From a virus: a DNA stretch of 64,000 bases. A program made the position numbers and the translations under genes. The stretch lies in the IMG/VR virus record IMGVR_UViG_3300023174_003901, positions 62,001 through 126,000 of that record. One strand, written 5' to 3'. Below are positions 1-64,000 of this stretch, piece after piece. How positions within the stretch are numbered: the first letter of the stretch is position 1; each line of letters begins with the position of its first letter. The notes under the pieces are model-generated. The model did not search any database and was not told the origin of the DNA. It saw nothing but the letters and a program-made list of their open reading frames with translations.

Positions 1-2
1 TG

Positions 3-3000
3 CCACAAGATCGTGCAGATGGTTTCTTGCCTGACAATTTGTACCAAAAATTACAAGACAGTTTCTGTGGAGTAAACATCCAGGGCGCTCTTGTGCCTGA
101 CCCTTCCCTGAGTCCAGCACAACGTTATGGAGTGCTATTCCGTCCACGACAAAGTATGTTTGAAGACCGGTTCCTGGCCTTGCAAAACTACCTAGAGTAT
201 GTTAATGCAGTACTATTGCAGTTTCCTATATCAGAAATTAGAAACTTTAGTTTGTTAAACAGCAGTGAAGCAGAACCACAGGCAAACACCGGCGCCTGGA
301 ACAAGCGTGTGGCCAACATTGAAGAACTTAGTTATCAGGACCTGGCCCAAGTTTCAGTGGGTTACAAGTATCTTGTGGCCAGTGACAGCACACAAAACGG
401 TTCGTGGACAATTTACACTGTGACAGCAACCAAAACATTTGAGACTTTGTTTTTGAGCCGAGTGCAGAATTATGATACCAGAAACTATTGGGAGTATGTG
501 ACTTGGTATCTACCAGGATACAATCCCAGCGTAAAAATCATTGCCGAGGTGGCCAATGTAGCCACTCTCGACACTCTTAGTTTGGCGGCTGCACCTGTGG
601 GCAGTAGTGTAAAAGTCACGGCCAACAGTCAAGGTAAATTTGAAATTTATTTGAGAACCAACACAGGGTGGGATCGCGTGGGTCTGCAGGACGGGACCAT
701 TCAATTCCTGGCAGAACTTTGGGACTACGCACTAGGACGTTATGGTTTTGACGTTGAAGTGTTTGATTTACAGCACTTTGATCAAGAACCTGTAACCGAA
801 ACACGCAAGATCATACAGGCAATCAATGAACAACTATTGATTGGCGACCTATTGATTGAACGCAATCGTGCGTTGATTTTGATGTTTAACTTTGTACTAA
901 GCGAATTTGAAGCACCTGAGTGGCTGACCAAGACCAGTTTGATTGATGTTGATCACAAGATTCGACAACTGGTCCCTTATCAAACATACCAAAGAGACAA
1001 TCAAGATTTTGTACTGAACTATATTCAAGAAGTCAAACCATACCATGTGCAGATACGTGAATTTAACTTGATCTACAACGGGTTTGACGTTTACCAAGGT
1101 AGTATGGCTGATTTTGATTTGCCAGCGTTTTACAACACTGCTGAAGTGCCCAACCAGTACATGAGTCCAATATTGACTCCGTATACTTTGAGCACAGCAA
1201 CAGGAACTGGACATCCCAGCACTTATAGTGATGTAGCACCCGACAGTACGCTATGGCAAACACAACCATACAGTTTTTGGTATGACAATCATACTCTCAG
1301 CATACAAAATGTTGTGATTGCTGATGGTGGCAGCGGATATACAGTAGCGCCACAACTCACTGTGACAGGCAACTGTGTTACCCAAGCAACCATGACAGCA
1401 ATTGTCAACAGCGCAGGTCAAATCAGTCAGGTAATTGTAGATACTCCTGGTTCAGGTTATATCAGCACAGCCATTGTCACTGTATCGGGCGGTAATGGAA
1501 CAGGCGGGCAAATTATTGCTGTGATGGGCAATAACTTGGTACGTAGTATCAACACCACTATCAAATACGATCGTTATCAGTATGTGAGCACTATCTTACC
1601 TTGGGAAGCCAATGTATCATACGACAATGGTACACAAGTGCGTTATGACAACCGAGTATGGCAAGCCGATAGTGGAGACAGTTCGCCGGTGCAATCTGCC
1701 ACATTTGACCCTGATCAATGGATACTGGTTGCAGCCAGTTCATTGAGTGGTGTTGATCGTACCATGGGCTTTTATGTGCCAGGACCTGACCAACCAGGAT
1801 TAGATTTACCATTGCTGATTGATGGAGTAGACTATCCTGGTGTGCAAGTCGCCGCACCCACGTTCTCTCAGAATACCGGCTTTGATGTGGGCAACTTTGA
1901 CATCAATCCATTTGACAACATCAGTTATGGCCCAGAAGGTCGCCCCACATACGATCCTGCCATATTGGATGCCATCTATGAAAGTTCTTTCCTTGATCCT
2001 TACCTGGGAACCCGAGCAACTGACATCAACGTGGATGGTGGTGAGTTTATTGGACCTTACGAAAGCCATGCACCTGAAGAATTGGTGCCATGTTCAATGT
2101 TTGATACCATGGACTTGCGTGTGTATTCGCGTCAATTTAATGTTTCTTACGGGGATGGCACTACCACCGGGCCTTACTATGCACCCACAGCATCATTGGA
2201 CGTAGAAGTAGCGGTCAACAACATTATAATTTCTCCTGATGAATATACTGTTGATTATGGTGATAGCACAACCGCGGCAGTTACTTTTGATACTGCTCCA
2301 GCATCGGGTGCTGTAATTGTAGTACTTGAATCTGATCCAATTACTGGTCTAGAATTACGTATCTTCCAAGACATGCGTGGAGTACAAGCCACCTACAGAA
2401 TGACTTCAGCAACTACCACTACATTGACTCAGACTTTGTATACAAACAGTGACATTGTATATGTGGCCGATGCTGGTGCCCTGGCAGCGCCCGATTTGGC
2501 CAACAACATCTGGGGTGTGTTAACAGTAAATGGTGAGCGTATCATGTATCGTGAACGCAATACCATAACAAATACTGTGAGCAGTCTACTCAGAGGTACT
2601 GCTGGAACCGCAGTTGATCTGCATTCTACAGGCTCAATTGTTTATAATCTAAACCGAGATAATCTAGCACCAGAGATATACCAAGATCGCATTGTGGGAT
2701 CTAGTGTGGTGGCAGATGGAACTACTACCATCTTTACAGCAGATGTTGATTTAAGTTTAGAAGATTCAACCTTTGATCAACAGGCTATTTTGGTAGCAGT
2801 TGGTGGCATATTGCAAACCAGTGGATACACAGTGACTGGTGACAACCCAATCACAGTGGAATTTGATACAGCACCCACCGCAGGCTATCGAGTTGCAGTC
2901 TTTTGCCGTCAGGGATTGGGCTGGTACGGCGCCGGCTCAACCACAGCATACGATGGCATAGGCCTGCAATATACCGATACACTGGCCGCACAGTTTTTTA

Positions 3001-3008
3001 GAGGCTAA
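3..3008 (+). CDS. Large virion structural protein, 5' end outside window
   Basis: The frame is open to the left window edge, so about 1000 C-terminal residues are seen and the TTG at 27 need not be a start. Near the middle are two copies of a beta motif (ADGGSGYT and DTPGSGYIST) common in phage virion proteins. The C-terminal third holds two copies of a strand pattern ending FDTAPASG / FDTAPTAG, typical of fibre or baseplate beta repeats. It is followed by four structural genes on the same strand. Size and repeats suggest a baseplate or tail-fibre-associated protein; the exact role is not recognisable. Confidence 0.75.
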   Translation, partial: PQDRADGFLPDNLYQKLQDSFCGVNIQGALVPDPSLSPAQRYGVLFRPRQSMFEDRFLALQNYLEYVNAVLLQFPISEIRNFSLLNSSEAEPQANTGAWNKRVANIEELSYQDLAQVSVGYKYLVASDSTQNGSWTIYTVTATKTFETLFLSRVQNYDTRNYWEYVTWYLPGYNPSVKIIAEVANVATLDTLSLAAAPVGSSVKVTANSQGKFEIYLRTNTGWDRVGLQDGTIQFLAELWDYALGRYGFDVEVFDLQHFDQEPVTETRKIIQAINEQLLIGDLLIERNRALILMFNFVLSEFEAPEWLTKTSLIDVDHKIRQLVPYQTYQRDNQDFVLNYIQEVKPYHVQIREFNLIYNGFDVYQGSMADFDLPAFYNTAEVPNQYMSPILTPYTLSTATGTGHPSTYSDVAPDSTLWQTQPYSFWYDNHTLSIQNVVIADGGSGYTVAPQLTVTGNCVTQATMTAIVNSAGQISQVIVDTPGSGYISTAIVTVSGGNGTGGQIIAVMGNNLVRSINTTIKYDRYQYVSTILPWEANVSYDNGTQVRYDNRVWQADSGDSSPVQSATFDPDQWILVAASSLSGVDRTMGFYVPGPDQPGLDLPLLIDGVDYPGVQVAAPTFSQNTGFDVGNFDINPFDNISYGPEGRPTYDPAILDAIYESSFLDPYLGTRATDINVDGGEFIGPYESHAPEELVPCSMFDTMDLRVYSRQFNVSYGDGTTTGPYYAPTASLDVEVAVNNIIISPDEYTVDYGDSTTAAVTFDTAPASGAVIVVLESDPITGLELRIFQDMRGVQATYRMTSATTTTLTQTLYTNSDIVYVADAGALAAPDLANNIWGVLTVNGERIMYRERNTITNTVSSLLRGTAGTAVDLHSTGSIVYNLNRDNLAPEIYQDRIVGSSVVADGTTTIFTADVDLSLEDSTFDQQAILVAVGGILQTSGYTVTGDNPITVEFDTAPTAGYRVAVFCRQGLGWYGAGSTTAYDGIGLQYTDTLAAQFFRG

Positions 3009-3024
3009 AGAACAAGGTAAATAA

Positions 3025-3183
3025 ATGATGATGCAAAAAGATCAACCTATCAAACAACAAACAAATTCAGTGCCACAAGCACAACCCAAACGCCCCAATG
3101 AGACAGGGTCAGTTTCGGTTACAGGTTTTGTAAAGATTTTTGATCCAAAAACCAAAGAAACCTTTGTGGAGACTAGAGCATGA
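3025..3183 (+). CDS. Small protein sharing a motif with the next gene's N-terminus
   Basis: A 52-aa ORF begins with three ATG codons (3025, 3028, 3031), 16 nt after the previous stop, and ends by an ATGA overlap with the next gene. Its N-terminal half is Gln/Pro/Asn rich. Its C-terminal half reads VTGFVKIFDPKTKETFVE and closely matches the start of the next protein, IEGFVKIFDPNNGEIFVD. This suggests a partial duplication or a small accessory virion protein sharing a binding motif. Upstream, GTAAATAAATG loosely resembles a T4 late box. Function unknown. Confidence 0.6.
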   Translation: MMMQKDQPIKQQTNSVPQAQPKRPNETGSVSVTGFVKIFDPKTKETFVETRA

Positions 3184-3797
3184 TTTCTACAGGCTTGGTA
3201 AAAATTGAAGGATTTGTCAAAATATTTGATCCCAATAACGGCGAAATTTTTGTGGACAAAAAGAACGCCATTCATTATGAAAACATGAGTATTAGTCTTG
3301 CTGAAACTCTCAGCAACCGTACCAGTGCCCAAGGTGGCGGCTGGATTTACGAAATGGCATTTGGCAACGGTGGGTCCAGCGTTGACCCAACTGGTATTAT
3401 TACCTACTTGCCCCCAAACACCACCGGCATCAATGCTGATCTCTACAACGAAACCTACGCCAAAGTAGTCAATGATAACTCGGCAGCCGACACAGATCCT
3501 ACCAACAACTACATGGAAGTGATACACACATCAGGTAAGGTTTACACTGATATTTTGGTCAGTTGTTTGCTGGACTACGGCGAGCCACCAGGACAGCAGG
3601 CATTTGATAATTCAACCAATTTCAACGGGGAATACGTGTTTGATGAACTAGGGCTCAAGGCCTGGGCAGGAAGTGCAACGGATCTGAGATTGCTAACCCA
3701 CGTGATCTTTCACCCTGTGCAAAAGAGTTTGAACCGTCAGATACAGATTGACTATACTGTGCGTATACAAACGCTGACTAACTTGAGCACGGCATAA
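3180..3797 (+). CDS. Virion structural protein (205 aa)
   Basis: The start is supported by GGAGAC about 6 nt upstream and by the ATGA overlap with the preceding small ORF. The protein begins with a VKIEGFVKIFDP segment, then has a Gly/Ser/Asn-rich middle and a beta-rich C-terminus (QIQIDYTVRIQT). It has no signal peptide or membrane segment. Its position between a large virion protein and two fibre-like genes implies a structural role, perhaps a fibre or baseplate connector. No enzymatic motif is visible. Confidence 0.65.
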   Translation: MISTGLVKIEGFVKIFDPNNGEIFVDKKNAIHYENMSISLAETLSNRTSAQGGGWIYEMAFGNGGSSVDPTGIITYLPPNTTGINADLYNETYAKVVNDNSAADTDPTNNYMEVIHTSGKVYTDILVSCLLDYGEPPGQQAFDNSTNFNGEYVFDELGLKAWAGSATDLRLLTHVIFHPVQKSLNRQIQIDYTVRIQTLTNLSTA

Positions 3798-3800
3798 ATA
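3793..3800 (+). promoter_or_regulatory. T4-late-like box CATAAATA
   Basis: CATAAATA (7/8 match to T4 late TATAAATA) lies 15 nt before the ATG of the fibre gene at 3816. It overlaps the previous stop codon. Assignment as a late promoter is inference. Confidence 0.35.
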
Positions 3801-3815
3801 CATATGGAGTAACAC

Positions 3816-5018
3816 ATGTCATATACAATTACATTAACTGATGGCGCAATTTTTGCTGTTATAGCAGATGGTACCATCAACACTGATTCCAGCATGACCC
3901 TGGTGGGTAAAAACTGGGCAGGTTATGGACAATTCTTGGACGATAACTTTATTCGTCTATTGGAAAATGGCGCCAACACCACTGCACCTGGAGCACCGCT
4001 GACTGGTCAACTTTGGTGGAACTCAACTGCAGGTACAATGCAAGTGTACAACGGCACTGCATTCAAGACCATTGGCGGCGCCGCTGCCAGTTCAACTGCT
4101 CCAACTTCAAATGTTGCCGGTGATTTATGGTACGATACTGTGAATCAACAGTTGAATGTTTACACAGGTACTGCCTTTATTGTGGTAGGTCCTGCATTTA
4201 CTCCGGGTACAGGCACAACAGGCGCTATTGTTGCCACAATTGTAGACAACACAGCAACGTCACATTTTGTAATTGAATTATATGCCAACAACAGTATTGT
4301 GGGTATCATCAGCAAGGATCAAACATTTACTCCTTTGTCGGCTGTTGCCGGTGGATGGGGCATACAACCAGTCAATCCAGGATTGACTTTGGCCACTGGC
4401 ATTGCTAATAACGCTGTTTGGGGCAACTCAACAAATTCATTGCGTCTGAACAGTTTGACCAGTAGTCAATTCATGCGCAGTGATGCCAACACTGCTTGTT
4501 CCGGCACAATCACAGTAAATACCGGCGGTGCTGTTACTGGTATCATCAACGGTGCAGGCAACGCAATTGGTAACATTGGATCATCAGGCAGTTACTTCAA
4601 CACAATTTTTGCCACAGCAACCACAGCACTGTATGCTGACGTTGCAGAACGCTTTGCGTCAGACGAAGCGTACACACCAGGTACTGTGGTCGAACTGGGC
4701 GGTTCAGCCGAAATTACCATGGTTCGTACAGATGCCAGCAACAATGTGTTTGGTGTGATTTCTACACGCCCTGCATTTACCATGAACGGTGGCGCAGGTG
4801 AAAACGACACACACCCTCCAGTGGCCATGACAGGTCGTGTGCCTGTGCGTGTGACAGGTGCGGTACGCAAAGGCGACAGACTGATTTCAGCAGGTGACGG
4901 TATTGCTAGATCTGCTCGTCCAGAAGAAGCAAATGCATTTAATGTTATTGGCCGTGCATTGGTTGATAAATTAGATGTAGGACTTGGCACAGTAGAAGCC
5001 ATTGTCACAATTAAATAA
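3816..5018 (+). CDS. Tail fibre-like structural protein
   Basis: GGAG sits 8 nt before the ATG. The 400-aa protein has two N-terminal copies of a beta motif (GQLWWNSTAGTMQVYNGTAF and GDLWYDTVNQQLNVYTGTAF) seen in tail-fibre proteins of marine and freshwater T4-like phages. The C-terminal segment (ADVAERFASDEAYTPGTVVE onward, with GRVPVRVTGAVRKGDRL) matches the conserved C-terminal fibre module of such phages, where host-contacting or self-cleaving tips occur. I infer a fibre or tail-decorating role; receptor specificity cannot be read. Confidence 0.75.
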   Translation: MSYTITLTDGAIFAVIADGTINTDSSMTLVGKNWAGYGQFLDDNFIRLLENGANTTAPGAPLTGQLWWNSTAGTMQVYNGTAFKTIGGAAASSTAPTSNVAGDLWYDTVNQQLNVYTGTAFIVVGPAFTPGTGTTGAIVATIVDNTATSHFVIELYANNSIVGIISKDQTFTPLSAVAGGWGIQPVNPGLTLATGIANNAVWGNSTNSLRLNSLTSSQFMRSDANTACSGTITVNTGGAVTGIINGAGNAIGNIGSSGSYFNTIFATATTALYADVAERFASDEAYTPGTVVELGGSAEITMVRTDASNNVFGVISTRPAFTMNGGAGENDTHPPVAMTGRVPVRVTGAVRKGDRLISAGDGIARSARPEEANAFNVIGRALVDKLDVGLGTVEAIVTIK

Positions 5019-5030
5019 CAGGAAACAGCA

Positions 5031-6029
5031 ATGACTTATTCATCAGGATCACAAATACTAGCCGCAGATTACAATACCTTTGCAGGTAATACCACAGCAG
5101 GTTTGAATCGTGTGTGGAGCACAGGTGCAGGTGATGCAGGCTGGGGACAAACTGACATTGCCACAGTGACCGCTGGTACCAATACAGTAACAGCCACACA
5201 ATGGGCCACAATAGTCAACAACTTGGCCACATCAGGCACCCAAACCAGCACAACTCTTACATCAAGAACAGCACCTACCGCAGGAAACATTATTGGTATT
5301 TTGGCCAACGTACAAACAGATATTACCAGTGTCACAACCAATCGTGGCAATGCTGTGACCTCGGGCGCTGAGTACGGAACATTTACAGGCACCACAAGCC
5401 AGATTAATCCTACAGGTTCAGGACAAGCCGCCTGGACCATTACATTTACACACACTATTACATTTCCGTCAGCCAACCAAGCACGTTATTTCTGGAACGC
5501 AGGCGGAATTGTGCGTCTCAAGTATGGCAAGAGTTCTACAGGAACTGACAGTGATCCAGACTGGAATACCTTGGCTGGACAGTGCGGCACAATCAACCTA
5601 ACTGGTCGTGTGAACGGTGCGGCTCAAACTATTGCGGCTCAAAGTTACACAGGAACCACCAGACTCAGTGGCACCGGCGGCACACAAACAACACTGGCCA
5701 CCACCACAGGCTGGTACAACCTTACTGGCGTGGCCACTACAATATTCCAATTAAACAATGCCACCGCTCCATATTCAGGCGAGTACATCAGAACCACCGC
5801 CACAGCCACTTCGACCACAGTGTTGACCTTGGTCACAACCTGGGTCAGTGATGGATCATCGGGTGCAGGTACCACTGCTAACATTTCGGGCGGAACAGCA
5901 ACTGGCAGTCCTTCGACCACTATCTCAGGCACAGCACCCACAACCTTGGTCACATACCTTCCGCCATCTACTGCACAAGGTTTAAGCAACAGTTGGGGTA
6001 CCCCCACAATTGCTGCCAGCGTAGCCTAA
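5031..6029 (+). CDS. Thr/Gly/Ala-rich structural protein, probable tail fibre
   Basis: AGGAAACAGCA precedes the ATG, 12 nt after the previous stop. The 332-aa product is extremely rich in Thr, Ser, Gly and Ala, and low in Lys, Glu and Cys. This is typical of phage fibre or adhesin beta-helices. The N-terminus (MTYSSGSQILAADYN) resembles virion protein starts in related phages. A strong terminator follows 17 nt after the stop, so it is the last gene of the structural transcript. No catalytic motif seen. Confidence 0.65.
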   Translation: MTYSSGSQILAADYNTFAGNTTAGLNRVWSTGAGDAGWGQTDIATVTAGTNTVTATQWATIVNNLATSGTQTSTTLTSRTAPTAGNIIGILANVQTDITSVTTNRGNAVTSGAEYGTFTGTTSQINPTGSGQAAWTITFTHTITFPSANQARYFWNAGGIVRLKYGKSSTGTDSDPDWNTLAGQCGTINLTGRVNGAAQTIAAQSYTGTTRLSGTGGTQTTLATTTGWYNLTGVATTIFQLNNATAPYSGEYIRTTATATSTTVLTLVTTWVSDGSSGAGTTANISGGTATGSPSTTISGTAPTTLVTYLPPSTAQGLSNSWGTPTIAASVA

Positions 6030-6045
6030 TTGGCAAACTCAATCA

Positions 6046-6078
6046 GGGCAAAAGGTAGACTTTTGCCCTTTTTTCTTT
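6046..6078 (+). terminator. Rho-independent terminator after structural genes
   Basis: Perfect 9-bp stem GGGCAAAAG / CTTTTGCCC with a 5-nt loop followed by TTTTTTCTTTT. It separates the structural genes from the glycosyltransferase/radical SAM operon. Confidence 0.9.
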
Positions 6079-6090
6079 TATAATACTACA

Positions 6091-6399
6091 ATGAATACCG
6101 ATGCGTTAATTGCTCATGCACGAGCACGTTTTGATCATGTGGCCGCACGTCGTGTACTAAAAGAAAAGTACGAAGCCAAGATGTTGTTTGCTCATGCCGG
6201 CGGCATGTGGCGTGCCGGTCCTGAACTGCAATGTACTTTGTTGAGTTGTGCGCAAGACAAGGACGTGGTGCTGTTAGACTTGTACGAAACTCCTGTGCGA
6301 GTAAACGTTCCGGAACTGTTTGCTCGGGCACATGGCCACTGGCAAGAACAAATGAACGCTTGGCTGGTAGAATATGAAGAACAAAGTAAGAAACGATGA
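6091..6399 (+). CDS. Hypothetical protein (102 aa) opening the glycan operon
   Basis: The ATG at 6091 has no Shine-Dalgarno sequence. TATAAT lies at 6079-6084, only 6 nt before the ATG, so a transcript from it would be leaderless or nearly so; the -35 is poor. The protein is helical and His/Ala/Glu rich (ARARFDHVAARRVLKEKYEA), soluble, with no recognised domain. It overlaps the next glycosyltransferase-like gene by ATGA. I do not recognise a function; its position suggests a partner of the glycosylation genes. Confidence 0.7.
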   Translation: MNTDALIAHARARFDHVAARRVLKEKYEAKMLFAHAGGMWRAGPELQCTLLSCAQDKDVVLLDLYETPVRVNVPELFARAHGHWQEQMNAWLVEYEEQSKKR

Positions 6400-7205
6400 C
6401 AACGGGCGCATTGATATTTGCGTTCAACAATGAACAAACCGACTACGTTGCTATGGCTGGATGGAGTGCTGAAAGAATTCGTAGGCACCTCAAGATCCCT
6501 ACAGCCATTGTCACGGACGCAAATCCAACAGATCGACGACTGGCTGCCGCAGATCAAGTCATTAATGCGACGCCAGTTTCCGGAGGAACACGTTGGTTTG
6601 AGGATTATCAAGCGACTGTGTCTTGGCACAACGCAGGTAGAACTGATTCATATTCACTTACACCTTGGGATCAAACTCTAGTACTAGACGCTGATTATGT
6701 GGTGTGCGGCAATGAATTGCAAACGGTGATCAACAGCCCACAAGATTTTATGTGCCATAGATTGGCCTGGGACATGACCAGCATGAATGACTTCGACGGA
6801 CTCAACTGGTTTGGCAACAATCGCATGCCCATGTGGTGGGCCACAGTAATGATGTTCCGTAAAAGCAACACAGCACAATATATCTTTGATTGCATGAACA
6901 TGATACGTGCAAACTGGCGTCACTACAAAGACTTGTATCATATTGCAGGACCTACCTATCGTAACGACTATGCTCTCAGCATTGCCATGGGCATTGTGAG
7001 TGGACATACATTACAAGTAGACAACATACCATTTGGCTTGGCCAGTGTCATGCCTGAGCACACTCTTAAACAACTAGACACAGACTACTTTGAAATTGGG
7101 TACACAGGACAGGACGGGAAACCCAAAACAATGGGTTGGCACGGTATGGACTTTCATGCCATGGGCAAAAAGCACCTAGGAGACATAGTTGCCAATCCTC
7201 GCTGA
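6396..7205 (+). CDS. Glycosyltransferase-like protein (GT-A, DAD motif)
   Basis: Start is fixed by ATGA overlap with the 102-aa gene. The 269-aa protein has the layout of a nucleotide-sugar glycosyltransferase: an N-terminal Rossmann-like strand (GALIFAFNNE), a donor/metal site TLVLDADYVV near residue 100, and a later acceptor-side region with Trp/His clusters. It resembles the following gene in order of motifs (both keep a xLxADxVV strand and a late HxMxxKxH-type segment), suggesting an old duplication. Sugar and acceptor are unknown. Confidence 0.65.
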   Translation: MTTGALIFAFNNEQTDYVAMAGWSAERIRRHLKIPTAIVTDANPTDRRLAAADQVINATPVSGGTRWFEDYQATVSWHNAGRTDSYSLTPWDQTLVLDADYVVCGNELQTVINSPQDFMCHRLAWDMTSMNDFDGLNWFGNNRMPMWWATVMMFRKSNTAQYIFDCMNMIRANWRHYKDLYHIAGPTYRNDYALSIAMGIVSGHTLQVDNIPFGLASVMPEHTLKQLDTDYFEIGYTGQDGKPKTMGWHGMDFHAMGKKHLGDIVANPR

Positions 7206-7956
7206 ACGTGGCTACCTCATACCGGCTATTGACACCGACACAGTGGACTACCTTGGCTGTGCTATACAATTGGCACGATCTATTAGGCAGTGGCATCCAG
7301 ACGCCAATATTTCTGTTATATCTGTCAAACGCTGTGACAACCCAGTGTTCAATCATGTTATTCCTTTGCCTTATGGCGACCTTGGCGGTTTTGCCAATGA
7401 TTGGCAATGTTTTGCGGCCAGCCCTTACAGACAAACAATCAAACTGGAAGCAGATATGGTTATAGCCAGTCCCGTTGACCATTGGTGGACTATGTTTGAA
7501 CATCAAGATCTTGTGATATCTACTGGTGCTAGAGACTTTTATGATCAACCTGCTGACAGTAGATACTATAGAAAAACTTTTGATGCCAACCATTTGCCTG
7601 ACGTTTACAATGCTATAACTTATTGGCGAGTGAGTCGAACAGCACAAGAGTTTTTTCAACTGGTTCGAAACATTTTTGAAAACTGGACAGAGTACAAAAC
7701 ATTATTGAAGTTTCCAGATGAAAATCCCACAACTGATTTAGTATATGCCATGGCTGCACAGATCATTGGGCCAGAATTAGTTACCTTACCATTTGCAAGT
7801 TATCCTAAGATCGTGCATATGAAACGTCATATGATCGCGTCTCATACACCAAATTGGACACAGGAACTAGTATGGGAAAATAATCCCTTGAGATTCAACA
7901 CAGTGGCTCAATGGGGTGCTGTACATTATCATCAAAAGGACTGGCGCAGTGACTGA
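7189..7956 (+). CDS. Glycosyltransferase-like protein, paralogue of the preceding gene
   Basis: The likely start is TTG at 7189, with AGGAG 6 nt upstream; it overlaps the previous gene by 17 nt. The 255-aa protein has TIKLEADMVIASPVDHWW near residue 85, where EAD occupies the place of the DxD metal-binding motif. The N-terminal YLGCAIQLARSIRQWHP is typical of glycosyltransferases that scan a donor pocket. It probably acts with its neighbour on the same glycan. Assignment is by motif only. Confidence 0.6.
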   Translation: MPILAERGYLIPAIDTDTVDYLGCAIQLARSIRQWHPDANISVISVKRCDNPVFNHVIPLPYGDLGGFANDWQCFAASPYRQTIKLEADMVIASPVDHWWTMFEHQDLVISTGARDFYDQPADSRYYRKTFDANHLPDVYNAITYWRVSRTAQEFFQLVRNIFENWTEYKTLLKFPDENPTTDLVYAMAAQIIGPELVTLPFASYPKIVHMKRHMIASHTPNWTQELVWENNPLRFNTVAQWGAVHYHQKDWRSD

Positions 7957-8290
7957 ACAAGAATTTTTAAACTTTTGGAAAAACATTGAATGGCCTGAAA
8001 TCAAGCCGGTTTATCTTAGACTTTACCACGATGATTCGGGTCTGCCATTGTTTTACAGTCATGAAGATCAGCCCGGTAAGTATATTGACCTTACTCCTGA
8101 ACAGTTTGCATTGAGAGACCTGCAGGTACGTGTAGTTGATGGTGTGTTAAAACCACGCAAGCGACCGGTGCCACCTAAGTTAGTGCCCAGTGATCAAGGA
8201 ACACCTTGCGACCCTAATGATGTTGCTGTTGTAGTAAGCGCACAAGAACCCAACCAACAATGGAAATTAAAACAACATGAGCAAGATTGA
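7949..8290 (+). CDS. Conserved phage-type hypothetical protein (113 aa)
   Basis: I prefer the GTG at 7949 (VTEQEFLNFW), 8 nt after AAAGGA and overlapping the previous stop by 8 nt, over an ATG at 7916. The protein has an aromatic-rich N-terminal half (FWKNIEWPEIKPVYLRLYHD), a compact beta region (KYIDLTPEQFALRDLQVRVV) and a Pro/Lys-rich tail. No catalytic motif is seen. It lies between two glycosyltransferase-like genes with overlaps on both sides. Confidence 0.6.
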   Translation: MTEQEFLNFWKNIEWPEIKPVYLRLYHDDSGLPLFYSHEDQPGKYIDLTPEQFALRDLQVRVVDGVLKPRKRPVPPKLVPSDQGTPCDPNDVAVVVSAQEPNQQWKLKQHEQD

Positions 8291-9203
8291 CATAGCAGAT
8301 TTAGACTGCATTTACCTAAGTTATGATGAACCGCAACAAGAAGAATTTTGGGTCAAGATTAAGAACATGGTGCCTTGGGCCCGACGGGTCAGCAATATAC
8401 GCGGAAGCGATGCGGCACACAAAGCCGCGGCCCTGGCTTCTGACACAGAACGATTTATCCTCGTGGATGGAGACAATCTCCCCGACCCAGCGTTTTTTAA
8501 CCAAACGCTTGATCTTCCTACATCTGAATATGAAAAGGCTGTGTTCCGCTGGAGAGCACGTAATCACATTAACGGATTGATGTATGGTAACGGTGGCTTG
8601 AGTTCATGGACAAAGACGCATGTGATGAACATGCGCACCCATGAAAACACCGATGGCGCAACAGAAACACAGATAGAGTTTTGCTTTGATCCCTTATACT
8701 GGGCCATGCATGACTGCTACAGTGTAACATATCCCAATGGATCAGCATTCCAAGCCTGGCGTGCCGGATTCCGTGAAGGGGTCAAGATGTGTTTGAATCG
8801 TGGTGCAAGACCTACTGTGGCAGAGTTTCGTGATCGTGTACACCAACGAAATCTAGATCACTTGACCATATGGCACAATGTGGGTGGAGATGTAGACTAT
8901 GGTTACTGGTCGATCGCTGGCGCAAGGCAAGGAACTTACATGACCATGCTCACTAACTGGGACTATCTACAGGTACAAAACTTTGAAGCACTTGCTGAAC
9001 TGTTTGAAACAGTAAAGAACGATCAACCTGAAATCATTGCCAATCGACTGGCAGACGAACTTGCTACACAACTAGACTTGCCCATGCACATGCTCACAGG
9101 AGAAGCCAGCAGATTCTTCAAACATCACTATCGTAGCAACTGGCATAACCAAGGCATCATGGTCAGAGAAATTGATGTCATTAGAGTACAAGAAGGTTGG
9201 TGA
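8277..9203 (+). CDS. Glycosyltransferase-like protein (DGDN motif)
   Basis: Overlaps the previous gene by 14 nt. The 308-aa protein carries FILVDGDNLPDPAFF near residue 60, a DxD-like donor site, then a conserved stretch (HINGLMYGNGGLSSWTKTHV) and a Trp-rich segment AFQAWRAGFREGVKM. The same order, NPVNGLVYGHQAMIAYN then SWMCWRTAFREVLKL, occurs in the C-terminal third of the gene at 23136, so the two are homologous. Probably a cytoplasmic glycosyltransferase; substrate unknown. Confidence 0.6.
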   Translation: MSKIDIADLDCIYLSYDEPQQEEFWVKIKNMVPWARRVSNIRGSDAAHKAAALASDTERFILVDGDNLPDPAFFNQTLDLPTSEYEKAVFRWRARNHINGLMYGNGGLSSWTKTHVMNMRTHENTDGATETQIEFCFDPLYWAMHDCYSVTYPNGSAFQAWRAGFREGVKMCLNRGARPTVAEFRDRVHQRNLDHLTIWHNVGGDVDYGYWSIAGARQGTYMTMLTNWDYLQVQNFEALAELFETVKNDQPEIIANRLADELATQLDLPMHMLTGEASRFFKHHYRSNWHNQGIMVREIDVIRVQEGW

Positions 9204-9204
9204 T

Positions 9205-10293
9205 ATGTGGGAGTGTCCTGCTATTGATCACGGAGTGACTATTTTTCCAGACGGAAGAATAAGGCCATGTTGCCAAACATCAGCAGAATATAGTAAACCA
9301 CTGAGTGAAATTAAAAATCCTGCCCGATTTCAAGATCTAAAATCTCTTGACAACCCTAATGCTTGTAAATCTTGTTGGCACAAAGAACAACAAGGTTTTG
9401 ATAGTTATCGAAAGATGTATCAAACAAAAGTTACAAACGCCGACGGCATTCAATTTTTAGATGTAAGACACAGCAATCAGTGCAATCTCAAATGCCGATA
9501 TTGTAATCCTCACTTTAGTAATCAGTGGGCAAAAGAATTATCCTACCCTATAACTTTACAACAAAGCAAGTTTGATGACTATTTAGATCACTTGCTCACA
9601 AAGGATCTGGTAGAAATTTACTGGTGTGGTGGTGAGCCATTGATCAACAGCGATCATTACAACATGCTGGAGACATTAATTGCAAATGGTCTTAGCAAAA
9701 ATATCAAATTACGATACAATACTAATTTTACAGTAATACAATACAAAGATAAAAATGTGTTTGATCTCTGGCAAGAATTTAAATCCGTTAGTATTTCTAT
9801 CAGTGTAGATGCAGTTGGTGAAATATCCAATTATATTAGATCGGGCAGTAACTGGGATACCATATCTACTAATATAGATTTGGCACTAGAAAAAATTCAG
9901 AAGAATCATAAAATATCTATTAGTCTTTCGCCGGTGGTAAGTTTGCTCAGTATATGGACACTGCCCGAGTTATACAGGTACGCTGAACATAAAAAAATAT
10001 CAGTCAGCCCAATCTTATTGCACGGACCGGACTATTTGTCATTGATGGCAATACACACCAAACTGAAGCCATTGGCAATATCTACATTAAATTCCATACG
10101 CAATCAACTTGGACAAAACTACGATCAATTCATGTTACAATTAACTGAAGACGATAATGAATATCTGTTCAATCATGCAGTAAGGCATATATTGCTATTA
10201 GACAAGTTGAGACAAGAAAAATTATTTGATTTGCTACCATTTCAACAATTAGCAATAGAACTTACATTAAAAAATTATGACTACGAATTATAA
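9205..10293 (+). CDS. Radical SAM protein 1 (N-terminal twitch/SPASM type)
   Basis: I choose ATG 9205, just after the previous stop and 9 nt after AGAAGG. The N-terminus has the auxiliary-cluster pattern CPAIDHG...RIRPCCQTS...NACKSCW, and the core has CNLKCRYC (three Cys of the 4Fe-4S cluster) followed by WCGGEPLINSDHY (SAM-binding GGE). This is the order of twitch-domain radical SAM proteins: the auxiliary Cys domain precedes the core. The family makes radical chemistry on peptides or small molecules. First of six neighbours. Confidence 0.85.
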   Translation: MWECPAIDHGVTIFPDGRIRPCCQTSAEYSKPLSEIKNPARFQDLKSLDNPNACKSCWHKEQQGFDSYRKMYQTKVTNADGIQFLDVRHSNQCNLKCRYCNPHFSNQWAKELSYPITLQQSKFDDYLDHLLTKDLVEIYWCGGEPLINSDHYNMLETLIANGLSKNIKLRYNTNFTVIQYKDKNVFDLWQEFKSVSISISVDAVGEISNYIRSGSNWDTISTNIDLALEKIQKNHKISISLSPVVSLLSIWTLPELYRYAEHKKISVSPILLHGPDYLSLMAIHTKLKPLAISTLNSIRNQLGQNYDQFMLQLTEDDNEYLFNHAVRHILLLDKLRQEKLFDLLPFQQLAIELTLKNYDYEL

Positions 10294-11659
10294 AAGTGTG
10301 TTTATGGGGGCAGCAGAACAAATGAAAGACCAACTTGGACACGCTTTATGTTTGGCCAAATGGAAACAAGTGAGTTTGCACTTGCCCACTGGACTCAACA
10401 ACTCCTGTTATCATCCGCCCTTGCATGCTATTCCTCAAGAGAATCTCACAAACAATCCCAGCAGTTTGCACAACACACCACACAAAAAAGAACAACGTAA
10501 AATCATGTTGCGTCAGGAGCGACCTACAGAGTGTAGTTATTGCTGGAACATGGAAGATCAGGGCAAACTGTCAGATAGGCATTATCGTTCAGGCGAACCC
10601 TGGGCCGCAGTGGACTTTGAACAAATAAAAAATTCAACAGGAGCCGAAGATGACATTATCCCTAGTTATGTTGAAGTTAATTTTAATAACGCTTGCAATC
10701 TCAAGTGTAGTTATTGTAGTCCTCAATTTAGTAGCAGTTGGGCAGATGAAGCCCAGAGAATGGGGCCTTATGCTACCAGTACTCCGCACAACAGCATGGA
10801 TCATTTTACCGGGAATAGGCGCATTATTCCTGCCCGAGAGCATAACCCTTATGTAGAAGCATTTTGGAAGTGGTGGCCCACGCTATACCCTGAATTAGAA
10901 CACTTTAGAATGACCGGTGGCGAGCCCCTAATGGACAAAAATACATATCGGGTATTTGATTATGTGTTGGCCAATCCATCTAAGAAACTGCACCTAAACG
11001 TTACCAGTAACTTTTCAGTAGAGCCAGAGTTGTTCAAACGGTATCTTGACTCGGTAAAAAACATCTGTGACGGCCGTATTGAACACTTTATGCAGTATGT
11101 GAGTGTGGACTCAGGCATACCCGCGCAGGCTGAGTACATAAGGCATGGACTTGACTACATGCGAATGTTTGAGAATGCCAACCGTTATTTAAAAGAGGTA
11201 CCATCCTATAATAGCCTCACATTTATCATTACCATGAACAATCTTTCAGTAACAGGATTAAAATCTTTACTGGGTTGGATACTGTTTCTAAGAAGAACAC
11301 ACAGTCGAACCTATCAACGGGTATGGTTTGACACCCCTGTGTTACGCACACCCACGTGGCAGAGTTTGCAAATTTTGCCCGAAAGTTATGCACTTAAACT
11401 TGAAGAAGTCAAACAGTTCATGCTGGAACACATGGAAGATCCACGGTACCCACATCAAGGATTCAAAGACTACGAAGTAGCAAGACTAGATCGAGACATT
11501 GCCTGGATGCGCAGTGCGCAGACACAAGATCATAGTCAAGCACGAGCAGACTTTTATAGATTCTTTGCGGAACATGATCAACGCCGAGGCACAGACTTCT
11601 TGGCCGCCTTTCCTGAGATGCGGTCGTGGTGGGAAGAGTGTAGATATCATGCTAGGTAA
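10277..11659 (+). CDS. Radical SAM protein 2 (SCYHPP subgroup)
   Basis: Overlaps the previous gene by 17 nt. The core motif is CNLKCSYC and the SAM site RMTGGEPLMD. Its N-terminal auxiliary region differs from the CC type: ALCLAKWKQVSLHLPTG then NSCYHPPLH, and later ECSYCWNMEDQG. It shares this SC(Y/H)HPP pattern and the C-terminal EHDQRRGTDF...FPEM only with the gene at 12755, forming a subgroup. 460 aa, longer than protein 1. Substrate unknown; likely works with the glycosyltransferases around it. Confidence 0.85.
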   Translation: MTTNYKSVFMGAAEQMKDQLGHALCLAKWKQVSLHLPTGLNNSCYHPPLHAIPQENLTNNPSSLHNTPHKKEQRKIMLRQERPTECSYCWNMEDQGKLSDRHYRSGEPWAAVDFEQIKNSTGAEDDIIPSYVEVNFNNACNLKCSYCSPQFSSSWADEAQRMGPYATSTPHNSMDHFTGNRRIIPAREHNPYVEAFWKWWPTLYPELEHFRMTGGEPLMDKNTYRVFDYVLANPSKKLHLNVTSNFSVEPELFKRYLDSVKNICDGRIEHFMQYVSVDSGIPAQAEYIRHGLDYMRMFENANRYLKEVPSYNSLTFIITMNNLSVTGLKSLLGWILFLRRTHSRTYQRVWFDTPVLRTPTWQSLQILPESYALKLEEVKQFMLEHMEDPRYPHQGFKDYEVARLDRDIAWMRSAQTQDHSQARADFYRFFAEHDQRRGTDFLAAFPEMRSWWEECRYHAR

Positions 11660-12758
11660 TCGCCGACTGGTGTGCGACACTTCCTGTGAGATACATGCAG
11701 AAATACAGCATCTGACAGATGATACATTTTGGGACTTTGAGCAATACAATCCTTGTGCCAACGATATTGTTGTACTGGCTAGACAAACTGTAAATCGCTA
11801 TGCAGACCGTGTAAAAAAAATAACTGAAATCTGTTTGCCTGTGTTGGCCAATCCTTCAGAAGGATCACAAACTCTTAAACTACAATGTCAACGATTGGGT
11901 CTATTAGATTTGATTCAACAAAAGAAGTTGCTGTTGGTAGGATGTGGAGATATGGAGCCTGAACTCAACTGCATGGTCTACGATCATTATGCTTACAGAG
12001 CAACTTGTTATGCAAGTAATACAGAACAGGGTGCCAGAGCAGACGAAATCTATAGCAAGTTGCACAAGCCCTACAAATTTTTGTTTCTAAATGGTCGCAC
12101 AAGACCGCACAGAAAATACATGATAGAACTCATGCGTGATGCTGGACTGTTGGATCACGCACTATGGACCAACTTGGATACTACCCCGGTATACAATCAT
12201 ACCTATTCAACTGACCTGTTTGAAAGGCCCAGTGAGATACGTCTGTTGCCCTCTGAATACGAAGTAGAACAATTTCATGCAGGGCAGAAAGATCAATATC
12301 AACATGCCTTTGTCAAGCACGAATTGTTTGATAATACCTGGGGTGACGTGTATATTCGTGCAGAGCCTTACATAGATACCTACTTCAGTTTGGTGTCAGA
12401 AACTGTGTGCGATTATCCTTACAGCCTACGCAGTGAAAAGATCTACAAACCCATTGCTATGGCACATCCGTTTGTGGCTGTGGCCAATTGTGGCTTTTAT
12501 CGAGACCTGCACAATGCAGGATTTCAAACATTTGGGCACTTGATTGATGAATCATTTGACACAATAGACAACAATCAAGACCGATTGAATCGAATTGCAC
12601 AAGTAGTACAAGACTTGTGTGCCAGTGATCTGGCAGAATTTCTGGTTGCAAGTCGAGCCGTAACTAAGTATAATCAACAACACTTGGCGGTAGAAGGAAT
12701 CCGAATCTTTCGAGAATTTCCTGACCGTTTTGTCAATTTTATCCAAAACAATTTGTGA
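11649..12758 (+). CDS. Glycosyltransferase-like protein (EKIYKPI type)
   Basis: I take ATG 11649, which overlaps the previous stop by 11 nt, rather than a start 150 nt upstream inside the neighbour. The C-terminal third has RSEKIYKPIAMAHPFVAV, then GFQTFGHLIDESFDTIDNN. The minus-strand genes at 20809 and 21977 have the same block (TEKTFKPI, G(Y/F)KTF, DEHYD), defining a phage glycosyltransferase-like family probably of GT-B fold. It sits between two radical SAM genes with overlaps, so the products probably act together. Confidence 0.6.
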   Translation: MLGNRRLVCDTSCEIHAEIQHLTDDTFWDFEQYNPCANDIVVLARQTVNRYADRVKKITEICLPVLANPSEGSQTLKLQCQRLGLLDLIQQKKLLLVGCGDMEPELNCMVYDHYAYRATCYASNTEQGARADEIYSKLHKPYKFLFLNGRTRPHRKYMIELMRDAGLLDHALWTNLDTTPVYNHTYSTDLFERPSEIRLLPSEYEVEQFHAGQKDQYQHAFVKHELFDNTWGDVYIRAEPYIDTYFSLVSETVCDYPYSLRSEKIYKPIAMAHPFVAVANCGFYRDLHNAGFQTFGHLIDESFDTIDNNQDRLNRIAQVVQDLCASDLAEFLVASRAVTKYNQQHLAVEGIRIFREFPDRFVNFIQNNL

Positions 12759-14086
12759 ACGATTTAGATTTTAAACAAGAAGTATTAGACCGATTCTCAG
12801 CCAGTTTCTGTGCGGCAAAATGGTATAACGCAACCATTTGGTTAGGAAGTGGGCAGACCACAAGTTGCCATCACCCGCCAGCCCATTTGGTGGATCTGGA
12901 TCAAGTCCGCGCCAACCCTAGGCTGTTGCACAACACTGATCAAAAGAAACAGGATCGTCGCAAGATGCTTCTCGGGGAGCGTCCCTCTGGCTGTGAGTAT
13001 TGTTGGAAGATTGAAGACATGGGGTCAGATGCAATCAGTGACCGTGTGTACAAAAGCAAAATATATCCTATAGAGGCCTTGAATGAAGCATTTAATACTG
13101 CACCCGATGCCGACGTCAATCTCCGTACCTTGGAAATTGCTTTTGATCGCACTTGTCAATTTGCTTGCAGTTATTGCAACCCTGCTTTTAGCACAACTTG
13201 GGCTAATGATATCAAACGTAACGGACCCTACACTAATTTGGTCAGTGATGGCCGCAACCATTTTACTCACACTCACGACAGTGCTCAGTTGTTTAAGATC
13301 ACAGAGAGTAATCCCTATATTGATGCATTTTTTGAATGGTGGGAAACGGATCTACATCATACCCTGCAGGAACTCAGAATCACCGGAGGAGAGCCCCTCA
13401 TGTCCCACCACACCTGGCGGCTTATTGACTGGTTTAAGAGTAATACGGGCAAGAGTCACACACGCCTGGCAATCAACAGTAATCTGGGCACCGAAGTTGA
13501 TATTGACCGACTGCTTGCCAGCACACAAGGAATGGCCATTGACCTATACACCAGCAATGAGGCAACGTCAACTCAGGCAGAATACATCCGTGACGGACTT
13601 GTCTGGGACGACTGGGCCAACAACGTAGAACGCTTGCTGGACTCCGGTCAGTTCCGCGGCATACATTTGATGTGTACCATTAACGCACTATGCTTGACAA
13701 CACTGGATCAACTGTTGGAAACCATGCTACAATGGAAAACAGAATATGGAAAGGATGCGGTGAGTTTCACATTAAACATCTTGCGTTTTCCGTCATTTCA
13801 ATCGCCATTGATTTTGCCCGATGATATTCGCACTGGATACATGTTGTTACTACGTGACTGGCTGTTAAACAACTGCGGCAGCGAATTCTTGCACGAGCAT
13901 GAGATTAATCATCTACAACGTCTGATAGACTATTTGGATGTGGTCAAAACTCCGCACTCAGAAGCATTTGATCGTCCCCGGTTGCTGAACGATTTTCGTC
14001 AGTTCTACACGCAGTATGATCAACGCAGGGGCAAGAACTTTACGGCGACATTCCCTGAACTAAAAGAATGGTACAACTCATTATGA
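12755..14086 (+). CDS. Radical SAM protein 3 (SCHHPP subgroup)
   Basis: Start GTG 12755 overlaps the previous stop. The core cluster motif is CQFACSYC and the SAM motif RITGGEPLMS. N-terminal FCAAKWYN...TTSCHHPPAH and GCEYCWKIEDMG match protein 2, as does the C-terminal QYDQRRGKNF...FPELKEWY. These two form one of two subgroups in the cluster, which suggests a duplication followed by insertion of the glycosyltransferase-like gene between them. 443 aa; substrate unknown. Confidence 0.85.
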   Translation: MNDLDFKQEVLDRFSASFCAAKWYNATIWLGSGQTTSCHHPPAHLVDLDQVRANPRLLHNTDQKKQDRRKMLLGERPSGCEYCWKIEDMGSDAISDRVYKSKIYPIEALNEAFNTAPDADVNLRTLEIAFDRTCQFACSYCNPAFSTTWANDIKRNGPYTNLVSDGRNHFTHTHDSAQLFKITESNPYIDAFFEWWETDLHHTLQELRITGGEPLMSHHTWRLIDWFKSNTGKSHTRLAINSNLGTEVDIDRLLASTQGMAIDLYTSNEATSTQAEYIRDGLVWDDWANNVERLLDSGQFRGIHLMCTINALCLTTLDQLLETMLQWKTEYGKDAVSFTLNILRFPSFQSPLILPDDIRTGYMLLLRDWLLNNCGSEFLHEHEINHLQRLIDYLDVVKTPHSEAFDRPRLLNDFRQFYTQYDQRRGKNFTATFPELKEWYNSL

Positions 14087-15747
14087 AAATATTAGGCACA
14101 ATAGATCTTGCACAGTTTTCAAAACAAGATTATGACACTGGAAAAAAATGGTTGCGAGACCAATTAAAAAATTTACGTAAAGATCATTTTGAAACAGACG
14201 AAAGAATCATTGTTGTTCATTCTTGGGATTACTATGTGAAAGAACACGAGCAGGCTGGGTTGATATTAAAAAATTTGCAAGTGATACTCAATGAAGAAGA
14301 TATATCCTGTTGTTTTGTTCAGTTACAAACTACCAACCCCAACATCGAACAAGAACTCACAGAGATACAAAAGATAAATGTAGATTATAACACCATAGAA
14401 CATCAGATAATTCCCGGACCATACGATCGTCAACTGTTGAATCGTTATCCCTACAGTAGAGAAGAAGAATATCAATATGGTTCAGCCAATCCAGTCAAGG
14501 TAAATCTTGCCAGTTTGTCTTTAAAAGAACAGCATCTATTGAGCCAAAGCAAGACTTTCTGTATGTATCCTTGGGTACACTTACACGCTTGGCCCAATGG
14601 GCAAGCATATCCTTGCTGTCACGCTGAATCAACTCCGCAATTTGGATCCACTAGAACACAGTCACTGGCAGAGATCTGGAATGGCCAGCCAATGAAAAAA
14701 TTACGTCAAGACATGCTGACAGAAACGCCCAACAGCACATGCACACGTTGTTATGAACAGGAAGAGTCAGGGTTCTTTTCTGGCAGACAAAGCAGTAACA
14801 AGCACCACGGACATCACGTGGATCGAGTTGCAAAAACTTTGCCTGACGGGCATGTTGAACAATTTGAAATGACATATTGGGACATTCGTTTTTCAAACTT
14901 ATGTAACTTAAAGTGTAGATCATGCGGGCATATATTTTCAAGCCAGTGGTATCAAGATCAAGCAAAACTTGCAGGACCCGAATGGAAAGACCGCAACACA
15001 GTTCTCAACTATGCAGGCCGCACAGAAACAGACATGTGGACGCAGTTAGAGCCACATTTGGACTATGTAGAACAAATTTACTTTGCAGGTGGTGAGCCAT
15101 TGTTAATGGAAGAACACTACAACATTCTTGAAGAACTGGTCAAGCGCAAACGTTTTGATGTACGACTGATCTACAACACCAACTTCACGCACACCGATCT
15201 AAAGGGCAGGTCAGTATTTGAATACTGGCGGCAGTTTGAAAGCGTGGCCGTAGGTGCCAGTCTAGATGGCATGGGACTGCCTGCTGAATATATTAGAAAA
15301 GGCACCAAGTGGTACGACGTTGTTCAAAATCGTCATCGAATGATTGCAACATGTCCCAATGTGGACTTTTATATTAGCCCCACACTCAGCATAATGAATG
15401 CATGGCACTTGCCGGACTTTCATAGAGAATGGGTAGCACATGGACTGATTCGCGCACAGGATTTAAATGTAAATATATTGCAAGATCCCCCACACTATAG
15501 AATAGATATTGCACCAACTGAATACAAACAACGCTTGGAAGAAAAGTATTTGAAACACCTATCCTGGATGAGCGACAGAGATTCGTTAAGCCGTGCCACA
15601 CAAGGATTCCGAAGCGCCATTGCCTTTATGAACGCAACAGACAACACACAACTAATAGACACATTCTGGCGCAAAACAAATGAGTTGGACGAAATTAGAA
15701 ATGAATCGTGGCGTCACGCATTGCCAGAATTGGCGGCATTAAAATGA
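14083..15747 (+). CDS. Radical SAM protein 4 with extra N-terminal domain
   Basis: ATG 14083 overlaps the previous stop as ATGA (an alternative ATG at 14068 adds five residues). About 155 residues precede the auxiliary Cys region: an alpha/beta domain with IIVVHSWDYYVKEHEQAG and INVDYNTIEHQIIPGPYD, not seen in the paralogues. Then FCMYPWVHLH...AYPCCHAE, TCTRCYEQEESG, the core CNLKCRSC, and YFAGGEPLLM. The C-terminus ends DEIRNESWRHALPELAAL. Length 554 aa, the longest of the six. The extra domain may bind the substrate. Confidence 0.85.
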   Translation: MKILGTIDLAQFSKQDYDTGKKWLRDQLKNLRKDHFETDERIIVVHSWDYYVKEHEQAGLILKNLQVILNEEDISCCFVQLQTTNPNIEQELTEIQKINVDYNTIEHQIIPGPYDRQLLNRYPYSREEEYQYGSANPVKVNLASLSLKEQHLLSQSKTFCMYPWVHLHAWPNGQAYPCCHAESTPQFGSTRTQSLAEIWNGQPMKKLRQDMLTETPNSTCTRCYEQEESGFFSGRQSSNKHHGHHVDRVAKTLPDGHVEQFEMTYWDIRFSNLCNLKCRSCGHIFSSQWYQDQAKLAGPEWKDRNTVLNYAGRTETDMWTQLEPHLDYVEQIYFAGGEPLLMEEHYNILEELVKRKRFDVRLIYNTNFTHTDLKGRSVFEYWRQFESVAVGASLDGMGLPAEYIRKGTKWYDVVQNRHRMIATCPNVDFYISPTLSIMNAWHLPDFHREWVAHGLIRAQDLNVNILQDPPHYRIDIAPTEYKQRLEEKYLKHLSWMSDRDSLSRATQGFRSAIAFMNATDNTQLIDTFWRKTNELDEIRNESWRHALPELAALK

Positions 15748-16949
15748 ATTTGCCACATAGCAAATTTTGTGTGTTGCCTTGGGTCAGTTTAGAAGCATCT
15801 CCCATTGGGACTGTGCGCCCGTGTTGTTTGGCCGATGACGAAATTTTAGACAACACTGGTAACAAATTTAATCTTACTACTGCTAACTTTGCAGACATAC
15901 AATCTAGCAGTCACATGCAGAGCCTACGACAACAGTTTCTTGATGGAAACCAACCTGCTACTTGTCGCAAATGCTGGTCAGAAGAAGATGCTGGACGCAC
16001 CTCAAAACGCATGCACACCTTGGATAGACTCAAACACATGGGCATCACGGCCGAGTGGACTCACGACGCCAAGCCACTCATGTTCTTGGATCTCAAACTG
16101 GGCAACATCTGCAACTTGAAATGTCGTATATGCGGATCATGGTCCAGCAGTAGTTTTGCTGTGGAAGAAATTGCCAACTCAGTAGAAGCACATAGTAAGA
16201 CAAGTTTTGCTTATCAGATGTTAAAAGCCGGACGCTGGCCCAGAGAGAACGATACCTTTTGGGCAGAGATTGATACAGTTGTTGATGACATACGCTATAT
16301 TGAATTCACGGGTGGCGAGCCATTCATGATTGCAGAGCATTTTGATATGTTGCAGGGCATGGTGGATCGCGGTATTGCACAGCAGGTAGAAATACACTAC
16401 AACACAAATGGCACACAGTATCCTGAACACGCCATTGAAATCTGGAAGCATTTTAAAACAGTAGAAATAGCATTCTCCATTGACGACTTGTGTGAACGAT
16501 TTGAATATCAGAGGTCAGGCGCCAAGTGGGTAGACGTGCAAAGAAACATTGAATTGTTTCGTCAAATGCGCCAGACGCATAAAAACATTCAATTGCAATG
16601 TTGCTCCACAGTAAACATATTCAATGTGCGTTACATAGATCAATTGGCACACTGGATCAGTGTTCAAGGCTTTGACTTTGTGTACTGGAATATCATGCAT
16701 GACGCACCGTATTTTTCCATTGCAGCCTTGCCTGACTCGGCCAAGCAGGCCGTTGCTGAATATTTGTCAACAGCGCGGACAGGATACCAAAAAGACTTTG
16801 AGGGCATTGTAGATTTCATGATGCAAGGCCAATCAACTGATGGAGTTGAAACATGCCAGCAAATACAAAAACTAGATCGCTGGCGTAATCAGAACTTGAC
16901 AGATGTTGCACCCGAACTAGCCAAACTGCTAAATTATGTCAAAGCCTGA
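15744..16949 (+). CDS. Radical SAM protein 5 (CC type)
   Basis: ATG 15744 overlaps the previous stop (ATGA); a GTG at 15708 is also in frame but gives an atypical N-terminus. Motifs in order: FCVLPWVSLEASPIGTVRPC with a second Cys next, ATCRKCWSEEDAG, core CNLKCRIC, SAM site EFTGGEPFMIAEHF. C-terminus has DRWRNQNLTDVAPELA. 401 aa. The auxiliary domain follows the SPASM pattern (CxxPW, PCC, CxxC). Likely a soluble Fe-S enzyme; its partner may be one of the adjacent paralogues. Confidence 0.85.
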   Translation: MNLPHSKFCVLPWVSLEASPIGTVRPCCLADDEILDNTGNKFNLTTANFADIQSSSHMQSLRQQFLDGNQPATCRKCWSEEDAGRTSKRMHTLDRLKHMGITAEWTHDAKPLMFLDLKLGNICNLKCRICGSWSSSSFAVEEIANSVEAHSKTSFAYQMLKAGRWPRENDTFWAEIDTVVDDIRYIEFTGGEPFMIAEHFDMLQGMVDRGIAQQVEIHYNTNGTQYPEHAIEIWKHFKTVEIAFSIDDLCERFEYQRSGAKWVDVQRNIELFRQMRQTHKNIQLQCCSTVNIFNVRYIDQLAHWISVQGFDFVYWNIMHDAPYFSIAALPDSAKQAVAEYLSTARTGYQKDFEGIVDFMMQGQSTDGVETCQQIQKLDRWRNQNLTDVAPELAKLLNYVKA

Positions 16950-18225
16950 TACCATGTGTTTGGCACCCTGGGTGCATACATATCTTTCACCGCAAACCGA
17001 GCGCAGAATATGTTGTGCGTCACGTGAACCTGCACAGAACTTTAAACAGTACATAGATACGTCAGCAGGCACAGGTCAGTACATACCCGTGACTCTTGAG
17101 GCGCATTGGAATTCAGAGCATATGAAAAGTGTGCGTCGTAGAATGATGGCTGGAGAAACTCTTCCAGAATGCGAAGTATGCAATGATAAACTACTTAACA
17201 CATCCGTATATCGCGATTATTTTTCACAATTGTTCGGCAGAAGACTTGATCGAGTATGGGATAGTACTGACCCAGATGGATCGACTACTATGCGCCCTGT
17301 GTCGTGGGATTATAGGTTCAGCAACCTGTGCAACTTTAAATGCAGAACCTGTGGAGACATGTTATCCTCGGCCTGGGAAAGTGAGCAGAAACAACATAAT
17401 ATGGTCAACTGGGCTGATCCAAAAAATAATTGGATGCGAGCAGATATACGCGGAGAAATACAATCATTCCAGCAAGATCAAATTGAAAGCGAATTCAGTA
17501 GTGCTGTGGAGCAACACCTGGTAGAAGAAGTATACTGGGTGGGCGGCGAGCCGCTGATGTATGAACAGCACTGGCGTTATATGAAAAGAATTGTGGAGTT
17601 AGGAGATGGATCTAAACTATATGCCAGATACAATACCAACCTTAGCAGAATTAATTATCGCGGCACTGATCTTTTTGGTGATATTCTCAGCCATGTCCGA
17701 GACTGGCAAATATGTGCTAGCCTGGATGGAACTAACGAGATTGGGGAATATATTCGTACAGGATTGAATTATGAACAGTTCTGTCGTAATTTTGAACACG
17801 GCCTACAGTACGCAACACACCCCAGACAAATGCGTCTTGATTTTACACTCACTCTCCCTGGAATGTTCGAAGTTGATGCAATGGAGGCATTATCACAGAA
17901 GTATGGAGTACAACTGTTAGCCAAAGTTATATTCAGTTTCTCACCAGATATCATTATGAGTCCATTGGCCCTGCCTAGAGAGTTATTAGATTCATGGGTT
18001 GACGAACTAGCAGGCCGCTCCGCAGGTGCCATGCGTGATGTACTGCTACAATTAAAACAGCGTCCGACATTTGAGGAACAATGGCCGGATCAATACCAAG
18101 CAGGGCTGAGTAAAGGCAAAGCCCGTGTGTTACGACTAGAGCAAATAAGAACACAAAGTGTGACAATGACAGATATCCTGGGCGCACGTCCAGAAGTACT
18201 AGAATGGTGGATGAAAATTGCTTGA
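16936..18225 (+). CDS. Radical SAM protein 6 (CC type)
   Basis: Overlaps protein 5 by 14 nt. N-terminal MCLAPWVHTYLSPQTERRIC-C, ECEVCND, core CNFKCRTC, SAM site YWVGGEPLMYEQHW. C-terminus ARPEVLEWWMKIA keeps the PE(L/V) ending of its paralogues. 429 aa. The auxiliary CxxC is followed by N instead of W, so the auxiliary cluster surroundings differ. Last of the run; the next gene starts inside its stop region, so all six belong to one transcript. Confidence 0.85.
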   Translation: MSKPDTMCLAPWVHTYLSPQTERRICCASREPAQNFKQYIDTSAGTGQYIPVTLEAHWNSEHMKSVRRRMMAGETLPECEVCNDKLLNTSVYRDYFSQLFGRRLDRVWDSTDPDGSTTMRPVSWDYRFSNLCNFKCRTCGDMLSSAWESEQKQHNMVNWADPKNNWMRADIRGEIQSFQQDQIESEFSSAVEQHLVEEVYWVGGEPLMYEQHWRYMKRIVELGDGSKLYARYNTNLSRINYRGTDLFGDILSHVRDWQICASLDGTNEIGEYIRTGLNYEQFCRNFEHGLQYATHPRQMRLDFTLTLPGMFEVDAMEALSQKYGVQLLAKVIFSFSPDIIMSPLALPRELLDSWVDELAGRSAGAMRDVLLQLKQRPTFEEQWPDQYQAGLSKGKARVLRLEQIRTQSVTMTDILGARPEVLEWWMKIA

Positions 18226-19255
18226 CCAAATTGAAATAGACTTATGTGGTAATAACGATCAATTATTGACTGTGTACATAGACGTTGCGGACAACAGTCT
18301 CAGCCGTAAATGGCTGGCCGCACTGAATGATATTGTTCAGAATGATCTACATTTAGAAAAGAATTATTGTTGGCTGGGCTGGGCAGAAAGTGCTCGTTCG
18401 GCAGAGTATTTGTGTACACAGATCAACCGATCAATTAATGTCATCAACTCCAGCAGTTTAGATTATCGCATACAAGACTTCTTTAGTCCCAGCAACGTGA
18501 TCGAAACAAATTTAGGCATCAATCACAGCAAAATGAATCAGTTGCATCGTTACTTTGAAGACTTACAAGGTACAGCAGGTGCAATGAGCCCTTACTACAA
18601 TCAAGCAGATGATTACACACGATGGCATATACGCCAATTAAATTTGTTGTGCCATGAACTAGAAAGTTTGGTCCTCAGCATGCGTAAAGCAAAAACTGCT
18701 CCAGAGTGGCGCAGGCCTAGCCAACTCATGTGTTGGTTAAATGCTCCGAGATTTGAATTAGAGGCGGAAGATTATGATCTCTTTGGTATCGATACTATTA
18801 ATCGTTGTATGGGCGGTGTGTATGTGGGAGTTAACAAAGCAGTGGGCAAGCACCATTGGGAAGTGTTCCAGGATGAAGGAAGGGATAGCCGTATTGGCGA
18901 ACTTATTACTACAAGTTTGCGGTCGCAAACTCAAGCCGCTGGGGACTTTGATATTGAATGGTCACGTGATCCCGGCGCATACCCTTGGCAAATCCAACAT
19001 CTGGCAGAGTTTCGAGAATGGCTTGAACGGAATGGATTCGACCCAGATGAACCGAGTCTTACAATCGGCCACCCTCAAGTCGGGTCGGTTGATCTCCAGA
19101 GGTCGTTTGGTACAGAAAACTGGGAAAACATATACTCGCAATTGAGTCAGCATCAAGACGTGTATAAAATACGTACCAGCACAGCCGAGGCTACATACAA
19201 CTACCACTGGAGTGATCCAGATTATACCGAACAACAAATTAGGAGTTTAAAATGA
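18218..19255 (+). CDS. Unknown protein (345 aa) between radical SAM and carbamoyltransferase genes
   Basis: Starts at TTG 18218, overlapping the previous stop by 8 nt. No motif I can name. The N-terminal part is alpha/beta (TVYIDVADNSLSRKWLAALN), the middle contains HWEVFQDEGRDSRIGELITT and the C-terminus FREWLERNGFDPDEPSLTIG. Asp/Glu/His/Trp-rich and soluble. Tight coupling to both neighbours suggests it serves the same product as the radical SAM enzymes, perhaps as substrate-binding or scaffold protein. Confidence 0.7.
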   Translation: MLDQIEIDLCGNNDQLLTVYIDVADNSLSRKWLAALNDIVQNDLHLEKNYCWLGWAESARSAEYLCTQINRSINVINSSSLDYRIQDFFSPSNVIETNLGINHSKMNQLHRYFEDLQGTAGAMSPYYNQADDYTRWHIRQLNLLCHELESLVLSMRKAKTAPEWRRPSQLMCWLNAPRFELEAEDYDLFGIDTINRCMGGVYVGVNKAVGKHHWEVFQDEGRDSRIGELITTSLRSQTQAAGDFDIEWSRDPGAYPWQIQHLAEFREWLERNGFDPDEPSLTIGHPQVGSVDLQRSFGTENWENIYSQLSQHQDVYKIRTSTAEATYNYHWSDPDYTEQQIRSLK

Positions 19256-19353
19256 ATTGGTTTAAAAGACTTTGGTCAAGAATTACACTAGAAATACGCT
19301 ATCGTAAAAAACTAAAAGAACTACGCAAACGAGATCCATTTATCTACAAATGA
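19252..19353 (+). CDS. Small basic protein (33 aa) before carbamoyltransferase
   Basis: ATG 19252 overlaps the previous stop (ATGA), has AGGAG 6 nt upstream, and its own stop overlaps the next ATG in the same way. The peptide MNWFKRLWSRITLEIRYRKK and the rest are rich in Lys and Arg with an amphipathic N-terminus, suggesting membrane or nucleic-acid contact. The double overlap and good ribosome site make it a real gene. Short proteins often accompany NodU-type carbamoyltransferases in phages. Confidence 0.7.
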   Translation: MNWFKRLWSRITLEIRYRKKLKELRKRDPFIYK

Positions 19354-20825
19354 ATATCTTAGGTATTTCGGCAGGCTTTCATGATGCGGCTGCCACAGTC
19401 ATAAGTCCCGACGGGGAGATACTGTTCGCTGGCCATTCGGAGCGATATAGCAAAAAGAAAAATGACCCTGACCTACATGCGCATCTATTGCAAGATGCAT
19501 ATTTTTGCGGGCTGGTTGGACATACTGCCTATTACGAACGCCCTTGGAACAAACAATTTAGACAATGGTACGCAGGTCAAGGCATTGAATGGCACAAGAT
19601 AACAACACGACAAATACTTGAACAGCAACTGGGATCGGTTCCGCGTAGTTACAGCAGTCATAATCATCATTTGAGCCATGCGGCAGCAGGGTTTCAAACC
19701 AGCCCATTTGAACGTGCCACAGTTGTGGTCGTAGACGCTATAGGTGAATGGGATACCATCAGCATATGGGGTGCAACGTATGATCAACAGGGTCGAGCAC
19801 GGTATAAGAGACTATGGCGGCAGGTTTATCCGCACAGCATTGGACTGTTCTATAGTGCTGTTACTCAACGAGTTGGCCTGCACCCACTGGACGAAGAATA
19901 CATCACCATGGGCATGGCTGCCTGGGGCAAAAATCTCTGGTATCATGACATGCGTGAGCACGTGATTGCCAACGAGCGTGATATTGAATTACGACACAAC
20001 TTTCACACAGGCATGAGCGAAGATTTTCTAGTGGGTGCCAGCAATGAAAACATTGCGGCCGCTGGGCAAATGGTAGCAGAGGATCTTATTCGACAAGTAA
20101 TGATTCGTGCTAGAAACACGGGTTTTAGTCAAAATCTGGTATATATGGGTGGAGTGGCTTTGAACTGCACAGCCAATCGTATGCTAGGAGAATACTTTGA
20201 GAATATTTGGATTATGCCTTGTCCTGGTGATGCCGGTAGTAGCCTTGGTGCTGCCGCTTTGGCTCTTGGACGTAGAATTAACTGGACCAGTGCTAGTCTC
20301 GGGCATGATATTCCTGGGCCTTATCCCGTTAATGGCCTTTTGGATCGGTTACTTACTGAACAGATTGTGGGAGTTGCCTCCGGAAGAGCCGAGTTCGGTC
20401 CCCGCGCACTGGGAAACCGTAGCCTCCTTGCAGACCCTAGAGGCAGCACGATCAAGGAGAAAGTAAATGAAATCAAACGTAGACAACAGTTCAGACCCTT
20501 TGCGCCTGTTATTCTGGAGGAGTTGGCTGACACTTACTTTGACATGCCTTGCGGCTTCGGTCACAGTAGGTATATGCAGTCAATCGCTCGTTGTAGGGTT
20601 CCTGAGTTATTTCCTGCTATCGTTCATGTTGACAATACCAGTCGTGTACAGACTGTGCCAAAGGACGGATCTGGCATTAGAGAACTGCTGGAAAAATGGT
20701 ATGTGTTAACTGGTTGTCCTATGTTGCTTAACACGTCATTGAACATACGTGGAGAACCCATGGTCAACGATCGAGCAGATGCTGATCGTTTTGAACAGTT
20801 GTACGGCGTCAAAGTTTGTAGTTGA
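19350..20825 (+). CDS. Carbamoyltransferase, NodU/CmcH/TobZ family
   Basis: 491 aa with the full two-domain layout. The N-terminal Kae1-like domain has NILGISAGFHDAAATVI, the metal-binding HNHHLSHAAAGF (HxxxH), DEEYITMGMAAWG and GDAGSSLGAA; the C-terminal domain has GRAEFGPRALGNRSLLADPR. These enzymes transfer carbamoyl from carbamoyl phosphate via carbamoyl-adenylate to a hydroxyl, often of a sugar. Here it follows radical SAM and glycosyltransferase genes, so it likely decorates the same glycan. It converges with, and overlaps by 17 nt, the next minus-strand gene. Confidence 0.9.
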   Translation: MNILGISAGFHDAAATVISPDGEILFAGHSERYSKKKNDPDLHAHLLQDAYFCGLVGHTAYYERPWNKQFRQWYAGQGIEWHKITTRQILEQQLGSVPRSYSSHNHHLSHAAAGFQTSPFERATVVVVDAIGEWDTISIWGATYDQQGRARYKRLWRQVYPHSIGLFYSAVTQRVGLHPLDEEYITMGMAAWGKNLWYHDMREHVIANERDIELRHNFHTGMSEDFLVGASNENIAAAGQMVAEDLIRQVMIRARNTGFSQNLVYMGGVALNCTANRMLGEYFENIWIMPCPGDAGSSLGAAALALGRRINWTSASLGHDIPGPYPVNGLLDRLLTEQIVGVASGRAEFGPRALGNRSLLADPRGSTIKEKVNEIKRRQQFRPFAPVILEELADTYFDMPCGFGHSRYMQSIARCRVPELFPAIVHVDNTSRVQTVPKDGSGIRELLEKWYVLTGCPMLLNTSLNIRGEPMVNDRADADRFEQLYGVKVCS

Positions 20826-21996
20826 TACGATCGACCACTGCTTGTAGTCTATGCCGCATGCCTGCCGCAAACACCTGATGATTGTGTTGTATTTCGGGTC
20901 TTAATTCATGGTAGATTGAGTGCAACTCTGACAAAGGTTTTGCACACAAACTCTTGGTAAGTGCCAGCACAGCCTCAAATCTTTCTTGATTGTTTTCAAT
21001 TGAATCGTAGTGTTCATCTATCACACGTCCAAATGTTTTGTATCCTAGATTACGCAGGTGCGCCAGGTGATTGTGACTACTCACCGCCACAAAGAATTGA
21101 TTGTTGAATATGGGCTTGAATGTTTTTTCTGTTATAAATTGACCACCTGAGTTGTCTATATCAATCATGGTCTCCAACACAATGTTAAAATAACTGTTAT
21201 TATAAAGGTCAGTCATGTTTGCAGTATAGTTGTTGTGAGCATCTGCATCTAGGTCATCCACACGAAATGGACCTGCTGTAATAAATTGATCGACTTGAGT
21301 TTGTTTGCTGGCCAAATAATCATTGCGCAACGCACAACCAAAGTAGTCATCCTCTCCGCCTAGCAAGTGCTGAGTGTAACTAAAGTATCCATTATGATGT
21401 AATCCATTGGTCCACAATTCACTCATGAACACTTTACGCCATAGTTTATCTATTCTACACAGGCCAGTGAACGCTTGGCTTCTTGGTTGTGAATGATATT
21501 GGGCACCTGCTGATTGATCCACAGTGCGCCAGTACATAAATTCCAGTTCAGGCCAATACACACAACCAGGCACTGAATCTGCTGAACTGTTGCCGCTTAT
21601 TAACCATACTTGTTCAGGATCTATTCCATGATTTGCACACAGTTGATTGATGCGTTCTCGCATGTGAACAGGATTATCGCCCTCGTGATAGGTAAACACC
21701 AACTGCATTTGTTTTTGTTGTATGCGAGTATATGCTGTAGAACTGATCATTGCAAGATAATCTGCGTAAAAATCAAAAAACCCAATTACCACTGGATACC
21801 AGGCACCGGGCGGTGCTTGCTCAGTTTCTACTATTTGTTGAGGAATACGGCACTGATGTAGATAATATATGATTCTAGGATAATCCAGTCGATGTCCGTC
21901 CATCTGTTCAATCAAATGATGTTGCTCTAATGGAATACCATTGGGCATGGGCCTGCCTGTCGCAGGATCTCTATGATCAATTGCTAGATAGATCAC
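20809..21996 (-). CDS. Glycosyltransferase-like protein (EKTFKPI type)
   Basis: 395 aa. The C-terminal third has FITEKTFKPIFNNQFFVAVS, then LGYKTFGRVIDEHYDSIENN, the signature shared with the genes at 11649 and 21977. The first half has alpha/beta features typical of a GT-B N-domain and no DxD. It overlaps the upstream gene by 20 nt, so the two minus-strand genes form a pair, running against the plus-strand operon. Confidence 0.6.
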   Translation of the reverse strand: MIYLAIDHRDPATGRPMPNGIPLEQHHLIEQMDGHRLDYPRIIYYLHQCRIPQQIVETEQAPPGAWYPVVIGFFDFYADYLAMISSTAYTRIQQKQMQLVFTYHEGDNPVHMRERINQLCANHGIDPEQVWLISGNSSADSVPGCVYWPELEFMYWRTVDQSAGAQYHSQPRSQAFTGLCRIDKLWRKVFMSELWTNGLHHNGYFSYTQHLLGGEDDYFGCALRNDYLASKQTQVDQFITAGPFRVDDLDADAHNNYTANMTDLYNNSYFNIVLETMIDIDNSGGQFITEKTFKPIFNNQFFVAVSSHNHLAHLRNLGYKTFGRVIDEHYDSIENNQERFEAVLALTKSLCAKPLSELHSIYHELRPEIQHNHQVFAAGMRHRLQAVVDRINYKL

Positions 21997-23137
21997 CGTT
22001 TATTGCTGCCTTGAGATTGTGTAACATTGTGGTAAGTTCTGTCCATAACATTTTTTCAAACCCGCCATTATAAAAGTGATTCCAGTTATGCTCAATAATC
22101 GGAATGCATTTTTTAAACATTTTGTTTTTTTCTTGTTCACTTTGTTGATCGAGTTTTTTTAATAATCGAGTTAGCATTGCGATTCGGATAGTGTCATCAG
22201 TTACTGTATCGTAATGCTCATCCCAAATAGTGTCAAACGTTTTGAAACCATATTGTCGAAGATACGCTAGACTGCCTGCAGGCGCACTCAATACAAAAGG
22301 CATACCCATAGCAATGGGTTTGAAAGTTTTTTCGGTTAGATGCTGTCTACGACCAAAAAATACAGTCTCACTCACATGGTATATCATACTTTCGGCACAC
22401 AAGTCAAATTGATCTAGCCAACAACTGCTCATACGTTGTGTGTCCTCTCCAGAGAATAATCTTGGTAAATCCATCTGAGAAATAGTTTCTAGTATGCCAC
22501 CTTTAAATTCCTCTTGTCCTGGAGACCAATTGTCAGGATATCTGTGTCTATAAAATTTTGCAATATCAACGATATCTTTGTTTTCAACAGGACATACTTT
22601 TGGAGCACTAATATGATTATGCATGAGATCAAACAGTTGAAAAAAGTACAGTTGAATCACTCGATGGCTACGCTCCCCTCCAATTATTCGGTTGGCACTA
22701 AAGAAAGTTTTTTTGATATGTCTTTGCTCAGGCGGCGTAATTAGAAATGCTCGATCATATCCTCTATACCAATCCAGTGCGGCCCAACCGTGGAAGAAAT
22801 AATAAAAAGGTTGCAATCCGTACACTTTGCATATATAATCTACATTGTCACTATTGGTTTCGCTTGTGACTAAGAATTTTTTTTCACTATCGTCATATGC
22901 ATGTGTGCTACTTAAATTGAAAGATTGAAAAGTAGGTAAATGAACACTAAGTTGTACAGGTTCTTGATCAAAAAAGAATATGTTATTTTTTTCTCTACCT
23001 TCTGGTGACCCTCTACACAAGATACTATCAGGATCGCTACGCCCAAATGGATCACAGTAAAATATTGCAGTATCAGGACAGTTTTTTCTTACCCAAGGTA
23101 AAAATGTATTTTCATAAATTTCGTCTATTCTAATCAT
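21977..23137 (-). CDS. Glycosyltransferase-like protein (EKTFKPI type)
   Basis: 386 aa; signature LTEKTFKPIAMGMPFVLSAP, YGFKTFDTIWDEHYDTVTDD. Local base composition is more AT-rich than its neighbour (runs of T on the plus strand), which may indicate recent acquisition. Its start codon shares CATG with the plus-strand gene at 23136, so the two start codons overlap on opposite strands with no room for a promoter between them. No clear Shine-Dalgarno. Confidence 0.6.
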   Translation of the reverse strand: MIRIDEIYENTFLPWVRKNCPDTAIFYCDPFGRSDPDSILCRGSPEGREKNNIFFFDQEPVQLSVHLPTFQSFNLSSTHAYDDSEKKFLVTSETNSDNVDYICKVYGLQPFYYFFHGWAALDWYRGYDRAFLITPPEQRHIKKTFFSANRIIGGERSHRVIQLYFFQLFDLMHNHISAPKVCPVENKDIVDIAKFYRHRYPDNWSPGQEEFKGGILETISQMDLPRLFSGEDTQRMSSCWLDQFDLCAESMIYHVSETVFFGRRQHLTEKTFKPIAMGMPFVLSAPAGSLAYLRQYGFKTFDTIWDEHYDTVTDDTIRIAMLTRLLKKLDQQSEQEKNKMFKKCIPIIEHNWNHFYNGGFEKMLWTELTTMLHNLKAAINGDLSSN

Positions 23138-24743
23138 GTTTGATGTATTTTACACAGGCACACCGCCCAAATTGTTTCCGCATGAGCAGCAGGTAGACTC
23201 AATCGAGCAAGCACAACAGCAGAGCCGTACTAGATATTTCTGGTGGATAAATTACTTATCGGACTACTCTGCGTTTGATTTTCTTTGGCAACCTGTGCCT
23301 TGGGAAAGTGATCAGATGCATGTGTGGCCCAGCCAGCATCAGTCCAATGGCGGGACTGCATTGGTGCCACGTGAGTACGATCATGTGAATAGATCACACC
23401 CTGTAGTGCCTCGACGAATCGGTGCGCCGCGCTTGCATATTAAACACAACCCAGATAGTGATAATGCTGGTGATATTAATGTGCGTTATGTGTCTGATTA
23501 CCTGGGTACTATGCGTAGGGTATTGAGTAAGACCAAATGGGAATATTGTTGGATCACCAGCGATGTTTGTGATTATGCCGACTTTGACTTCTCCTGGCAT
23601 CCTAGCGAGTGGCAGTTAGATATGCTTCATGTATTTGCCAGCAATGAACAAAAATTCGGGGATACATTCTATGTACATGTGCCCAGTTTCTTGGCCAAGA
23701 CCAAAAATTTAAAAGTGCTAGAATGGTTTGAAACTTTGAACTTTATCAAGGACCGACCAGTACCCAGACTACCAATGCCCCAAGTCAAGTACATAGATGA
23801 TAGTATTGCCACAGCAGTATGGAAACACGAATTTGCAACTCCATTGGTTGAATTCTGTCAAACAGTGACTTTGGGCAACCATGTACCTACAGTAAGTCTA
23901 TGGCAAGAGAGTACTAAAACAGTGATGCCTCTCAGTAAAGGACATGCTACCGCTGTTGTACCCAGAGAGTGCAAGAATTACATCAAGACACAGATTTACG
24001 ATTATCCTTACATTGACAAAACTAAAATCACTCTAAATGAAACTCCGATGGATATTGTGTTTATTTCAAACGGAGAAAACGAAGCCGAAACCAACTATCA
24101 ACGACTCATGCAAAGTACCAAGGCCTGGTACAACAGTAGCCTTAACAAGATACATCGAGTGCAAAATGTTAACGGCCGTGTGGCTGCCTATCATGCAGCC
24201 GCTGAAGTTAGTACAACACCTTGGTTCTTTGCTGTTTTCGCCAAACTACAAGTTGAACAAAACTTTGATTGGTCGTGGCAGCCAGATCGCATGCAACAGG
24301 CCAAGCACTATATCTTTCATGCCAAGAATCCTGTGAATGGTCTGGTATATGGGCACCAGGCCATGATTGCCTACAATCGTCGACTGACCCTGGCCAACAC
24401 AGGACATGGACTAGACTTTACTCTTGACGATTTACACGAAGTTGTGCCTATCTTGTCGGGCACGGCCAACTACTACACAAGTTCATGGATGTGTTGGCGC
24501 ACAGCATTTCGAGAGGTGTTAAAATTACGGGCCAGTTTGCCCGATGTGGAAAATGAGTATAGATTGAATCAGTGGCTGACCAAAGATAACACTCCCGACC
24601 AATGGAGTATCAAAGGTGCCCAGGATGCTGTAGAGTACTATGAATCAGTCAGTGGAGACTTTGAACAACTGAGAAAGAGTTATGAGTGGGCTTGGTTGGC
24701 CACTTATGCCTTGATCAAACGAGGTCTAACAACTGATCGATAA
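23136..24743 (+). CDS. Three-repeat glycosyltransferase-like protein
   Basis: 535 aa with three tandem copies of one fold signature: YFWWINYLSDYSAFDFLWQP...DQMHVWPS (residues ~33-75), YCWITSDVCDYADFDFSWHP...DMLHVFAS (~138-175) and WFFAVFAKLQVEQNFDWSWQ...HYIFHAKN (~360-405). The third copy plus SWMCWRTAFREVLKLRA matches the gene at 8277. The repeats suggest triplication of a glycosyltransferase-like domain, perhaps only the last being active. Overlaps the minus-strand aminotransferase end by 29 nt. Confidence 0.6.
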   Translation: MFDVFYTGTPPKLFPHEQQVDSIEQAQQQSRTRYFWWINYLSDYSAFDFLWQPVPWESDQMHVWPSQHQSNGGTALVPREYDHVNRSHPVVPRRIGAPRLHIKHNPDSDNAGDINVRYVSDYLGTMRRVLSKTKWEYCWITSDVCDYADFDFSWHPSEWQLDMLHVFASNEQKFGDTFYVHVPSFLAKTKNLKVLEWFETLNFIKDRPVPRLPMPQVKYIDDSIATAVWKHEFATPLVEFCQTVTLGNHVPTVSLWQESTKTVMPLSKGHATAVVPRECKNYIKTQIYDYPYIDKTKITLNETPMDIVFISNGENEAETNYQRLMQSTKAWYNSSLNKIHRVQNVNGRVAAYHAAAEVSTTPWFFAVFAKLQVEQNFDWSWQPDRMQQAKHYIFHAKNPVNGLVYGHQAMIAYNRRLTLANTGHGLDFTLDDLHEVVPILSGTANYYTSSWMCWRTAFREVLKLRASLPDVENEYRLNQWLTKDNTPDQWSIKGAQDAVEYYESVSGDFEQLRKSYEWAWLATYALIKRGLTTDR

Positions 24744-25809
24744 TGTATTCCACTTCCAAGTCTGACAACTCAGGGTAGATAGGCAAACTCAAACAGCGTC
24801 TGCTTAGTGATGATGCTGGACTTAGTAAATCTGGGCCAGTAAGATTTCGATAAGCAGGCAATTCATGCAAAGGCTCAGCATAGTGTACCTTGGTTTCGAT
24901 CTTGCGTATGGCAAGATTACGTTGCACAATATCTCTGGCATCCACCTCAATCACAAACTTGTGATAGCAATGCGTTGAGAAGTTAGTATCGTCGATCAAG
25001 GTGCGTATACCAGTGTTCTTTAATCGTTCGATCCAGTGACGGGCAATCTCAGCCCTGCGTTTTTGCCAAGCATCAATATAACGTGTCTTGATCATCATCT
25101 GAGCACAGTCTGTTTCGCTCATCCTTGAATTTGATCCAGTTTCAGCGTGTCGAGTATGCTTGCCGTTGTTCACCCAGTTTCTTGCATAGTCCAAGAGATT
25201 TCTATCATCTGACACTATGGCACCGCCATTGCCGTAGTTGCCTAAATTTTTCATAGGGTCAAAACTGATGGTCGCGGCACCACCTTGTCTCTTACACCCG
25301 TTGCTTAACCAGTGCTGGGCCGCATCTTCAATCAACAATGCCCGACTTTCGATTAGTTGTATGTCACGCAAGGCCGCACCATACAAGCCCACAGCACACA
25401 CAGCATGGTAGTGTGTGTCCATGTCACTGAGCAACTTTCTCACGTCAATCTGACCGTAGTAGTCAGTATCCGCAATTATGACCTGCCAGCCTGCTCGTAT
25501 GAAAGCATTAGCAGTGGCCGGATAGGTCAAGGCAGGTACAACCACAGTGGGAGGCTTAACAAACGCCAAGTCCTGGTCACGATAGAACCCGGCTATGATC
25601 TCAAGTGCCTGTGTGCCCGAGTGACAAGTCACAGCATAACTCACGTGATTTTTCTTGGCCAGCCAGTTTTCAAATTCAGCAGTATAGTTGCCGCCCATAA
25701 GAATACCCGAACGCAACACTTCATCTGTTGCATCCAGGATTTCTGTTCTCAGGGTATTATACTGCTTTCTTAGACCAGTAAAGGGGATAGTAAGGCCGGT
25801 GGTTGTCAT
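24715..25809 (-). CDS. DegT/DnrJ/EryC1 family aminotransferase
   Basis: 364 aa, normal family length. PLP-binding Lys lies in ISFDPMKNLGNYGNGGAI; the cofactor Asp and support residues are in LLIEDAAQHW, and SGILMGGNYTAEFENWLAKK is a typical N-terminus. These enzymes transfer an amino group to nucleotide-activated keto-sugars. It overlaps the upstream epimerase by ATGA, so the pair could make an amino sugar for the glycan island. Confidence 0.9.
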   Translation of the reverse strand: MTTTGLTIPFTGLRKQYNTLRTEILDATDEVLRSGILMGGNYTAEFENWLAKKNHVSYAVTCHSGTQALEIIAGFYRDQDLAFVKPPTVVVPALTYPATANAFIRAGWQVIIADTDYYGQIDVRKLLSDMDTHYHAVCAVGLYGAALRDIQLIESRALLIEDAAQHWLSNGCKRQGGAATISFDPMKNLGNYGNGGAIVSDDRNLLDYARNWVNNGKHTRHAETGSNSRMSETDCAQMMIKTRYIDAWQKRRAEIARHWIERLKNTGIRTLIDDTNFSTHCYHKFVIEVDARDIVQRNLAIRKIETKVHYAEPLHELPAYRNLTGPDLLSPASSLSRRCLSLPIYPELSDLEVEYIIDQLLDLV

Positions 25810-26765
25810 TTGTTCCAGTAAGGCGATTCACTCAACCACTTGTAGTAATTTTGGAATCCTTCTTCAACGTCTACTTTGGGATCAAATCCCAAAATCACTC
25901 GTGCGCGATCGATACACAATGCACCACGTGTGGGAAAGTCCGCATCTCTATCACGACATTCAATTGTGCCCTTACCCACAATCTTCACAATCATTTCTGC
26001 GGCTTCTAACAAACTTACCGAGTGTGATTTGGTAATATTATATGTGCGATTTGCCGCCATAATTCTTGTGGCTGCCGCAACAATTCCATCTGCCGCATCA
26101 TCAACATAGGTGAAGTCAAGTGTTTCTGCGGCTCCGTTAACTCGTAGAACATCACCACGCATGGCCTGGAGCATAAACTTTGCAACCACCCGGTCTTCCA
26201 CATCAAGTGGGCCATACACAGCACTAGGGCGAACAATAGCATAATCGAAAGCGCCGCGTCTGTGGTAGTCTTTGACAATGTCTTCTCCTGCCAGTTTCAT
26301 GATGCCGTATTGACCAATGGGTCGGCACTCTGCTTCTTCTTCCACTTGGTCTGCAAAGTCACCATACACCATGCTTGAACTTATATATACCACACGCTCT
26401 ACACCGTGCTTTTTGGCACCCTCACAAATGTTCATCAAACCTTCCATCATGACCCTGGCACCCACAGCAGGGTTGGCATTGACAACTTTCTGTCTAGGGA
26501 AACTCGCCATGTGGATAATAACTTCGGGTTTGTGATTCTTTACAATTTGATCAAACTTGACGCCATCGACGATGTCTGTGTAGTATACATCTGTTGGATT
26601 AATCTTTTTCCAACGTTCCGCCATCAAGTAATCTAGTTCGTCTTGTGGTATGATACCATATGTAGTGCGGTTATCTACAATCACAACATCGTCGCCGCGT
26701 TTTTGCAAACGTTGCACTACATTGTGCCCAATAAGACCTAGTCCACCTGTTACTAAAAATTTCAT
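25806..26765 (-). CDS. NAD-dependent sugar epimerase/dehydratase (extended SDR)
   Basis: 319 aa. N-terminal FLVTGGLGLIGHNVV is the NAD-binding GxxGxxG; the catalytic segment is YISSSMVYGDF and later QYGIMKLAGED (Tyr-x3-Lys). Acts on nucleotide-sugars. Start by ATGAAATTT; its stop overlaps the aminotransferase ATG. Together they imply nucleotide-sugar remodelling encoded by the phage. Exact reaction (epimerase, dehydratase or reductase) cannot be assigned. Confidence 0.85.
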   Translation of the reverse strand: MKFLVTGGLGLIGHNVVQRLQKRGDDVVIVDNRTTYGIIPQDELDYLMAERWKKINPTDVYYTDIVDGVKFDQIVKNHKPEVIIHMASFPRQKVVNANPAVGARVMMEGLMNICEGAKKHGVERVVYISSSMVYGDFADQVEEEAECRPIGQYGIMKLAGEDIVKDYHRRGAFDYAIVRPSAVYGPLDVEDRVVAKFMLQAMRGDVLRVNGAAETLDFTYVDDAADGIVAAATRIMAANRTYNITKSHSVSLLEAAEMIVKIVGKGTIECRDRDADFPTRGALCIDRARVILGFDPKVDVEEGFQNYYKWLSESPYWNK

Positions 26766-27088
26766 TTTATGCTACTCCATTTGAGTTTAAAATAAGTTTG
26801 ATCTGCTTCTTTCAACCTGGCCACAACATAGTAGCGATACCCAAATGATTCCATGTCTGGCTGCCGAGTCCAAAAAGGAGGCTCTACAGCATGCGCCATA
26901 ACCCAGGCACCGGCTTCGCTTTGTTGCCAGTCGTATAAAGGTTGTGACGCATACATGTCCGGATCTTCTACATCGCCCATGGGAAAGTGATGCACAACCA
27001 CATCACTATAGGCAACCGCAACACCATCAATTACTTTGACTTCTCGGGGTTGGGATAGATTGGATTGTTCGGAAAGATATTTGGCCAT
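26762..27088 (-). CDS. Conserved phage hypothetical protein (108 aa)
   Basis: Soluble; contains VVVHHFPMGDVEDPDMYASQ then PLYDWQQSEAGAWVMAHAVE. Similar small proteins are common in T4-like phages. No Shine-Dalgarno; a sigma70-like box TATACT ends 5 nt before the ATG, so the message would be leaderless. Overlaps the epimerase end by 4 nt. Function unknown. Confidence 0.75.
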   Translation of the reverse strand: MAKYLSEQSNLSQPREVKVIDGVAVAYSDVVVHHFPMGDVEDPDMYASQPLYDWQQSEAGAWVMAHAVEPPFWTRQPDMESFGYRYYVVARLKEADQTYFKLKWSSIK

Positions 27089-27093
27089 ACACT

Positions 27094-27122
27094 AGTATAG
27101 CAGATGGATCAAGTTTTTGCAA
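27094..27122 (-). promoter_or_regulatory. Sigma70-like promoter for 26762-27088 gene
   Basis: TTGCAA, 17-nt spacer, TATACT, with only 5 nt to the ATG. It lies over the end of thyX. Confidence 0.6.
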
Positions 27123-27780
27123 CTAGATCTTTAGCCATTGGAAAGATTGCGGCAATGGCTCGAGCACATTCAACTGCCACCGCTTGGTGTTCTAGTTGTG
27201 TGCCATTACCTGAACGTAGTTCAATAAAATGAATCCATGATCGTAAGGTGCCGTTCATGTACAAACGGCTTTGAATCAAGCCTTCAGGTAACACTGCACG
27301 TGCCTGTTCTTTGGCAATACCGTTCTTGATAGCCCATTCGTACTCGCGTCTGGCAGCATAGATGACCCGCTGTTGAGCACGATACCATTCGTTCTCCAAC
27401 AAGTTATCGTCGTGCTCTATGCTGTTTTGTCGATTCTTTGCGTCTTGAAGTCTTCCACTGCGGGTAACGAATTCAAGATCCGTTGTCGGGTCAGCATATC
27501 GTTGACTGAATTCTTGGAAACTGAAACTTCTGTGTCTGAGGATTTGCCGTGCAATATCTCGTGTTGTCGTAATTTCCATGCAAGCACTGACCATTTCGAG
27601 TGGACTCCAGTGTTGGTGTCGCACAAGGTATCGGATGAGTTTTTCGCTGGTTTCATTGTTGAACTGGTTGGAGGGATTGGATACTCGTGCGCAGAAAGCG
27701 ATAAGTTCTTGAGCATCGTCAATGCCCTGGGCTCTAAAGTCTTCTGTTGGTTGTGAATAGGAGACAAGTTTGACATTCAT
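27109..27780 (-). CDS. thyX: FAD-dependent thymidylate synthase ThyX
   Basis: 223 aa, normal for the family. The signature RHRSFSFQEFSQR (RHRx7S) is present, with the preceding ITTTRDIARQIL helix that binds dUMP and FAD, and the C-terminal LRSWIHFIELR. Makes dTMP from dUMP using methylene-tetrahydrofolate and FADH2, without consuming tetrahydrofolate. Overlaps the upstream gene by ATGA. Phages use it to raise dTTP for replication. FolE, at 61884, works in the linked pterin pathway. Confidence 0.95.
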   Translation of the reverse strand: MNVKLVSYSQPTEDFRAQGIDDAQELIAFCARVSNPSNQFNNETSEKLIRYLVRHQHWSPLEMVSACMEITTTRDIARQILRHRSFSFQEFSQRYADPTTDLEFVTRSGRLQDAKNRQNSIEHDDNLLENEWYRAQQRVIYAARREYEWAIKNGIAKEQARAVLPEGLIQSRLYMNGTLRSWIHFIELRSGNGTQLEHQAVAVECARAIAAIFPMAKDLVAKT

Positions 27781-28079
27781 AGATCTTTTAATAGTTTATC
27801 AGTTTCGGGTTGGATCAGCCGAGCCACAGCATTGACATCAACTGCAAAGTCAATATCACGCACTAGGTCACCAAGTTCAATGAGATTTCTAGTGAGATAC
27901 GATTCAATTTCTTCTAGATCAAAACCATCGCGTTTGAGTCGAGCAAGGTTAATGGTCTTTCGACGACCACTTTGCAGTCGAATAACAATTTTGTTAATAC
28001 ACTCTAACGGAACTTCGGTTTTGTCTACACCGGAAATTATATGATCCCACTGCTTAAGAAATTCATCACTCAGTTGCAT
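27777..28079 (-). CDS. Conserved phage hypothetical protein (100 aa)
   Basis: I choose ATG 28079 (MQLSDEFLKQWDHIISGVDK), overlapping the previous stop by 14 nt. Helical, with a short basic patch QSGRRKTINLARLKRDGF that may contact nucleic acid. Similar proteins occur beside the two following genes in T4-like phages. No named domain recognised. Confidence 0.75.
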   Translation of the reverse strand: MQLSDEFLKQWDHIISGVDKTEVPLECINKIVIRLQSGRRKTINLARLKRDGFDLEEIESYLTRNLIELGDLVRDIDFAVDVNAVARLIQPETDKLLKDL

Positions 28080-28803
28080 GAGCCACAGCAGGTTTACGTC
28101 CACGCTTTTTGGGCGCAGGTGTTTCTGTTTCTACTGTGGGGATTGGAGACATCTTGGGAAGGTCCATCATCTTCACACCAGGAAACATTCTCTCTGCTTC
28201 TTTGCGCATACGTGCGGCTTCGTTGATCATACCAGTGGCTTCGTTGTGCATGCGCACAGCCTGTGTCAGCATGTTGGCAGCCAGGCTCTTGTCATCCAAG
28301 GCACCATCTGATGGTGCGGCAGTATAACCTGCTTGTGCTTTAGGTGCTTGTTGTTCGGCTTTGTATTGTGCTTCTGCGGCACGTTTTTGTTTGGGATCAA
28401 CCAGGCCTCTTGCGCCGTCAATCTCGGCCATCTTGCGCACAGCGTCTTCGCCTTTTTTCATTTCATTAAGGATCTTGTTGAGTTCAACCAGTTTGACATT
28501 GCTGTTCATAGTAGGTGTCATCAACACTTGTTCGGTGTTCACACGTTTCATCATGCGTTCAGCATGTAATGCATTTAAGATATTGCGACCATCTGGTAGA
28601 AAATTGCGGTTGAGTGCGTCAGCGAACTCTTCAGCGGCTTGTCCTACTGGACTTTCTAACACTCTCATGATGGTGTCGTGCCAGTGTGACGCCAACAGGT
28701 CTGGATAGATGCACAAGCACATGTGATCGTCACCTGGGATTTGTCTAAAAATAATAACAACCTTACGGTCGCCGTGTTTGCCTATGTGTTTTAAAAATGC
28801 CAT
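28066..28803 (-). CDS. Conserved phage protein with Ala/Lys-rich tail
   Basis: ATG 28803 (MAFLKHIGKHGDRKVVIIFR) with AGGAG 7 nt upstream is better than an upstream ATG at 28893. 245 aa: N-terminal alpha/beta region (IPGDDHMCLCIYPDLLASHW), a helical middle (LVELNKILNEMKKGEDAVRK), then a long Ala/Lys/Gln-rich segment and Pro/Arg-rich end (KKRGRKPAVA), probably disordered and DNA- or RNA-binding. Function unknown; conserved neighbourhood with the next gene. Confidence 0.75.
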   Translation of the reverse strand: MAFLKHIGKHGDRKVVIIFRQIPGDDHMCLCIYPDLLASHWHDTIMRVLESPVGQAAEEFADALNRNFLPDGRNILNALHAERMMKRVNTEQVLMTPTMNSNVKLVELNKILNEMKKGEDAVRKMAEIDGARGLVDPKQKRAAEAQYKAEQQAPKAQAGYTAAPSDGALDDKSLAANMLTQAVRMHNEATGMINEAARMRKEAERMFPGVKMMDLPKMSPIPTVETETPAPKKRGRKPAVAHATE

Positions 28804-28804
28804 G

Positions 28805-29047
28805 CTATTCTCCTTGAGTTGGTGTGGCTGGCTCAGTAGGCTCTTGTTCAGCGTCCGGAGCCTGGGCTTGTGCTTCGGCGGCTTCTTGGGCACTGATAAT
28901 AAAGTTAGTCAGGCGTTCAAATATCAGCCCCACATCCTTCATCTCTTCCCCACGAAAAGCGCCGCGCTGGCAAGCCAGGTCGATGATGTTGCGTATTCCG
29001 GCAAGATCAGCAATAGTGAATTGTGTTGATTCAGTCGTGTCGTTCAT
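28805..29047 (-). CDS. Small conserved phage protein (80 aa)
   Basis: FTIADLAGIRNIIDLACQRG then GEEMKDVGLIFERLTNFI forms the common N-terminal helix pair of this phage family; the C-terminal 30 residues are Gln/Ala/Pro/Glu-rich and disordered. It is a single base away from the next start, so translation is coupled. Function unknown. Confidence 0.75.
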   Translation of the reverse strand: MNDTTESTQFTIADLAGIRNIIDLACQRGAFRGEEMKDVGLIFERLTNFIISAQEAAEAQAQAPDAEQEPTEPATPTQGE

Positions 29048-29062
29048 ATAGATATTTACAAC

Positions 29063-29098
29063 AAAAAATCCCCGTAGTTATATTTTTACAGGGATTTT
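29063..29098 (-). terminator. Terminator-like hairpin
   Basis: AAAATCCC / GGGATTTT stem with a long AT-rich loop, followed by TTTG on the minus strand. It overlaps the end of the 66-aa gene and would close the upstream VWA transcript. Confidence 0.55.
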
Positions 29099-29286
29099 GG
29101 TAAAATTGGCACTGCTGACCTCCATTTGATATATCCACCATTGGTCGCACTCCACGGACAATATTGTTCCCATAGTTCTTGGCCTGTGTCGGAATTCTCT
29201 TTGATCAGTTGGTCTATACCGGGTCGAGTCGTATATCCGTCCAAACTCCAGTTGTGATTTTTCAGCGCAGTTTCAAGTTCATTCAC
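29086..29286 (-). CDS. Small hypothetical protein (66 aa)
   Basis: Overlaps the upstream gene by ATGA. MNELETALKNHNWSLDGYTT then an acidic, Trp-rich middle (ELWEQYCPWSATNGGYIKW). No domain recognised. Its end lies within a terminator hairpin, so it is the last gene of the transcript from 30836. Confidence 0.65.
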   Translation of the reverse strand: MNELETALKNHNWSLDGYTTRPGIDQLIKENSDTGQELWEQYCPWSATNGGYIKWRSAVPILPKSL

Positions 29287-29513
29287 GATGCAACTCCAAA
29301 ATGTTCTTTAATTCTCATGCCGTTTGTTTTGGTAATATATCCACAACCAACTGAATTGGATCTCTCCGTATCGGAAATCTCAGCACATTCTTCTACAATC
29401 AATCGGGCGAATTTCTCAATATCAAAGTGCTCGTCAATCATGAATGTTCTGTTGCCATACACTTGATTCCAGGCACCGCACTCACGTGCAAATTTTTCTA
29501 TGCGTTGGTTCAT
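29283..29513 (-). CDS. Small conserved phage protein (76 aa)
   Basis: MNQRIEKFARECGAWNQVYG, then DIEKFARLIVEECAEISDTE, the usual pattern of a short phage protein with a conserved VEEC segment found in many T4-like genomes. Coupled by overlap to both neighbours. Function unknown. Confidence 0.7.
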   Translation of the reverse strand: MNQRIEKFARECGAWNQVYGNRTFMIDEHFDIEKFARLIVEECAEISDTERSNSVGCGYITKTNGMRIKEHFGVAS

Positions 29514-30781
29514 TACTCGGCCTCGTCATAGTAGGCATATTGACCCCAAGGTGGCTCAATGGTTGTGGTACCATGCAAGATCCAAACAGTATCTGCATAG
29601 TTCTCATCACCCCAAGATCCAAAAGGGTAGCCGTCTGTGAACACAACCAGGCGCTTGGGCTCAATTTCATTGTCCTTTAAATACTTGAACATGCAATCAA
29701 AGTCTGTGCCACCACCACCTTGTATCTCGTATCCAGTAATGTCTTCCAGGTTGTCCGAATCGTATTGCTGTGGGTTGTACACTTCGGTATCAAAACTTGC
29801 CACATGGATTCGGTATGCTGGAAACGATTCCATAATACTGGCAGTCTCGCTTAAAATATCCTTGAGCATGGCATCGTCCATTGAGCCCGAAGCGTCAATC
29901 ATGAGTGCAATATCAATCATGGGATCCAGTTTCATACCGGGCATGACCGCATCCATGTGCCAACCTTTGCGGCTGGCTCTCATCCAGGTGTAGTCACTCT
30001 TGATAGTGCTCTCTAATTGCATGCGCAACAATTCACGCCAGTCCATCTTGGGCTCAGTTAGATCCTTGATCAGTCGCTTGACGCCTGCCGGAATATTGCC
30101 TGCATCTGAAGCACTGGCGGCTGCCAACATGGCCTCTTTGATCTCGTCCTTGATCTGCTGACGATCTTCTTTGCTCAAACGCGGACGACCTTTGCCTTCT
30201 TGGTCGCCAGCACCACTGCCATCTTGCTCGTCGTCACCATCTATATGCTCGTCGATCATCTTGTCCAAAAGGCTACTGATATCAATCTTGTCTGCTTTTT
30301 CGTACAAGATATCATACACTTCTTCGGCACTCATGCCATCATACTTGTGATCGTATAAACATGGAACTGAAGTAATAAACTCACCCACATGGTGCTTCTT
30401 CAAGTCTGCGTTCACACAGAAGTCATCAGCAATGTTCCACAACTGTGGATTACGGTCGCCCCTGCGTCCAAAGTGATCATAAACACAATGCAGGACCTCA
30501 TGACCAAACAAGAACTCAACTTCTTTGGGACGCAACATCTTGATGAAGCGAGCATTGTAGTAGAAATTGCGACCGTCTGTTGCGGCAGTGGCACACCACT
30601 CGTCAGCATTAACCAGTTTCAAACGAGTTGCAAGGTTGCCAAAGAAACTGGCCTTTAATAGCAAACCCACCCGAGCAGTGATCAAGATTTCACGCACCTC
30701 TCGGTCTAGTTTGGGATCAGTTGGACCAATAAGGTCAGCGAACTTTTTAGCGTCTTCTTTTGATACTGTGGTTGTGGTCAT
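29513..30781 (-). CDS. Metallopeptidase-like plus von Willebrand A protein
   Basis: 422 aa. The N-terminal half is a zinc-peptidase-like domain with FLFGHEVLHCVYDHFG (HExxH). The C-terminal half is a VWA-like domain (DUF2201 type) with IALMIDASGSMDD (MIDAS DxSxS), GGGGTDF and VFTDGYPFG. A Glu/Asp/Gly-rich linker joins them. Such proteins pair with MoxR AAA+ ATPases, and the next gene upstream is one. They are thought to remodel or activate protein complexes. The pair's target in phage infection is unknown. Confidence 0.85.
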   Translation of the reverse strand: MTTTTVSKEDAKKFADLIGPTDPKLDREVREILITARVGLLLKASFFGNLATRLKLVNADEWCATAATDGRNFYYNARFIKMLRPKEVEFLFGHEVLHCVYDHFGRRGDRNPQLWNIADDFCVNADLKKHHVGEFITSVPCLYDHKYDGMSAEEVYDILYEKADKIDISSLLDKMIDEHIDGDDEQDGSGAGDQEGKGRPRLSKEDRQQIKDEIKEAMLAAASASDAGNIPAGVKRLIKDLTEPKMDWRELLRMQLESTIKSDYTWMRASRKGWHMDAVMPGMKLDPMIDIALMIDASGSMDDAMLKDILSETASIMESFPAYRIHVASFDTEVYNPQQYDSDNLEDITGYEIQGGGGTDFDCMFKYLKDNEIEPKRLVVFTDGYPFGSWGDENYADTVWILHGTTTIEPPWGQYAYYDEAE

Positions 30782-30807
30782 TGCAGTCCTCTATTGTCTA
30801 TGTATAT

Positions 30808-30836
30808 ATTATAACACTTCATGAATATGTAGTCAA
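30808..30836 (-). promoter_or_regulatory. Sigma70 promoter for VWA operon
   Basis: TTGACT, 17-nt spacer, TATAAT. The 5' leader is about 20 nt before the VWA ATG. Confidence 0.8.
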
Positions 30837-30840
30837 ACAC

Positions 30841-30867
30841 AATAAAAATAGGACCCAGGGGCCCTAT
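30841..30867 (-). terminator. Terminator after MoxR gene
   Basis: ATAGGGCCC / GGGTCCTAT stem with minimal loop followed by TTTTTATT on the minus strand, just below the MoxR stop. Confidence 0.75.
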
Positions 30868-30872
30868 CCTGT

Positions 30873-31955
30873 TTAGGCTGATGCCTGCAAAATGTACTTG
30901 CCATAACGCTGATGGAACTCGTCAAAGTTCTTCAACTTGCTGGGCTGAAACGGCAGGTTGTATGTAGTAAGTGCAATTCTGGCACCCATCACAACCAACT
31001 CTGTTTCAAAGTTCTTCATCATGTAACCAAAGAAGTTGTCACTCATCTCGTGGAACTTCTTGTCTTCGACCTTGGTTTCTACTGCACCTTTGAGTTCATA
31101 GCACATGGAGATGACCAAACTGTACATGGCACTGACTTCTTTTACGTTCAAGTCCTTGACCTTGCCTGACAAGATGTCAGTTGGATTGGGCATCTTTGAC
31201 GCAACCTTGCGGTGAGCCATAAACTTAACCGCCAAACCTTCGCCCACAGTACCAGCAATCAAGTTGGTCACAGTATCGTTGTCTTCTTCCTCGTCCAACA
31301 ACTGGCTCACAAAGGTCCACGAACGTGGTGTAGCAAAGGCACGGCTGGCACTCTTTGCATCAAAGTCGTACAGGTCCTGCTTGGCAAAACTCAAGTAACC
31401 CACCACGTCTTTGTGGATGTTATTGTTCACTGCCCACTCTTGCCAACTAGGAAAGTCCACTTTCATCTCTTGGTGGATGAAGCGGTTTGCCAGCGGAGTT
31501 GGCATTCTATAAGTAACACCCTTGTCGCTCTCACGGTTACCTGCGGCAACCATTACAACATTGCTGGGTAACCGATACTTGCCAATGCGTCGATTCAAAA
31601 TTAGTTGATAAGCGGCACTCTGGACAGACGGTGCGGCACTATTCAGTTCGTCCAAGAACAGCACCACAACAGGATACTGGCTGGCAGTGACCTCATCGGG
31701 CAGTTCCACAGGCTCGGCCCAGTCCATCTTGCCAATGTCCTTGTTGTAAAAAGGAATACCGCGGATGTCTGTGGGCTCCATCTGACCCAGACGCAAGTCA
31801 ATCATCAAGCCACCAAGATCTCGGGTAATGCCTTCTACCAATTCGCTTTTGCCAATGCCGGGAGGGCCCCACAAGAACAACGGGCGTTGAACTTTGAATG
31901 CACGGAGCAAACTTTTACGAGCCTGAGCGGCTGTAACGGTGCGTGTTTCTGACAT
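30873..31955 (-). CDS. MoxR-type AAA+ ATPase
   Basis: 360 aa. Walker A LWGPPGIGKSELVEGI near residue 35, Walker B VVLFLDELNSAAPS near 105, sensor-1-like VVMVAAGNRESDK and the arginine-rich FANRFIHQEM region: complete AAA+ core. MoxR ATPases act as chaperones with VWA proteins, here the adjacent gene. Own promoter and good AAGGAAA ribosome site. Phage role unknown. Confidence 0.9.
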   Translation of the reverse strand: MSETRTVTAAQARKSLLRAFKVQRPLFLWGPPGIGKSELVEGITRDLGGLMIDLRLGQMEPTDIRGIPFYNKDIGKMDWAEPVELPDEVTASQYPVVVLFLDELNSAAPSVQSAAYQLILNRRIGKYRLPSNVVMVAAGNRESDKGVTYRMPTPLANRFIHQEMKVDFPSWQEWAVNNNIHKDVVGYLSFAKQDLYDFDAKSASRAFATPRSWTFVSQLLDEEEDNDTVTNLIAGTVGEGLAVKFMAHRKVASKMPNPTDILSGKVKDLNVKEVSAMYSLVISMCYELKGAVETKVEDKKFHEMSDNFFGYMMKNFETELVVMGARIALTTYNLPFQPSKLKNFDEFHQRYGKYILQASA

Positions 31956-31987
31956 TGTGTGTTTCCTTTGTTAGTTAAGATAAGTCA

Positions 31988-32016
31988 ATTATATGCGAAA
32001 TGCAATTTTGTGTCAA
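31988..32016 (-). promoter_or_regulatory. Sigma70 promoter for MoxR
   Basis: TTGACA, 17-nt spacer, TATAAT, perfect match to consensus. It overlaps the end of the gene at 32013. Confidence 0.85.
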
Positions 32017-32501
32017 ACAGTTTCTGTAGTCTCAACATCTGCTTCTGCAAGGGCTTCGGACAACAGCACCAATTTCTTGTAGAAACGAGCGTCACTTGAG
32101 TATGTGTTGCCACAATACCACACACCATCTTGCATGACATAGTACCACTCACCGCCACCGTTTTCCACTTGTTCAAATAACTCCTCGAAGGTGTGGGCTA
32201 CTTTCCACTCACAGCCAGTCTCGCCGCGATCGCGACCGTAAAAAGTACACCAGTTTTCTGTGAGTGTCTTGAATGCTTCTACTTCATCAGCAAGCAAATC
32301 AAACTGACTGAACGCATGTTTCTCACCAATCTCGGCTCGTAGGCTACTCATGTCGCCCAGGGCTACCAGGTGGTTGGCTTTGGAGGAATCATAATGCTCT
32401 TGCAAAATGGCACCATTGTGTTCCAGATAGCCGTCCCAATGACAGTAAACTGACTTGGCAACTGGACCGTGCATGACTGCAATGCGACTGCGTGTACCCA
32501 T
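32013..32501 (-). CDS. Conserved phage/bacterial protein starting MGTRSRIAV (162 aa)
   Basis: ATG 32501 (MGTRSRIAVMHGPVAKSVYC) follows AAGGGG by 6 nt; the longer reading frame upstream covers the promoter. The protein continues with HWDGYLEHNGAILQEHYDSS. This N-terminal pattern is conserved in many phage and bacterial proteins of unknown function. Soluble, Trp/Tyr/Glu-rich. Own promoter implies independent expression. Confidence 0.8.
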   Translation of the reverse strand: MGTRSRIAVMHGPVAKSVYCHWDGYLEHNGAILQEHYDSSKANHLVALGDMSSLRAEIGEKHAFSQFDLLADEVEAFKTLTENWCTFYGRDRGETGCEWKVAHTFEELFEQVENGGGEWYYVMQDGVWYCGNTYSSDARFYKKLVLLSEALAEADVETTETV

Positions 32502-32531
32502 TTCAAACCCCTTTTTAGTTTCTATACAAGT

Positions 32532-32560
32532 ATTATAGCAAAATGGGTATTTCCAGTCAA
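32532..32560 (-). promoter_or_regulatory. Sigma70 promoter, extended -10
   Basis: TTGACT, 17 nt, TGCTATAAT: -35, extended TGn and -10 all present. The -10 and 5' leader are nearly identical to the promoter at 51102. Confidence 0.85.
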
Positions 32561-32562
32561 CC

Positions 32563-32590
32563 AAAAAAATACCCTACATTGCTGTAGGGT
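32563..32590 (-). terminator. Terminator after Bug-type gene
   Basis: ACCCTACA / TGTAGGGT 8-bp stem, GCAA loop, then ATTTTTTT on the minus strand. Confidence 0.85.
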
Positions 32591-32613
32591 TTTGATAGTA
32601 CTTGAGTATTACT

Positions 32614-33531
32614 TTAGTTGACCGTAATGTTTAACCGTTTGATATAGTTAATTTGTTCGTCAACGTAACGTTTTATGTCAACCTTTTTAATACTAAACCC
32701 AGCATCATTTAGACTTTGCACAAATTCAGTGTCGCGTTGTGCTGTGGCAATTGCCTGTTGAACTTTTGTTAATGTTTTTATTTTGTCTGTACGGTTATGA
32801 TAAATCCCCCACCAAACAGGGGTGGGAAATGTTCCTCGACCCAGTTCGGTATAAGCCGGCACTTGCGGCAACTCAGGCAACCGATTGTCTGTCAACACAA
32901 GAATTGGCTTTAAGTTTCCAGTGTTGATGTTCTGAATAGTTGTGCTAATAAAATCAATCATCACATCCACATGCCCGCCCACAACATCAATTTGGACAGG
33001 TGCAAGTCCTTTGTACCCGATTAGATTAAAATCAACACCAATACCTTTTTGCAAACTAATTGCAGCCAACCAGCCACCACTCAGTTGACCTGCATGCCCA
33101 AGAGAAACTGGTTGTTGACGACTTCGATCCACGATTGATTTTACAGTCAACAGGGCTGAATTTTTACTGGTCACCAACACCATTGGGCTGGTTCCTGTAT
33201 AGGCCAGTGGAACTAGGTCTTGATGCATTATCCAAGCAGGTGATGCAACTGCGTAGGTAGTAATAATTTGACTACTGGTATGCAACAACACCAATTCATC
33301 ACTGGACTGCCGTGTTACAAAATTAACACCTACTTGCCCACCACCACCGGGCTTGTAATCAGGAACCAATTTGATGTCATCTTTTTGCAGTGTGGTATTC
33401 AGTCGATCTATCCACATCAGTGCCAGTGATGCAGTGGCCCCACCAGGCGCAAAAGGAACAACCACTTTGACAATTTCTGTTGCATGAACAGAACAACAAA
33501 ACATCAATAATGATAAGAATAATTTTTTCAT
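32614..33531 (-). CDS. Bug/TctC family periplasmic solute-binding protein
   Basis: ATG 33531 (a longer frame starts at 33555) overlaps the preceding stop as ATGA. MKKLFLSLLMFCCSVHA is a signal peptide with likely cleavage before TEIV. The mature part starts KVVVPFAPGGATASLALMWI and has GGGGQVGVNFV, AYTGTSPMVLVT and later QVPAYTELGRGTFPTPVW, the layout of tripartite tricarboxylate transporter receptors (about 300 aa). Binds small organic acids or related molecules. The family is greatly expanded in Burkholderiales, so this points to such a host. Very unusual in a phage. Confidence 0.9.
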   Translation of the reverse strand: MKKLFLSLLMFCCSVHATEIVKVVVPFAPGGATASLALMWIDRLNTTLQKDDIKLVPDYKPGGGGQVGVNFVTRQSSDELVLLHTSSQIITTYAVASPAWIMHQDLVPLAYTGTSPMVLVTSKNSALLTVKSIVDRSRQQPVSLGHAGQLSGGWLAAISLQKGIGVDFNLIGYKGLAPVQIDVVGGHVDVMIDFISTTIQNINTGNLKPILVLTDNRLPELPQVPAYTELGRGTFPTPVWWGIYHNRTDKIKTLTKVQQAIATAQRDTEFVQSLNDAGFSIKKVDIKRYVDEQINYIKRLNITVN

Positions 33532-34667
33532 GATAGATAATAAGTTTTTGACCACATGCCTTTGGTACCACGAGTTATTTGATCAACGTCGTTGAGCCAG
33601 TACTCCTGTGCAATTGTTTTGATTGCATCTAAACTGAGTTTGTAAATTTCAAACTCTTTGGAAAATTCACTTTTTGTAAAAAACCATGTGTCCCGAGGAC
33701 TGGCCAGCGGAGTCAGGAATTTGCCAATGGTAAATGTATTGGTATCCCAGGTTGGGTAAATCAACTGGTTCAACGCATGAGATGTTAACCAATATTGCTC
33801 ACCGTTGATCACTTTTGCAGGAAACAATGTTTGTGTTTTGACTAGACCCGGAGTATGCTCGGTTGCACTTTCTAAAAACTTGCGCACTGCATGGGCTTGC
33901 TTGATTATTATTTTAGGCAAGTCCGGAGTCCAATAAAACAGTTCGTGTTGTTCCTCTTGGTTGGTATTACGCATGATCCCAACGTCAATATTGTTTGATA
34001 TCAAGACATCCAAAAATTTCAAACAGTAACGATTGTTTTCAAAATACACACGTGGCTTGTCTATGCCATTGATCATACCAATGGTTTTGCCCGAGTCAAG
34101 TATGCGTTGCCATTCGGGCACCTGATCTTTTATCTTTGTTAGACCTAAATGATTTGGAGTCCACATATCATTGATATCATACACCAGATCGAATTTTTTG
34201 CGTTTGTCTCCGTAGTATTTTACCACAGACTCAGTGAGGTCAACTTCTCTAAGTTTAATGTTGGGGTGTTGTTCGCACACAGCCCTGGCCACTGGCAGTG
34301 CTACATTGAATATCTCAACTTCGCCTGCCGCAAGTTTGTTTTGCGAACCTTGGTACATATGGTAGCACAATATCTCATCGACATGTATGCCGTTTTTTAT
34401 AAAACTATCTAAAATGTTGGTGCTGTCAGCACCTCCGCTGAAAAACAGCACAAGGTAGTCATACTTCTCACGCAACTGTTGAGCACGTTGACAATAAATT
34501 TCCCACAAACTTTCACTGGGCTCTTGAGTCCAATCCACAGTGCCAAACACTTCGTCGTTGAAATTCCAAGTTGGGTGTATGCCTGTTTTGTGGTGGAGTT
34601 CTATGGCCTCCATTTTGCTCACCGTGGTGAGAGATCCGATTTGATAAAATCCAAATTTTTTGTTCAT
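33528..34667 (-). CDS. PP-loop ATPase, asparagine synthase-like
   Basis: 379 aa. YLVLFFSGGADSTNILDSF near residue 75 is the SGGxDS PP-loop that binds ATP in adenine-nucleotide alpha-hydrolase enzymes, which activate a carbonyl by adenylation. The glutaminase domain of true asparagine synthase is absent. It is followed directly by the Bug-type gene in one operon. Possible roles are amide or amino-sugar formation; not determined. Confidence 0.75.
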   Translation of the reverse strand: MNKKFGFYQIGSLTTVSKMEAIELHHKTGIHPTWNFNDEVFGTVDWTQEPSESLWEIYCQRAQQLREKYDYLVLFFSGGADSTNILDSFIKNGIHVDEILCYHMYQGSQNKLAAGEVEIFNVALPVARAVCEQHPNIKLREVDLTESVVKYYGDKRKKFDLVYDINDMWTPNHLGLTKIKDQVPEWQRILDSGKTIGMINGIDKPRVYFENNRYCLKFLDVLISNNIDVGIMRNTNQEEQHELFYWTPDLPKIIIKQAHAVRKFLESATEHTPGLVKTQTLFPAKVINGEQYWLTSHALNQLIYPTWDTNTFTIGKFLTPLASPRDTWFFTKSEFSKEFEIYKLSLDAIKTIAQEYWLNDVDQITRGTKGMWSKTYYLS

Positions 34668-34671
34668 GGTA

Positions 34672-34834
34672 ATAATTTACCCAAGTTGTATTTTATTGCT
34701 TGTAGAAGAACTCTACTCACAGCCGGCGTTCCATGTGTATCACAATGGTAAAGGAGTAGACTACTCCGAGCGTCTAAGATGCTGGCGTCGGACCTTCCGG
34801 CGTTGCAAAACTATTTATATTAACTGTTGTTAGG
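34672..34834 (-). other. Non-coding segment with hairpins below small gene
   Basis: About 160 nt without an ORF. Contains GGAGTA-GAC-TACTCC hairpin and two copies of CCGGCGTT. It could hold a small RNA, attenuator or merely spacer; no promoter seen. Confidence 0.35.
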
Positions 34835-34996
34835 CTAATTTTTTTTGTCGTGACTTCTTGGCTGGTGTTGACGTCCATACAAGTCGGCTTGAATCACTGT
34901 GCGTTTGATTTCATTACGTTTGTTACGATCAATGTATGAAGCCAACATGACCTTGTTGGGGCGGCTCATCTTGTAAGTGGGTCCCGGTTTAAGCAT
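34835..34996 (-). CDS. Small conserved phage protein (53 aa)
   Basis: Too short for a usual ORF cut-off but well supported: AGGAAA 8 nt before the ATG, two nt after the rpoZ-like stop. Sequence MLKPGPTYKMSRPNKVMLAS then YIDRNKRNEIKRTVIQADLY matches the basic pattern of small phage proteins (KPGP-x-(F/Y)KMS...K-x-ML). Lys/Arg-rich, likely nucleic-acid or RNA polymerase associated given its neighbour, which is inference. Confidence 0.75.
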   Translation of the reverse strand: MLKPGPTYKMSRPNKVMLASYIDRNKRNEIKRTVIQADLYGRQHQPRSHDKKN

Positions 34997-34998
34997 GA

Positions 34999-35232
34999 TT
35001 AATATTTCCTGTGATGACTTGTGGTTGATAAATCTTGTTTCTTGTAGAGATAACTGCGATCCACAACACCTGCTTCGATCTCCAGCAGGGCTGTGCTGAT
35101 GTTGCTCTGTCCTGGATCGACCCGGGGCATATCGCCACGGCTGAGTTCTCGGGCACGACGACTGGCAACCAAGATTAAATCGTAACGATTGCCAATTCGT
35201 TCTACTGCTAGTTCACTGCTGAGTCTTGACAT
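34999..35232 (-). CDS. rpoZ: RNA polymerase omega subunit homologue
   Basis: 77 aa, close to bacterial omega length. AVERIGNRYDLILVASRRAR, then SNISTALLEIEAGVVD match the omega signature (A-x3-IGNRFDLVLVAARRAR; K/I-TVxALxEIxxG). Bacterial omega folds with beta-prime and aids polymerase assembly. A phage copy could bind host polymerase during infection. Own promoter (TTGCTC-17-TATAAT) and AAAGGAAA ribosome site suggest early expression. High similarity along the whole protein makes this more than a chance match. Confidence 0.85.
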   Translation of the reverse strand: MSRLSSELAVERIGNRYDLILVASRRARELSRGDMPRVDPGQSNISTALLEIEAGVVDRSYLYKKQDLSTTSHHRKY

Positions 35233-35255
35233 GGTGTTTCCTTTGTTGATAAATA

Positions 35256-35284
35256 ATTATAACACACTTATTGAGCATGAGCAA
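35256..35284 (-). promoter_or_regulatory. Sigma70-like promoter of rpoZ homologue
   Basis: TTGCTC, 17-nt spacer, TATAAT; overlaps the end of the methyltransferase gene. Confidence 0.65.
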
Positions 35285-35924
35285 TCTCAATATAGTAGAT
35301 TTGGCATTCTTGATCTAGATGAAAGTGTTTGGGACTAGGCCAAGAATCCAGCACTTGTAGGCCAGATCGTTTGATCATGGGTTCAAAATCTGCCAAGGTA
35401 CTGCCACGTTGATTTTCTTGTAGAATGATCACACCATCAGAAGCAAGATGTTGCTTTACATGCTGAAAAAAGTTCAGGTGACTGGCCCAACCTGGATCGG
35501 CTTCAATACGTCCACCGTGATCTGCTGTGTGTACTATGGCAGTACCATATGGTTCATGTGGAGGATTGGCCACAATCAAATCAAACTGGTAGTGTATGGG
35601 CAACAGGGCCACATCTCTGAACAACAAGGCCTCCACTCGATCTACAACACCTGCCCGACGAGCAGTCTCTTTGGCCAGTTCCACAGCCGGATCGTAAATG
35701 TCGGACAACAACAGTTGTTGGCAAATGTCATGATCCAGCATACTGAAACCAATAAAGCCTGGACCAGCACACCATTCCCAGCAATGGGCAAACTGTCGTC
35801 CAGGATAGCGTTCCTTGACAACTTCGATCAGTTCCTGTCCAAACCAAGTGCCACCACCGTCAGTTTCGGGCAGGTGAAATACTGTGTATTGATTAGGTCC
35901 TGTTGTGGTAAATTCGTGTATCAT
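35268..35924 (-). CDS. SAM-dependent methyltransferase with NPPH motif
   Basis: 218 aa. Motif I-like CWEWCAGPGFIGFSML, then DLIVANPPHEPYGTAI, the NPP(Y/F/H) motif of amino-group methyltransferases acting on adenine N6, cytosine N4 or glutamine amides (HemK-like). The His in place of Tyr/Phe favours a protein or small-molecule target but does not decide it. Overlaps the next gene by ATGA. Could modify DNA or host translation factors. Confidence 0.8.
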   Translation of the reverse strand: MIHEFTTTGPNQYTVFHLPETDGGGTWFGQELIEVVKERYPGRQFAHCWEWCAGPGFIGFSMLDHDICQQLLLSDIYDPAVELAKETARRAGVVDRVEALLFRDVALLPIHYQFDLIVANPPHEPYGTAIVHTADHGGRIEADPGWASHLNFFQHVKQHLASDGVIILQENQRGSTLADFEPMIKRSGLQVLDSWPSPKHFHLDQECQIYYIEIAHAQ

Positions 35925-36688
35925 AATCGTTGAGGTCGGTTGGGTTCACGCCACTCGAATGAGTGACCTGCGGTCATTGAGTCTGTTATATGTTGTGCCC
36001 AGGTTCTTGTTTCTGCACTGACCATAAACTCGGGTAGGATCCGGTCACAGTATTCAATGTGCTCCACAGGAGTAGGATGAAAGTCTCTTGTGCGTGGATC
36101 AAACCCATCTGGTATGCCCGGGCGACTACGCCAGTCAGAATTGAAAACAGTTTCGTAAACACTGGGACGTATCAGACTCAGTGTATCTTTGTAAAGTTCA
36201 GCCACGTCTTGTGTGTAACTGTTGGGATCTTCAGGATTGTGACCCAGGCCGCTGAGTTCATTTGAGTAATGTAACGGAATCATGCTAAGGAATCGATATT
36301 GGCAACCCCAATGCTCCAGCAGGTGTCGCACTGCGGTAATAATGGCCATGTCTCTAATGAAGTAGCCACGTTCACAAGCAAACTGTTCAACCCAACCTTT
36401 GGGATATTGACTGCCTGATGACCAATATACGTTGCCGCCTTCTATCCAACGATTGCCCACATAACGATCTTCTCTGGCGGTATTGGTCCACATGATCAAC
36501 ACAGTATCATCAGTACCGAGATTGTGGCGTTGGTTACATTCCAGTAGATTGTATTGTATAGCAGGGTTGCCTGTGCCACAGATGCCCCAGTTTTCAAACT
36601 GATCGAATTCCTGACCGATCATGTCTGCCCAGGTCGGCCAACGCCAGTATTGTGTAAAACTACAACCAAATGTAAAAAGTCTCCGCAT
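35921..36688 (-). CDS. SGNH/GDSL-like hydrolase
   Basis: 255 aa. Begins MRRLFTFGCSFTQYWRWPTW: the GCSFT element is the catalytic Ser block of phage SGNH hydrolases, and later WGICGTGNPAIQYN supplies the Gly/Asn blocks; HPTPVEHIEYCDRIL holds the Asp/His-type end. May remove acyl or sulphate groups from polysaccharide or act as an esterase. Similar but different protein at 54265. Substrate unknown. Confidence 0.65.
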   Translation of the reverse strand: MRRLFTFGCSFTQYWRWPTWADMIGQEFDQFENWGICGTGNPAIQYNLLECNQRHNLGTDDTVLIMWTNTAREDRYVGNRWIEGGNVYWSSGSQYPKGWVEQFACERGYFIRDMAIITAVRHLLEHWGCQYRFLSMIPLHYSNELSGLGHNPEDPNSYTQDVAELYKDTLSLIRPSVYETVFNSDWRSRPGIPDGFDPRTRDFHPTPVEHIEYCDRILPEFMVSAETRTWAQHITDSMTAGHSFEWREPNRPQRL

Positions 36689-36696
36689 GAAGGTAT

Positions 36697-36939
36697 TTAC
36701 ATTTCTGTTAGTTTAGAGATATCTTGATGCCGGACAACAATCACGTTGCGTACTTGTTGTTCATGCTTGATAGGCAGATCCAAGTGAATGGTCACTTGTG
36801 GCCCGGTGTTGTCAATCACACGATCGTTGCCCACAGTACCAACAAACGGAATCTTGTTCCAGTGTCCAAATACTCTATCGCCAATTTGGTACTTGGCTCG
36901 ATATCCAATGCGTTCAAAATAGTCTGTTTGATTACCCAT
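36697..36939 (-). CDS. Small phage protein (80 aa)
   Basis: I take ATG 36939 (MGNQTDYFERIGYRAKYQIG) since a TTGATT-16-TATAAT promoter ends 7 nt before it; a longer frame crosses that promoter. The protein is beta-rich with GDRVFGHWNKIPFVGTVGND, suggesting a small SH3-like barrel. Leaderless start. Function unknown. Confidence 0.7.
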   Translation of the reverse strand: MGNQTDYFERIGYRAKYQIGDRVFGHWNKIPFVGTVGNDRVIDNTGPQVTIHLDLPIKHEQQVRNVIVVRHQDISKLTEM

Positions 36940-36946
36940 ACAACAT

Positions 36947-36974
36947 ATTATACAGGAATTGTGTAAAAAATCAA
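36947..36974 (-). promoter_or_regulatory. Sigma70-like promoter, leaderless
   Basis: TTGATT, 16-nt spacer, TATAAT; only 7 nt before the ATG of the 80-aa gene. Confidence 0.7.
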
Positions 36975-36988
36975 CGAGTTTGGTAGGA

Positions 36989-37144
36989 CTACTTTCGACG
37001 ACTGCAAGCAGGGTCTTTGCAGACAGTGCTTCGCTTGCGATCACAATCTGGGCAGTCTTTTACTCGCATCCAGTTGATCATGGATTTGGGTATTTCATTT
37101 TTACCGGGTTTTTCCCAACTGTCGCATTTGGCGTTGTATTTCAT
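36989..37144 (-). CDS. Small zinc-ribbon-like protein (51 aa)
   Basis: AAGGAG lies 7 nt before ATG 37144. MKYNAKCDSWEKPGKNEIPK then VKDCPDCDRKRSTVCKDPAC has five Cys, with CxxC and Cx4-7C spacing that could bind zinc. Basic tail. It lies just below the tmRNA terminator. Possibly an RNA- or protein-binding adaptor; not recognised. Confidence 0.65.
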   Translation of the reverse strand: MKYNAKCDSWEKPGKNEIPKSMINWMRVKDCPDCDRKRSTVCKDPACSRRK

Positions 37145-37202
37145 CAATGTCTCCTTGACATACATATACAACGCCATAGCCCTACAAAGGGTTTACATAG
37201 TC

Positions 37203-37230
37203 AAAAAAATAGGCTCCGAAGAGCCTATTT
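37203..37230 (-). terminator. Terminator of permuted tmRNA
   Basis: AATAGGCTC / GAGCCTATT stem with UUCG loop followed by TTTTTT on the minus strand; ends the tmRNA coding piece. Confidence 0.9.
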
Positions 37231-37272
37231 TGGTGGTTTCTGTTACGAGGTATTTCCTACCCTAGGCGGCTG

Positions 37273-37305
37273 TTAAGCGGCCAATGCGAACTGTTCGTCG
37301 TTTGC
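37273..37305 (-). other. tmRNA proteolysis-tag reading frame
   Basis: Codes A-N-D-E-Q-F-A-L-A-A then stop; ends in the LAA degron used by ClpXP. Differs by one residue from the ANDERFALAA tag of betaproteobacteria. Confidence 0.9.
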
Positions 37306-37411
37306 TTTTACGTTTTTTGTTGTCTTCGGCCAGGAACTCCCAACCCTACGGCTTCCACATTGCCGAGCGCCATTACCCCTACTCTTTGCCCTGTCGAAAC
37401 TATGCAGGCCC

Positions 37412-37504
37412 ATCAAAAAAAGAAATGTAATATGATGACAAATATTAATAGTGTTATTACTACTACATCACATGTTCTACATTTGTCCATAACATATCCT
37501 CTTT
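37412..37504 (-). other. Intervening segment of permuted tmRNA
   Basis: About 93 nt, AT-rich, between the CCA end and the 5' end of the coding piece. Expected to be excised to give two RNA pieces. Length and exact ends are inferred. Confidence 0.6.
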
Positions 37505-37579
37505 TGGTGGACCTGGGGGGATTCGCACCCCCGTCCAGAACACTTTTCTTGATAACAGTTTACGCTGTTTGAGTATTTA

Positions 37580-37873
37580 TTATTGATAAATCACTACGTC
37601 TTGGAAGTCTTCACCGTTGACACAGAGTGCGTATTCACGTTTGGCATTATAGCCTTTCTTTAGCACAACCATACCGTCTGCTGTGGTAAAGATTACTTTG
37701 GTACCAATGGTCATACGACCTAGACCCAATTCTCTACGCTCAAATTCAGGATCGTTCATGATCTTGCCACTGCCAAAATCAATACCGTTGTAAACAGCAG
37801 GCACTCGCTCGCCGTTGACCAATAGTACGTATTGGCTGTTTTTGACTAACTTGCTAGGGATAATCTTACGCAT
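37580..37873 (-). CDS. Small phage protein (97 aa)
   Basis: AGGAAACAG precedes the ATG. Beta-rich with repeated strand pairs: QYVLLVNGERVPAVYNGIDF and TKVIFTTADGMVVLKKGYNA. No known domain. It ends just above the tmRNA acceptor piece and may share its transcript, driven by TTGACC-18-TATAAT. Confidence 0.7.
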   Translation of the reverse strand: MRKIIPSKLVKNSQYVLLVNGERVPAVYNGIDFGSGKIMNDPEFERRELGLGRMTIGTKVIFTTADGMVVLKKGYNAKREYALCVNGEDFQDVVIYQ

Positions 37874-37903
37874 GGCTGTTTCCTTTTGTGTTGCTAAGTC
37901 ATA

Positions 37904-37933
37904 ATTATAGCATATGAACCATTAAATGGTCAA
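37904..37933 (-). promoter_or_regulatory. Sigma70 promoter, likely also serving tmRNA
   Basis: TTGACC, 18-nt spacer, TATAAT preceded by TGC (extended -10). Drives the 97-aa gene and, with no other promoter seen, probably the tmRNA. Confidence 0.75.
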
Positions 37934-37935
37934 AC

Positions 37936-37961
37936 GGAAAAAAGTAATACTCAAGTATTAC
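37936..37961 (-). terminator. Terminator of 37973-38638 gene
   Basis: GTAATAC-TTGA-GTATTAC perfect stem, followed by TTTTTTCC on the minus strand. Confidence 0.85.
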
Positions 37962-37972
37962 ATGCTACATTT

Positions 37973-38638
37973 TTAGTTGCCAGCCCAAGGGTCATTAAAT
38001 ACCGGAATCCATCCTCGATACATGGTGTTTGAAGCAATGTCTAAATCGTCTACATTGTGCTCGCTACCAACTAGTTCACGAGCATCCTCTAGAGATTTAT
38101 ACACTTGACGTACACCAGGCCCGTATTTTTGGTCAAAAAATTCTTGGTTATTTTGCGTTTGCCAAAAGTCCCGATTTGGATCATACTTGGGACCTAGTTT
38201 GGTTGTTTTGTTTAAGAAAGGAATATTGACAGGTTCGGGTGACAGTTTCTCGGTGGGAATCATAATCCAATCACTTTTGCCTACCCGCACAGTACGGACC
38301 GGACCAAATCTCGGAAAATGTCGTCGGATGGCTGGATCTTGTATTTTAGCAACGAAATTCACAAATTCAACTGGATTACTTGTGTCCTCTCTAGATCCGG
38401 GTGTGTTTTTTTTGTAAAATTTTATTACCTGATTATTTTTTTCCGCCACCACAGCATAACTACCTTTGCCTAGTGTGTTCCATCCACGCTCACGCAAGAA
38501 GTTAACTATTTCATCTTTTTCTCCGGGCCACACGCCTTGGACCCTACCTGCCGCTGGTGTCTGGACCAGGGAACTTGGGTTGGCTATCTCATTTAATACA
38601 TTAATATTAGACTCGGTGAAGATTTCTTTAAAACGCAT
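37973..38638 (-). CDS. Hypothetical protein with kinase-like Gly loop (221 aa)
   Basis: ATG 38638 (MRFKEIFTE) is chosen because the sequence upstream codes a different small protein in another frame (38646-38825). The centre has TLGKGSYAVVAEKNNQVIKF, which resembles the Gly-rich loop and Lys of protein-kinase folds (LGxGxYxxV...VIK). No HRD/DFG motif is seen, so catalysis is doubtful. AATAAATAC lies just upstream, a late-box-like sequence. Confidence 0.6.
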   Translation of the reverse strand: MRFKEIFTESNINVLNEIANPSSLVQTPAAGRVQGVWPGEKDEIVNFLRERGWNTLGKGSYAVVAEKNNQVIKFYKKNTPGSREDTSNPVEFVNFVAKIQDPAIRRHFPRFGPVRTVRVGKSDWIMIPTEKLSPEPVNIPFLNKTTKLGPKYDPNRDFWQTQNNQEFFDQKYGPGVRQVYKSLEDARELVGSEHNVDDLDIASNTMYRGWIPVFNDPWAGN

Positions 38639-38645
38639 GTAGTAT

Positions 38646-38825
38646 TTATTTGGTGCTGAGATGACACGACGCCACAATCTGTTTGTTTTGGGCCCGGAAC
38701 TCTTCACGTTTCTGGACTCGGGCCTGCTCGCATTCTGCTTGGGTTTTGAACTTGGCTTGTTCGCCATACTCAGGCACTGGCCCTAGCACACTAAACGATA
38801 ATACCCAGATCAATGTCCGGCTCAT
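38646..38825 (-). CDS. Small exported protein (59 aa)
   Basis: Short ORF: ATG 38825 with AGGAA 8 nt upstream and CATAAATA before it. MSRTLIWVLSFSVLGPVPEY is a probable signal peptide or anchor. The mature part FKTQAECEQARVQKREEFRA...IVASCHLS has two Cys in the A-x-C-E-x-A-R ... C pattern of small secreted phage proteins, likely a disulphide pair in the periplasm. Stop lies 8 nt before the next ATG. Confidence 0.65.
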   Translation of the reverse strand: MSRTLIWVLSFSVLGPVPEYGEQAKFKTQAECEQARVQKREEFRAQNKQIVASCHLSTK

Positions 38826-38850
38826 AGCAAATTCCTAATTGTGATATTTA

Positions 38851-38926
38851 TGGTGCCCCCTCCAGGTTACGCTCCTGGCTTTCAGGATTTTCAGTCCTGC
38901 ACTTTCACTAGATTAGTTTAAGGGGC
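38851..38926 (-). tRNA. tRNA-Phe(GAA)
   Basis: Acceptor GCCCCTT/AGGGGGC, anticodon stem CAGGA/TCCTG with loop CTGAAAA, encoded CCA. D-arm is irregular. Confidence 0.9.
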
Positions 38927-38929
38927 AAC

Positions 38930-39004
38930 TGGCGGGTCCTGCAGGAATCGAACCCACATCTCCAAGTTCGAAGCATGGCATTCTATCCATTGAACTAAAG
39001 ACCC
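38930..39004 (-). tRNA. tRNA-Arg(TCG)
   Basis: Acceptor GGGTCTT/AGGACCC, loop CTTCGAA with TCG anticodon, T-loop TTCGATT, G73 and encoded CCA. One stem mismatch (T-T) in the anticodon arm. Confidence 0.9.
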
Positions 39005-39012
39005 ATAAGTAA

Positions 39013-39717
39013 ATGATGACAGAATTCATATACACCTTAATCGCAACACACATCACCATAGCATGTGTTACACTGTACCTGCATCGCGGACAAGCACATC
39101 GATCAGTGACGTTTCATCCTGTGATCGAACACTTTATGCGAGCCTGGCTATGGCTCACAACAGGCATGGTCACCAAGCAATGGGTGGCCATACACCGCAA
39201 GCATCACAGATACAGTGATCGAGCCGGTGACCCACACTCACCACATGTGTATGGGATTGGGCAGGTATTTTTTAAAGGAGCGATGTTATATCATGCGGCA
39301 TCAAAAGATAAAGATATGGTTAGTACATATGGTCGTGGCACTCCTGCTGATTGGGTGGAGCGCAACATATACACTCCTCACAGTAGACTTGGCATTGGCC
39401 TGGTCCTTGTGTTCAACACCTTGATATTTGGTTGGTGGGGTATACTCGTCTGGGGCATTCAAATGATCTGGATTCCACTCTGGGCCGCGGGAGTTATCAA
39501 CGGCCTAGGTCATTGGGCAGGATATAGGAACGGAGAAACTCGTGATCTCAGTCGTAATCTTGTGCCTTGGGGCATTGTGGTTGGCGGTGAGGAACTACAC
39601 AACAATCATCACCTGGATCCGGCTAGTGCTCGCCTTAGTAGGCGTTGGTGGGAGTTTGACATAGGTTGGATGTATATCTGCATCTTTAAGAACCTAAGAT
39701 TGGCCACTGTCAAATAA
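39013..39717 (+). CDS. Fatty acid desaturase (delta-9 acyl type)
   Basis: 234 aa. Three His boxes in order: HRGQAHR, HRKHH and HNNHH, as in membrane diiron acyl desaturases; hydrophobic segments lie between them (FIYTLIATHITIACVTLYL and LVLVFNTLIFGWWGILVW). It would introduce double bonds in membrane acyl chains. It is the only large plus-strand gene between the tRNA genes, which run minus, and its stop abuts a tRNA. CATAAGTA upstream may be a late box. Likely alters host membrane fluidity late in infection. Confidence 0.9.
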   Translation: MMTEFIYTLIATHITIACVTLYLHRGQAHRSVTFHPVIEHFMRAWLWLTTGMVTKQWVAIHRKHHRYSDRAGDPHSPHVYGIGQVFFKGAMLYHAASKDKDMVSTYGRGTPADWVERNIYTPHSRLGIGLVLVFNTLIFGWWGILVWGIQMIWIPLWAAGVINGLGHWAGYRNGETRDLSRNLVPWGIVVGGEELHNNHHLDPASARLSRRWWEFDIGWMYICIFKNLRLATVK

Positions 39718-39718
39718 T

Positions 39719-39792
39719 TGGTGCTCTCACCGGGTAACGATCCTGGGTTTCTACATTACCAATGTAGTGTAATGCCTTTATACTATGAGAGC
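39719..39792 (-). tRNA. tRNA-Thr(GGT)
   Basis: Acceptor GCTCTCA/TGAGAGC, anticodon stem CTACA/TGTAG, loop TTGGTAA, encoded CCA. Directly follows the desaturase stop on the opposite strand. Confidence 0.9.
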
Positions 39793-39800
39793 AATGAAAT

Positions 39801-39982
39801 AAAGAAAGCACTACCTGATGTTTAAGGGTGCGGAATACATGTCTGCACTCCCTTCCCTCCAGCAACATGACACGACTGTGACTGGCAGTCTACCGCGGCT
39901 TTCGCCCGTTCAGAGGCGCTGGATCTAATAAGGTCCCTGGTAGTTAGGCCCATAGTCAATGAGTTTCTAACACGCTTTCTTT
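39801..39982 (-). other. Spacer closed by 9-bp inverted repeat
   Basis: AAAGAAAGC (39801) pairs with GCTTTCTTT (39974), enclosing 164 nt with no gene. An extra hairpin GCGGGAT-ATT-ATCCCGC follows at 39995-40011 beside tRNA-Ser. Possibly a structured RNA or processing element. Confidence 0.45.
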
Positions 39983-40017
39983 ACTCAACTTGGAGCGGGA
40001 TATTATCCCGCATTGCT

Positions 40018-40107
40018 TGGCGGAACGTTAGGGAGTCGAACCCTATCAGCGGCTCGTCACCACCGCGGGATTAGCAATCCCGTGCCTTACCATCCGGCCC
40101 ACGTTCC
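40018..40107 (-). tRNA. tRNA-Ser(GCT)
   Basis: Acceptor GGAACGT/ACGTTCC, anticodon stem CGGGA/TCCCG with GCT, long variable arm, encoded CCA. Confidence 0.92.
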
Positions 40108-40115
40108 TCTATGTA

Positions 40116-40144
40116 ATTATACTGCAATCAATCTCTGTTGTCAA
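40116..40144 (-). promoter_or_regulatory. Sigma70 promoter for tRNA-Ser(GCT)
   Basis: TTGACA, 17-nt spacer, TATAAT, just upstream of the tRNA-Ser gene. Confidence 0.85.
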
Positions 40145-40147
40145 TTC

Positions 40148-40223
40148 TGGAGCGGAAGGCGAGATTCGAACTCGTCTATTTCAGTTTGGAAGACTGACGT
40201 GTAACCCAAAACACTTCATCCGC
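40148..40223 (-). tRNA. tRNA-Gly(TCC)
   Basis: Anticodon stem TCAGT/ACTGA, loop CTTCCAA, T-loop TTCGAAT, encoded CCA; one acceptor mismatch (T-T). Confidence 0.9.
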
Positions 40224-40230
40224 GGTTGTT

Positions 40231-40707
40231 CTATGCTGCCTTGCTCAGTACCCAGTCAAGTCTGTCTGCGGCATAACTTGCGGCAAACGCTCGAGGTTTG
40301 ACCATGGGGATCACATTGCAAGTGCCTTTGATGTAGCCAATGGCTTGATTGACCACTATACTAGACTTGTGCATTTGATCAGGGTTAATGTCAAGGTGAA
40401 CTTCTACTAGTCGATCTTCCAGCACATCTGCCAGGCGCTGAAACAATTCACTTACCTTGTACACTTCGTTCATGAGTCTCATGCTGGGTCTATCGCTACG
40501 TTGATCCCAGTCTTGTTCTCTCACAACTTCTCCAAAGATTTTGCAACCATGGCAACTGTCAATGTGTACCACAACGGCCAGAGCATAGTCAGCGTACCAA
40601 CGTCCATTGACTTTGACACGTTCACTATCACAGCCGAGGTAAACAGCAGTTTCTGGACTTTGTGCATCAATATAGGCTTTGACTTGGTCTAGATCAAGTT
40701 TTTTCAT
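40231..40707 (-). CDS. RNase H-like protein of YkuK/DUF458 type
   Basis: 158 aa. VYLGCDSERVK is the first acidic strand of an RNase H-like fold; HLDINPDQMHKSSIVVNQAI and VKPRAFAASYAADRLDW are the conserved blocks of this family, whose D and H residues resemble a nuclease centre. Likely acts on RNA or DNA, function not proved. A TATAAATA box lies 14 nt before the ATG, so it may be expressed late, unlike its tRNA neighbours. Confidence 0.8.
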   Translation of the reverse strand: MKKLDLDQVKAYIDAQSPETAVYLGCDSERVKVNGRWYADYALAVVVHIDSCHGCKIFGEVVREQDWDQRSDRPSMRLMNEVYKVSELFQRLADVLEDRLVEVHLDINPDQMHKSSIVVNQAIGYIKGTCNVIPMVKPRAFAASYAADRLDWVLSKAA

Positions 40708-40720
40708 ATTTGCTTTCTTT

Positions 40721-40728
40721 TATTTATA
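40721..40728 (-). promoter_or_regulatory. T4-late-type promoter TATAAATA
   Basis: Exact TATAAATA on the minus strand, 13 nt before the YkuK-like gene. T4 late promoters have this sequence as -10 with no -35. Confidence 0.6.
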
Positions 40729-40731
40729 GAG

Positions 40732-40806
40732 TGGTCCGGCTAGCAGGAATCGAACCCACATTCATCGGGTAGAAGCCGACGGTATTATCCATTATACTAT
40801 AGCCAG
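40732..40806 (-). tRNA. tRNA-Arg(TCT)
   Basis: Acceptor CTGGCTA/TAGCCGG, anticodon stem with TCT in loop CTTCTAC, T-loop TTCGAAT, encoded CCA. Confidence 0.9.
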
Positions 40807-40819
40807 AATAAATAGGATT

Positions 40820-41023
40820 ATGAGATTTGACAACGAACACGGCATTGAAGCATTGTACCAAGTGGCTGCCGAGGGGGTGTATCAAGAACACTGGTTCTCT
40901 ACTGTACGCAGAGACTTTGTGATTGATCCTCAGTTGATAAATCCCCTACGTGAATTTTGTTTAGACACTACATGGTGCAAGCACCCGGAGTCGAACCGGG
41001 ATGCCATAAGCGGTGAATTTTAA
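40820..41023 (+). CDS. Small ORF running antisense into tRNA-Leu
   Basis: MRFDNEHGIEALYQVAAEGV and YQEHWFSTVRRDFVID look protein-like. AGGA is 4 nt before the ATG and AATAAATA before that. The last 18 codons are antisense to tRNA-Leu, so the C-terminus is unlikely to be conserved. Real coding status uncertain. Confidence 0.4.
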   Translation: MRFDNEHGIEALYQVAAEGVYQEHWFSTVRRDFVIDPQLINPLREFCLDTTWCKHPESNRDAISGEF

Positions 41024-41056
41024 GTCCACTGGGTCTGCCGATTCCCCCATGCTTGC
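40973..41056 (-). tRNA. tRNA-Leu(TAA)
   Basis: Acceptor GCAAGCA/TGCTTGC, anticodon stem GTGGA/TTCAC, loop CTTAAAA, long variable arm, encoded CCA. Confidence 0.92.
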
Positions 41057-41059
41057 AAT

Positions 41060-41135
41060 TGGTCTCCGATGAGAGATTTGAACTCCCGCTTCATGGTCCC
41101 AAACCACGGGTACTGCCAGGCTATACTAATCGGAG
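41060..41135 (-). tRNA. tRNA-Pro(TGG)
   Basis: Acceptor CTCCGAT/ATCGGAG, anticodon loop TTTGGGA, encoded CCA. Its first 10 nt overlap the end of the 82-aa membrane gene. Confidence 0.9.
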
Positions 41136-41374
41136 TTGATTCTTTGCTTGATCCACATGCCAAACAACGTGCCACAGTAGGCACCTAGCAGGGCTGGAAT
41201 CAAGGCCCAATGATCTGCTGTGTAGTTGATCACCGCCACACTGGCAGTAAAGGTCACTGCTACTGACCACCATGCGGCCATCATTGGGCGATTGTCTTGT
41301 ATTGATCTCACAAAGTATACGTAGATCAAGTCAGTGGCAAATACTGCAAAAAAAGTCACAACATAATCTAGCAT
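41126..41374 (-). CDS. Small membrane protein (82 aa)
   Basis: Three predicted hydrophobic segments: LDYVVTFFAVFATDLIYVYF (~2-22), AAWWSVAVTFTASVAVINYT and ALIPALLGAYCGTLFGMWI; charged C-terminus KQRINSD. Stop lies inside tRNA-Pro. Weak AGAAAG ribosome site. Likely inner-membrane protein; role unknown. Confidence 0.6.
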   Translation of the reverse strand: MLDYVVTFFAVFATDLIYVYFVRSIQDNRPMMAAWWSVAVTFTASVAVINYTADHWALIPALLGAYCGTLFGMWIKQRINSD

Positions 41375-41388
41375 ACAAACTTTCTAGA

Positions 41389-41462
41389 TGGTGCCCCTAG
41401 AGAGAATCGAACTCCCGTCCTCGGATTACAAAACCGATGTTCTGCCATTTAACTATAGGGGC
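41389..41462 (-). tRNA. tRNA-Thr(TGT)
   Basis: Acceptor GCCCCTA/TAGGGGC, loop TTTGTAA with TGT, T-loop TTCGATT, encoded CCA. Confidence 0.92.
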
Positions 41463-41466
41463 TGAT

Positions 41467-41540
41467 TGGATGCGGGGGACAGATTCGAACTGCCGATGCA
41501 CCTGGCTTATGAGACCGGTGTGGTGACCTCCCTCCCCGCG
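41467..41540 (-). tRNA. tRNA-Met(CAT), initiator-like
   Basis: CGCGGGG 5' strand with C1-A72 mismatch as in tRNA-fMet, and loop CTCATAA. Two G-C and one G-T pair next to the loop. D-arm is irregular. Encoded CCA. Confidence 0.75.
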
Positions 41541-41544
41541 GTAA

Positions 41545-41697
41545 TTAACTTGGAATAATATGTGGAATATACGGAACTGCTCTTGGACCACCGTATTGTT
41601 GTTCAAAAAGTTTTTTAGCCTCTTGCGGTGTTGCCGCATAGATACGCTTCTTTTCTTCACCTTGTGGTGTTCTCACAGTTGTTTCATACATTGGCAT
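41545..41697 (-). CDS. Small protein (50 aa) between tRNA genes
   Basis: AGGAG 6 nt before the ATG. MPMYETTVRTPQGEEKKRIY then AATPQEAKKLFEQQYGGPRA, compact and soluble; GTPQEA-like motif resembles small DUF-type phage proteins that bind nucleic acid. Own promoter-like TTGACG-15-TATAAT. Stop is 4 nt before tRNA-Met. Function unknown. Confidence 0.7.
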   Translation of the reverse strand: MPMYETTVRTPQGEEKKRIYAATPQEAKKLFEQQYGGPRAVPYIPHIIPS

Positions 41698-41737
41698 ATA
41701 ATTCTCCTAATATAATGCTCTGCGTCCCTCGGCGGTA

Positions 41738-41764
41738 ATTATATCGCATCAGAAATTTCGTCAA
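41738..41764 (-). promoter_or_regulatory. Sigma70-like promoter, 15-nt spacer
   Basis: TTGACG, 15 nt, TATAAT upstream of the 50-aa gene. Spacing is short, so strength is uncertain. Confidence 0.5.
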
Positions 41765-41767
41765 GTT

Positions 41768-41851
41768 GCCCCAACTAGTCTATTCATCACGCACGACCTC
41801 CACCCGCTTCCCGACAGGGACCGTTCTCGTATTGCTAACGCCGGTTGAGGC
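41768..41851 (-). other. Structured spacer with 8-bp inverted repeat
   Basis: GCCCCAAC (41768) pairs with GTTGAGGC (41844); in the 41850-41950 stretch further hairpins GAAGA-ttcaac-TCTTC and CCAG-tgacg-CTGG occur. No ORF of note in 41765-41959. Confidence 0.35.
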
Positions 41852-41959
41852 TAGACCGCAGTATTGCTACTGTGAAGATTCAACTCTTCAGAACCGCCCG
41901 TGTGTGTCATCACACTTCTCATCCTCCGGGACCAGAGTATCCAGTGACGCTGGAACGTT

Positions 41960-42037
41960 TGGAGCACTGGGCTGGATTTGAACCAGCGACTTTACGGATT
42001 TGCAATCCGTTGCATTGGACCTCTCTGCCACCAGTGC
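41960..42037 (-). tRNA. tRNA-Cys(GCA)
   Basis: Acceptor GCACTGG/CCAGTGC, anticodon stem ACGGA/TCCGT, loop TTGCAAA, encoded CCA. Confidence 0.92.
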
Positions 42038-42056
42038 GTTGTTTCTATTTACATGT

Positions 42057-42085
42057 ATTATACACAATTATCTATTGTGTGTCAA
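42057..42085 (-). promoter_or_regulatory. Sigma70 promoter for tRNA-Cys
   Basis: TTGACA, 17-nt spacer, TATAAT. Confidence 0.85.
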
Positions 42086-42159
42086 TGGTACCTCGTGACA
42101 GAATCGAACTGCCGTAACCGCCGTGTAAAGACGGAGTTCTACCATTAAACTAACGAGGC
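42086..42159 (-). tRNA. tRNA-Val(TAC)
   Basis: Acceptor GCCTCGT/ACGAGGT, anticodon stem CCGTC/GGCGG, loop TTTACAC with TAC, encoded CCA. Confidence 0.85.
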
Positions 42160-42162
42160 AAG

Positions 42163-42250
42163 TGGTGGAGGTAGATGGATTTGAACCACCGAGGCCCCGT
42201 AGGGCGCAGGATTTACAGTCCCGTGCAATCGACCGCTATGCGATACCTCC
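42163..42250 (-). tRNA. tRNA-Tyr(GTA)
   Basis: Acceptor GGAGGTA/TACCTCC, loop CTGTAAA, long variable arm, encoded CCA. Confidence 0.92.
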
Positions 42251-42258
42251 GAATTTTT

Positions 42259-42333
42259 TGGTGGACCGTCCTGGGTTCGAACCGGGGACTGAGGCTTGCA
42301 AAGCCACTGTGTTCCCAACTATACCAACAGCCC
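42259..42333 (-). tRNA. tRNA-Ala(TGC)
   Basis: Acceptor GGGCTGT/ACGGTCC, loop TTTGCAA, T-loop TTCGAAC, encoded CCA. Confidence 0.9.
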
Positions 42334-42340
42334 AAATTTT

Positions 42341-42414
42341 TGGCGACTCGTGATGGAATCGAACCACCGCTAGAAGTTTTGGAGACTTCCGCACTGCCAC
42401 TATACTAACGAGCC
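42341..42414 (-). tRNA. tRNA-Trp(CCA)
   Basis: Acceptor GGCTCGT/ACGAGTC, stem GAAGT/ACTTC, loop CTCCAAA, G73, encoded CCA. Confidence 0.92.
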
Positions 42415-42420
42415 ATATCT

Positions 42421-42498
42421 TGGTGCCCTAGGAGAGACTCGAACTCTCAAAACCTGGTTTCTAAGACCAGTACGTATACCAAATTCCGTCACCAGGGC
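42421..42498 (-). tRNA. tRNA-Leu(TAG)
   Basis: Acceptor GCCCTGG/CTAGGGC, stem CTGGT/ACCAG, loop CTTAGAA, encoded CCA. Confidence 0.92.
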
Positions 42499-42508
42499 AA
42501 AACTATCT

Positions 42509-42583
42509 TGGTGGATGAGAGTAGAGTCGAACTACCACTTGACTCCGTATGAAGGAGGCGCACTACCATTATGCTACTCATCC
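42509..42583 (-). tRNA. tRNA-Met(CAT), probably elongator
   Basis: Acceptor GGATGAG/CTCATCC, loop TTCATAC with CAT, encoded CCA. One mismatch in the anticodon stem. Met or Ile(k2C) cannot be separated by sequence alone. Confidence 0.75.
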
Positions 42584-42587
42584 AGTT

Positions 42588-42664
42588 TGGGGTGCCTGAT
42601 GGGATTCGAACCCACGCATATCGGAATCACAACCCGAGGTCTTAACCACTTGACGACAAGCACC
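42588..42664 (-). tRNA. tRNA-His(GTG)
   Basis: Extra G-1 opposite C73 marks tRNA-His. Acceptor GTGCTTG/CAGGCAC, loop TTGTGAT, encoded CCA. Confidence 0.92.
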
Positions 42665-42665
42665 A

Positions 42666-42765
42666 TATAGAAACACACTGCTGATATCAGGCTAACGTTA
42701 TGACATATTGGGTTTACTGCCGTATTCCCAGGCTACTCATAAACTCGCCACAATGTGTTTTTATA
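42666..42765 (-). other. Spacer element E1, 12-nt inverted repeat beside tRNA-Lys
   Basis: TATAGAAACACA pairs with TGTGTTTTTATA (one G-T). It ends directly at the CCA end of tRNA-Lys and begins 2 nt after tRNA-His. Arms share CATATnnAAACACACTG with element E2. Confidence 0.5.
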
Positions 42766-42955
42766 TGGTAGGACCGCCGAGATTCGAACTCGGGATTGGC
42801 AGATTAAAAGTCTGCTGTGATACCGCTTCACCACGATCCCTTACTTTGCATGATCGACGAACTGCTTTGTTTGTCTTTCGATGGCTACCCGCTTTTCTTT
42901 TCAATGCCAATGCAACGAAGGAGTTACGTTGCTTGACGGTCATCTTGCGTTTCAT
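42761..42955 (-). CDS. Small basic protein reading through tRNA-Lys
   Basis: ATG 42955 with AAGGAG 6 nt upstream. First 38 residues MKRKMTVKQRNSFVALALKR, KAGSHRKTNKAVRRSCKV match a small Lys/Arg-rich phage protein type (QRNxFVxxALxRKAGxHxKTxKAxRR). The rest is encoded by the tRNA-Lys gene (stop at 42761), so the tail is unlikely to be selected. A real overlap of protein and RNA gene, or the true end is lost. Confidence 0.55.
   Translation of the reverse strand: MKRKMTVKQRNSFVALALKRKAGSHRKTNKAVRRSCKVRDRGEAVSQQTFNLPIPSSNLGGPTI
42766..42840 (-). tRNA. tRNA-Lys(TTT)
   Basis: Acceptor GGGATCG/CGGTCCT, stem GCAGA/TCTGC, loop CTTTTAA, encoded CCA. Lies inside the frame of the basic-protein gene. 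Confidence 0.92.
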
Positions 42956-42973
42956 CGCATTCTCCTTAAAAAT

Positions 42974-43047
42974 TGGTACCCCCGGGAGGTAACGCTCCTC
43001 CGATTGCCGCTTATCAAGCGGCTGTTATACTTTTTAACTAAAGGGGC
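42974..43047 (-). tRNA. tRNA-Ile(GAT)
   Basis: Anticodon stem GCCGC/GCGGC, loop TTGATAA, encoded CCA. One acceptor mismatch; D-loop lacks GG. Confidence 0.85.
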
Positions 43048-43049
43048 GT

Positions 43050-43124
43050 TGGTGCCTTTGTATGGAATTGAACCACAATCGCCGGCTTCGTAGACCAGTG
43101 TATTATCCATTATACTACAAAGGC
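43050..43124 (-). tRNA. tRNA-Arg(ACG)
   Basis: Acceptor GCCTTTG/CAAAGGC, loop CTACGAA, ACG (A34 likely inosine), encoded CCA. Confidence 0.92.
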
Positions 43125-43128
43125 AAAT

Positions 43129-43204
43129 TGGCTCCCCAGCGTGGGATCGAACCACGGACACCTTGATTAACAGTCAAGTGCAACTACCGCTGTGCTACTG
43201 GGGA
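43129..43204 (-). tRNA. tRNA-Asn(GTT)
   Basis: Acceptor TCCCCAG/CTGGGGA, stem CTTGA/TCAAG, loop CTGTTAA, encoded CCA. Confidence 0.92.
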
Positions 43205-43215
43205 ATAAAAAGGGA

Positions 43216-43276
43216 GAAGCCACGGTTGCAGGATCTAGTGCCTTTTGCAAGGGAAGTATCCAGGCGATGTGGCTTC
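43216..43276 (-). other. Spacer element with 8-bp stem between tRNA-Asp and tRNA-Asn
   Basis: GAAGCCAC / GTGGCTTC stem; inner hairpin CCTT-GCAA-AAGG and CTGGAT/ATCC. 61 nt, no ORF. Shape is like a tight multi-helix small RNA. Confidence 0.45.
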
Positions 43277-43285
43277 AAAAAAACT

Positions 43286-43360
43286 TGGCGGTCCCAAGGG
43301 GTAACGATCCCCTTCTTCGAGCGTGACAGGCTCGTGTGCGTCCATGAACACTTTGAGACC
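43286..43360 (-). tRNA. tRNA-Asp(GTC)
   Basis: Acceptor GGTCTCA/TGGGACC, stem CGAGC/GCTCG, loop CTGTCAC, encoded CCA. Confidence 0.92.
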
Positions 43361-43367
43361 AAGATAT

Positions 43368-43512
43368 TATAGTCAAGCACCGAGAATGCCAATTTAGGAG
43401 TCCGGTGCTTCCGTTCCAAAGCCGATGCAGTTATATCAGGATCAGTCGCCGGCCGCTGTGACCCGAATAGTGTTGGCGTCCCAACACGATACCTTATCGA
43501 TGCTTGACTATA
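43368..43512 (-). other. Spacer element with perfect 12-bp inverted repeat
   Basis: TATAGTCAAGCA (43368) and TGCTTGACTATA (43501) are exact inverted repeats enclosing 121 nt. Inside: GTGTTGG-GACG-CCAACAC and an alternative AAGCACCG/CGGTGCTT pairing that would compete with the outer stem on the minus strand. No ORF. Confidence 0.55.
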
Positions 43513-43521
43513 ACATCTAGC

Positions 43522-43591
43522 ATATAAAAACACACTGGACGAGGCGACCCTGTGGCCACAAGTTCCTGCTTATCTCCAGTGTGTTTACATA
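43522..43591 (-). other. Spacer element E2 abutting tRNA-Glu
   Basis: ATATAAAAACACACTGGA and TCCAGTGTGTTTACATAT pair over 16 of 18 positions, with 35 nt between. It starts at the CCA end of tRNA-Glu. Arms resemble E1 and E3. Confidence 0.55.
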
Positions 43592-43667
43592 TGGTAGTGG
43601 GTACCGGATTCGAACCGGTGTGAATGCCGTGAAAGGGCACTATCCTAGGCCTCTAGATGAACCCACC
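43592..43667 (-). tRNA. tRNA-Glu(TTC)
   Basis: Acceptor GGTGGGT/ACCCACT, loop CTTTCAC, encoded CCA; flanked on both sides by inverted-repeat elements. Confidence 0.92.
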
Positions 43668-43891
43668 ATATGAAAAAACATTTGGGAACCATTGTGGATC
43701 TCTTTCTGCTTGGCTTGCGAGGCCAAGTCACCACGGTCATTACTGCCAGACGATCCGCCGCTTTTCTGGATCTACTTGTTACAGTAGAGAGCCGGCTTCA
43801 TGACTGGTAGTAAGTGGGTACCCGCCGGTACCAATTGGACACTTCTACCAATGCCTCTAACGGGTCTGGTAACCCTAATGTGTTCTCATAT
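43668..43891 (-). other. Spacer element E3 beside tRNA-Glu
   Basis: ATATGAAAAAACATT (43668) pairs with AATGTGTTCTCATAT (43877) with one wobble and one mismatch, enclosing about 194 nt with no ORF. It begins at the 5' end of tRNA-Glu. An internal segment (ACCCG ... CGGGT) is weakly tRNA-like but lacks a T-arm. Confidence 0.5.
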
Positions 43892-43976
43892 AGTGCCTGC
43901 GAACAGGACTACATATACGTAATTTTTAAAGATCTCTACAACTGTCTCGATCGACTTTGTTGCTTTGTTAAGTTCT

Positions 43977-44005
43977 ATTGTAGCATCAACCGATTTATTG
44001 GTCAA
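43977..44005 (-). promoter_or_regulatory. Sigma70-like promoter in tRNA cluster
   Basis: TTGACC, 17-nt spacer, TACAAT; upstream of element E3 and tRNA-Glu. Confidence 0.6.
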
Positions 44006-44037
44006 TGCTGAGTGTTGCGTTTTCACAACAATTGTTT

Positions 44038-44111
44038 TGGCACGGGAACTAGGGCTCGAACCTAGAATGACAGAGTCAAAGTCTGTAGTGTTACCATTAC
44101 ACTATTCCCGA
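44038..44111 (-). tRNA. tRNA-Gln(TTG)
   Basis: Acceptor TCGGGAA/TTCCCGT with T1-T72 mismatch (weak 1-72 pair is normal for Gln), stem ACAGA/TCTGT, loop CTTTGAC, encoded CCA. Confidence 0.88.
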
Positions 44112-44120
44112 ACAATCCGG

Positions 44121-44209
44121 CGGAAGACGGAGGAGTCGAACCCCATCCGATTTCTCGGAACCTGGTTTTCAAGGCCAGTCGCGGTACCAATACCACTGCA
44201 TCATCTTCC
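44121..44209 (-). tRNA. tRNA-Ser(TGA)
   Basis: Acceptor GGAAGAT/GTCTTCC, loop CTTGAAA with TGA, long variable arm. CCA not encoded (CCG follows), the only such tRNA here. Confidence 0.88.
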
Positions 44210-44213
44210 AACA

Positions 44214-44297
44214 TGGTACCCTTGGTGAGATTCGAACTCACATATTATACTCCTCTGTTTGAGAGAGGCGACTTTACCAAAATTTGTCCACAAGGGT
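44214..44297 (-). tRNA. tRNA-Leu(CAA)
   Basis: Acceptor ACCCTTG/CAAGGGT, stem CCTCT/AGAGG, loop CTCAAAC, long variable arm, encoded CCA. Confidence 0.9.
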
Positions 44298-44320
44298 CTA
44301 ACACACTGTTGCCAATGTGT

Positions 44321-44381
44321 GTATCGAAACACTCTACATGGATGAACCCACTTGCCTCGCGGCCTGAGAATGCTTCGATAC
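44321..44381 (-). other. Spacer element with 8-bp inverted repeat
   Basis: GTATCGAA (44321) pairs with TTCGATAC (44374), enclosing 45 nt. Upstream ACACA/TGTGT hairpin. No ORF in 44298-44488. Confidence 0.4.
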
Positions 44382-44488
44382 GCTGTAATTTTTCACACTA
44401 GAAGAAGTGCTTCATCCTACAGGCCGCCCATTTGCCGGATGTTTTAAGTGCCCAGCAGGGTCTCGTTCCCTACACACACTTTGCGATG

Positions 44489-44644
44489 TTAACGGTTCTC
44501 TTGGAGAACCTCTCGCTTGCTTCGAGCATTGTCATATGCTTGAGCACGTTCTAACTTCTCTGCAATTATCTTGCGAAGATCTTGTTGAGTTAGGGTGTGC
44601 TGTCGCGTAAACTCTGCTTGCCTTTTTAATTTTGTATCTGTCAT
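44489..44644 (-). CDS. Small helical protein (51 aa)
   Basis: AAGGAAA just before ATG 44644. MTDTKLKRQAEFTRQHTLTQ, then QDLRKIIAEKLERAQAYDNA is strongly helical and charged. The stop sits next to GGTTCTC-ttggaGAACC hairpin. A short phage gene just before the tRNA array on the minus strand; function unknown. Confidence 0.65.
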   Translation of the reverse strand: MTDTKLKRQAEFTRQHTLTQQDLRKIIAEKLERAQAYDNARSKREVLQENR

Positions 44645-44660
44645 TTTCCTTGTTCCAAAA

Positions 44661-44692
44661 ACAAAAAACCCTGGAGTTTTTAGTTCCAGGGT
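44661..44692 (-). terminator. Terminator upstream of tRNA array
   Basis: CCCTGGA / TCCAGGG stem, about 9-nt loop, then TTTTTTG on the minus strand. Confidence 0.85.
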
Positions 44693-44719
44693 CCTTTGAA
44701 GTCTGAGTATGCGGTTGAA

Positions 44720-44863
44720 CTATACTCTGTCTCCTTGGACCCTGATTCTATCTAATGTGCGACCATTATTCATGCTCTCAATCGCAAACCACAAGGCGGG
44801 GCAGGTGCCCAGACTTAGCGTCGGCTGATAGAGTGATATGGAATAATGTGCGGAATGTTTCAT
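44720..44863 (-). CDS. Possible small ORF or small RNA with own promoter and terminator
   Basis: 47-aa frame MKHSAHYSISLYQPTLSLGT ... with no clear ribosome site. It lies between a promoter (TTGACA, 15 nt, TATACA at 44875-44901) and the terminator at 44661, so a short transcript is likely. It could be a small RNA rather than a protein. Confidence 0.3.
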   Translation of the reverse strand: MKHSAHYSISLYQPTLSLGTCPALWFAIESMNNGRTLDRIRVQGDRV

Positions 44864-44874
44864 CTTGTGCTTAT

Positions 44875-44901
44875 TGTATAGGTTTATTTATACCTTGTCA
44901 A
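44875..44901 (-). promoter_or_regulatory. Promoter-like site of short transcript
   Basis: TTGACA, 15-nt spacer, TATACA. Short spacer makes it weaker than its neighbours. Confidence 0.45.
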
Positions 44902-44938
44902 CCCCTTGTTTGAGTTTTTATTTATCTTTTGTAAAAAT

Positions 44939-45544
44939 TTACATTGTGGGGCCGTTGCCGGATTTGAATCCAACCACGCCACCTTCTGCTTCGATGTTAC
45001 GAATAACATCTTCAAACAAGATGGGAGTGAAGTCAGTTTGCTCCACGCATACACAATGATATCGGGGATCAATCTCAGTGCTGTACAACACAGTTCCGGT
45101 CTTGGCGTCTACGCCACGTGCCTTCTTAACACGACTGGCATGCAAGTGTCCGTGAATGTTCACACCAAAGCGGCCCAACGAAGCCTCATGCACAGGAATA
45201 TGGCTCAAGATCATGCCGTTCATCACATGGTACGCCCGTAACTCACGAAAGTACTCGCGATATTCGTCATCACGGAAGATGTCATGGTTGCCACGGATCA
45301 ATACCTTGTCACCGTTCAATCTAGACAAGGTCTTCAAGGCCTTGCGGTTGATCACCACGTCACCCAAGTGATACACCTTGTCGTTGGGACCTACACGATC
45401 GTTCCAATTCTTGATCATGGCTTCGTCCATCTCATCAGGATCGGTCCACGGACGCAATTTTACATTGGCGTCATCTGGGTGCGTGAAGCGACAAACACCA
45501 GCGTGTCCGAAGTGCGTGTCACTTGTTAAAAATACTGCTGGCAT
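44939..45544 (-). CDS. Calcineurin-like metallophosphoesterase
   Basis: Complete metal site: VFLTSDTHFGHAG (DxH), VYHLGDVVINR (GD), VLIRGNHDIFRD (GNHD), MILSHIPVHE and GVNIHGHLHASR (GHxH). 201 aa. GGAG 6 nt before ATG 45544 makes that the better start, though ATG 45556 and 45547 are in frame. Hydrolyses phosphomonoesters or cyclic nucleotides; phage roles are unknown. Own extended -10 promoter. Confidence 0.92.
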   Translation of the reverse strand: MPAVFLTSDTHFGHAGVCRFTHPDDANVKLRPWTDPDEMDEAMIKNWNDRVGPNDKVYHLGDVVINRKALKTLSRLNGDKVLIRGNHDIFRDDEYREYFRELRAYHVMNGMILSHIPVHEASLGRFGVNIHGHLHASRVKKARGVDAKTGTVLYSTEIDPRYHCVCVEQTDFTPILFEDVIRNIEAEGGVVGFKSGNGPTM

Positions 45545-45566
45545 CATGTTCTCCATCTAATACGTA

Positions 45567-45595
45567 ATTATAGCACATGTGAAGATTTTGGTCAA
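45567..45595 (-). promoter_or_regulatory. Sigma70 promoter, extended -10, metallophosphoesterase
   Basis: TTGACC, 17-nt spacer, TGCTATAAT. Confidence 0.8.
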
Positions 45596-45629
45596 GTAAT
45601 ACTAAAATATTAATTATATCTCAGGAAAA

Positions 45630-47273
45630 TCATGCTTGGCTAATCAGCCATTCTGAGAAAGTTTCTGTGCTATGATCTATGCTTTGTATTTTTGGTATGG
45701 TCAATTTCTTGAATATTAAATTTTTATATGCAATCATTCTTTGCATTTTTTTCTTATCTAATGCATGCCAGTCAACCTGGGGGTTCGTTTTGTTAAAACT
45801 GGTTGATAAATCAACTCCTAGCCCTGCTATGCTAAATGCCGCAAGCCCACTGACATTATTTCGTATGGTTTGAGATTTTTGTTGTATGTCCTCTACCATT
45901 TTTTGAATTTCCAATCGATCAGTATGCTCATTTTTCCAAATCAACTGACCTTGCTCATTTCTATTTTGAGTATAAATTGATCCGCGACTTTCGTCGTTGC
46001 CTATCACACTATAGCCATATTTGGAATAGTTCTTGTCAAGATCACTGAGGAAGTCGTTAGAGTAGGTTTGATTATTTGGCCTGATACTCAGTGCTTGAAC
46101 TATCCAAGAGTCCAATGGGTTTTTGTCACTCATTAAAAAATCTGTAGTTTCTTGCAAACTGCTCAATGATTCGTGTGGCAATCCGTATATAAAAGACCCG
46201 TGCAAATTTACATGATTTCCGTATTGTTGTTTTATTTTTCGAACAGTATCAAACAAACGAGTACGATCGCCTCCTTTGCCAATGGCACTAGCGGTCTTGG
46301 GGTTAAGAGTTTCGATTCCAAAAAATGCTGAACGTAGGCCGCTTTCAAACAACCACTCAACAGTTTCTGGGTGTGCTGTCAACAAATCCAGTCTGATATA
46401 TCCCCACCACTCTAACTTAAATGGCAATCTCTTGCTCATGTCATAAATCATCTGACATTTTTCAGGACTGTCGTTCACAGTGTCATCACAAAAAATATAT
46501 CTTGTGATTCCAAATCGTTCATAGTTGTCGACCAATTCTGCATAGATGTAATCCATGTTCCGTATAAAATCCAATTTTTTCTTTCCATTCATTGGATAGG
46601 AACAGAATGCACATTTAAAAATACAACCACGTGCAACTTCTAACAGCAAGGTTTCTCCGGGCAGAATTGCATCATGATCTTCGTAACGCATCTGGCATTC
46701 GTTAAAATCATAAGTCTCTGCTCGGCTATCATTGATTATAATAGACCCGTGTACGCTTTTGTGTGCTTTTTGTAAATCTATGTTTGTGTCACAAAGATGC
46801 TGTGCTAGATTAACTATTGATGTTTCTGAGTATCCGATACACTGATAATCAAAAATTTTGTTGTATTCAACATCTCTAGCAGTAGGACCACCTAGAGTTA
46901 GTTTACAGTTGGGATTGCAGTCACGGATTAGATTTTTGATAATCTCATTGTATTGAGGGCCATGTGGTAATATACAACCGGGCGCAATGTTTTGTAAAAT
47001 CACACCCCCGTTCTCAGACCTGTTTGGATTTGCAATATCAGCATAAAAGAAGTTGTTAACTCCTACAAACAGAGTTTTGTCTGAAATAAGGTTACGCAAT
47101 ATGTGACAAATTTCCTCAACAGTAAACACACTGAGATGATGTAGAACTGCGACTTGAAACCCTTGACTTCTCAAGGCCTGGGCAACTTTATAAGGTCCCA
47201 GGGTCTTGCTCAAAGTAATTACATCAGTCTTGTCAGACAGTAAAATTACATTGGGAAAATTTTTGTCAAACAT
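45630..47273 (-). CDS. Cobalamin-type radical SAM protein
   Basis: 547 aa. N-terminal Rossmann-like domain (LGPYKVAQALRSQGFQVAVL) of the B12-binding radical SAM class, though the DxHxxG cobalamin motif is absent. Core cluster RGCIFKCAFCSYP (CxxxCxxC) near residue 220; then CDDTVNDSPEKC and FGIETLNPKTASAIGKG, the conserved catalytic segments. Acts on unknown substrates. AT-rich relative to neighbours, with its own TTGACA-18-TATAAT promoter. Confidence 0.85.
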   Translation of the reverse strand: MFDKNFPNVILLSDKTDVITLSKTLGPYKVAQALRSQGFQVAVLHHLSVFTVEEICHILRNLISDKTLFVGVNNFFYADIANPNRSENGGVILQNIAPGCILPHGPQYNEIIKNLIRDCNPNCKLTLGGPTARDVEYNKIFDYQCIGYSETSIVNLAQHLCDTNIDLQKAHKSVHGSIIINDSRAETYDFNECQMRYEDHDAILPGETLLLEVARGCIFKCAFCSYPMNGKKKLDFIRNMDYIYAELVDNYERFGITRYIFCDDTVNDSPEKCQMIYDMSKRLPFKLEWWGYIRLDLLTAHPETVEWLFESGLRSAFFGIETLNPKTASAIGKGGDRTRLFDTVRKIKQQYGNHVNLHGSFIYGLPHESLSSLQETTDFLMSDKNPLDSWIVQALSIRPNNQTYSNDFLSDLDKNYSKYGYSVIGNDESRGSIYTQNRNEQGQLIWKNEHTDRLEIQKMVEDIQQKSQTIRNNVSGLAAFSIAGLGVDLSTSFNKTNPQVDWHALDKKKMQRMIAYKNLIFKKLTIPKIQSIDHSTETFSEWLISQA

Positions 47274-47297
47274 TGGTTGCCTTGATCATATCATGCT

Positions 47298-47327
47298 ATT
47301 ATAGCAACAAGTATCAATCAATGTCAA
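47298..47327 (-). promoter_or_regulatory. Sigma70 promoter, cobalamin-type radical SAM gene
   Basis: TTGACA, 18-nt spacer, TGCTATAAT; overlaps the AhpD-like stop. Confidence 0.8.
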
Positions 47328-47830
47328 CTATTCAAAACCTTGGCAACTGAGTTCATTACTGCGGCAATACGGCCAATGTCACGAAGTTGTTCTACAGTGT
47401 AGCCTTCTGTCTTGAGTGTTTCATAATGTGACCGAACACAAAAGTGACACTTGCCCACAATGCTTGCTGCCAAACTGAATGCTTCAAAGTTACTCTTGGT
47501 AGTTCCGCCATGTGACGCAATAGCGTTCATGCGTAACTGTGCTGGCAATCCTGTTAGGTTAGGATCATCAGCCATTTCAACGTAGGGGTACCATACATTG
47601 TTCTGTGACATAATACTTGCGGCTGTCATTGCTGACTCTGCATGTACTGGCGCATCTGCTAATAGGATACTCAGTACCTTCCCGTTGCCAGTTGCAGCCA
47701 GTGCGGCCACAGCACAACCCATGGCCACATCTGCATCCAAAGTGCTACGTACAAGAACAGCATCAAGATTTAACTTGGTGTCCTTGGCGTAGTCTGGCAA
47801 CGCTGATTTAACTGCGTCGATAAATGCCAT
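47324..47830 (-). CDS. AhpD-like alkylhydroperoxidase
   Basis: 168 aa, matching AhpD length. KCHFCVRSHYETL carries the CxxC-x3-H active site of the carboxymuconolactone-decarboxylase/AhpD fold. In mycobacteria AhpD reduces AhpC. Its start overlaps the stop of the AhpC-like gene by one nt, so both are co-expressed. Would help remove peroxide during infection. Confidence 0.88.
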   Translation of the reverse strand: MAFIDAVKSALPDYAKDTKLNLDAVLVRSTLDADVAMGCAVAALAATGNGKVLSILLADAPVHAESAMTAASIMSQNNVWYPYVEMADDPNLTGLPAQLRMNAIASHGGTTKSNFEAFSLAASIVGKCHFCVRSHYETLKTEGYTVEQLRDIGRIAAVMNSVAKVLNS

Positions 47831-48390
47831 TATAGTGTCTCTCCGCCCACTGTGCGGTTACAAGCACACAGTTCGCCAGTTTGCAATGCGTCTAATACAC
47901 GCAGAGTTTCTTCTGGGCTACGACCCACGTTCAAGTTGTTGACAGTGACATGTTGGATGACGTTGTCTGGATCCACAATGAATGTGGCACGAAGTGCGGC
48001 ACCTGCTGGAGCATAGAATACGCCCAACTGTTCAATAAGGCTTACGCTACCACGCTCTTCGCCGGGTTGGTGACGAGCAGTGTCAGCAAACTGATGATGT
48101 GTGATCTTACGCAAATCATCGTGACTCTTTTGCCATGCTACCTTGCAAAACTCGTTGTCTGTTGAGCCTGTTAGCAATACTGCATCACGATCAGCAAAGT
48201 CTTGTGCCAACTTGTCGTAGGCTACGATTTCTGTAGGGCAAACAAATGTAAAGTCCTTTGGATAGTAAACAATCACTTTCCACTTGCCTTCAAACGATTT
48301 TTCTGTAATCGTATAGAAAGCGTCTTCTGGTTGTCCAGGTTTGACGCCTGTTACTGCAAATTTTTCTAACTTATCGCCAACTGTTAACAT
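47830..48390 (-). CDS. Peroxiredoxin, AhpC family
   Basis: 186 aa. Peroxidatic Cys in DFTFVCPTEIVAYDKLA near residue 50, TGSTDNEFCKVAWQKSH and GAALRATFIVDPD follow the AhpC pattern. The C-terminus ELCACNRTVGGE supplies the resolving Cys. It reduces peroxides using AhpD (next gene). GGAG ribosome site and strong promoter. Very unusual as a phage gene pair. Confidence 0.9.
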   Translation of the reverse strand: MLTVGDKLEKFAVTGVKPGQPEDAFYTITEKSFEGKWKVIVYYPKDFTFVCPTEIVAYDKLAQDFADRDAVLLTGSTDNEFCKVAWQKSHDDLRKITHHQFADTARHQPGEERGSVSLIEQLGVFYAPAGAALRATFIVDPDNVIQHVTVNNLNVGRSPEETLRVLDALQTGELCACNRTVGGETL

Positions 48391-48436
48391 ATTTTCTCCT
48401 TGATTAAATGAAACTCAGTATTTGTACTGAGCGTTT

Positions 48437-48465
48437 ATTATAGTAGTATATATCAATGAAGTCAA
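48437..48465 (-). promoter_or_regulatory. Sigma70 promoter of AhpC/AhpD operon
   Basis: TTGACT, 17-nt spacer, TATAAT; about 45 nt leader. Confidence 0.8.
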
Positions 48466-48518
48466 GCAAAAACAAGATTTTTGCTATTGTTTGTGTCAAT
48501 GCCAGCAATAGAAAATTT

Positions 48519-48998
48519 CTAATCTTCGGCCTCTAGCACAATCCAGCCCAAACGAAATAAGTCTTCACGGATTTGATCTGTTACTGTGCCTTCTGGCACA
48601 TGTCCTAAGTCCACCCAATCATCATCAGGTTCGCCTTGTATGCCCGAGCAGTACCACTCGACATAGTCGCCTTCTTCACGCATGTCGGCAACAATACCCC
48701 CGGCATGACGCCAACTACAACCCCATGTTTTATTTTCAAGCCTGGGCCATACTTCGTTTTTTTGAAAATCATTGTTGCACAAGGCCGCATACAAGTTTTG
48801 AGCGTAGGTCTTGGTACTTTTGGCACTGTCACAGATCCATTTGGTACTACGCAAATCCCATTCCAAGTTGTCTTTCTGCCATTCAGGGTTGGCCAAGTTC
48901 TTGCGATCTTGGTTGCGTATGGATTCCAACACCTCGGCCAACTCATCACGAGAGTGTTGAAATGTGTGTCGTTGGGGACTGGAATTTACTTTAGTCAT
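48519..48998 (-). CDS. Conserved phage hypothetical protein (159 aa)
   Basis: ATG 48998 lies 11 nt below the CCA end of the upstream tRNA, so that tRNA forms the 5' leader. No ribosome site. Core LEWDLRSTKWICDSAKSTKT, YAQNLYAALCNNDFQK and WSWRHAGGIVADM-like CSWRHAGGIVADMREEGDYV are a conserved phage pattern with frequent Trp. C-terminus acidic. Soluble; function unknown. Confidence 0.8.
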   Translation of the reverse strand: MTKVNSSPQRHTFQHSRDELAEVLESIRNQDRKNLANPEWQKDNLEWDLRSTKWICDSAKSTKTYAQNLYAALCNNDFQKNEVWPRLENKTWGCSWRHAGGIVADMREEGDYVEWYCSGIQGEPDDDWVDLGHVPEGTVTDQIREDLFRLGWIVLEAED

Positions 48999-49009
48999 GA
49001 TATTAAAAA

Positions 49010-49086
49010 TGGTGCGCCCAACAGGACTCGAACCTGTGACCAATCGATTATGAGTCGACTGTTCTAACCAACTGAACTATAGGCGC
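49010..49086 (-). tRNA. tRNA-Ile2(CAT) or elongator Met
   Basis: Acceptor GCGCCTA/TGGGCGC, anticodon arm CGACTCATAATCG followed by TTGGTC as in bacterial tRNA-Ile2, which needs lysidine at C34. Encoded CCA. 4.7 kb from the tRNA cluster. Confidence 0.8.
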
Positions 49087-49094
49087 ATTTGTTT

Positions 49095-49122
49095 ATTATA
49101 ACAAAAAAATATTTAGTGTCAA
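49095..49122 (-). promoter_or_regulatory. Sigma70 promoter for tRNA and downstream gene
   Basis: TTGACA, 16-nt spacer, TATAAT. Confidence 0.8.
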
Positions 49123-49427
49123 GCCTGTATCCACTTGACCCTATCTCTTAATTCGATGCTTTCAGCACCATCGTATTCATTCACCCGAAAAAAAGTACCT
49201 TCAGGAATCCACTCTATTTTCAATCCCACTATACCACCATCATAGATGCCGGGGTACTTGAGAGTGACATACATCTCTAGTTCTTCATCTTGATTTTTTT
49301 CTACGAATTCAACAATGGCAGGATCAAACAAGATTCCAGGATGCTTGGGATTCCAAGTTGACCAGCCCCCGCCGTATTCGGGCGAGTAAATTACTGCTAC
49401 CCGACCGTCACGGATCAATTTGTTCAC
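49119..49427 (-). CDS. Conserved phage protein (102 aa)
   Basis: MNKLIRDGRVAVIYSPEYGG, GWSTWNPKHPGILFDPAIVE then YVTLKYPGIYDGGIVGLKIE: typical small phage protein seen in many genomes, beta-rich. Overlaps the upstream gene by 4 nt. Function unknown. Confidence 0.75.
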   Translation of the reverse strand: MNKLIRDGRVAVIYSPEYGGGWSTWNPKHPGILFDPAIVEFVEKNQDEELEMYVTLKYPGIYDGGIVGLKIEWIPEGTFFRVNEYDGAESIELRDRVKWIQA

Positions 49428-49693
49428 TTCAAGTCGCCTTTAAGGGTGTGCCAAACAACAGGATCACAGTTGAGATAGATTCGATATTTTACATTGTTGC
49501 GCCAACGTGTAAATTCGTTTATCTTGCGCTCTACAAAGTTAAACATTGAATCACGAAACCAAAACGGATTCAAGATGGCCGCAATCATGGCAATGGCTAA
49601 GGGCGGCATGAGAACGGCCACAGTGACCCAGTGGAAGGTCATGGCACGATAGAATCGGCCACCTGTGGGTGTGAGTGTTATTTCTTTGTTCAT
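49424..49693 (-). CDS. Small membrane protein (89 aa)
   Basis: ATG 49693 (MNKEITLTPTGGRFYRAMTF) after AAAGG. One strong hydrophobic segment WVTVAVLMPPLAIAMIAAIL at ~23-42, with Arg/Lys-rich cytoplasmic tail (KINEFTRWRNNVKYRIYL). Overlaps both neighbours. Single-pass membrane protein, unknown role. Confidence 0.65.
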   Translation of the reverse strand: MNKEITLTPTGGRFYRAMTFHWVTVAVLMPPLAIAMIAAILNPFWFRDSMFNFVERKINEFTRWRNNVKYRIYLNCDPVVWHTLKGDLK

Positions 49694-49887
49694 CGCTGTA
49701 CCTTTTGACATTCAAAAACGCCGGGAAACATCTTGTTCTCCCGTACCAACTTGTCCATGTATACAACCATGGAAGTCTTGGTCTTTTCACAGTCCTCTAG
49801 TTCTCTAAACTGACTCATGCGTTCTATGTGAAAGCCTGGAACCCCGGCCTTGGTCACAATCAAAAATGTAAATATTAGTTCGTACAT
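49690..49887 (-). CDS. Small protein with N-terminal hydrophobic segment (65 aa)
   Basis: MYELIFTFLIVTKAGVPGFH is a short membrane or signal-like start; rest is charged (ERMSQFRELEDCEKTKTSMV). No motif recognised. Start overlaps the upstream gene's end. Confidence 0.6.
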   Translation of the reverse strand: MYELIFTFLIVTKAGVPGFHIERMSQFRELEDCEKTKTSMVVYMDKLVRENKMFPGVFECQKVQR

Positions 49888-50111
49888 GGTTCATATCCTA
49901 AGTTCGTTGCGTATTCTCGAACAGACGGCGCCCCGTTCAACCCATCTTCATCTGTGAACACCGGATCGCTGGCATGCATATACCCATCCAGGAATGAGAT
50001 AAACCAAGCGGGTTCACCATAACTCACACAAGGTGTGGCCTGCCCTACTCGCCTGCCATTCACATAAGGTGGCCGATCGATACTGACGAGATACTGACTA
50101 ATCTGATTCAC
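49875..50111 (-). CDS. Small phage protein (78 aa)
   Basis: MNQISQYLVSIDRPPYVNGR then PAWFISFLDGYMHASDPVFT, mostly beta. Coupled by 4-nt overlap to the next gene. No named domain. Confidence 0.65.
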   Translation of the reverse strand: MNQISQYLVSIDRPPYVNGRRVGQATPCVSYGEPAWFISFLDGYMHASDPVFTDEDGLNGAPSVREYATNLGYEPCTN

Positions 50112-50353
50112 GATTCAACCTCGTAGTTCTTTTTGATGTGCTTGGCAATGGTGTAGCCTTGTCCCAGTGTAAGTCCATCAAAGCGATAGGCAGTATCGGC
50201 ACAGTCGCGGATCAACAATTCAGCAAAGTGTTTCACAAACTTTTCCAAGTCTTCGGGCGTCATGGTGCTCCAAGTTTCCTTGAACTTGTCGTCCAGTGTC
50301 TGTCCCATTAGTTGTTTGATACGCTTGTTCACTGCGATCTCCGCTTCATCCAT
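50108..50353 (-). CDS. Small helical phage protein (81 aa)
   Basis: ATG 50353 chosen (MDEAEIAVNKRIKQLMGQTL); an upstream ATG adds eight residues. Helical: KFVKHFAELLIRDCADTAYR. Tight overlap with neighbours. Function unknown. Confidence 0.65.
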   Translation of the reverse strand: MDEAEIAVNKRIKQLMGQTLDDKFKETWSTMTPEDLEKFVKHFAELLIRDCADTAYRFDGLTLGQGYTIAKHIKKNYEVES

Positions 50354-50532
50354 GTGTAGTCTACTCCGTCTGGACACTTGCCATTTCGAATGCTATCAGC
50401 GCCAAACACACCCACAATCTCCATACCGTTGCCTGTGATAGTAACAAACTCACCCAACGCCCGGGCATACGCCATGGCCTGATCCAAAGATTCAAAATCT
50501 TGTTGTTGAGTGGGGCTTGCTACATTATACAT
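50329..50532 (-). CDS. Small phage protein (67 aa)
   Basis: MYNVASPTQQQDFESLDQAM, AYARALGEFVTITGNGMEIV and GVFGADSIRNGKCPDGVDYT give a compact beta-rich protein like those found in many phages. Stop overlaps the next start. Unknown function. Confidence 0.7.
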   Translation of the reverse strand: MYNVASPTQQQDFESLDQAMAYARALGEFVTITGNGMEIVGVFGADSIRNGKCPDGVDYTWMKRRSQ

Positions 50533-50715
50533 TTAATCCATTAGACTGTAAAGTCTATCTTCCCAATAAAATTCATAACTTTGGCATTGTTCGGCAACTT
50601 TGCCCACAAGGCTGGCACGTTGTAGATAAGTTCTACTTGTTTTTGCCGCTTCTAATTTGGCAATCAGCGCATCAATGTCTGCATTCATACGCTCGTCAAG
50701 TGGTGATAGTCTCAT
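50533..50715 (-). CDS. Small helical phage protein (60 aa)
   Basis: MRLSPLDERMNADIDALIAK then LEAAKTSRTYLQRASLVGKV: basic helical. GGAAATC lies 6 nt upstream. One base from the next gene. Not recognised. Confidence 0.65.
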   Translation of the reverse strand: MRLSPLDERMNADIDALIAKLEAAKTSRTYLQRASLVGKVAEQCQSYEFYWEDRLYSLMD

Positions 50716-50724
50716 ATGATTTCC

Positions 50725-51072
50725 TTAATCTAAACGGCTACCAGCGTAGGCAGTAAAGCCGTATCGCTTAAACACATCAGCCGCCGCTTGGGCACCTGCT
50801 TCCAGGGTGTCTACGTTTTGCACGTACATATTGGCTGGGTTCCAAATTTGGAATGCTCCAGTATGGCTCTTGCTCACGCCTGCTTCTTTGAGAGCACGGC
50901 CCAGTTTGGTATTGCCCTTGACACCAAAGATGTCAACCCAGGCAAAGCCACAGGCAAACTGATCTCGTCCGCCAAGTTTTTCCTGGAAGAAACGTTCAGC
51001 GGCCTCACGAGCGGCTGACTTGGCTTCGGCTACGATTGTGTCTACTTTGACACCGTTTACTGTTACTGTCAT
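50725..51072 (-). CDS. Conserved phage protein (115 aa)
   Basis: AGGAGCC-type ribosome site. Contains AAREAAERFFQEKLGGRDQF, GFAWVDIFGVKGNTKLGRAL then IWNPANMYVQNVDTLEAGAQ. Such proteins are widespread in T4-like phages without known function. Driven by the extended -10 promoter at 51102. Confidence 0.8.
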   Translation of the reverse strand: MTVTVNGVKVDTIVAEAKSAAREAAERFFQEKLGGRDQFACGFAWVDIFGVKGNTKLGRALKEAGVSKSHTGAFQIWNPANMYVQNVDTLEAGAQAAADVFKRYGFTAYAGSRLD

Positions 51073-51101
51073 GGAGGGCTCCTTTTAGTTTCTATACAAG
51101 T

Positions 51102-51130
51102 ATTATAGCAAAATGGGAATTATTGGTCAA
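51102..51130 (-). promoter_or_regulatory. Sigma70 promoter, extended -10
   Basis: TTGACC, 17 nt, TGCTATAAT; the following 5' leader is nearly identical to that at 32532. Confidence 0.85.
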
Positions 51131-51467
51131 CCGTTTTTGTACGCACGTCGGTGTTGAGTGCAGGTGTATACTTTCGTATTAGTTCACGCTCTAGGGTGTG
51201 TGCTTGGGTCTTGCCACGCACAATGTCAACGATCGCAAAGTTCACAGCCGACTCACCAGCGGCGCGAATTGCTTCATACAGGCGCCAAGATTTGTCTTCT
51301 GTGCGTGAGCGATAGATGTGCTTGTTGATGCGTGAACGCAGGCTCATTGTGATGGTGCGTTGAGTTTTTGCTGTAACACCAATGTAGTACTCCAGGCCAA
51401 TTTGGATGAAGTAAACAATGTGTGTACGGTCCACTCGTTTTTTGCGTGATTGCTTTTTAAGTTCCAT
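51120..51467 (-). CDS. GIY-YIG-like nuclease domain protein
   Basis: ATG 51467 ([20 protein letters not shown]) lies 6 nt after TATAAT and is leaderless. 115 aa: [18 protein letters not shown] keeps YIG of the motif; [13 protein letters not shown] supplies basic residues and [15 protein letters not shown] the catalytic Glu. Likely cleaves or repairs DNA; small single-domain. First motif is degenerate (VYF for GIY). Confidence 0.7.
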
Positions 51468-51473
51468 ACATGT

Positions 51474-51502
51474 ATTATAACCGAAATTGCTTTTTTGGTC
51501 AA
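51474..51502 (-). promoter_or_regulatory. Sigma70 promoter, leaderless
   Basis: TTGACC, 17-nt spacer, TATAAT, 6 nt before the ATG. Confidence 0.8.
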
Positions 51503-51522
51503 CCAAAATCAAGTACTACAAA

Positions 51523-51556
51523 AGTACTACTTTTTGCGGGTTACAAAAGTAGTACT
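51523..51556 (-). terminator. Possible terminator with direct repeat
   Basis: AGTACTAC / GTAGTACT stem with 18-nt loop; a further copy of GTAGTACTT follows. U-tract is short, so termination is uncertain. Confidence 0.4.
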
Positions 51557-51562
51557 TTGGGT

Positions 51563-51922
51563 TTAACTGTAATTTTCCAGGAATCGGCTCAAGTCCCCGT
51601 ACAAGTTGGCCAGCAAGGCCTCGCGACTGCCGTAGAATTCAATCCAGGGCTTGCGTCGATCGGCTTTGAGAAAATATGGATCATGCAGTCGTTGGTCCAA
51701 CATGACCAACAGTCGGGGTGTGAGTTTGTCTGGGTTGATGTCAAAGTGATAACTCTCTACACCCAATTGTTTCATAACTGCATAACCTTCTGCAGTCAAT
51801 CGTAGACCGGAACCATCTCTAATGTTCTGCCACCAGTCACGCATGGCCGAACGGATGCCAGGACGGTCATCAGGCTTGAGTTGTGCAATTACGGCTTGAG
51901 TGATGGCAAGTTTATCTCGCAT
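51563..51922 (-). CDS. Conserved phage protein (119 aa)
   Basis: ATG 51922 (MRDKLAITQAVIAQLKPDDR) overlaps the upstream gene's end. Pattern GLRLTAEGYAVMKQLGVESY, KLTPRLLVMLDQRLHDPYFL then IEFYGSREALLANLYGDLSR is a known phage family, alpha/beta, function unknown. Followed by the inverted repeat at 51523. Confidence 0.75.
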   Translation of the reverse strand: MRDKLAITQAVIAQLKPDDRPGIRSAMRDWWQNIRDGSGLRLTAEGYAVMKQLGVESYHFDINPDKLTPRLLVMLDQRLHDPYFLKADRRKPWIEFYGSREALLANLYGDLSRFLENYS

Positions 51923-52208
51923 TGGGATAGATCTTATCCCCACTCTTTAACAACACCACAGTGAACTTGTCGGTCTTGAATTGTACATTGAGTTTGCGAG
52001 CCAAGTTGATGGCATGACCACTGTTGCTGAAACTGACCTTTTTGTACTTGGGGCCAGGATACTGAGTCAACAGATTGGCAGTTTTGAGATTGATAGGCTG
52101 GTTGTCAAAGAACACCGCCCAGATGCCTTCGGCCGCAAGTACCTGTTCCGTCTTGTAGGTCTGCTTGTTTGTGTGCTCAATCAGCACTTGTGGCTTGGGT
52201 CTGCTCAT
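51912..52208 (-). CDS. Small phage protein (98 aa)
   Basis: MSRPKPQVLIEHTNKQTYKT, EQVLAAEGIWAVFFDNQPIN, VSFSNSGHAINLARKLNVQF: beta-rich, basic, one coherent domain. No named family. Overlaps the downstream gene by 11 nt. Confidence 0.7.
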   Translation of the reverse strand: MSRPKPQVLIEHTNKQTYKTEQVLAAEGIWAVFFDNQPINLKTANLLTQYPGPKYKKVSFSNSGHAINLARKLNVQFKTDKFTVVLLKSGDKIYPNAR

Positions 52209-52251
52209 TCATTAAACTCCTACATTTATTTATCTCAAAATATACGTAGTT

Positions 52252-52461
52252 TTAGAAGTCTTTGCCGGCCACTTCCACTGTGATTATGGACTCCTGTTGT
52301 AGAGCCTGAACTTGAGACTGTAAGTTAGTGACAACCAACAACAATTTGGTTATATCAGCATGTAGATCTTTGGCATCTCGCATGGGGCACATGAAGTCCT
52401 TGGCATTGCGACTTTCGTGTGCTTTGATGTTGTCTATGAATCGGTTTATGTGTAGACTCAT
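52252..52461 (-). CDS. Small helical phage protein (69 aa)
   Basis: MSLHINRFIDNIKAHESRNA then KDLHADITKLLLVVTNLQSQ, a coiled-coil-like C-terminal region. Overlaps the MazG gene's end by ATGA. Unknown function. Confidence 0.65.
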   Translation of the reverse strand: MSLHINRFIDNIKAHESRNAKDFMCPMRDAKDLHADITKLLLVVTNLQSQVQALQQESIITVEVAGKDF

Positions 52462-52826
52462 TGCCGCTTCAAGAAAGGTTTCAAATCAGGTGGTTCCCAG
52501 CCCAAAGGCTTGAGTACCTTGCCATCTTCACGCTTGCGAACCTTGCCTGTTTCGTGATCAATCTTGGCAAAGTTGGTCTTCATGACTTCCTTCCACGCAC
52601 CTTCTGCATCAAACCCTGCTGAGTGTATGGCACCAATGGTCACAACCAAGATATCGATCAGTGCATCCAATGCTTCTACATCATCGTTGGCTGCCAATGC
52701 GGCCACGAGTTCTTTGTGTTCTTCTTCGATGAGATTGCAGTACATATCAAACTGAGCACCTGGTGGCCCATCAACTGTTTGATCACAGGCTCTCATAAAT
52801 TTTTCTTGATCACGGAAGGGGTTCAT
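52458..52826 (-). CDS. MazG-like nucleotide pyrophosphohydrolase
   Basis: 122 aa after ATG 52826. EEEHKEL and DALIDILVVTIGAI give the E-x-x-E ... D-x-x-x-D metal-binding pattern of all-alpha NTP-PPases. Hydrolyses (d)NTPs, in phages proposed to sanitise pools or lower (p)ppGpp. Its last two codons overlap the helical gene downstream. Confidence 0.85.
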   Translation of the reverse strand: MNPFRDQEKFMRACDQTVDGPPGAQFDMYCNLIEEEHKELVAALAANDDVEALDALIDILVVTIGAIHSAGFDAEGAWKEVMKTNFAKIDHETGKVRKREDGKVLKPLGWEPPDLKPFLKRQ

Positions 52827-53268
52827 TACGTGCCTCGTCTTCGGTATGAAAGGGACCTTGGTAAGCATAACGCTCCAGGGTAATAAGTTTGGGACTCTGA
52901 GTCACTGCCCAGGTCTTGCGTTGACGCACTTGATACCAGCCGGCCGCAAACCACGACTTTGATTTGCGTTTCTTGGTAAACAATGGTAAGCCTTGTTGTA
53001 CGTCCCATACAGGGTTGTATACTCGACTGCCCGATGGATAGCCTTGCACTTGATAACTGGCCGGCTCTCGATTGGGCTTGTTGCCAATGGCTTCAAACTC
53101 AATGTTGGCTCGTTGCCGAATCATGTTGATAGTTTTGAAACTGGTAATCTTGTTATCAATCTTTACAGCGTAGCCATCATCAGTGGCCTCTATGTTGCCG
53201 ATCTTGCGATCGTCTTGTTTCAAAATCCAAAACTGATTATCAACTACCGGTTTGGCTACTATGTTCAT
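52810..53268 (-). CDS. Conserved T4-like phage hypothetical protein (152 aa)
   Basis: MNIVAKPVVDNQFWILKQDD, KIGNIEATDDGYAVKIDNKI then FTKKRKSKSWFAAGWYQVRQ, common in cyanophage-like T4 genomes. No catalytic motif. Overlaps the exonuclease gene by 29 nt. Confidence 0.75.
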   Translation of the reverse strand: MNIVAKPVVDNQFWILKQDDRKIGNIEATDDGYAVKIDNKITSFKTINMIRQRANIEFEAIGNKPNREPASYQVQGYPSGSRVYNPVWDVQQGLPLFTKKRKSKSWFAAGWYQVRQRKTWAVTQSPKLITLERYAYQGPFHTEDEARNEPLP

Positions 53269-54262
53269 TTAAGCGTCCTTTGTAAGTTTCGTTGAGCCAG
53301 CGAGCATATTGTTCTGCTGACTCTGAAAGTTTGTTCAACTCGTATTTGCCACAAAATTTCATAAATCTGACTCCTACCTGTCCCACGTCCTTGTGACTGA
53401 CGTTCTCATGTATGGCCATGTCCACTTTGTGCTTGATCTCTGCAGGCTGTGCGGTAAGGTCAACCAAGGTACAGTTGCGTTCGTAATCATCTTTCACACG
53501 ATGTTCTAGACCGTTGTGGTCGGACCAACGTTGGAGCATGAGATTGTTCCACGCATACCCTTTATCATTGCGATCCGCGTAGGCTTCACGGAGACCAACT
53601 TTATTCTTTGTGCCTTTCTCACGTACTCCCGGATATGCACTAAAAACATTGTCGGAGGAGTCCCCACGCATACACTTCTCAAATAACAGCCAGGCTGGGT
53701 CTGGTACCGTTTTTGGCTGTTTAGTTTTTTTATCAATGACCTGTCGACCTTTAGCATCAAAGATTCCTTCCAAGGTATGAAGTTCGTCGGTTATGCCATT
53801 GTACTGGCTGACATTGGGAGCAAGCAATTGTATGAAATCTGTGTCTGAACTGATAATGTAGTGTTCGTCCAGTGGGTGCAATGCAATCCAGCGAGCAATC
53901 ACATCATCTGCTTCAGCCTCTGGGTGACGTATCACGCTACAGTTTGTGTTGTCACTCAAGTATTTAGTCAGGCTATCAAACGTCTCCCAGAACAACTGAT
54001 CTTCTTCTTTTTCAGTTTCTGTCAAAGCCGCACGAGCCACAGCACGATTCTTCTTGTAAGGCTCGTAATAGTCCTTGCGCCACGAGCGTCCTTCCAGTGC
54101 GAATACCACGTGATCTGCTTCAAATTTGCGGTGCACCTTGTTGATACTACTCATTACAATATGCAGAGCATAGCCTACCTTTTCCCAAGGATCTGCGGCT
54201 CGGAAAGCCGAATGACGGGCACGAAAAAATGTGTTAGCAGTATCAATCAGCAAGTATCGCAT
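53240..54262 (-). CDS. 5'-3' exonuclease, T4 RNase H/FLAP type
   Basis: 340 aa with ATG 54262 (MRYLLIDTANTFFRARHSAF). Acidic metal residues include the N-terminal LLIDTANT, and VVFALEGRSWRKDYYEPYKK, then EAEADDVIARWIA and SSDTDFIQLL. This is the PIN-like 5'-nuclease core with C-terminal helical arch region (CMRGDSSDNVFSAYPG). It removes RNA primers or flaps in replication. One of the few unambiguous replication genes in the window. Confidence 0.92.
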   Translation of the reverse strand: MRYLLIDTANTFFRARHSAFRAADPWEKVGYALHIVMSSINKVHRKFEADHVVFALEGRSWRKDYYEPYKKNRAVARAALTETEKEEDQLFWETFDSLTKYLSDNTNCSVIRHPEAEADDVIARWIALHPLDEHYIISSDTDFIQLLAPNVSQYNGITDELHTLEGIFDAKGRQVIDKKTKQPKTVPDPAWLLFEKCMRGDSSDNVFSAYPGVREKGTKNKVGLREAYADRNDKGYAWNNLMLQRWSDHNGLEHRVKDDYERNCTLVDLTAQPAEIKHKVDMAIHENVSHKDVGQVGVRFMKFCGKYELNKLSESAEQYARWLNETYKGRLNEHSSQTGS

Positions 54263-54264
54263 GT

Positions 54265-54966
54265 TTAAACCAAGTTGTTGTGTTTGATGTAGTTTAACAC
54301 ATGTTCCGCCCAAAAGCAATGGGCAGCCTCACCAAAATGCCAAGAATCCGGGCGTACAGTAGCAAAACCACTGTTTCTTAGTACTCGATCGTAGGTATTG
54401 TCCGGATCATAAGGTGCCATGTAGTTCACACCCCAGTCGTGACGATTTGTCACACCTGAGAAATCCGAATTACCATTAAAGAACACATGCCGAACATGGT
54501 TGAGTCGGAGTTCACGATGAAACTGCCAGATTTCACTGTGTGCGTGTTGTCTACATTCCTGCCAATCAACCTCGGATATAAACCGCCGATATCGATCCTG
54601 TAGATCTATGGGCACATGATCTACGCCACTAGCATTGACTTGATACCAGGTATTATCATGCAACCATTCTTGACGTTCCCAAGTTGACCATTGTATGACG
54701 ACTAGAGTATCTTCAAAACTATCTTGCTGTTGCAACCAGGCTCGGGTGGTGCGCATGATTCGAGCATTGCTGGAGGCACTTTCTGCATCACAATGTAGTA
54801 TGGCTCTGAGATAGTTGGCCAGATCGCAACCCCAACTCACACGCTCGTTATCTGGATGTGGCCTACGTCCTAGCCCATAATACAAGCCATCATCTTCGGC
54901 AAAGGCATATGAGTTAACTGCTTCGGCAGCGGCAGTATGGCTATCACCGTTGACATACAGTATCAA
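54265..54966 (-). CDS. SGNH hydrolase-like protein
   Basis: 233 aa. MILYVNGDSHTAAAEAVNSY has the GDSHT catalytic Ser block; VVIQWSTWERQEWL and HVFFNGNSDFSG give the later Asn block, and DSWHFGEAAHCFWAEHVL the Asp/His-like end. Similar in fold but not in sequence to 35921. Likely esterase acting on a glycan. Overlaps the downstream gene by ATGA. Confidence 0.65.
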   Translation of the reverse strand: MILYVNGDSHTAAAEAVNSYAFAEDDGLYYGLGRRPHPDNERVSWGCDLANYLRAILHCDAESASSNARIMRTTRAWLQQQDSFEDTLVVIQWSTWERQEWLHDNTWYQVNASGVDHVPIDLQDRYRRFISEVDWQECRQHAHSEIWQFHRELRLNHVRHVFFNGNSDFSGVTNRHDWGVNYMAPYDPDNTYDRVLRNSGFATVRPDSWHFGEAAHCFWAEHVLNYIKHNNLV

Positions 54967-55358
54967 GAGACCTCTGTGCGTCCGTCACCAAGGTCGGTGG
55001 TACGAACATAAATGCCTGATTTCTTGATGGCTTCTTCTTGTTCCCATGTTTCCATTACAACATGGCGGCAAACATTTTGGAACCAGCGGTCCACAATCTC
55101 TGCGTCTGTGTCTTCTTTTTTGATTTGATATCCTGCACGAATAAGATTGAAGATGAACTTGTCATTCCAGTCTAGTTCAAACGCTCCTTGATGCAGATTT
55201 TCAGGATCAATGTCCATGCTTAAAATTGCCACCCAGGGCTCGCCACGTTCAGTGGCCAGTTGCTTTTCAGTCTTGACAGGTTCCTTGGGCTTGGGTTCGG
55301 CCTTGACCTTGGGAGCCGGTTCGGGTTTTTTCTTGAACCAATCACGTATTCCCATCAT
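54963..55358 (-). CDS. Conserved phage protein (131 aa)
   Basis: I take ATG 55358, overlapping the QueE stop. After MMGIRDWFKKKPEPAPKVKA the N-terminus is Lys/Pro-rich and probably disordered; the rest (DPENLHQGAFELDWNDKFIF, NLIRAGYQIKKEDTDAEIVD) is a compact domain conserved in T4-like phages. Unknown function. Confidence 0.75.
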   Translation of the reverse strand: MMGIRDWFKKKPEPAPKVKAEPKPKEPVKTEKQLATERGEPWVAILSMDIDPENLHQGAFELDWNDKFIFNLIRAGYQIKKEDTDAEIVDRWFQNVCRHVVMETWEQEEAIKKSGIYVRTTDLGDGRTEVS

Positions 55359-56203
55359 GTGCCCCATTCGTTTTTAAACAGTGGCACTTGTAGTCTATCA
55401 CTATACCGCCAGCCTTTTCGCATGGCCATCTCTGCCACTGCACGATTGTTAAGGGTATACACCCGCTCAACCCCACCAACAGGCATGACATACACAGGAC
55501 CCGTAAAGCCTGCTGTGCGATACTCCAACACTGCTTGTTCAGCATCTGTTAAATCCTGTTCTGTTGCCACCACTAGTTTCAAGTAAGTATAACCAACTTG
55601 TTCGTACTCACATACCACTTCTGGGCATATTGCTTCTTCCCACCGCTCACCTGAACCAGGAAGTTTAGCACTTACGGAGAATGTGATTTCACGTTGTGCT
55701 CTCCATCTCTGCAGATATTCTTTAAACTCTGGAGTGAGTTTTTGGGTGCCGTTGGTTTCAAATGTGATTTCTTTGAGACCATGCATGCTGTCGTGATCCA
55801 GCAAGTCCGGATAAGCACGTTGCCAACCCAGCAATGGTTCACCACCTGTAATAACCAAGTGTTCTTCTTCCCAACGCCGATGTGGAAGTATCTCCATAAT
55901 ACGATCCACAATAGCATTACTTTCTAACATGGGACTTAGGTCCTTGAAGTCTGGATGCCATGACGCATAACTATCACATCCTGTACTAACCAAAGGCAAG
56001 TCTTCGTACTTCTCAAATGCCCGGATCATTGTATGTGTGGCCGCAAGGTCAGTAGCCTCGTGGCTTGCTTCACCACGTGGCATACCAAAGCCGGCACATT
56101 TAAAGTTGCAACCAAACGTTCTCAAGAACACCGACGGCACACCCATATATCTGCCTTCGCCTTGGATTGAATAAAATAATTCTGCTATTTTGAGTTTACT
56201 CAT
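55355..56203 (-). CDS. queE: 7-carboxy-7-deazaguanine synthase QueE
   Basis: 282 aa from ATG 56203. AELFYSIQGEGRYMGVPSVF and LVITGGEPLLGWQ are the QueE hallmark motifs. The cluster motif reads GCNFKCAGFG: only two Cys in the CxxxC, with the third probably the Cys in STGCDSYASW about 50 residues later. This atypical spacing is as in phage-type QueE. It converts carboxy-tetrahydropterin to CDG. QueD and FolE are at 60580 and 61884. Product feeds queuosine or 7-deazaguanine DNA modification. Confidence 0.9.
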   Translation of the reverse strand: MSKLKIAELFYSIQGEGRYMGVPSVFLRTFGCNFKCAGFGMPRGEASHEATDLAATHTMIRAFEKYEDLPLVSTGCDSYASWHPDFKDLSPMLESNAIVDRIMEILPHRRWEEEHLVITGGEPLLGWQRAYPDLLDHDSMHGLKEITFETNGTQKLTPEFKEYLQRWRAQREITFSVSAKLPGSGERWEEAICPEVVCEYEQVGYTYLKLVVATEQDLTDAEQAVLEYRTAGFTGPVYVMPVGGVERVYTLNNRAVAEMAMRKGWRYSDRLQVPLFKNEWGT

Positions 56204-56982
56204 ATTTTCTTTGCTTTGATTAATAGATGCCAACCTAGATATTCTTTTACTGCTTCACGCATTTCTTCTGACATGGCCGCAAACCATGGCTCTAGTTCGT
56301 AGATACCTTGTCGGTACTTGGGTACATTATACATGAAACAATGTGCTTGTCTAATCCTTAGGACCTCAAATTTACCTTTTAGTAAATCATAAATTTCTTC
56401 ATTTGAGTAGGCCTGTGCATACGGACAACCTGCTTGTGCCTCAAATTGATCCAGACCTTTTCGAATCATGGCATACTTCCAGGAATTCTTTGCGTATACC
56501 AACATTCTAAACTCACCGTCTGGTTCTAAGGCGGTGTGAATGTTGTCAAGGCAAGTGGTCATGTCCGGATAGTGATGTAGCACACCACATGAATACACCA
56601 GGTCAAACTGGCCCAGGGTGGCCATGCTTTTGGTATCAGCGGCATCCATGTTATGAAACTCACCTTCTAGACCAAACAAGTCAAATCGTTGACGGCTCAT
56701 GGCTACAGACTCTGCTGAAAGATCAATACCCACATACTCAGCACCGTGACGCACAAACTCCACAGCGTCCGAACCAATACCAGATCCTACTTCCAACACA
56801 CGCTTGCCGCGCCATTGATGAAACCCAGCCAAGTCACGCAGGTGTGGTTCTACAAAATATCTACGCTTGCTTATTTCATTCCAGTATTGTTCTGTTCCGG
56901 GCTCACTTAGGCTGTGTTTGACATTACACGGCTGTGTATTCCAATAATTTTTAATACGGTCAATCAGTTGATCATTATTCAC
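56200..56982 (-). CDS. SAM-dependent methyltransferase
   Basis: 260 aa. Motif I RVLEVGSGIGSDAVEF, motif II YVGIDLSAESV, motif III-like DLVYSCGVLHHYPD: class I small-molecule or sugar methyltransferase type. Start overlaps the QueE region by 4 nt. May methylate a glycan or nucleotide intermediate; substrate unknown. Sits between QueE and a GT2 gene. Confidence 0.85.
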   Translation of the reverse strand: MNNDQLIDRIKNYWNTQPCNVKHSLSEPGTEQYWNEISKRRYFVEPHLRDLAGFHQWRGKRVLEVGSGIGSDAVEFVRHGAEYVGIDLSAESVAMSRQRFDLFGLEGEFHNMDAADTKSMATLGQFDLVYSCGVLHHYPDMTTCLDNIHTALEPDGEFRMLVYAKNSWKYAMIRKGLDQFEAQAGCPYAQAYSNEEIYDLLKGKFEVLRIRQAHCFMYNVPKYRQGIYELEPWFAAMSEEMREAVKEYLGWHLLIKAKKI

Positions 56983-56983
56983 G

Positions 56984-57841
56984 TTAGGTTTTCCATTGTT
57001 TTAATCGTTTATGCGGGTCAGCAAGATTCATCTTGCACCAGATGTCATATTCGTTTCCTTGATCATCCTTACCTTCAATCCCCCATTTGAAATGATTCAT
57101 GTCATGTCCTAGCGGTGCAAGATGCTGTGACAACTTCATGCACTCGTCAATTCGGGTTTTGCGCCAGGTGACATGATTGAAGTCTCGTGGATTAGATGGA
57201 TTGCCTTCTAGCATGGGACGATTCTTGAACACCTCATCACCATTCTTGCCTGTAAGATCATAACGTTCGTGATCTACCAGTACCGGAATATTTTTAACAA
57301 TATCCAACATCCAGGCCACTTGACTGACCCAGGCATCATTGATCTGATGTGGAGATAAATGTCCAGTGATCTCTACCCACTTGCGGGGCACAATAGGAAA
57401 AATTGCATAAGGATGTTCGTGATTGGTTTCTGCACGTAATAATGCAAACTCACCGTCGTGATCCATGATTGCTTGATCCCAGTCCTGTGTGGTCATCACA
57501 GCATCATCATTCCAGAAAAACATCCAGGCGCCATGGCTGTGTTTGGCCAACTCATTTAGATACTCATTGAGCCTAATGTAGCCCAGACGTTGGAATTGCA
57601 TGGCACTGTACCGTACATCCATGTCGTCCAGGTAAGGTGCAATATTTTCAACAAAGTAATCAATTGTGTCTGTATCGTCGTCGTCAAATGCAATTAACAC
57701 TTCAATACGCTCAGGATTTTTTGCCCGATCGATCAGTGTGTGCAAACACTTTTCCATGGGCTCGGGTCTGCCACGCACAGGCAATAAGATACTGATATCT
57801 ACGGTAGGGTCACGCTCGGGCAAGTTCTGCGTTGTGGACAC
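56984..57841 (-). CDS. GT2 family glycosyltransferase
   Basis: Start uncertain: a TTG at 57901 opens the frame but overlaps the upstream gene by 92 nt; GTG 57841 is my choice. Body begins VDISILLPVRGRPEPMEKCL, then VLIAFDDDDTDTIDYF (DDDD) and WMFFWNDDAVMTTQDWD: GT-A fold donor site. Clear paralogue of 59756 (same FFWNDDA and DHERxDLTG blocks). They flank a cobalamin-type radical SAM gene, so all three may act on one substrate. Confidence 0.85.
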   Translation of the reverse strand: MSTTQNLPERDPTVDISILLPVRGRPEPMEKCLHTLIDRAKNPERIEVLIAFDDDDTDTIDYFVENIAPYLDDMDVRYSAMQFQRLGYIRLNEYLNELAKHSHGAWMFFWNDDAVMTTQDWDQAIMDHDGEFALLRAETNHEHPYAIFPIVPRKWVEITGHLSPHQINDAWVSQVAWMLDIVKNIPVLVDHERYDLTGKNGDEVFKNRPMLEGNPSNPRDFNHVTWRKTRIDECMKLSQHLAPLGHDMNHFKWGIEGKDDQGNEYDIWCKMNLADPHKRLKQWKT

Positions 57842-59759
57842 GATCTCGGGTGATATTTGTTTTTCCAAAGTTTCTCTTTCTAGCAAAATACATGTTTTCA
57901 AGAAAACGATCCATACTCATGTTTTGATCTTCTACAGTATCGAACATGTATGTACAGGTTTGTTTGATTGGCTCATTGTCCAAGATATAACCAAGAAAAT
58001 CATAATCAAATTCTTGTTTAATTGGCAAAGATTTAAGATCACGATAATCAATCACATAGTTTCGTTGAAACCGCATGAGTTGATCTAGTATGTCCTTGTT
58101 GATATTATAATGACTTTTTACAAATCTGTCAACACTGTCGAACACATAAGCCACTCTATCTTGTTTTTGCATGTACAAGGTAGTACGATGCACTAGATTC
58201 CATCCAAACACTTGAATGTTGCCAATAGGAGGATGATCGATGGATCCTTGTTTGGTCCAGTTGGCAAAATAGTTTCGAGTTTCTTCAAACTGCTCGCGGA
58301 ACCAGTCGTCCTTTTGCACCCACTGATACAGATCATCATAGAACTTGCTGTATTCAATACCGTGTGCTTTGTCCAAGTATCTTGCAATGTATGTGGTCAG
58401 TCCGTTGATGTGGAAAGTTTGAATAAAACTGTTCCAGACCAAGGTATCCAACATTTCTTCCTTGGGAATATCTTTGGTGCTCACAACCACATCCACGCAT
58501 TCGTTAAGATCAGCATCGCCATAACTGCCACTCATGTAATCATACACCGGGACTGAATCAATCTTCCACATGCGTTTTTGTAGCAGATTCATTTCGGCAT
58601 TTTCCAATAACTGTGCTTGCAGTATGTTTATGCCAGTGTGATTGCCAGCACGGAAGATTTTCCAGAATGCATCTTTCCATGATTTAACAGTTTCTCCAGG
58701 CAGGCCAAGAATTAACTCTGTGTACACAGGAATATTGTTGCGATCACACAAGGCAAAGATTTCATCAATCTTGTGCTGATCTAGATTTCTACGTTTGATA
58801 TTTTCCAACACATCATGATCCATTGATTGCACACTAACAGTAAGGCCTTGACCAAAGTTTGGACTTTCTTCAATTAACTTCTTCACAATGTCAACAACTT
58901 CGTTCTTTTGGTTCTTGGCCCAGGTCATTGAGAATGAGGCCAATTTGCCCCATCGCTTTTGCACTTCAATTAACTTGTCCACGATCATGTTGTCACGTTC
59001 TACAAACATGCCAAAGTTGGCATCAGTGATTGTGACAAAGCCACAGTTGGCTCCAATCCAGTCCATCTCGTGGAATACTCGAGTGAGTTCAAACTTCTTG
59101 ACCTTGTTGTAGGTCAAACTGCCCCAGTCACAAAATGTACACTGATAAGGACAACCACGATTGGTTTCCAATGTAGCATTCCAAATCACGTCAGGATTGT
59201 CTTCAATGATCTGATCAAAGATGCCTGTGAGATACGGACTGGGTATTTGGTCCAAGTCATCAATTCTAGCACAGTCTCCGGTGTTGGCCAGGCCAGTGGG
59301 GGTGTTTATCAGTAATCCGGGTATGTGGGTGAAGTCAGTATCAAAGTCTTCCATGATACGTTTGAATGTGATCTCGCCTTCCATCTTGCTGACCAAGTCC
59401 ATGAAAGGTTCTTTTTCAAACAGTTCGGGATCTTCAATGGCAGGCTCTGGACCACCAAATATGATTGTTACACTAGGATTGATTTCTTTGATGCGTCGTG
59501 CTAGTTTGTAGTTGTACCTGTGATTCCAAACATATGTGCTAAAGGCCACAATGTTGTTCTTGGCCAATCGAGGTGCAAGTTCTTCAATGTCTTCTCTACG
59601 CCAGATCAACTGGTCTACAGCCCAGGCCTCACGTATGTGTTCAAAACCCATGGCATAACTCAATATTACTCCTGCTGAATAAGGCAAGTAATAGGCATTG
59701 AATTCCTTGGGGCCTTGTTGAAAGTTAGGCTGTACAAAACTTATAGTTTTTTTGGTCAT
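57810..59759 (-). CDS. Cobalamin-binding radical SAM enzyme
   Basis: 649 aa. N-terminal B12-binding-like domain (ISFVQPNFQQGPKEFNAYYL, TIIFGGPEPAIEDPELFE), core cluster NRGCPYQCTFCDWGS (CxxxCxxC), then ITDANFGMFVERDNMIVDKL and ELILGLPGETVKSW, as in methyl- or methylthio-transferase-like radical SAM enzymes. Long C-terminal helical domain. Flanked by two paralogous GT2 enzymes. Substrate unknown, perhaps the glycan. Confidence 0.85.
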   Translation of the reverse strand: MTKKTISFVQPNFQQGPKEFNAYYLPYSAGVILSYAMGFEHIREAWAVDQLIWRREDIEELAPRLAKNNIVAFSTYVWNHRYNYKLARRIKEINPSVTIIFGGPEPAIEDPELFEKEPFMDLVSKMEGEITFKRIMEDFDTDFTHIPGLLINTPTGLANTGDCARIDDLDQIPSPYLTGIFDQIIEDNPDVIWNATLETNRGCPYQCTFCDWGSLTYNKVKKFELTRVFHEMDWIGANCGFVTITDANFGMFVERDNMIVDKLIEVQKRWGKLASFSMTWAKNQKNEVVDIVKKLIEESPNFGQGLTVSVQSMDHDVLENIKRRNLDQHKIDEIFALCDRNNIPVYTELILGLPGETVKSWKDAFWKIFRAGNHTGINILQAQLLENAEMNLLQKRMWKIDSVPVYDYMSGSYGDADLNECVDVVVSTKDIPKEEMLDTLVWNSFIQTFHINGLTTYIARYLDKAHGIEYSKFYDDLYQWVQKDDWFREQFEETRNYFANWTKQGSIDHPPIGNIQVFGWNLVHRTTLYMQKQDRVAYVFDSVDRFVKSHYNINKDILDQLMRFQRNYVIDYRDLKSLPIKQEFDYDFLGYILDNEPIKQTCTYMFDTVEDQNMSMDRFLENMYFARKRNFGKTNITRDRVHNAELARA

Positions 59760-60583
59760 ACTTTATTTAACCGTTCTACGGTCATGGTGGTTACTTGTTT
59801 ATTGGGGTCGTTGGCCCGCATTTTAACCCAAGGATCGCGTGTGCCTTTGCAACAATCTGCAAAGAAACTCATGTCTTGATTTTTTACATCCTGGAGCCAT
59901 TGTGCTAGGGCGGCTGCATCTTGCATTCTAAGTGCCACAACTTCTGGATAATTAAAATCTAACGGATTTGCCTTGTCACCTTCTAATACGGTTCTGCGTT
60001 GATATGTATCGTCATTGTTGGTACCGGTAAGATCAGCACGTTCGTGATCACAATAGATGGGAAGTCTTTCAAAAATGTCTAATGCGTAAGCAATGCAACT
60101 GACCCAGGCATCGTTAAGACTGTGTTGACTGATGTGCCCCAGCGTTTCGTACCATGCACGTGGAATGATAGGAAAGATTGAATAAGGGTGTTCGTTGTGT
60201 GTTATCACACTTAACAGTTTGAATTCGCCAGTTTTGGCACGTATGTATGTGTCCCAACCCTGTGTTTTCATTATAGCATCATCGTTCCAGAAAAACAGCC
60301 ATGGGCTTTTGCTACTTTCGGCCAGGCCGTTTAGATAACGATGCAGATTGTGATAGCCCATGGGTTCAAATATCACAATTTTGTGTGCTATATTGTGTTG
60401 CTCAATCCAGGGTATCACATGATGCAACATGTTTTCAAGTCCTACAGCATCGTTGTTGTCCATTCCGAATAAAATTTCGATAGTGGAAAAGTCGGTAGCC
60501 AAATCATGCAGGCTGAACAGACTACGCATGAGCATGTCTGACCTACCACGTGTGGGCAATAGGATTGAAATATCTATGCTCAT
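59756..60583 (-). CDS. GT2 family glycosyltransferase
   Basis: 275 aa. MSIDISILLPTRGRSDMLMR then LFGMDNNDAVGLENM and WLFFWNDDAIMKTQGWDTYI (NDD donor site). DHERADLTGTNNDDTYQRRT matches the paralogue at 56984. Overlaps both neighbours by ATGA. Probably adds a sugar in the same pathway. Confidence 0.88.
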   Translation of the reverse strand: MSIDISILLPTRGRSDMLMRSLFSLHDLATDFSTIEILFGMDNNDAVGLENMLHHVIPWIEQHNIAHKIVIFEPMGYHNLHRYLNGLAESSKSPWLFFWNDDAIMKTQGWDTYIRAKTGEFKLLSVITHNEHPYSIFPIIPRAWYETLGHISQHSLNDAWVSCIAYALDIFERLPIYCDHERADLTGTNNDDTYQRRTVLEGDKANPLDFNYPEVVALRMQDAAALAQWLQDVKNQDMSFFADCCKGTRDPWVKMRANDPNKQVTTMTVERLNKV

Positions 60584-61095
60584 GCAAACAAATCTTCATT
60601 CCACTCGCGATGACCTTCTCGGAAAGCCATGTTGCTCTGTGTTTCACGCACTTCCACACGGTAGCACCAGAGCCGCTTGGCTTCACCTTCTCCCCAATAG
60701 TCAGGAATGTAAACCCCGTTCACAAACTTGTACAATTGATCAGCAAGCCCTTCGCATCCAAGTCGGGGTAATATAGTTAGTTTGGCAATGTTGCGACGTT
60801 GCATTTCTTTGTAGAATTCTAGTTCAGGATCATCTTCGGCAACTAACAATGTGTGATCAAATTGATCTTCAAGAACGTGTTTGAGTTCTTTGAGACCACC
60901 GTAATCAGCGGCCCAGTTACGCACATCCAGATGGTCGGTGCCAAAGTAGAACTTCATTGAGAAACTGTAACCGTGGATCAGATTGCAGTGGCTGTCGGCT
61001 CGCCACTGTCTATAGGCGCATGGAAATGCGTCGTGGTATTCTTTGGTACTGGTGTATTTGTACTGGCGAGGAATTGGTATTTGTATATGATTCAT
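60580..61095 (-). CDS. queD: 6-carboxytetrahydropterin synthase QueD
   Basis: 171 aa. ADSHCNLIHGYSFSMKFY holds the catalytic Cys and zinc-site His; FDHTLLVAEDD and YRVEVRETQSN are the later His and Glu. The usual HGH is HGY here, so one zinc ligand differs. Makes carboxytetrahydropterin from dihydroneopterin triphosphate (FolE product). TTTACA-17-TATAAT promoter and GGAG ribosome site. Confidence 0.9.
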   Translation of the reverse strand: MNHIQIPIPRQYKYTSTKEYHDAFPCAYRQWRADSHCNLIHGYSFSMKFYFGTDHLDVRNWAADYGGLKELKHVLEDQFDHTLLVAEDDPELEFYKEMQRRNIAKLTILPRLGCEGLADQLYKFVNGVYIPDYWGEGEAKRLWCYRVEVRETQSNMAFREGHREWNEDLFA

Positions 61096-61114
61096 GCTGT
61101 TTCTCCTATGTTAA

Positions 61115-61143
61115 ATTATAGCATAGGCGGCAGAGTTTGTAAA
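61115..61143 (-). promoter_or_regulatory. Sigma70-like promoter of QueD operon
   Basis: TTTACA, 17-nt spacer, TGCTATAAT. Confidence 0.7.
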
Positions 61144-61177
61144 GCGGGAGTGACGCCAAGACCGCTTAAAGAAATAT

Positions 61178-61579
61178 TTATGCTGGCTGTTTGTAGCCAC
61201 CAGTTTTGTAGTTCTGTTGTTCGGGAATTACGCCACGCACACCACCTACAGGGTCTGTACAGTCTCCAGTTCTACGAGGGATCAAATGAATATGTGGGTA
61301 CATTACTGTTTGTCCAGCGGCAGGACCTTGATTGATGCCAATGTTGTAAGCATCACACTCGCCCAGGTTGACCATATCCTCACCGGCCCGTTGAGCACTA
61401 TAAAATGCCTCATTGATCACTTCAGTGGTGTTGTAGTTGGGCACAAATAACAAATGACCGTTGGTGACCGGAAAGCGATCGCGGAACACAGTGACATGAA
61501 AGTCCGACAGTTCTTCTACTCGCAAGTCCCAAGGTGCCGCTCCAGCGGCGTGTGCTGATTCTAGTGTTTCGTATTTCAT
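61178..61579 (-). CDS. HIT family protein
   Basis: 133 aa. HVTVFRDRFPVTNGHLLFVP and QTVMYPHIHLIPRRTGD: the HIT triad HxHxH is reduced to YPHIH, keeping the catalytic second His. Nucleotide hydrolase or transferase acting on adenylated/phosphorylated nucleotides. Overlaps the 37-aa gene upstream by ATGA. Confidence 0.85.
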   Translation of the reverse strand: MKYETLESAHAAGAAPWDLRVEELSDFHVTVFRDRFPVTNGHLLFVPNYNTTEVINEAFYSAQRAGEDMVNLGECDAYNIGINQGPAAGQTVMYPHIHLIPRRTGDCTDPVGGVRGVIPEQQNYKTGGYKQPA

Positions 61580-61689
61580 AGTTCAATCAAGTGATATTGC
61601 GAATGTGGATAGTGTTGTTGTAACCATTCCAACAGGCCAGGTTCCACAGGCAGTTGAATGCTTCCATCGCGGTTGGAGATGCAACTCAT
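61576..61689 (-). CDS. Tiny protein (37 aa) in HIT operon
   Basis: Double ATGA overlap with both neighbours is the strongest evidence. MSCISNRDGSIQLPVEPGLL then EWLQQHYPHSQYHLIEL. Compact; no motif known. Confidence 0.65.
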   Translation of the reverse strand: MSCISNRDGSIQLPVEPGLLEWLQQHYPHSQYHLIEL

Positions 61690-61880
61690 TTTTTTCTCGT
61701 TTTAAGTTCGTGTATATCTTGTTTCAAACTCTCACTGAGATTTTTGTAATAGTCAAATTCCTTGCCTATTTCTTCTTCAACCTCTCGACGAGTTTTACGA
61801 TAACCTTGCCAATCTCGTTCTTGGGCATAAGTCATGCCACCTAAAAATCCTGCCACTATACACGCAATTTCTAATAGCAT
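61686..61880 (-). CDS. Small membrane-anchored coiled-coil protein (64 aa)
   Basis: MLLEIACIVAGFLGGMTYAQ is one membrane segment; the rest (RREVEEEIGKEFDYYKNLSE, LKQDIHELKTRKK) is a coiled coil. Possibly a membrane-associated spanin-like or scaffold protein. Not recognised. Confidence 0.65.
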   Translation of the reverse strand: MLLEIACIVAGFLGGMTYAQERDWQGYRKTRREVEEEIGKEFDYYKNLSESLKQDIHELKTRKK

Positions 61881-61883
61881 AAG

Positions 61884-62585
61884 TTATCTCGGTGCAAACT
61901 CTTGTTGCAGTTTGATGTTGTCAAAAAATTCTTTCTTCACGCTTGGGTCGGTCTTGAATGCACCATGAAGTACTGTGGTTTGGGTGAGACTACTGTGTGC
62001 CATAATACCGCGATTCTCACAACATCCGTGGGTAGCCTGTATATAAACCGCAACATCGGATGACCCAGTGGCAACCCCAATTTCTCGAGCAATATCCATG
62101 CATAGTTCTTCTTGTAAGGTTCCTCTCCGAGCACACCATTGAGCAATACGTGTGTACTTGGACAGACCAATGAGTTTTGGTCCAGCAATAATTCCAATAT
62201 AAGCCACACCCGACACAGGTTGATGATGATGCGAGCACATGCTTTTGAGTTCAGAACGAACAACCAACATGCCTTCGTACGCACCGTCTGTATCATTTGG
62301 GAAAGCCGTAGCGTTTGGTGACTGTTCATATCTACCTGCCATTATTTCGTTGAAGTACATCTTGGCCAAGCGTTTTGCTGTGCCTTTGGAGTTGGGATCA
62401 TTTTCTCTGTCAATCAATAATGTATCTAGCACACGTTCAAATGCTACAGTTGCTTCGTCAATCAGTTGCGATTTTGTTTCATCATCCACATAGTCACTGA
62501 TGTTGTCTCCAGCCCAAAAACGTTTACCGCTAGACTTCATTTGTTCACGTATTGCTTGTGATAAGTTTTTACTTGTGTCTGTCAT
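61884..62585 (-). CDS. folE: GTP cyclohydrolase I FolE
   Basis: 233 aa. Zinc ligands and active site: SMCSHHHQPVSGVAYIGIIA, IGLSKYTRIAQWCARRGTLQ then THGCCENRGIMAHSS. Makes dihydroneopterin triphosphate from GTP, the first step both of folate and of the QueD/QueE 7-deazaguanine route. Gene order folE-(4 genes)-queD implies service to that route. Confidence 0.95.
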   Translation of the reverse strand: MTDTSKNLSQAIREQMKSSGKRFWAGDNISDYVDDETKSQLIDEATVAFERVLDTLLIDRENDPNSKGTAKRLAKMYFNEIMAGRYEQSPNATAFPNDTDGAYEGMLVVRSELKSMCSHHHQPVSGVAYIGIIAGPKLIGLSKYTRIAQWCARRGTLQEELCMDIAREIGVATGSSDVAVYIQATHGCCENRGIMAHSSLTQTTVLHGAFKTDPSVKKEFFDNIKLQQEFAPR

Positions 62586-62586
62586 C

Positions 62587-63183
62587 TTAATCCTTGATTG
62601 TGATAGTTCTTAAATCTTGATAGTCAACATGTCTTGGTTCAGGACAAAATTCTTTAAGACCTTCCAACAATGCCAAACCTTGAATGGCTTCTTCTGGTGT
62701 AGGTTTATAATGATATCCAACTCGAAATTCATGTTGTGCAATCCAGGGTGTGATATTTAGGTCACGACCATCATACCGCATACGAATTATTGCATCATAT
62801 GCTGTGCGGTCATCTAGTATTATAGCACCACCACGGCCTATATGTAAAGGCTTATCATGTCCGAAACTTACACATTGCATGGTTCCGGAACGATACATAT
62901 TCCGTTCTAACCGCCTTGCACTATCCCAAATTCGTGTGTTTAGAAAAGGATACTCGCCTACCCAACGTTGCCAAGCATGATCCGAGTATGCATATTTGAT
63001 CCCTAACTTGTGCATGAGCATGGGAATACTTAGGTAAGTGTAAGGAGTGAACTCACATTCCTGAATCTGATCGTGTCGCAGGCACAATTCGATTGCGTGT
63101 GTACAACAATCGGTCATGATGGCATACGGTGCTCCAGTGAACTCTGCCAGTTCGTGTTCAAACTTTAGTATCTTATCGAACAT
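62587..63183 (-). CDS. Short DegT-like aminotransferase homologue
   Basis: 198 aa, about half of a normal DegT enzyme. PLP-binding elements are kept: FTGAPYAIMTDCCTHAIELC, IWDSARRLERN and CVSFGHDKPLHIGRGGAIIL with the cofactor Lys. The C-terminal domain is missing. No frameshift visible; could be a minimal or regulatory form. Overlaps the epimerase gene downstream. Confidence 0.7.
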   Translation of the reverse strand: MFDKILKFEHELAEFTGAPYAIMTDCCTHAIELCLRHDQIQECEFTPYTYLSIPMLMHKLGIKYAYSDHAWQRWVGEYPFLNTRIWDSARRLERNMYRSGTMQCVSFGHDKPLHIGRGGAIILDDRTAYDAIIRMRYDGRDLNITPWIAQHEFRVGYHYKPTPEEAIQGLALLEGLKEFCPEPRHVDYQDLRTITIKD

Positions 63184-64000
63184 ACCATGCCCAAGAATGG
63201 CGGATTATGTCATCTAGTATGTGATGTCGCCACTTGCCTACAACGGATGCAAACTTTGCATCGCTGGCTGTTAACACAGCAGGATCTCCTTCACGACGAG
63301 CACCGACTATGACATTTAATGGCTGTTGTGTTTCATCTAGCGCGGCTTCAATAATGCCTCGATTGCTTGTGCCCATGTTAGAACCAAGATTGTAGACACC
63401 AGGTTCGATCTTTCGATCCAGGGCCAGCACATGAGCGCCGGCAATGTCTTCTACGTGTACATAGTCACGCACACATGTTCCATCTTCTGTGGGGAAATCA
63501 TCGCCGTTTAACACAAACTCTTTTTGATCTCTAATGCTTTCTAGCACACGAGCAATGATGTGTGTGGCACCAGGTGCCTGTCCGTGCCTGCCAAGGCTGT
63601 CGGCACCGCAGGCATTGAAGTAACGAAACGCCACATAGTCCAGACCGTAGGCTCGATGATAACTCTCTAAGATTTGTTCTACCATGAGTTTGCTTTGACC
63701 ATAAGGTGAAACAGGCTCACAAGGATCTACTTCCTGACAAGGATTTATAATAGGTTCACCATAGGTGGCAGCACTTGAACTAAAGATAAATCTTGTTCTG
63801 GGTAGACTATTTTTAACAATGTCCAACAGTCGCAAGGTTTTGACCACGTTGTTGTTGTAATAGTCAGCAGGATTCTTCATACTAGGACCCACAAGACTAG
63901 TACCAGCACAATGTATAATAGCATCTGGTTGTTTGCCGATGATCCAACTCAAGGCCACATCTGACGCAAAGTCCTGATACAAAAACTTATCGCATACTCC
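63173..64000 (-). CDS. UDP-glucose 4-epimerase-like protein, 5' end cut
   Basis: The frame is open to the right edge, so the N-terminal GxxGxxG is outside the window. IIHCAGTSLVGPSMKNPADY, FIFSSSAATYGEP and SPYGQSKLMVEQI (Tyr-x3-Lys), FRYFNACGADSLGRHGQAPG and CVRDYVHVEDIAGAHVLAL are GalE signatures. Makes UDP-galactose type sugars for glycans. Ends by overlap with the short DegT-like gene. Confidence 0.85.
   Translation of the reverse strand, partial: GVCDKFLYQDFASDVALSWIIGKQPDAIIHCAGTSLVGPSMKNPADYYNNNVVKTLRLLDIVKNSLPRTRFIFSSSAATYGEPIINPCQEVDPCEPVSPYGQSKLMVEQILESYHRAYGLDYVAFRYFNACGADSLGRHGQAPGATHIIARVLESIRDQKEFVLNGDDFPTEDGTCVRDYVHVEDIAGAHVLALDRKIEPGVYNLGSNMGTSNRGIIEAALDETQQPLNVIVGARREGDPAVLTASDAKFASVVGKWRHHILDDIIRHSWAWYVR

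Follow-up and report, generated by a model that had tools for sequence, protein, structure and literature searches.

Here we describe a phage gene for a circularly permuted, two-piece tmRNA that is likely to be functional and whose spacer, the segment intervening between the two pieces, probably doubles as a gene for a small protein. The gene lies in the window analysed here, a stretch of 64,000 nucleotides (positions 62001-126000) from a 200,246-base IMG/VR virus record that contains one such tmRNA gene. Permuted tmRNA in phages was already known (Melnitz, PMC9004378); the new part is the probable protein gene inside the permutation spacer, and we found no account of open reading frames (ORFs) in tmRNA spacers in the literature searched (open-licence papers only). 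Across phages more broadly, it is likely that the permuted tmRNA is often a nested gene of this kind.

Rfam identified a complete two-piece circularly permuted tmRNA gene on the minus strand of the window (37205-37616), with end-to-end matches to both RF01850 (beta_tmRNA; 120.4 bits against a gathering threshold of 84) and RF04321 (tmRNA_permuted; 118.2 bits against 47), and ARAGORN called a permuted tmRNA at 37182-37597 with the tag ANDEQFALAA. On the minus strand, the 3' (CCA) piece lies upstream and the tag piece downstream (Table 1). The alanine identity set is complete (G3-U70, A73 and CCA); a G-U as the third acceptor pair is expected for alanine charging. The locus is a betaproteobacterial-type permuted tmRNA in a phage record, and this anatomy is established. 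That the precursor is cut into two RNAs, charged and used for tagging with SmpB is inferred, as is its transcription, in the absence of RNA or protein data. SmpB was not found in the 200,246-base record, and host SmpB would therefore be needed for tagging.

Table 1. Coordinates of the permuted tmRNA gene, its spacer ORF and adjoining features in the window.
Feature	Position	Strand	Details
Promoter-like TTGACC-18-TATAAT	37933-37904	-	
97-aa ORF	37580..37873	-	Function unknown; directly upstream of tmRNA
3' piece, permuted tmRNA	37505..37567	-	P2 strand, T-arm, acceptor 3' strand and ACCA; RF04321/RF01850 alignments
T-arm GGGGG-TGCGAAT-CCCCC	37532-37516	-	
Acceptor 3' strand CAGGTCC	37515-37509	-	
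Encoded ACCA	37508-37505	-	
Spacer (intervening segment)	37504-37412	-	93 nt
Shine-Dalgarno-like GAGGA	37497..37501	-	3 nt past CCA, 6 nt ahead of ATG
Spacer ORF	37413..37490	-	25 aa, MDKCRTCDVVVITLLIFVIILHFFF then stop; N-terminal CxxC, one hydrophobic (membrane) span
5' piece, permuted tmRNA	37231..37411	-	Acceptor 5' strand, D-region GTTTCGACAGGGC, hairpin/pseudoknot region and tag CDS; ARAGORN and Rfam
Acceptor 5' strand GGGCCTG	37411-37405	-	
Tag frame ANDEQFALAA then stop	37305-37273	-	Resume codon GCA, stop TAA; ARAGORN and coordinate check
Probable intrinsic terminator	37231-37199	-	Hairpin and seven T; from the sequence, palindrome listed

A first-pass annotation, made from sequence alone, had proposed a two-piece permuted tmRNA in a phage, with the CCA piece before the tag piece, a 7-bp acceptor stem (GGGCCTG/CAGGTCC) formed across the pieces and the tag ANDEQFALAA. 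All of these claims held (by ARAGORN and, for the form of the gene and the order of its pieces, also by Rfam, with the coordinates confirming that order), and the acceptor stem covaries among related phages. For the P2-like stem that it also drew across the pieces, the Rfam alignments place the P2 strand in the 3' piece, and the terminator that it placed after the tag is probable. It had proposed a covariance search, which we ran, with both models scoring above threshold, and it had named two outcomes that would refute it, namely models failing to align either piece or an acceptor stem not conserved in related phages; neither was observed. Its idea that the phage could rescue ribosomes with its own tag is plausible as an inference, given host SmpB. 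It missed the spacer ORF, which is our main point.

The ORF fills the spacer almost exactly. Its start lies 14 nt past CCA and its TGA stop at -1, 1 nt ahead of the 5' piece and within the UGAU-GGG junction, so that the window meets the layout that we sought in spacers, in which a Shine-Dalgarno (SD) sequence and start just past CCA are followed by a frame that stays open until a stop close to the 5' piece. Among 5000 shuffles of the window spacer, only 32 yielded an equally good ORF. The same spacer is predicted to fold as one long hairpin that extends the acceptor stem (-32.2 kcal/mol, z -4.18; 37405-37512), in which GAGGA pairs with the end of the ORF and both the SD and the AUG are enclosed; on this model, a stable hairpin over these elements would limit initiation. 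No homologue of the 25-aa peptide was detected, and selection on the window ORF could not be assessed for that reason. We consider the evidence for this particular ORF as a gene to be moderate: it is probably one, with the reservations that it lacks a homologue and that its translation is inferred.

The case for coding rests mainly on spacer ORFs as a class. Phage spacers fall into two kinds: some are noncoding and form structured hairpins, and others are taken up by an ORF that starts 9-15 nt past CCA. For a strict test, we took 62 spacer clusters of at least 55 nt, selected only by their tag, and required an ATG or GTG start with an SD and an ORF filling the spacer. Such ORFs occurred in 15 of the 62 clusters, against 1.24 expected and a maximum of 4 in 300 dinucleotide shuffles, and none occurred on the reverse complement of these clusters. 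Requiring ATG and an SD match of at least 5 left 10, against 0.20 in shuffles; a looser test allowing TTG gave 18 against 4.3, and we rely on the strict test instead. Around one third of the tag-selected clusters look coding when ORFs without a strong SD, or extending into the 5' piece, are also counted; most tag-selected phage spacers have no such ORF, and on contigs with the ANDERF tag only about 1 in 29 spacers does. Many viral contigs with the ANDERF tag (L245, L246, L252, L259, L261, L263-L265 and L278) share an identical noncoding spacer of 119 nt and may belong to a single widespread lineage of phage or prophage.

A further scan required an SD and ATG past CCA, which biases it towards those elements, though not towards ORF length or end. 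It returned 119 sites, 59 of which are permuted tmRNAs with an acceptor partner and D-region downstream, carrying diverse tags, alpha-type among them. Across both scans, spacer-ORF families that have diverged appreciably show pN/pS of 0.07-0.32 (mostly 0.2-0.3, with pS up to 0.7), including 0.21 for a set of eight 24-aa membrane peptides, and are thus under purifying selection; the exceptions are pairs with very few changes, such as a two-sequence pair that gives 0.49 from only 5 changes. Pfam searches placed DUF2061 in two spacers (E 3.5e-20 and 3.7e-21, above cut-off), a CxxCxxCC domain in one (26.6 bits against a cut-off of 23) and an Oxidored-like domain (PF09791; 45.9 against 24 bits) in a frame that lacks a start in the spacer, and a PHROGs search gave no function for the spacer proteins. 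Two families occur both inside spacers and as free genes directly upstream of a tmRNA: the upstream gene gp85 of Melnitz is 67% identical to the spacer protein of L198 (E 1e-32), and the upstream gene of L111 is 40% identical over 45 residues to the spacer protein of L022 (E 4e-15). The layout is uniform, with starts 9-15 nt past CCA in 68 of 70 spacer ORFs and stops at -1 in 33 of the 70. The two ends of a coding spacer pair with each other better than with the ends from other loci (-6.4 versus -4.6 kcal/mol), as do those of noncoding spacers (-8.6 versus -3.0 kcal/mol).

In L013, L039, L063, L109 and L119, the Oxidored-like frame lacks a start codon within the spacer; it stays open upstream into the 3' piece, the tRNA-like part. 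In a W-rich family (MF..WHW.Y.WGI...; L004, L025, L031, L035, L046, L152 and L185), the spacer ORFs extend into the 5' piece, and the same bases would therefore serve both a protein and a structured RNA.

A cultured phage provides an example. In Methylophilales phage Melnitz (MZ577097), the tmRNA spacer is 142 nt long; a 54-aa ORF, unannotated in the record (MZ577097 positions 46096-46260; L285, 1805-1969), is encoded by the spacer together with the opening bases of the 5' piece. Matches covering the whole of this ORF or most of it were found at eighteen IMG/VR loci (L350-L367), each of them inside a permuted-tmRNA spacer, and by our reading the frame is intact in 17 of the 18, the exception being L363. 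An in-frame indel of 24 nt (8 codons) occurs among these relatives with the frame kept, and pN/pS within the spacer is 0.08-0.26, although the numbers are small. Among other Melnitz-like loci, L368 has an unrelated ORF at the same site, and in L369 and L370 the spacers are shorter and show no clear ORF. Taken together, selection, recognizable domains and conservation in the Melnitz relatives are strong evidence that spacer ORFs as a class encode proteins; their coding nature is shown, and their translation is inferred.

The window gene resembles the betaproteobacterial beta-type permuted tmRNA (RF01850; merged model RF04321) in piece order, in its acceptor, T and P2 elements and in its terminator, and the betaproteobacterial tag ANDERFALAA is close to ANDEQFALAA. 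The spacers differ. Our host set comprised two bacterial families with beta-type permuted tmRNA, in which we counted only the 12 spacers that could be delimited unambiguously; all 12 are hairpins of 24-42 nt without ORFs, whereas phage spacers are mostly 55-340 nt and often protein-coding. Several other bacterial genes are still shorter by ARAGORN length, although their spacers were not delimited, and broader bacterial samples, mostly from lineages with standard tmRNA, were of little use for this comparison. Melnitz shares with the window a phage-borne permuted tmRNA and a spacer ORF, but its RNA and tag are alpha-type, a glutamine riboswitch lies downstream, and it has no DNA match to the window gene. 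Group I intron tmRNAs, some with homing endonuclease genes (PMC11915505), likewise place a protein gene in an excised part of the precursor. They differ in relying on RNA splicing within the T-loop region and in encoding a mobile-element protein, whereas the phage permutation spacer would be removed by tRNA processing, by inference, and encodes varied small proteins.

Permuted tmRNAs are common in IMG/VR. The codon pattern for ANDEQFALAA was found in at least 119 IMG/VR viral contigs and in 1 of 84,980 species genomes, and 53 of the 133 distinct phage tmRNA structures in the Melnitz paper, mostly aquatic, are two-piece (PMC9004378); the first-pass statement that such genes are not common in phages was too strong. 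A tmRNA database from 2025 contains 79 sequences from phages, counting every form (PMC11915505). We do not claim that the tag is exclusive to phages, because the pattern fixes the codons and one bacterium has ANDEQFAIAA. The sole species-genome match (L121, CAIMTR010000195.1) comes from a MAG: its 3-kb contig carries a permuted tmRNA along with a tRNA array and is likely to be a misbinned phage fragment.

To count acceptor stems, we located 99 tag-matched loci without requiring complementarity, having dropped an earlier filter that imposed TCC and GGG and so made the G3-U70 counts circular. All 8 distinct stems pair at 7 of 7 positions, against 1.6 on average and a maximum of 6 for shuffled partners, with compensatory changes at pairs 4, 5 and 6 and G3-U70 kept in every one. 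The T-loop TGCGAAT of the window was found in 25 of 105 phage tmRNA genes. The nearest relative, L111, lies on a contig of 121,846 bases: a single HSP covers the whole tmRNA gene at 79% identity, and its tRNA array is collinear with that of the window, mostly at 80-89% DNA identity. At the spacer site, L111 has a different membrane ORF that is not clearly related to the window ORF. No DNA relatives of the window tmRNA were found among 50,697 phage records.

Some tag-matched loci combine parts of two types. The beta-type tag ANDEQFALAA is fused to alpha-type tRNA-like parts in L010, L014, L017, L019, L020, L033, L038 and others, and alpha-like T-loops (GGCAG..) occur mostly with the D-region ATCGA (14 loci), TTC/TGC T-loops with TTCGA (70 loci). 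This pairing of T-loop and D-region raises the possibility that phages exchange tmRNA modules by recombination. On two IMG/VR contigs, L283 (13,064 bases; 8142-8260, plus strand) and L284 (65,690 bases; minus strand), a related permuted tmRNA has an unusual tag frame of around 33 codons, AKTSTKIGAVKVKAAKGFRFGGTRVARTEAAFA followed by a stop (translated by eye), that replaces ANDEQFALAA.

Within the window, the tmRNA gene adjoins an array of more than 20 tRNA genes (ARAGORN, Rfam). We infer that the 97-aa ORF upstream is likely to be cotranscribed with the tmRNA; a search for its relatives found none. A fatty acid desaturase-like ORF (PF00487; 39013-39717, plus strand) lies on the opposite strand within the tRNA array. 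Farther away are genes for a radical SAM protein (PF04055) and a carboxymuconolactone decarboxylase-family protein (PF02627) (45630-48390, minus strand), and the stretch from 47.3 to 48.5 kb shares around 80% DNA identity with several tmRNA-bearing phage contigs.

We propose that a single transcript would start upstream, cover the 3' piece, the spacer and the tag piece in turn, and end at the terminator. Loading at the spacer SD just past CCA, ribosomes would translate the small protein, in the window a membrane peptide of 25 aa with a single span, and would stop at the UGA beside the RNase P cut. Host tRNA-processing enzymes would then excise the spacer, leaving two pieces joined by pairing in the acceptor and P2 stems, and the alanine-charged tmRNA with host SmpB would add ANDEQFALAA to stalled nascent proteins.

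One alternative is an ordinary phage permuted tmRNA whose spacer is only a processing hairpin, the 25-aa ORF being a chance product of U-rich sequence; U-rich sequence favours hydrophobic codons. The very stable fold with its paired SD and AUG, the lack of a homologue and the majority of tag-selected spacers without an ORF all favour this reading. However, the rarity of equally good ORFs among shuffles, a start and stop placed as is typical of the coding class and the membrane ORF at the same place in L111 argue against it, and we consider it unlikely. Even less probable, in our view, is that the tmRNA is a decayed or host-derived fragment acquired by the phage and now nonfunctional. The non-canonical T-loop and the absence of a phage SmpB would fit such decay, but every pairing element is preserved, with covariation among phages, the tag is in an open frame and the same T-loop recurs in other phage genes.

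Harder to decide is whether the nested ORFs, as real genes, merely occupy a site that tolerates insertion, through compact packing and with no link to tmRNA processing. The presence of unrelated protein families at the site, two of them also found just upstream, supports this reading, whereas the uniform start and stop layout and the preferential pairing of spacer ends speak against it, with the caveat that these features could also reflect a constraint of the RNA itself. We see no clear balance either way; the reading is compatible with the nested-gene explanation and denies only a coupling between translation and processing. At the other extreme, the pre-tmRNA might be deliberately bifunctional, with translation of the spacer and maturation of the tmRNA mutually exclusive or under mutual control. 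In this bolder scheme, the SD would be paired with the ORF's own end in the stem that extends the acceptor; the excised spacer, once trimmed, would become a non-stop message tagged by the tmRNA, because the stop lies 1 nt from the processing cut; and the small protein would accumulate only under rescue overload. ArfA in E. coli is controlled in a similar way, but this is an analogy, and we regard the bolder scheme as unlikely.

If the nested-gene explanation is true, a structural-RNA gene and a protein gene are nested on one transcript, which would help to account for the much greater length of spacers in phages than in bacteria. Small phage proteins missed by annotation would come to light, one of them in the cultured phage Melnitz, and these loci would offer a direct system for studying how tRNA processing and translation compete on one RNA.
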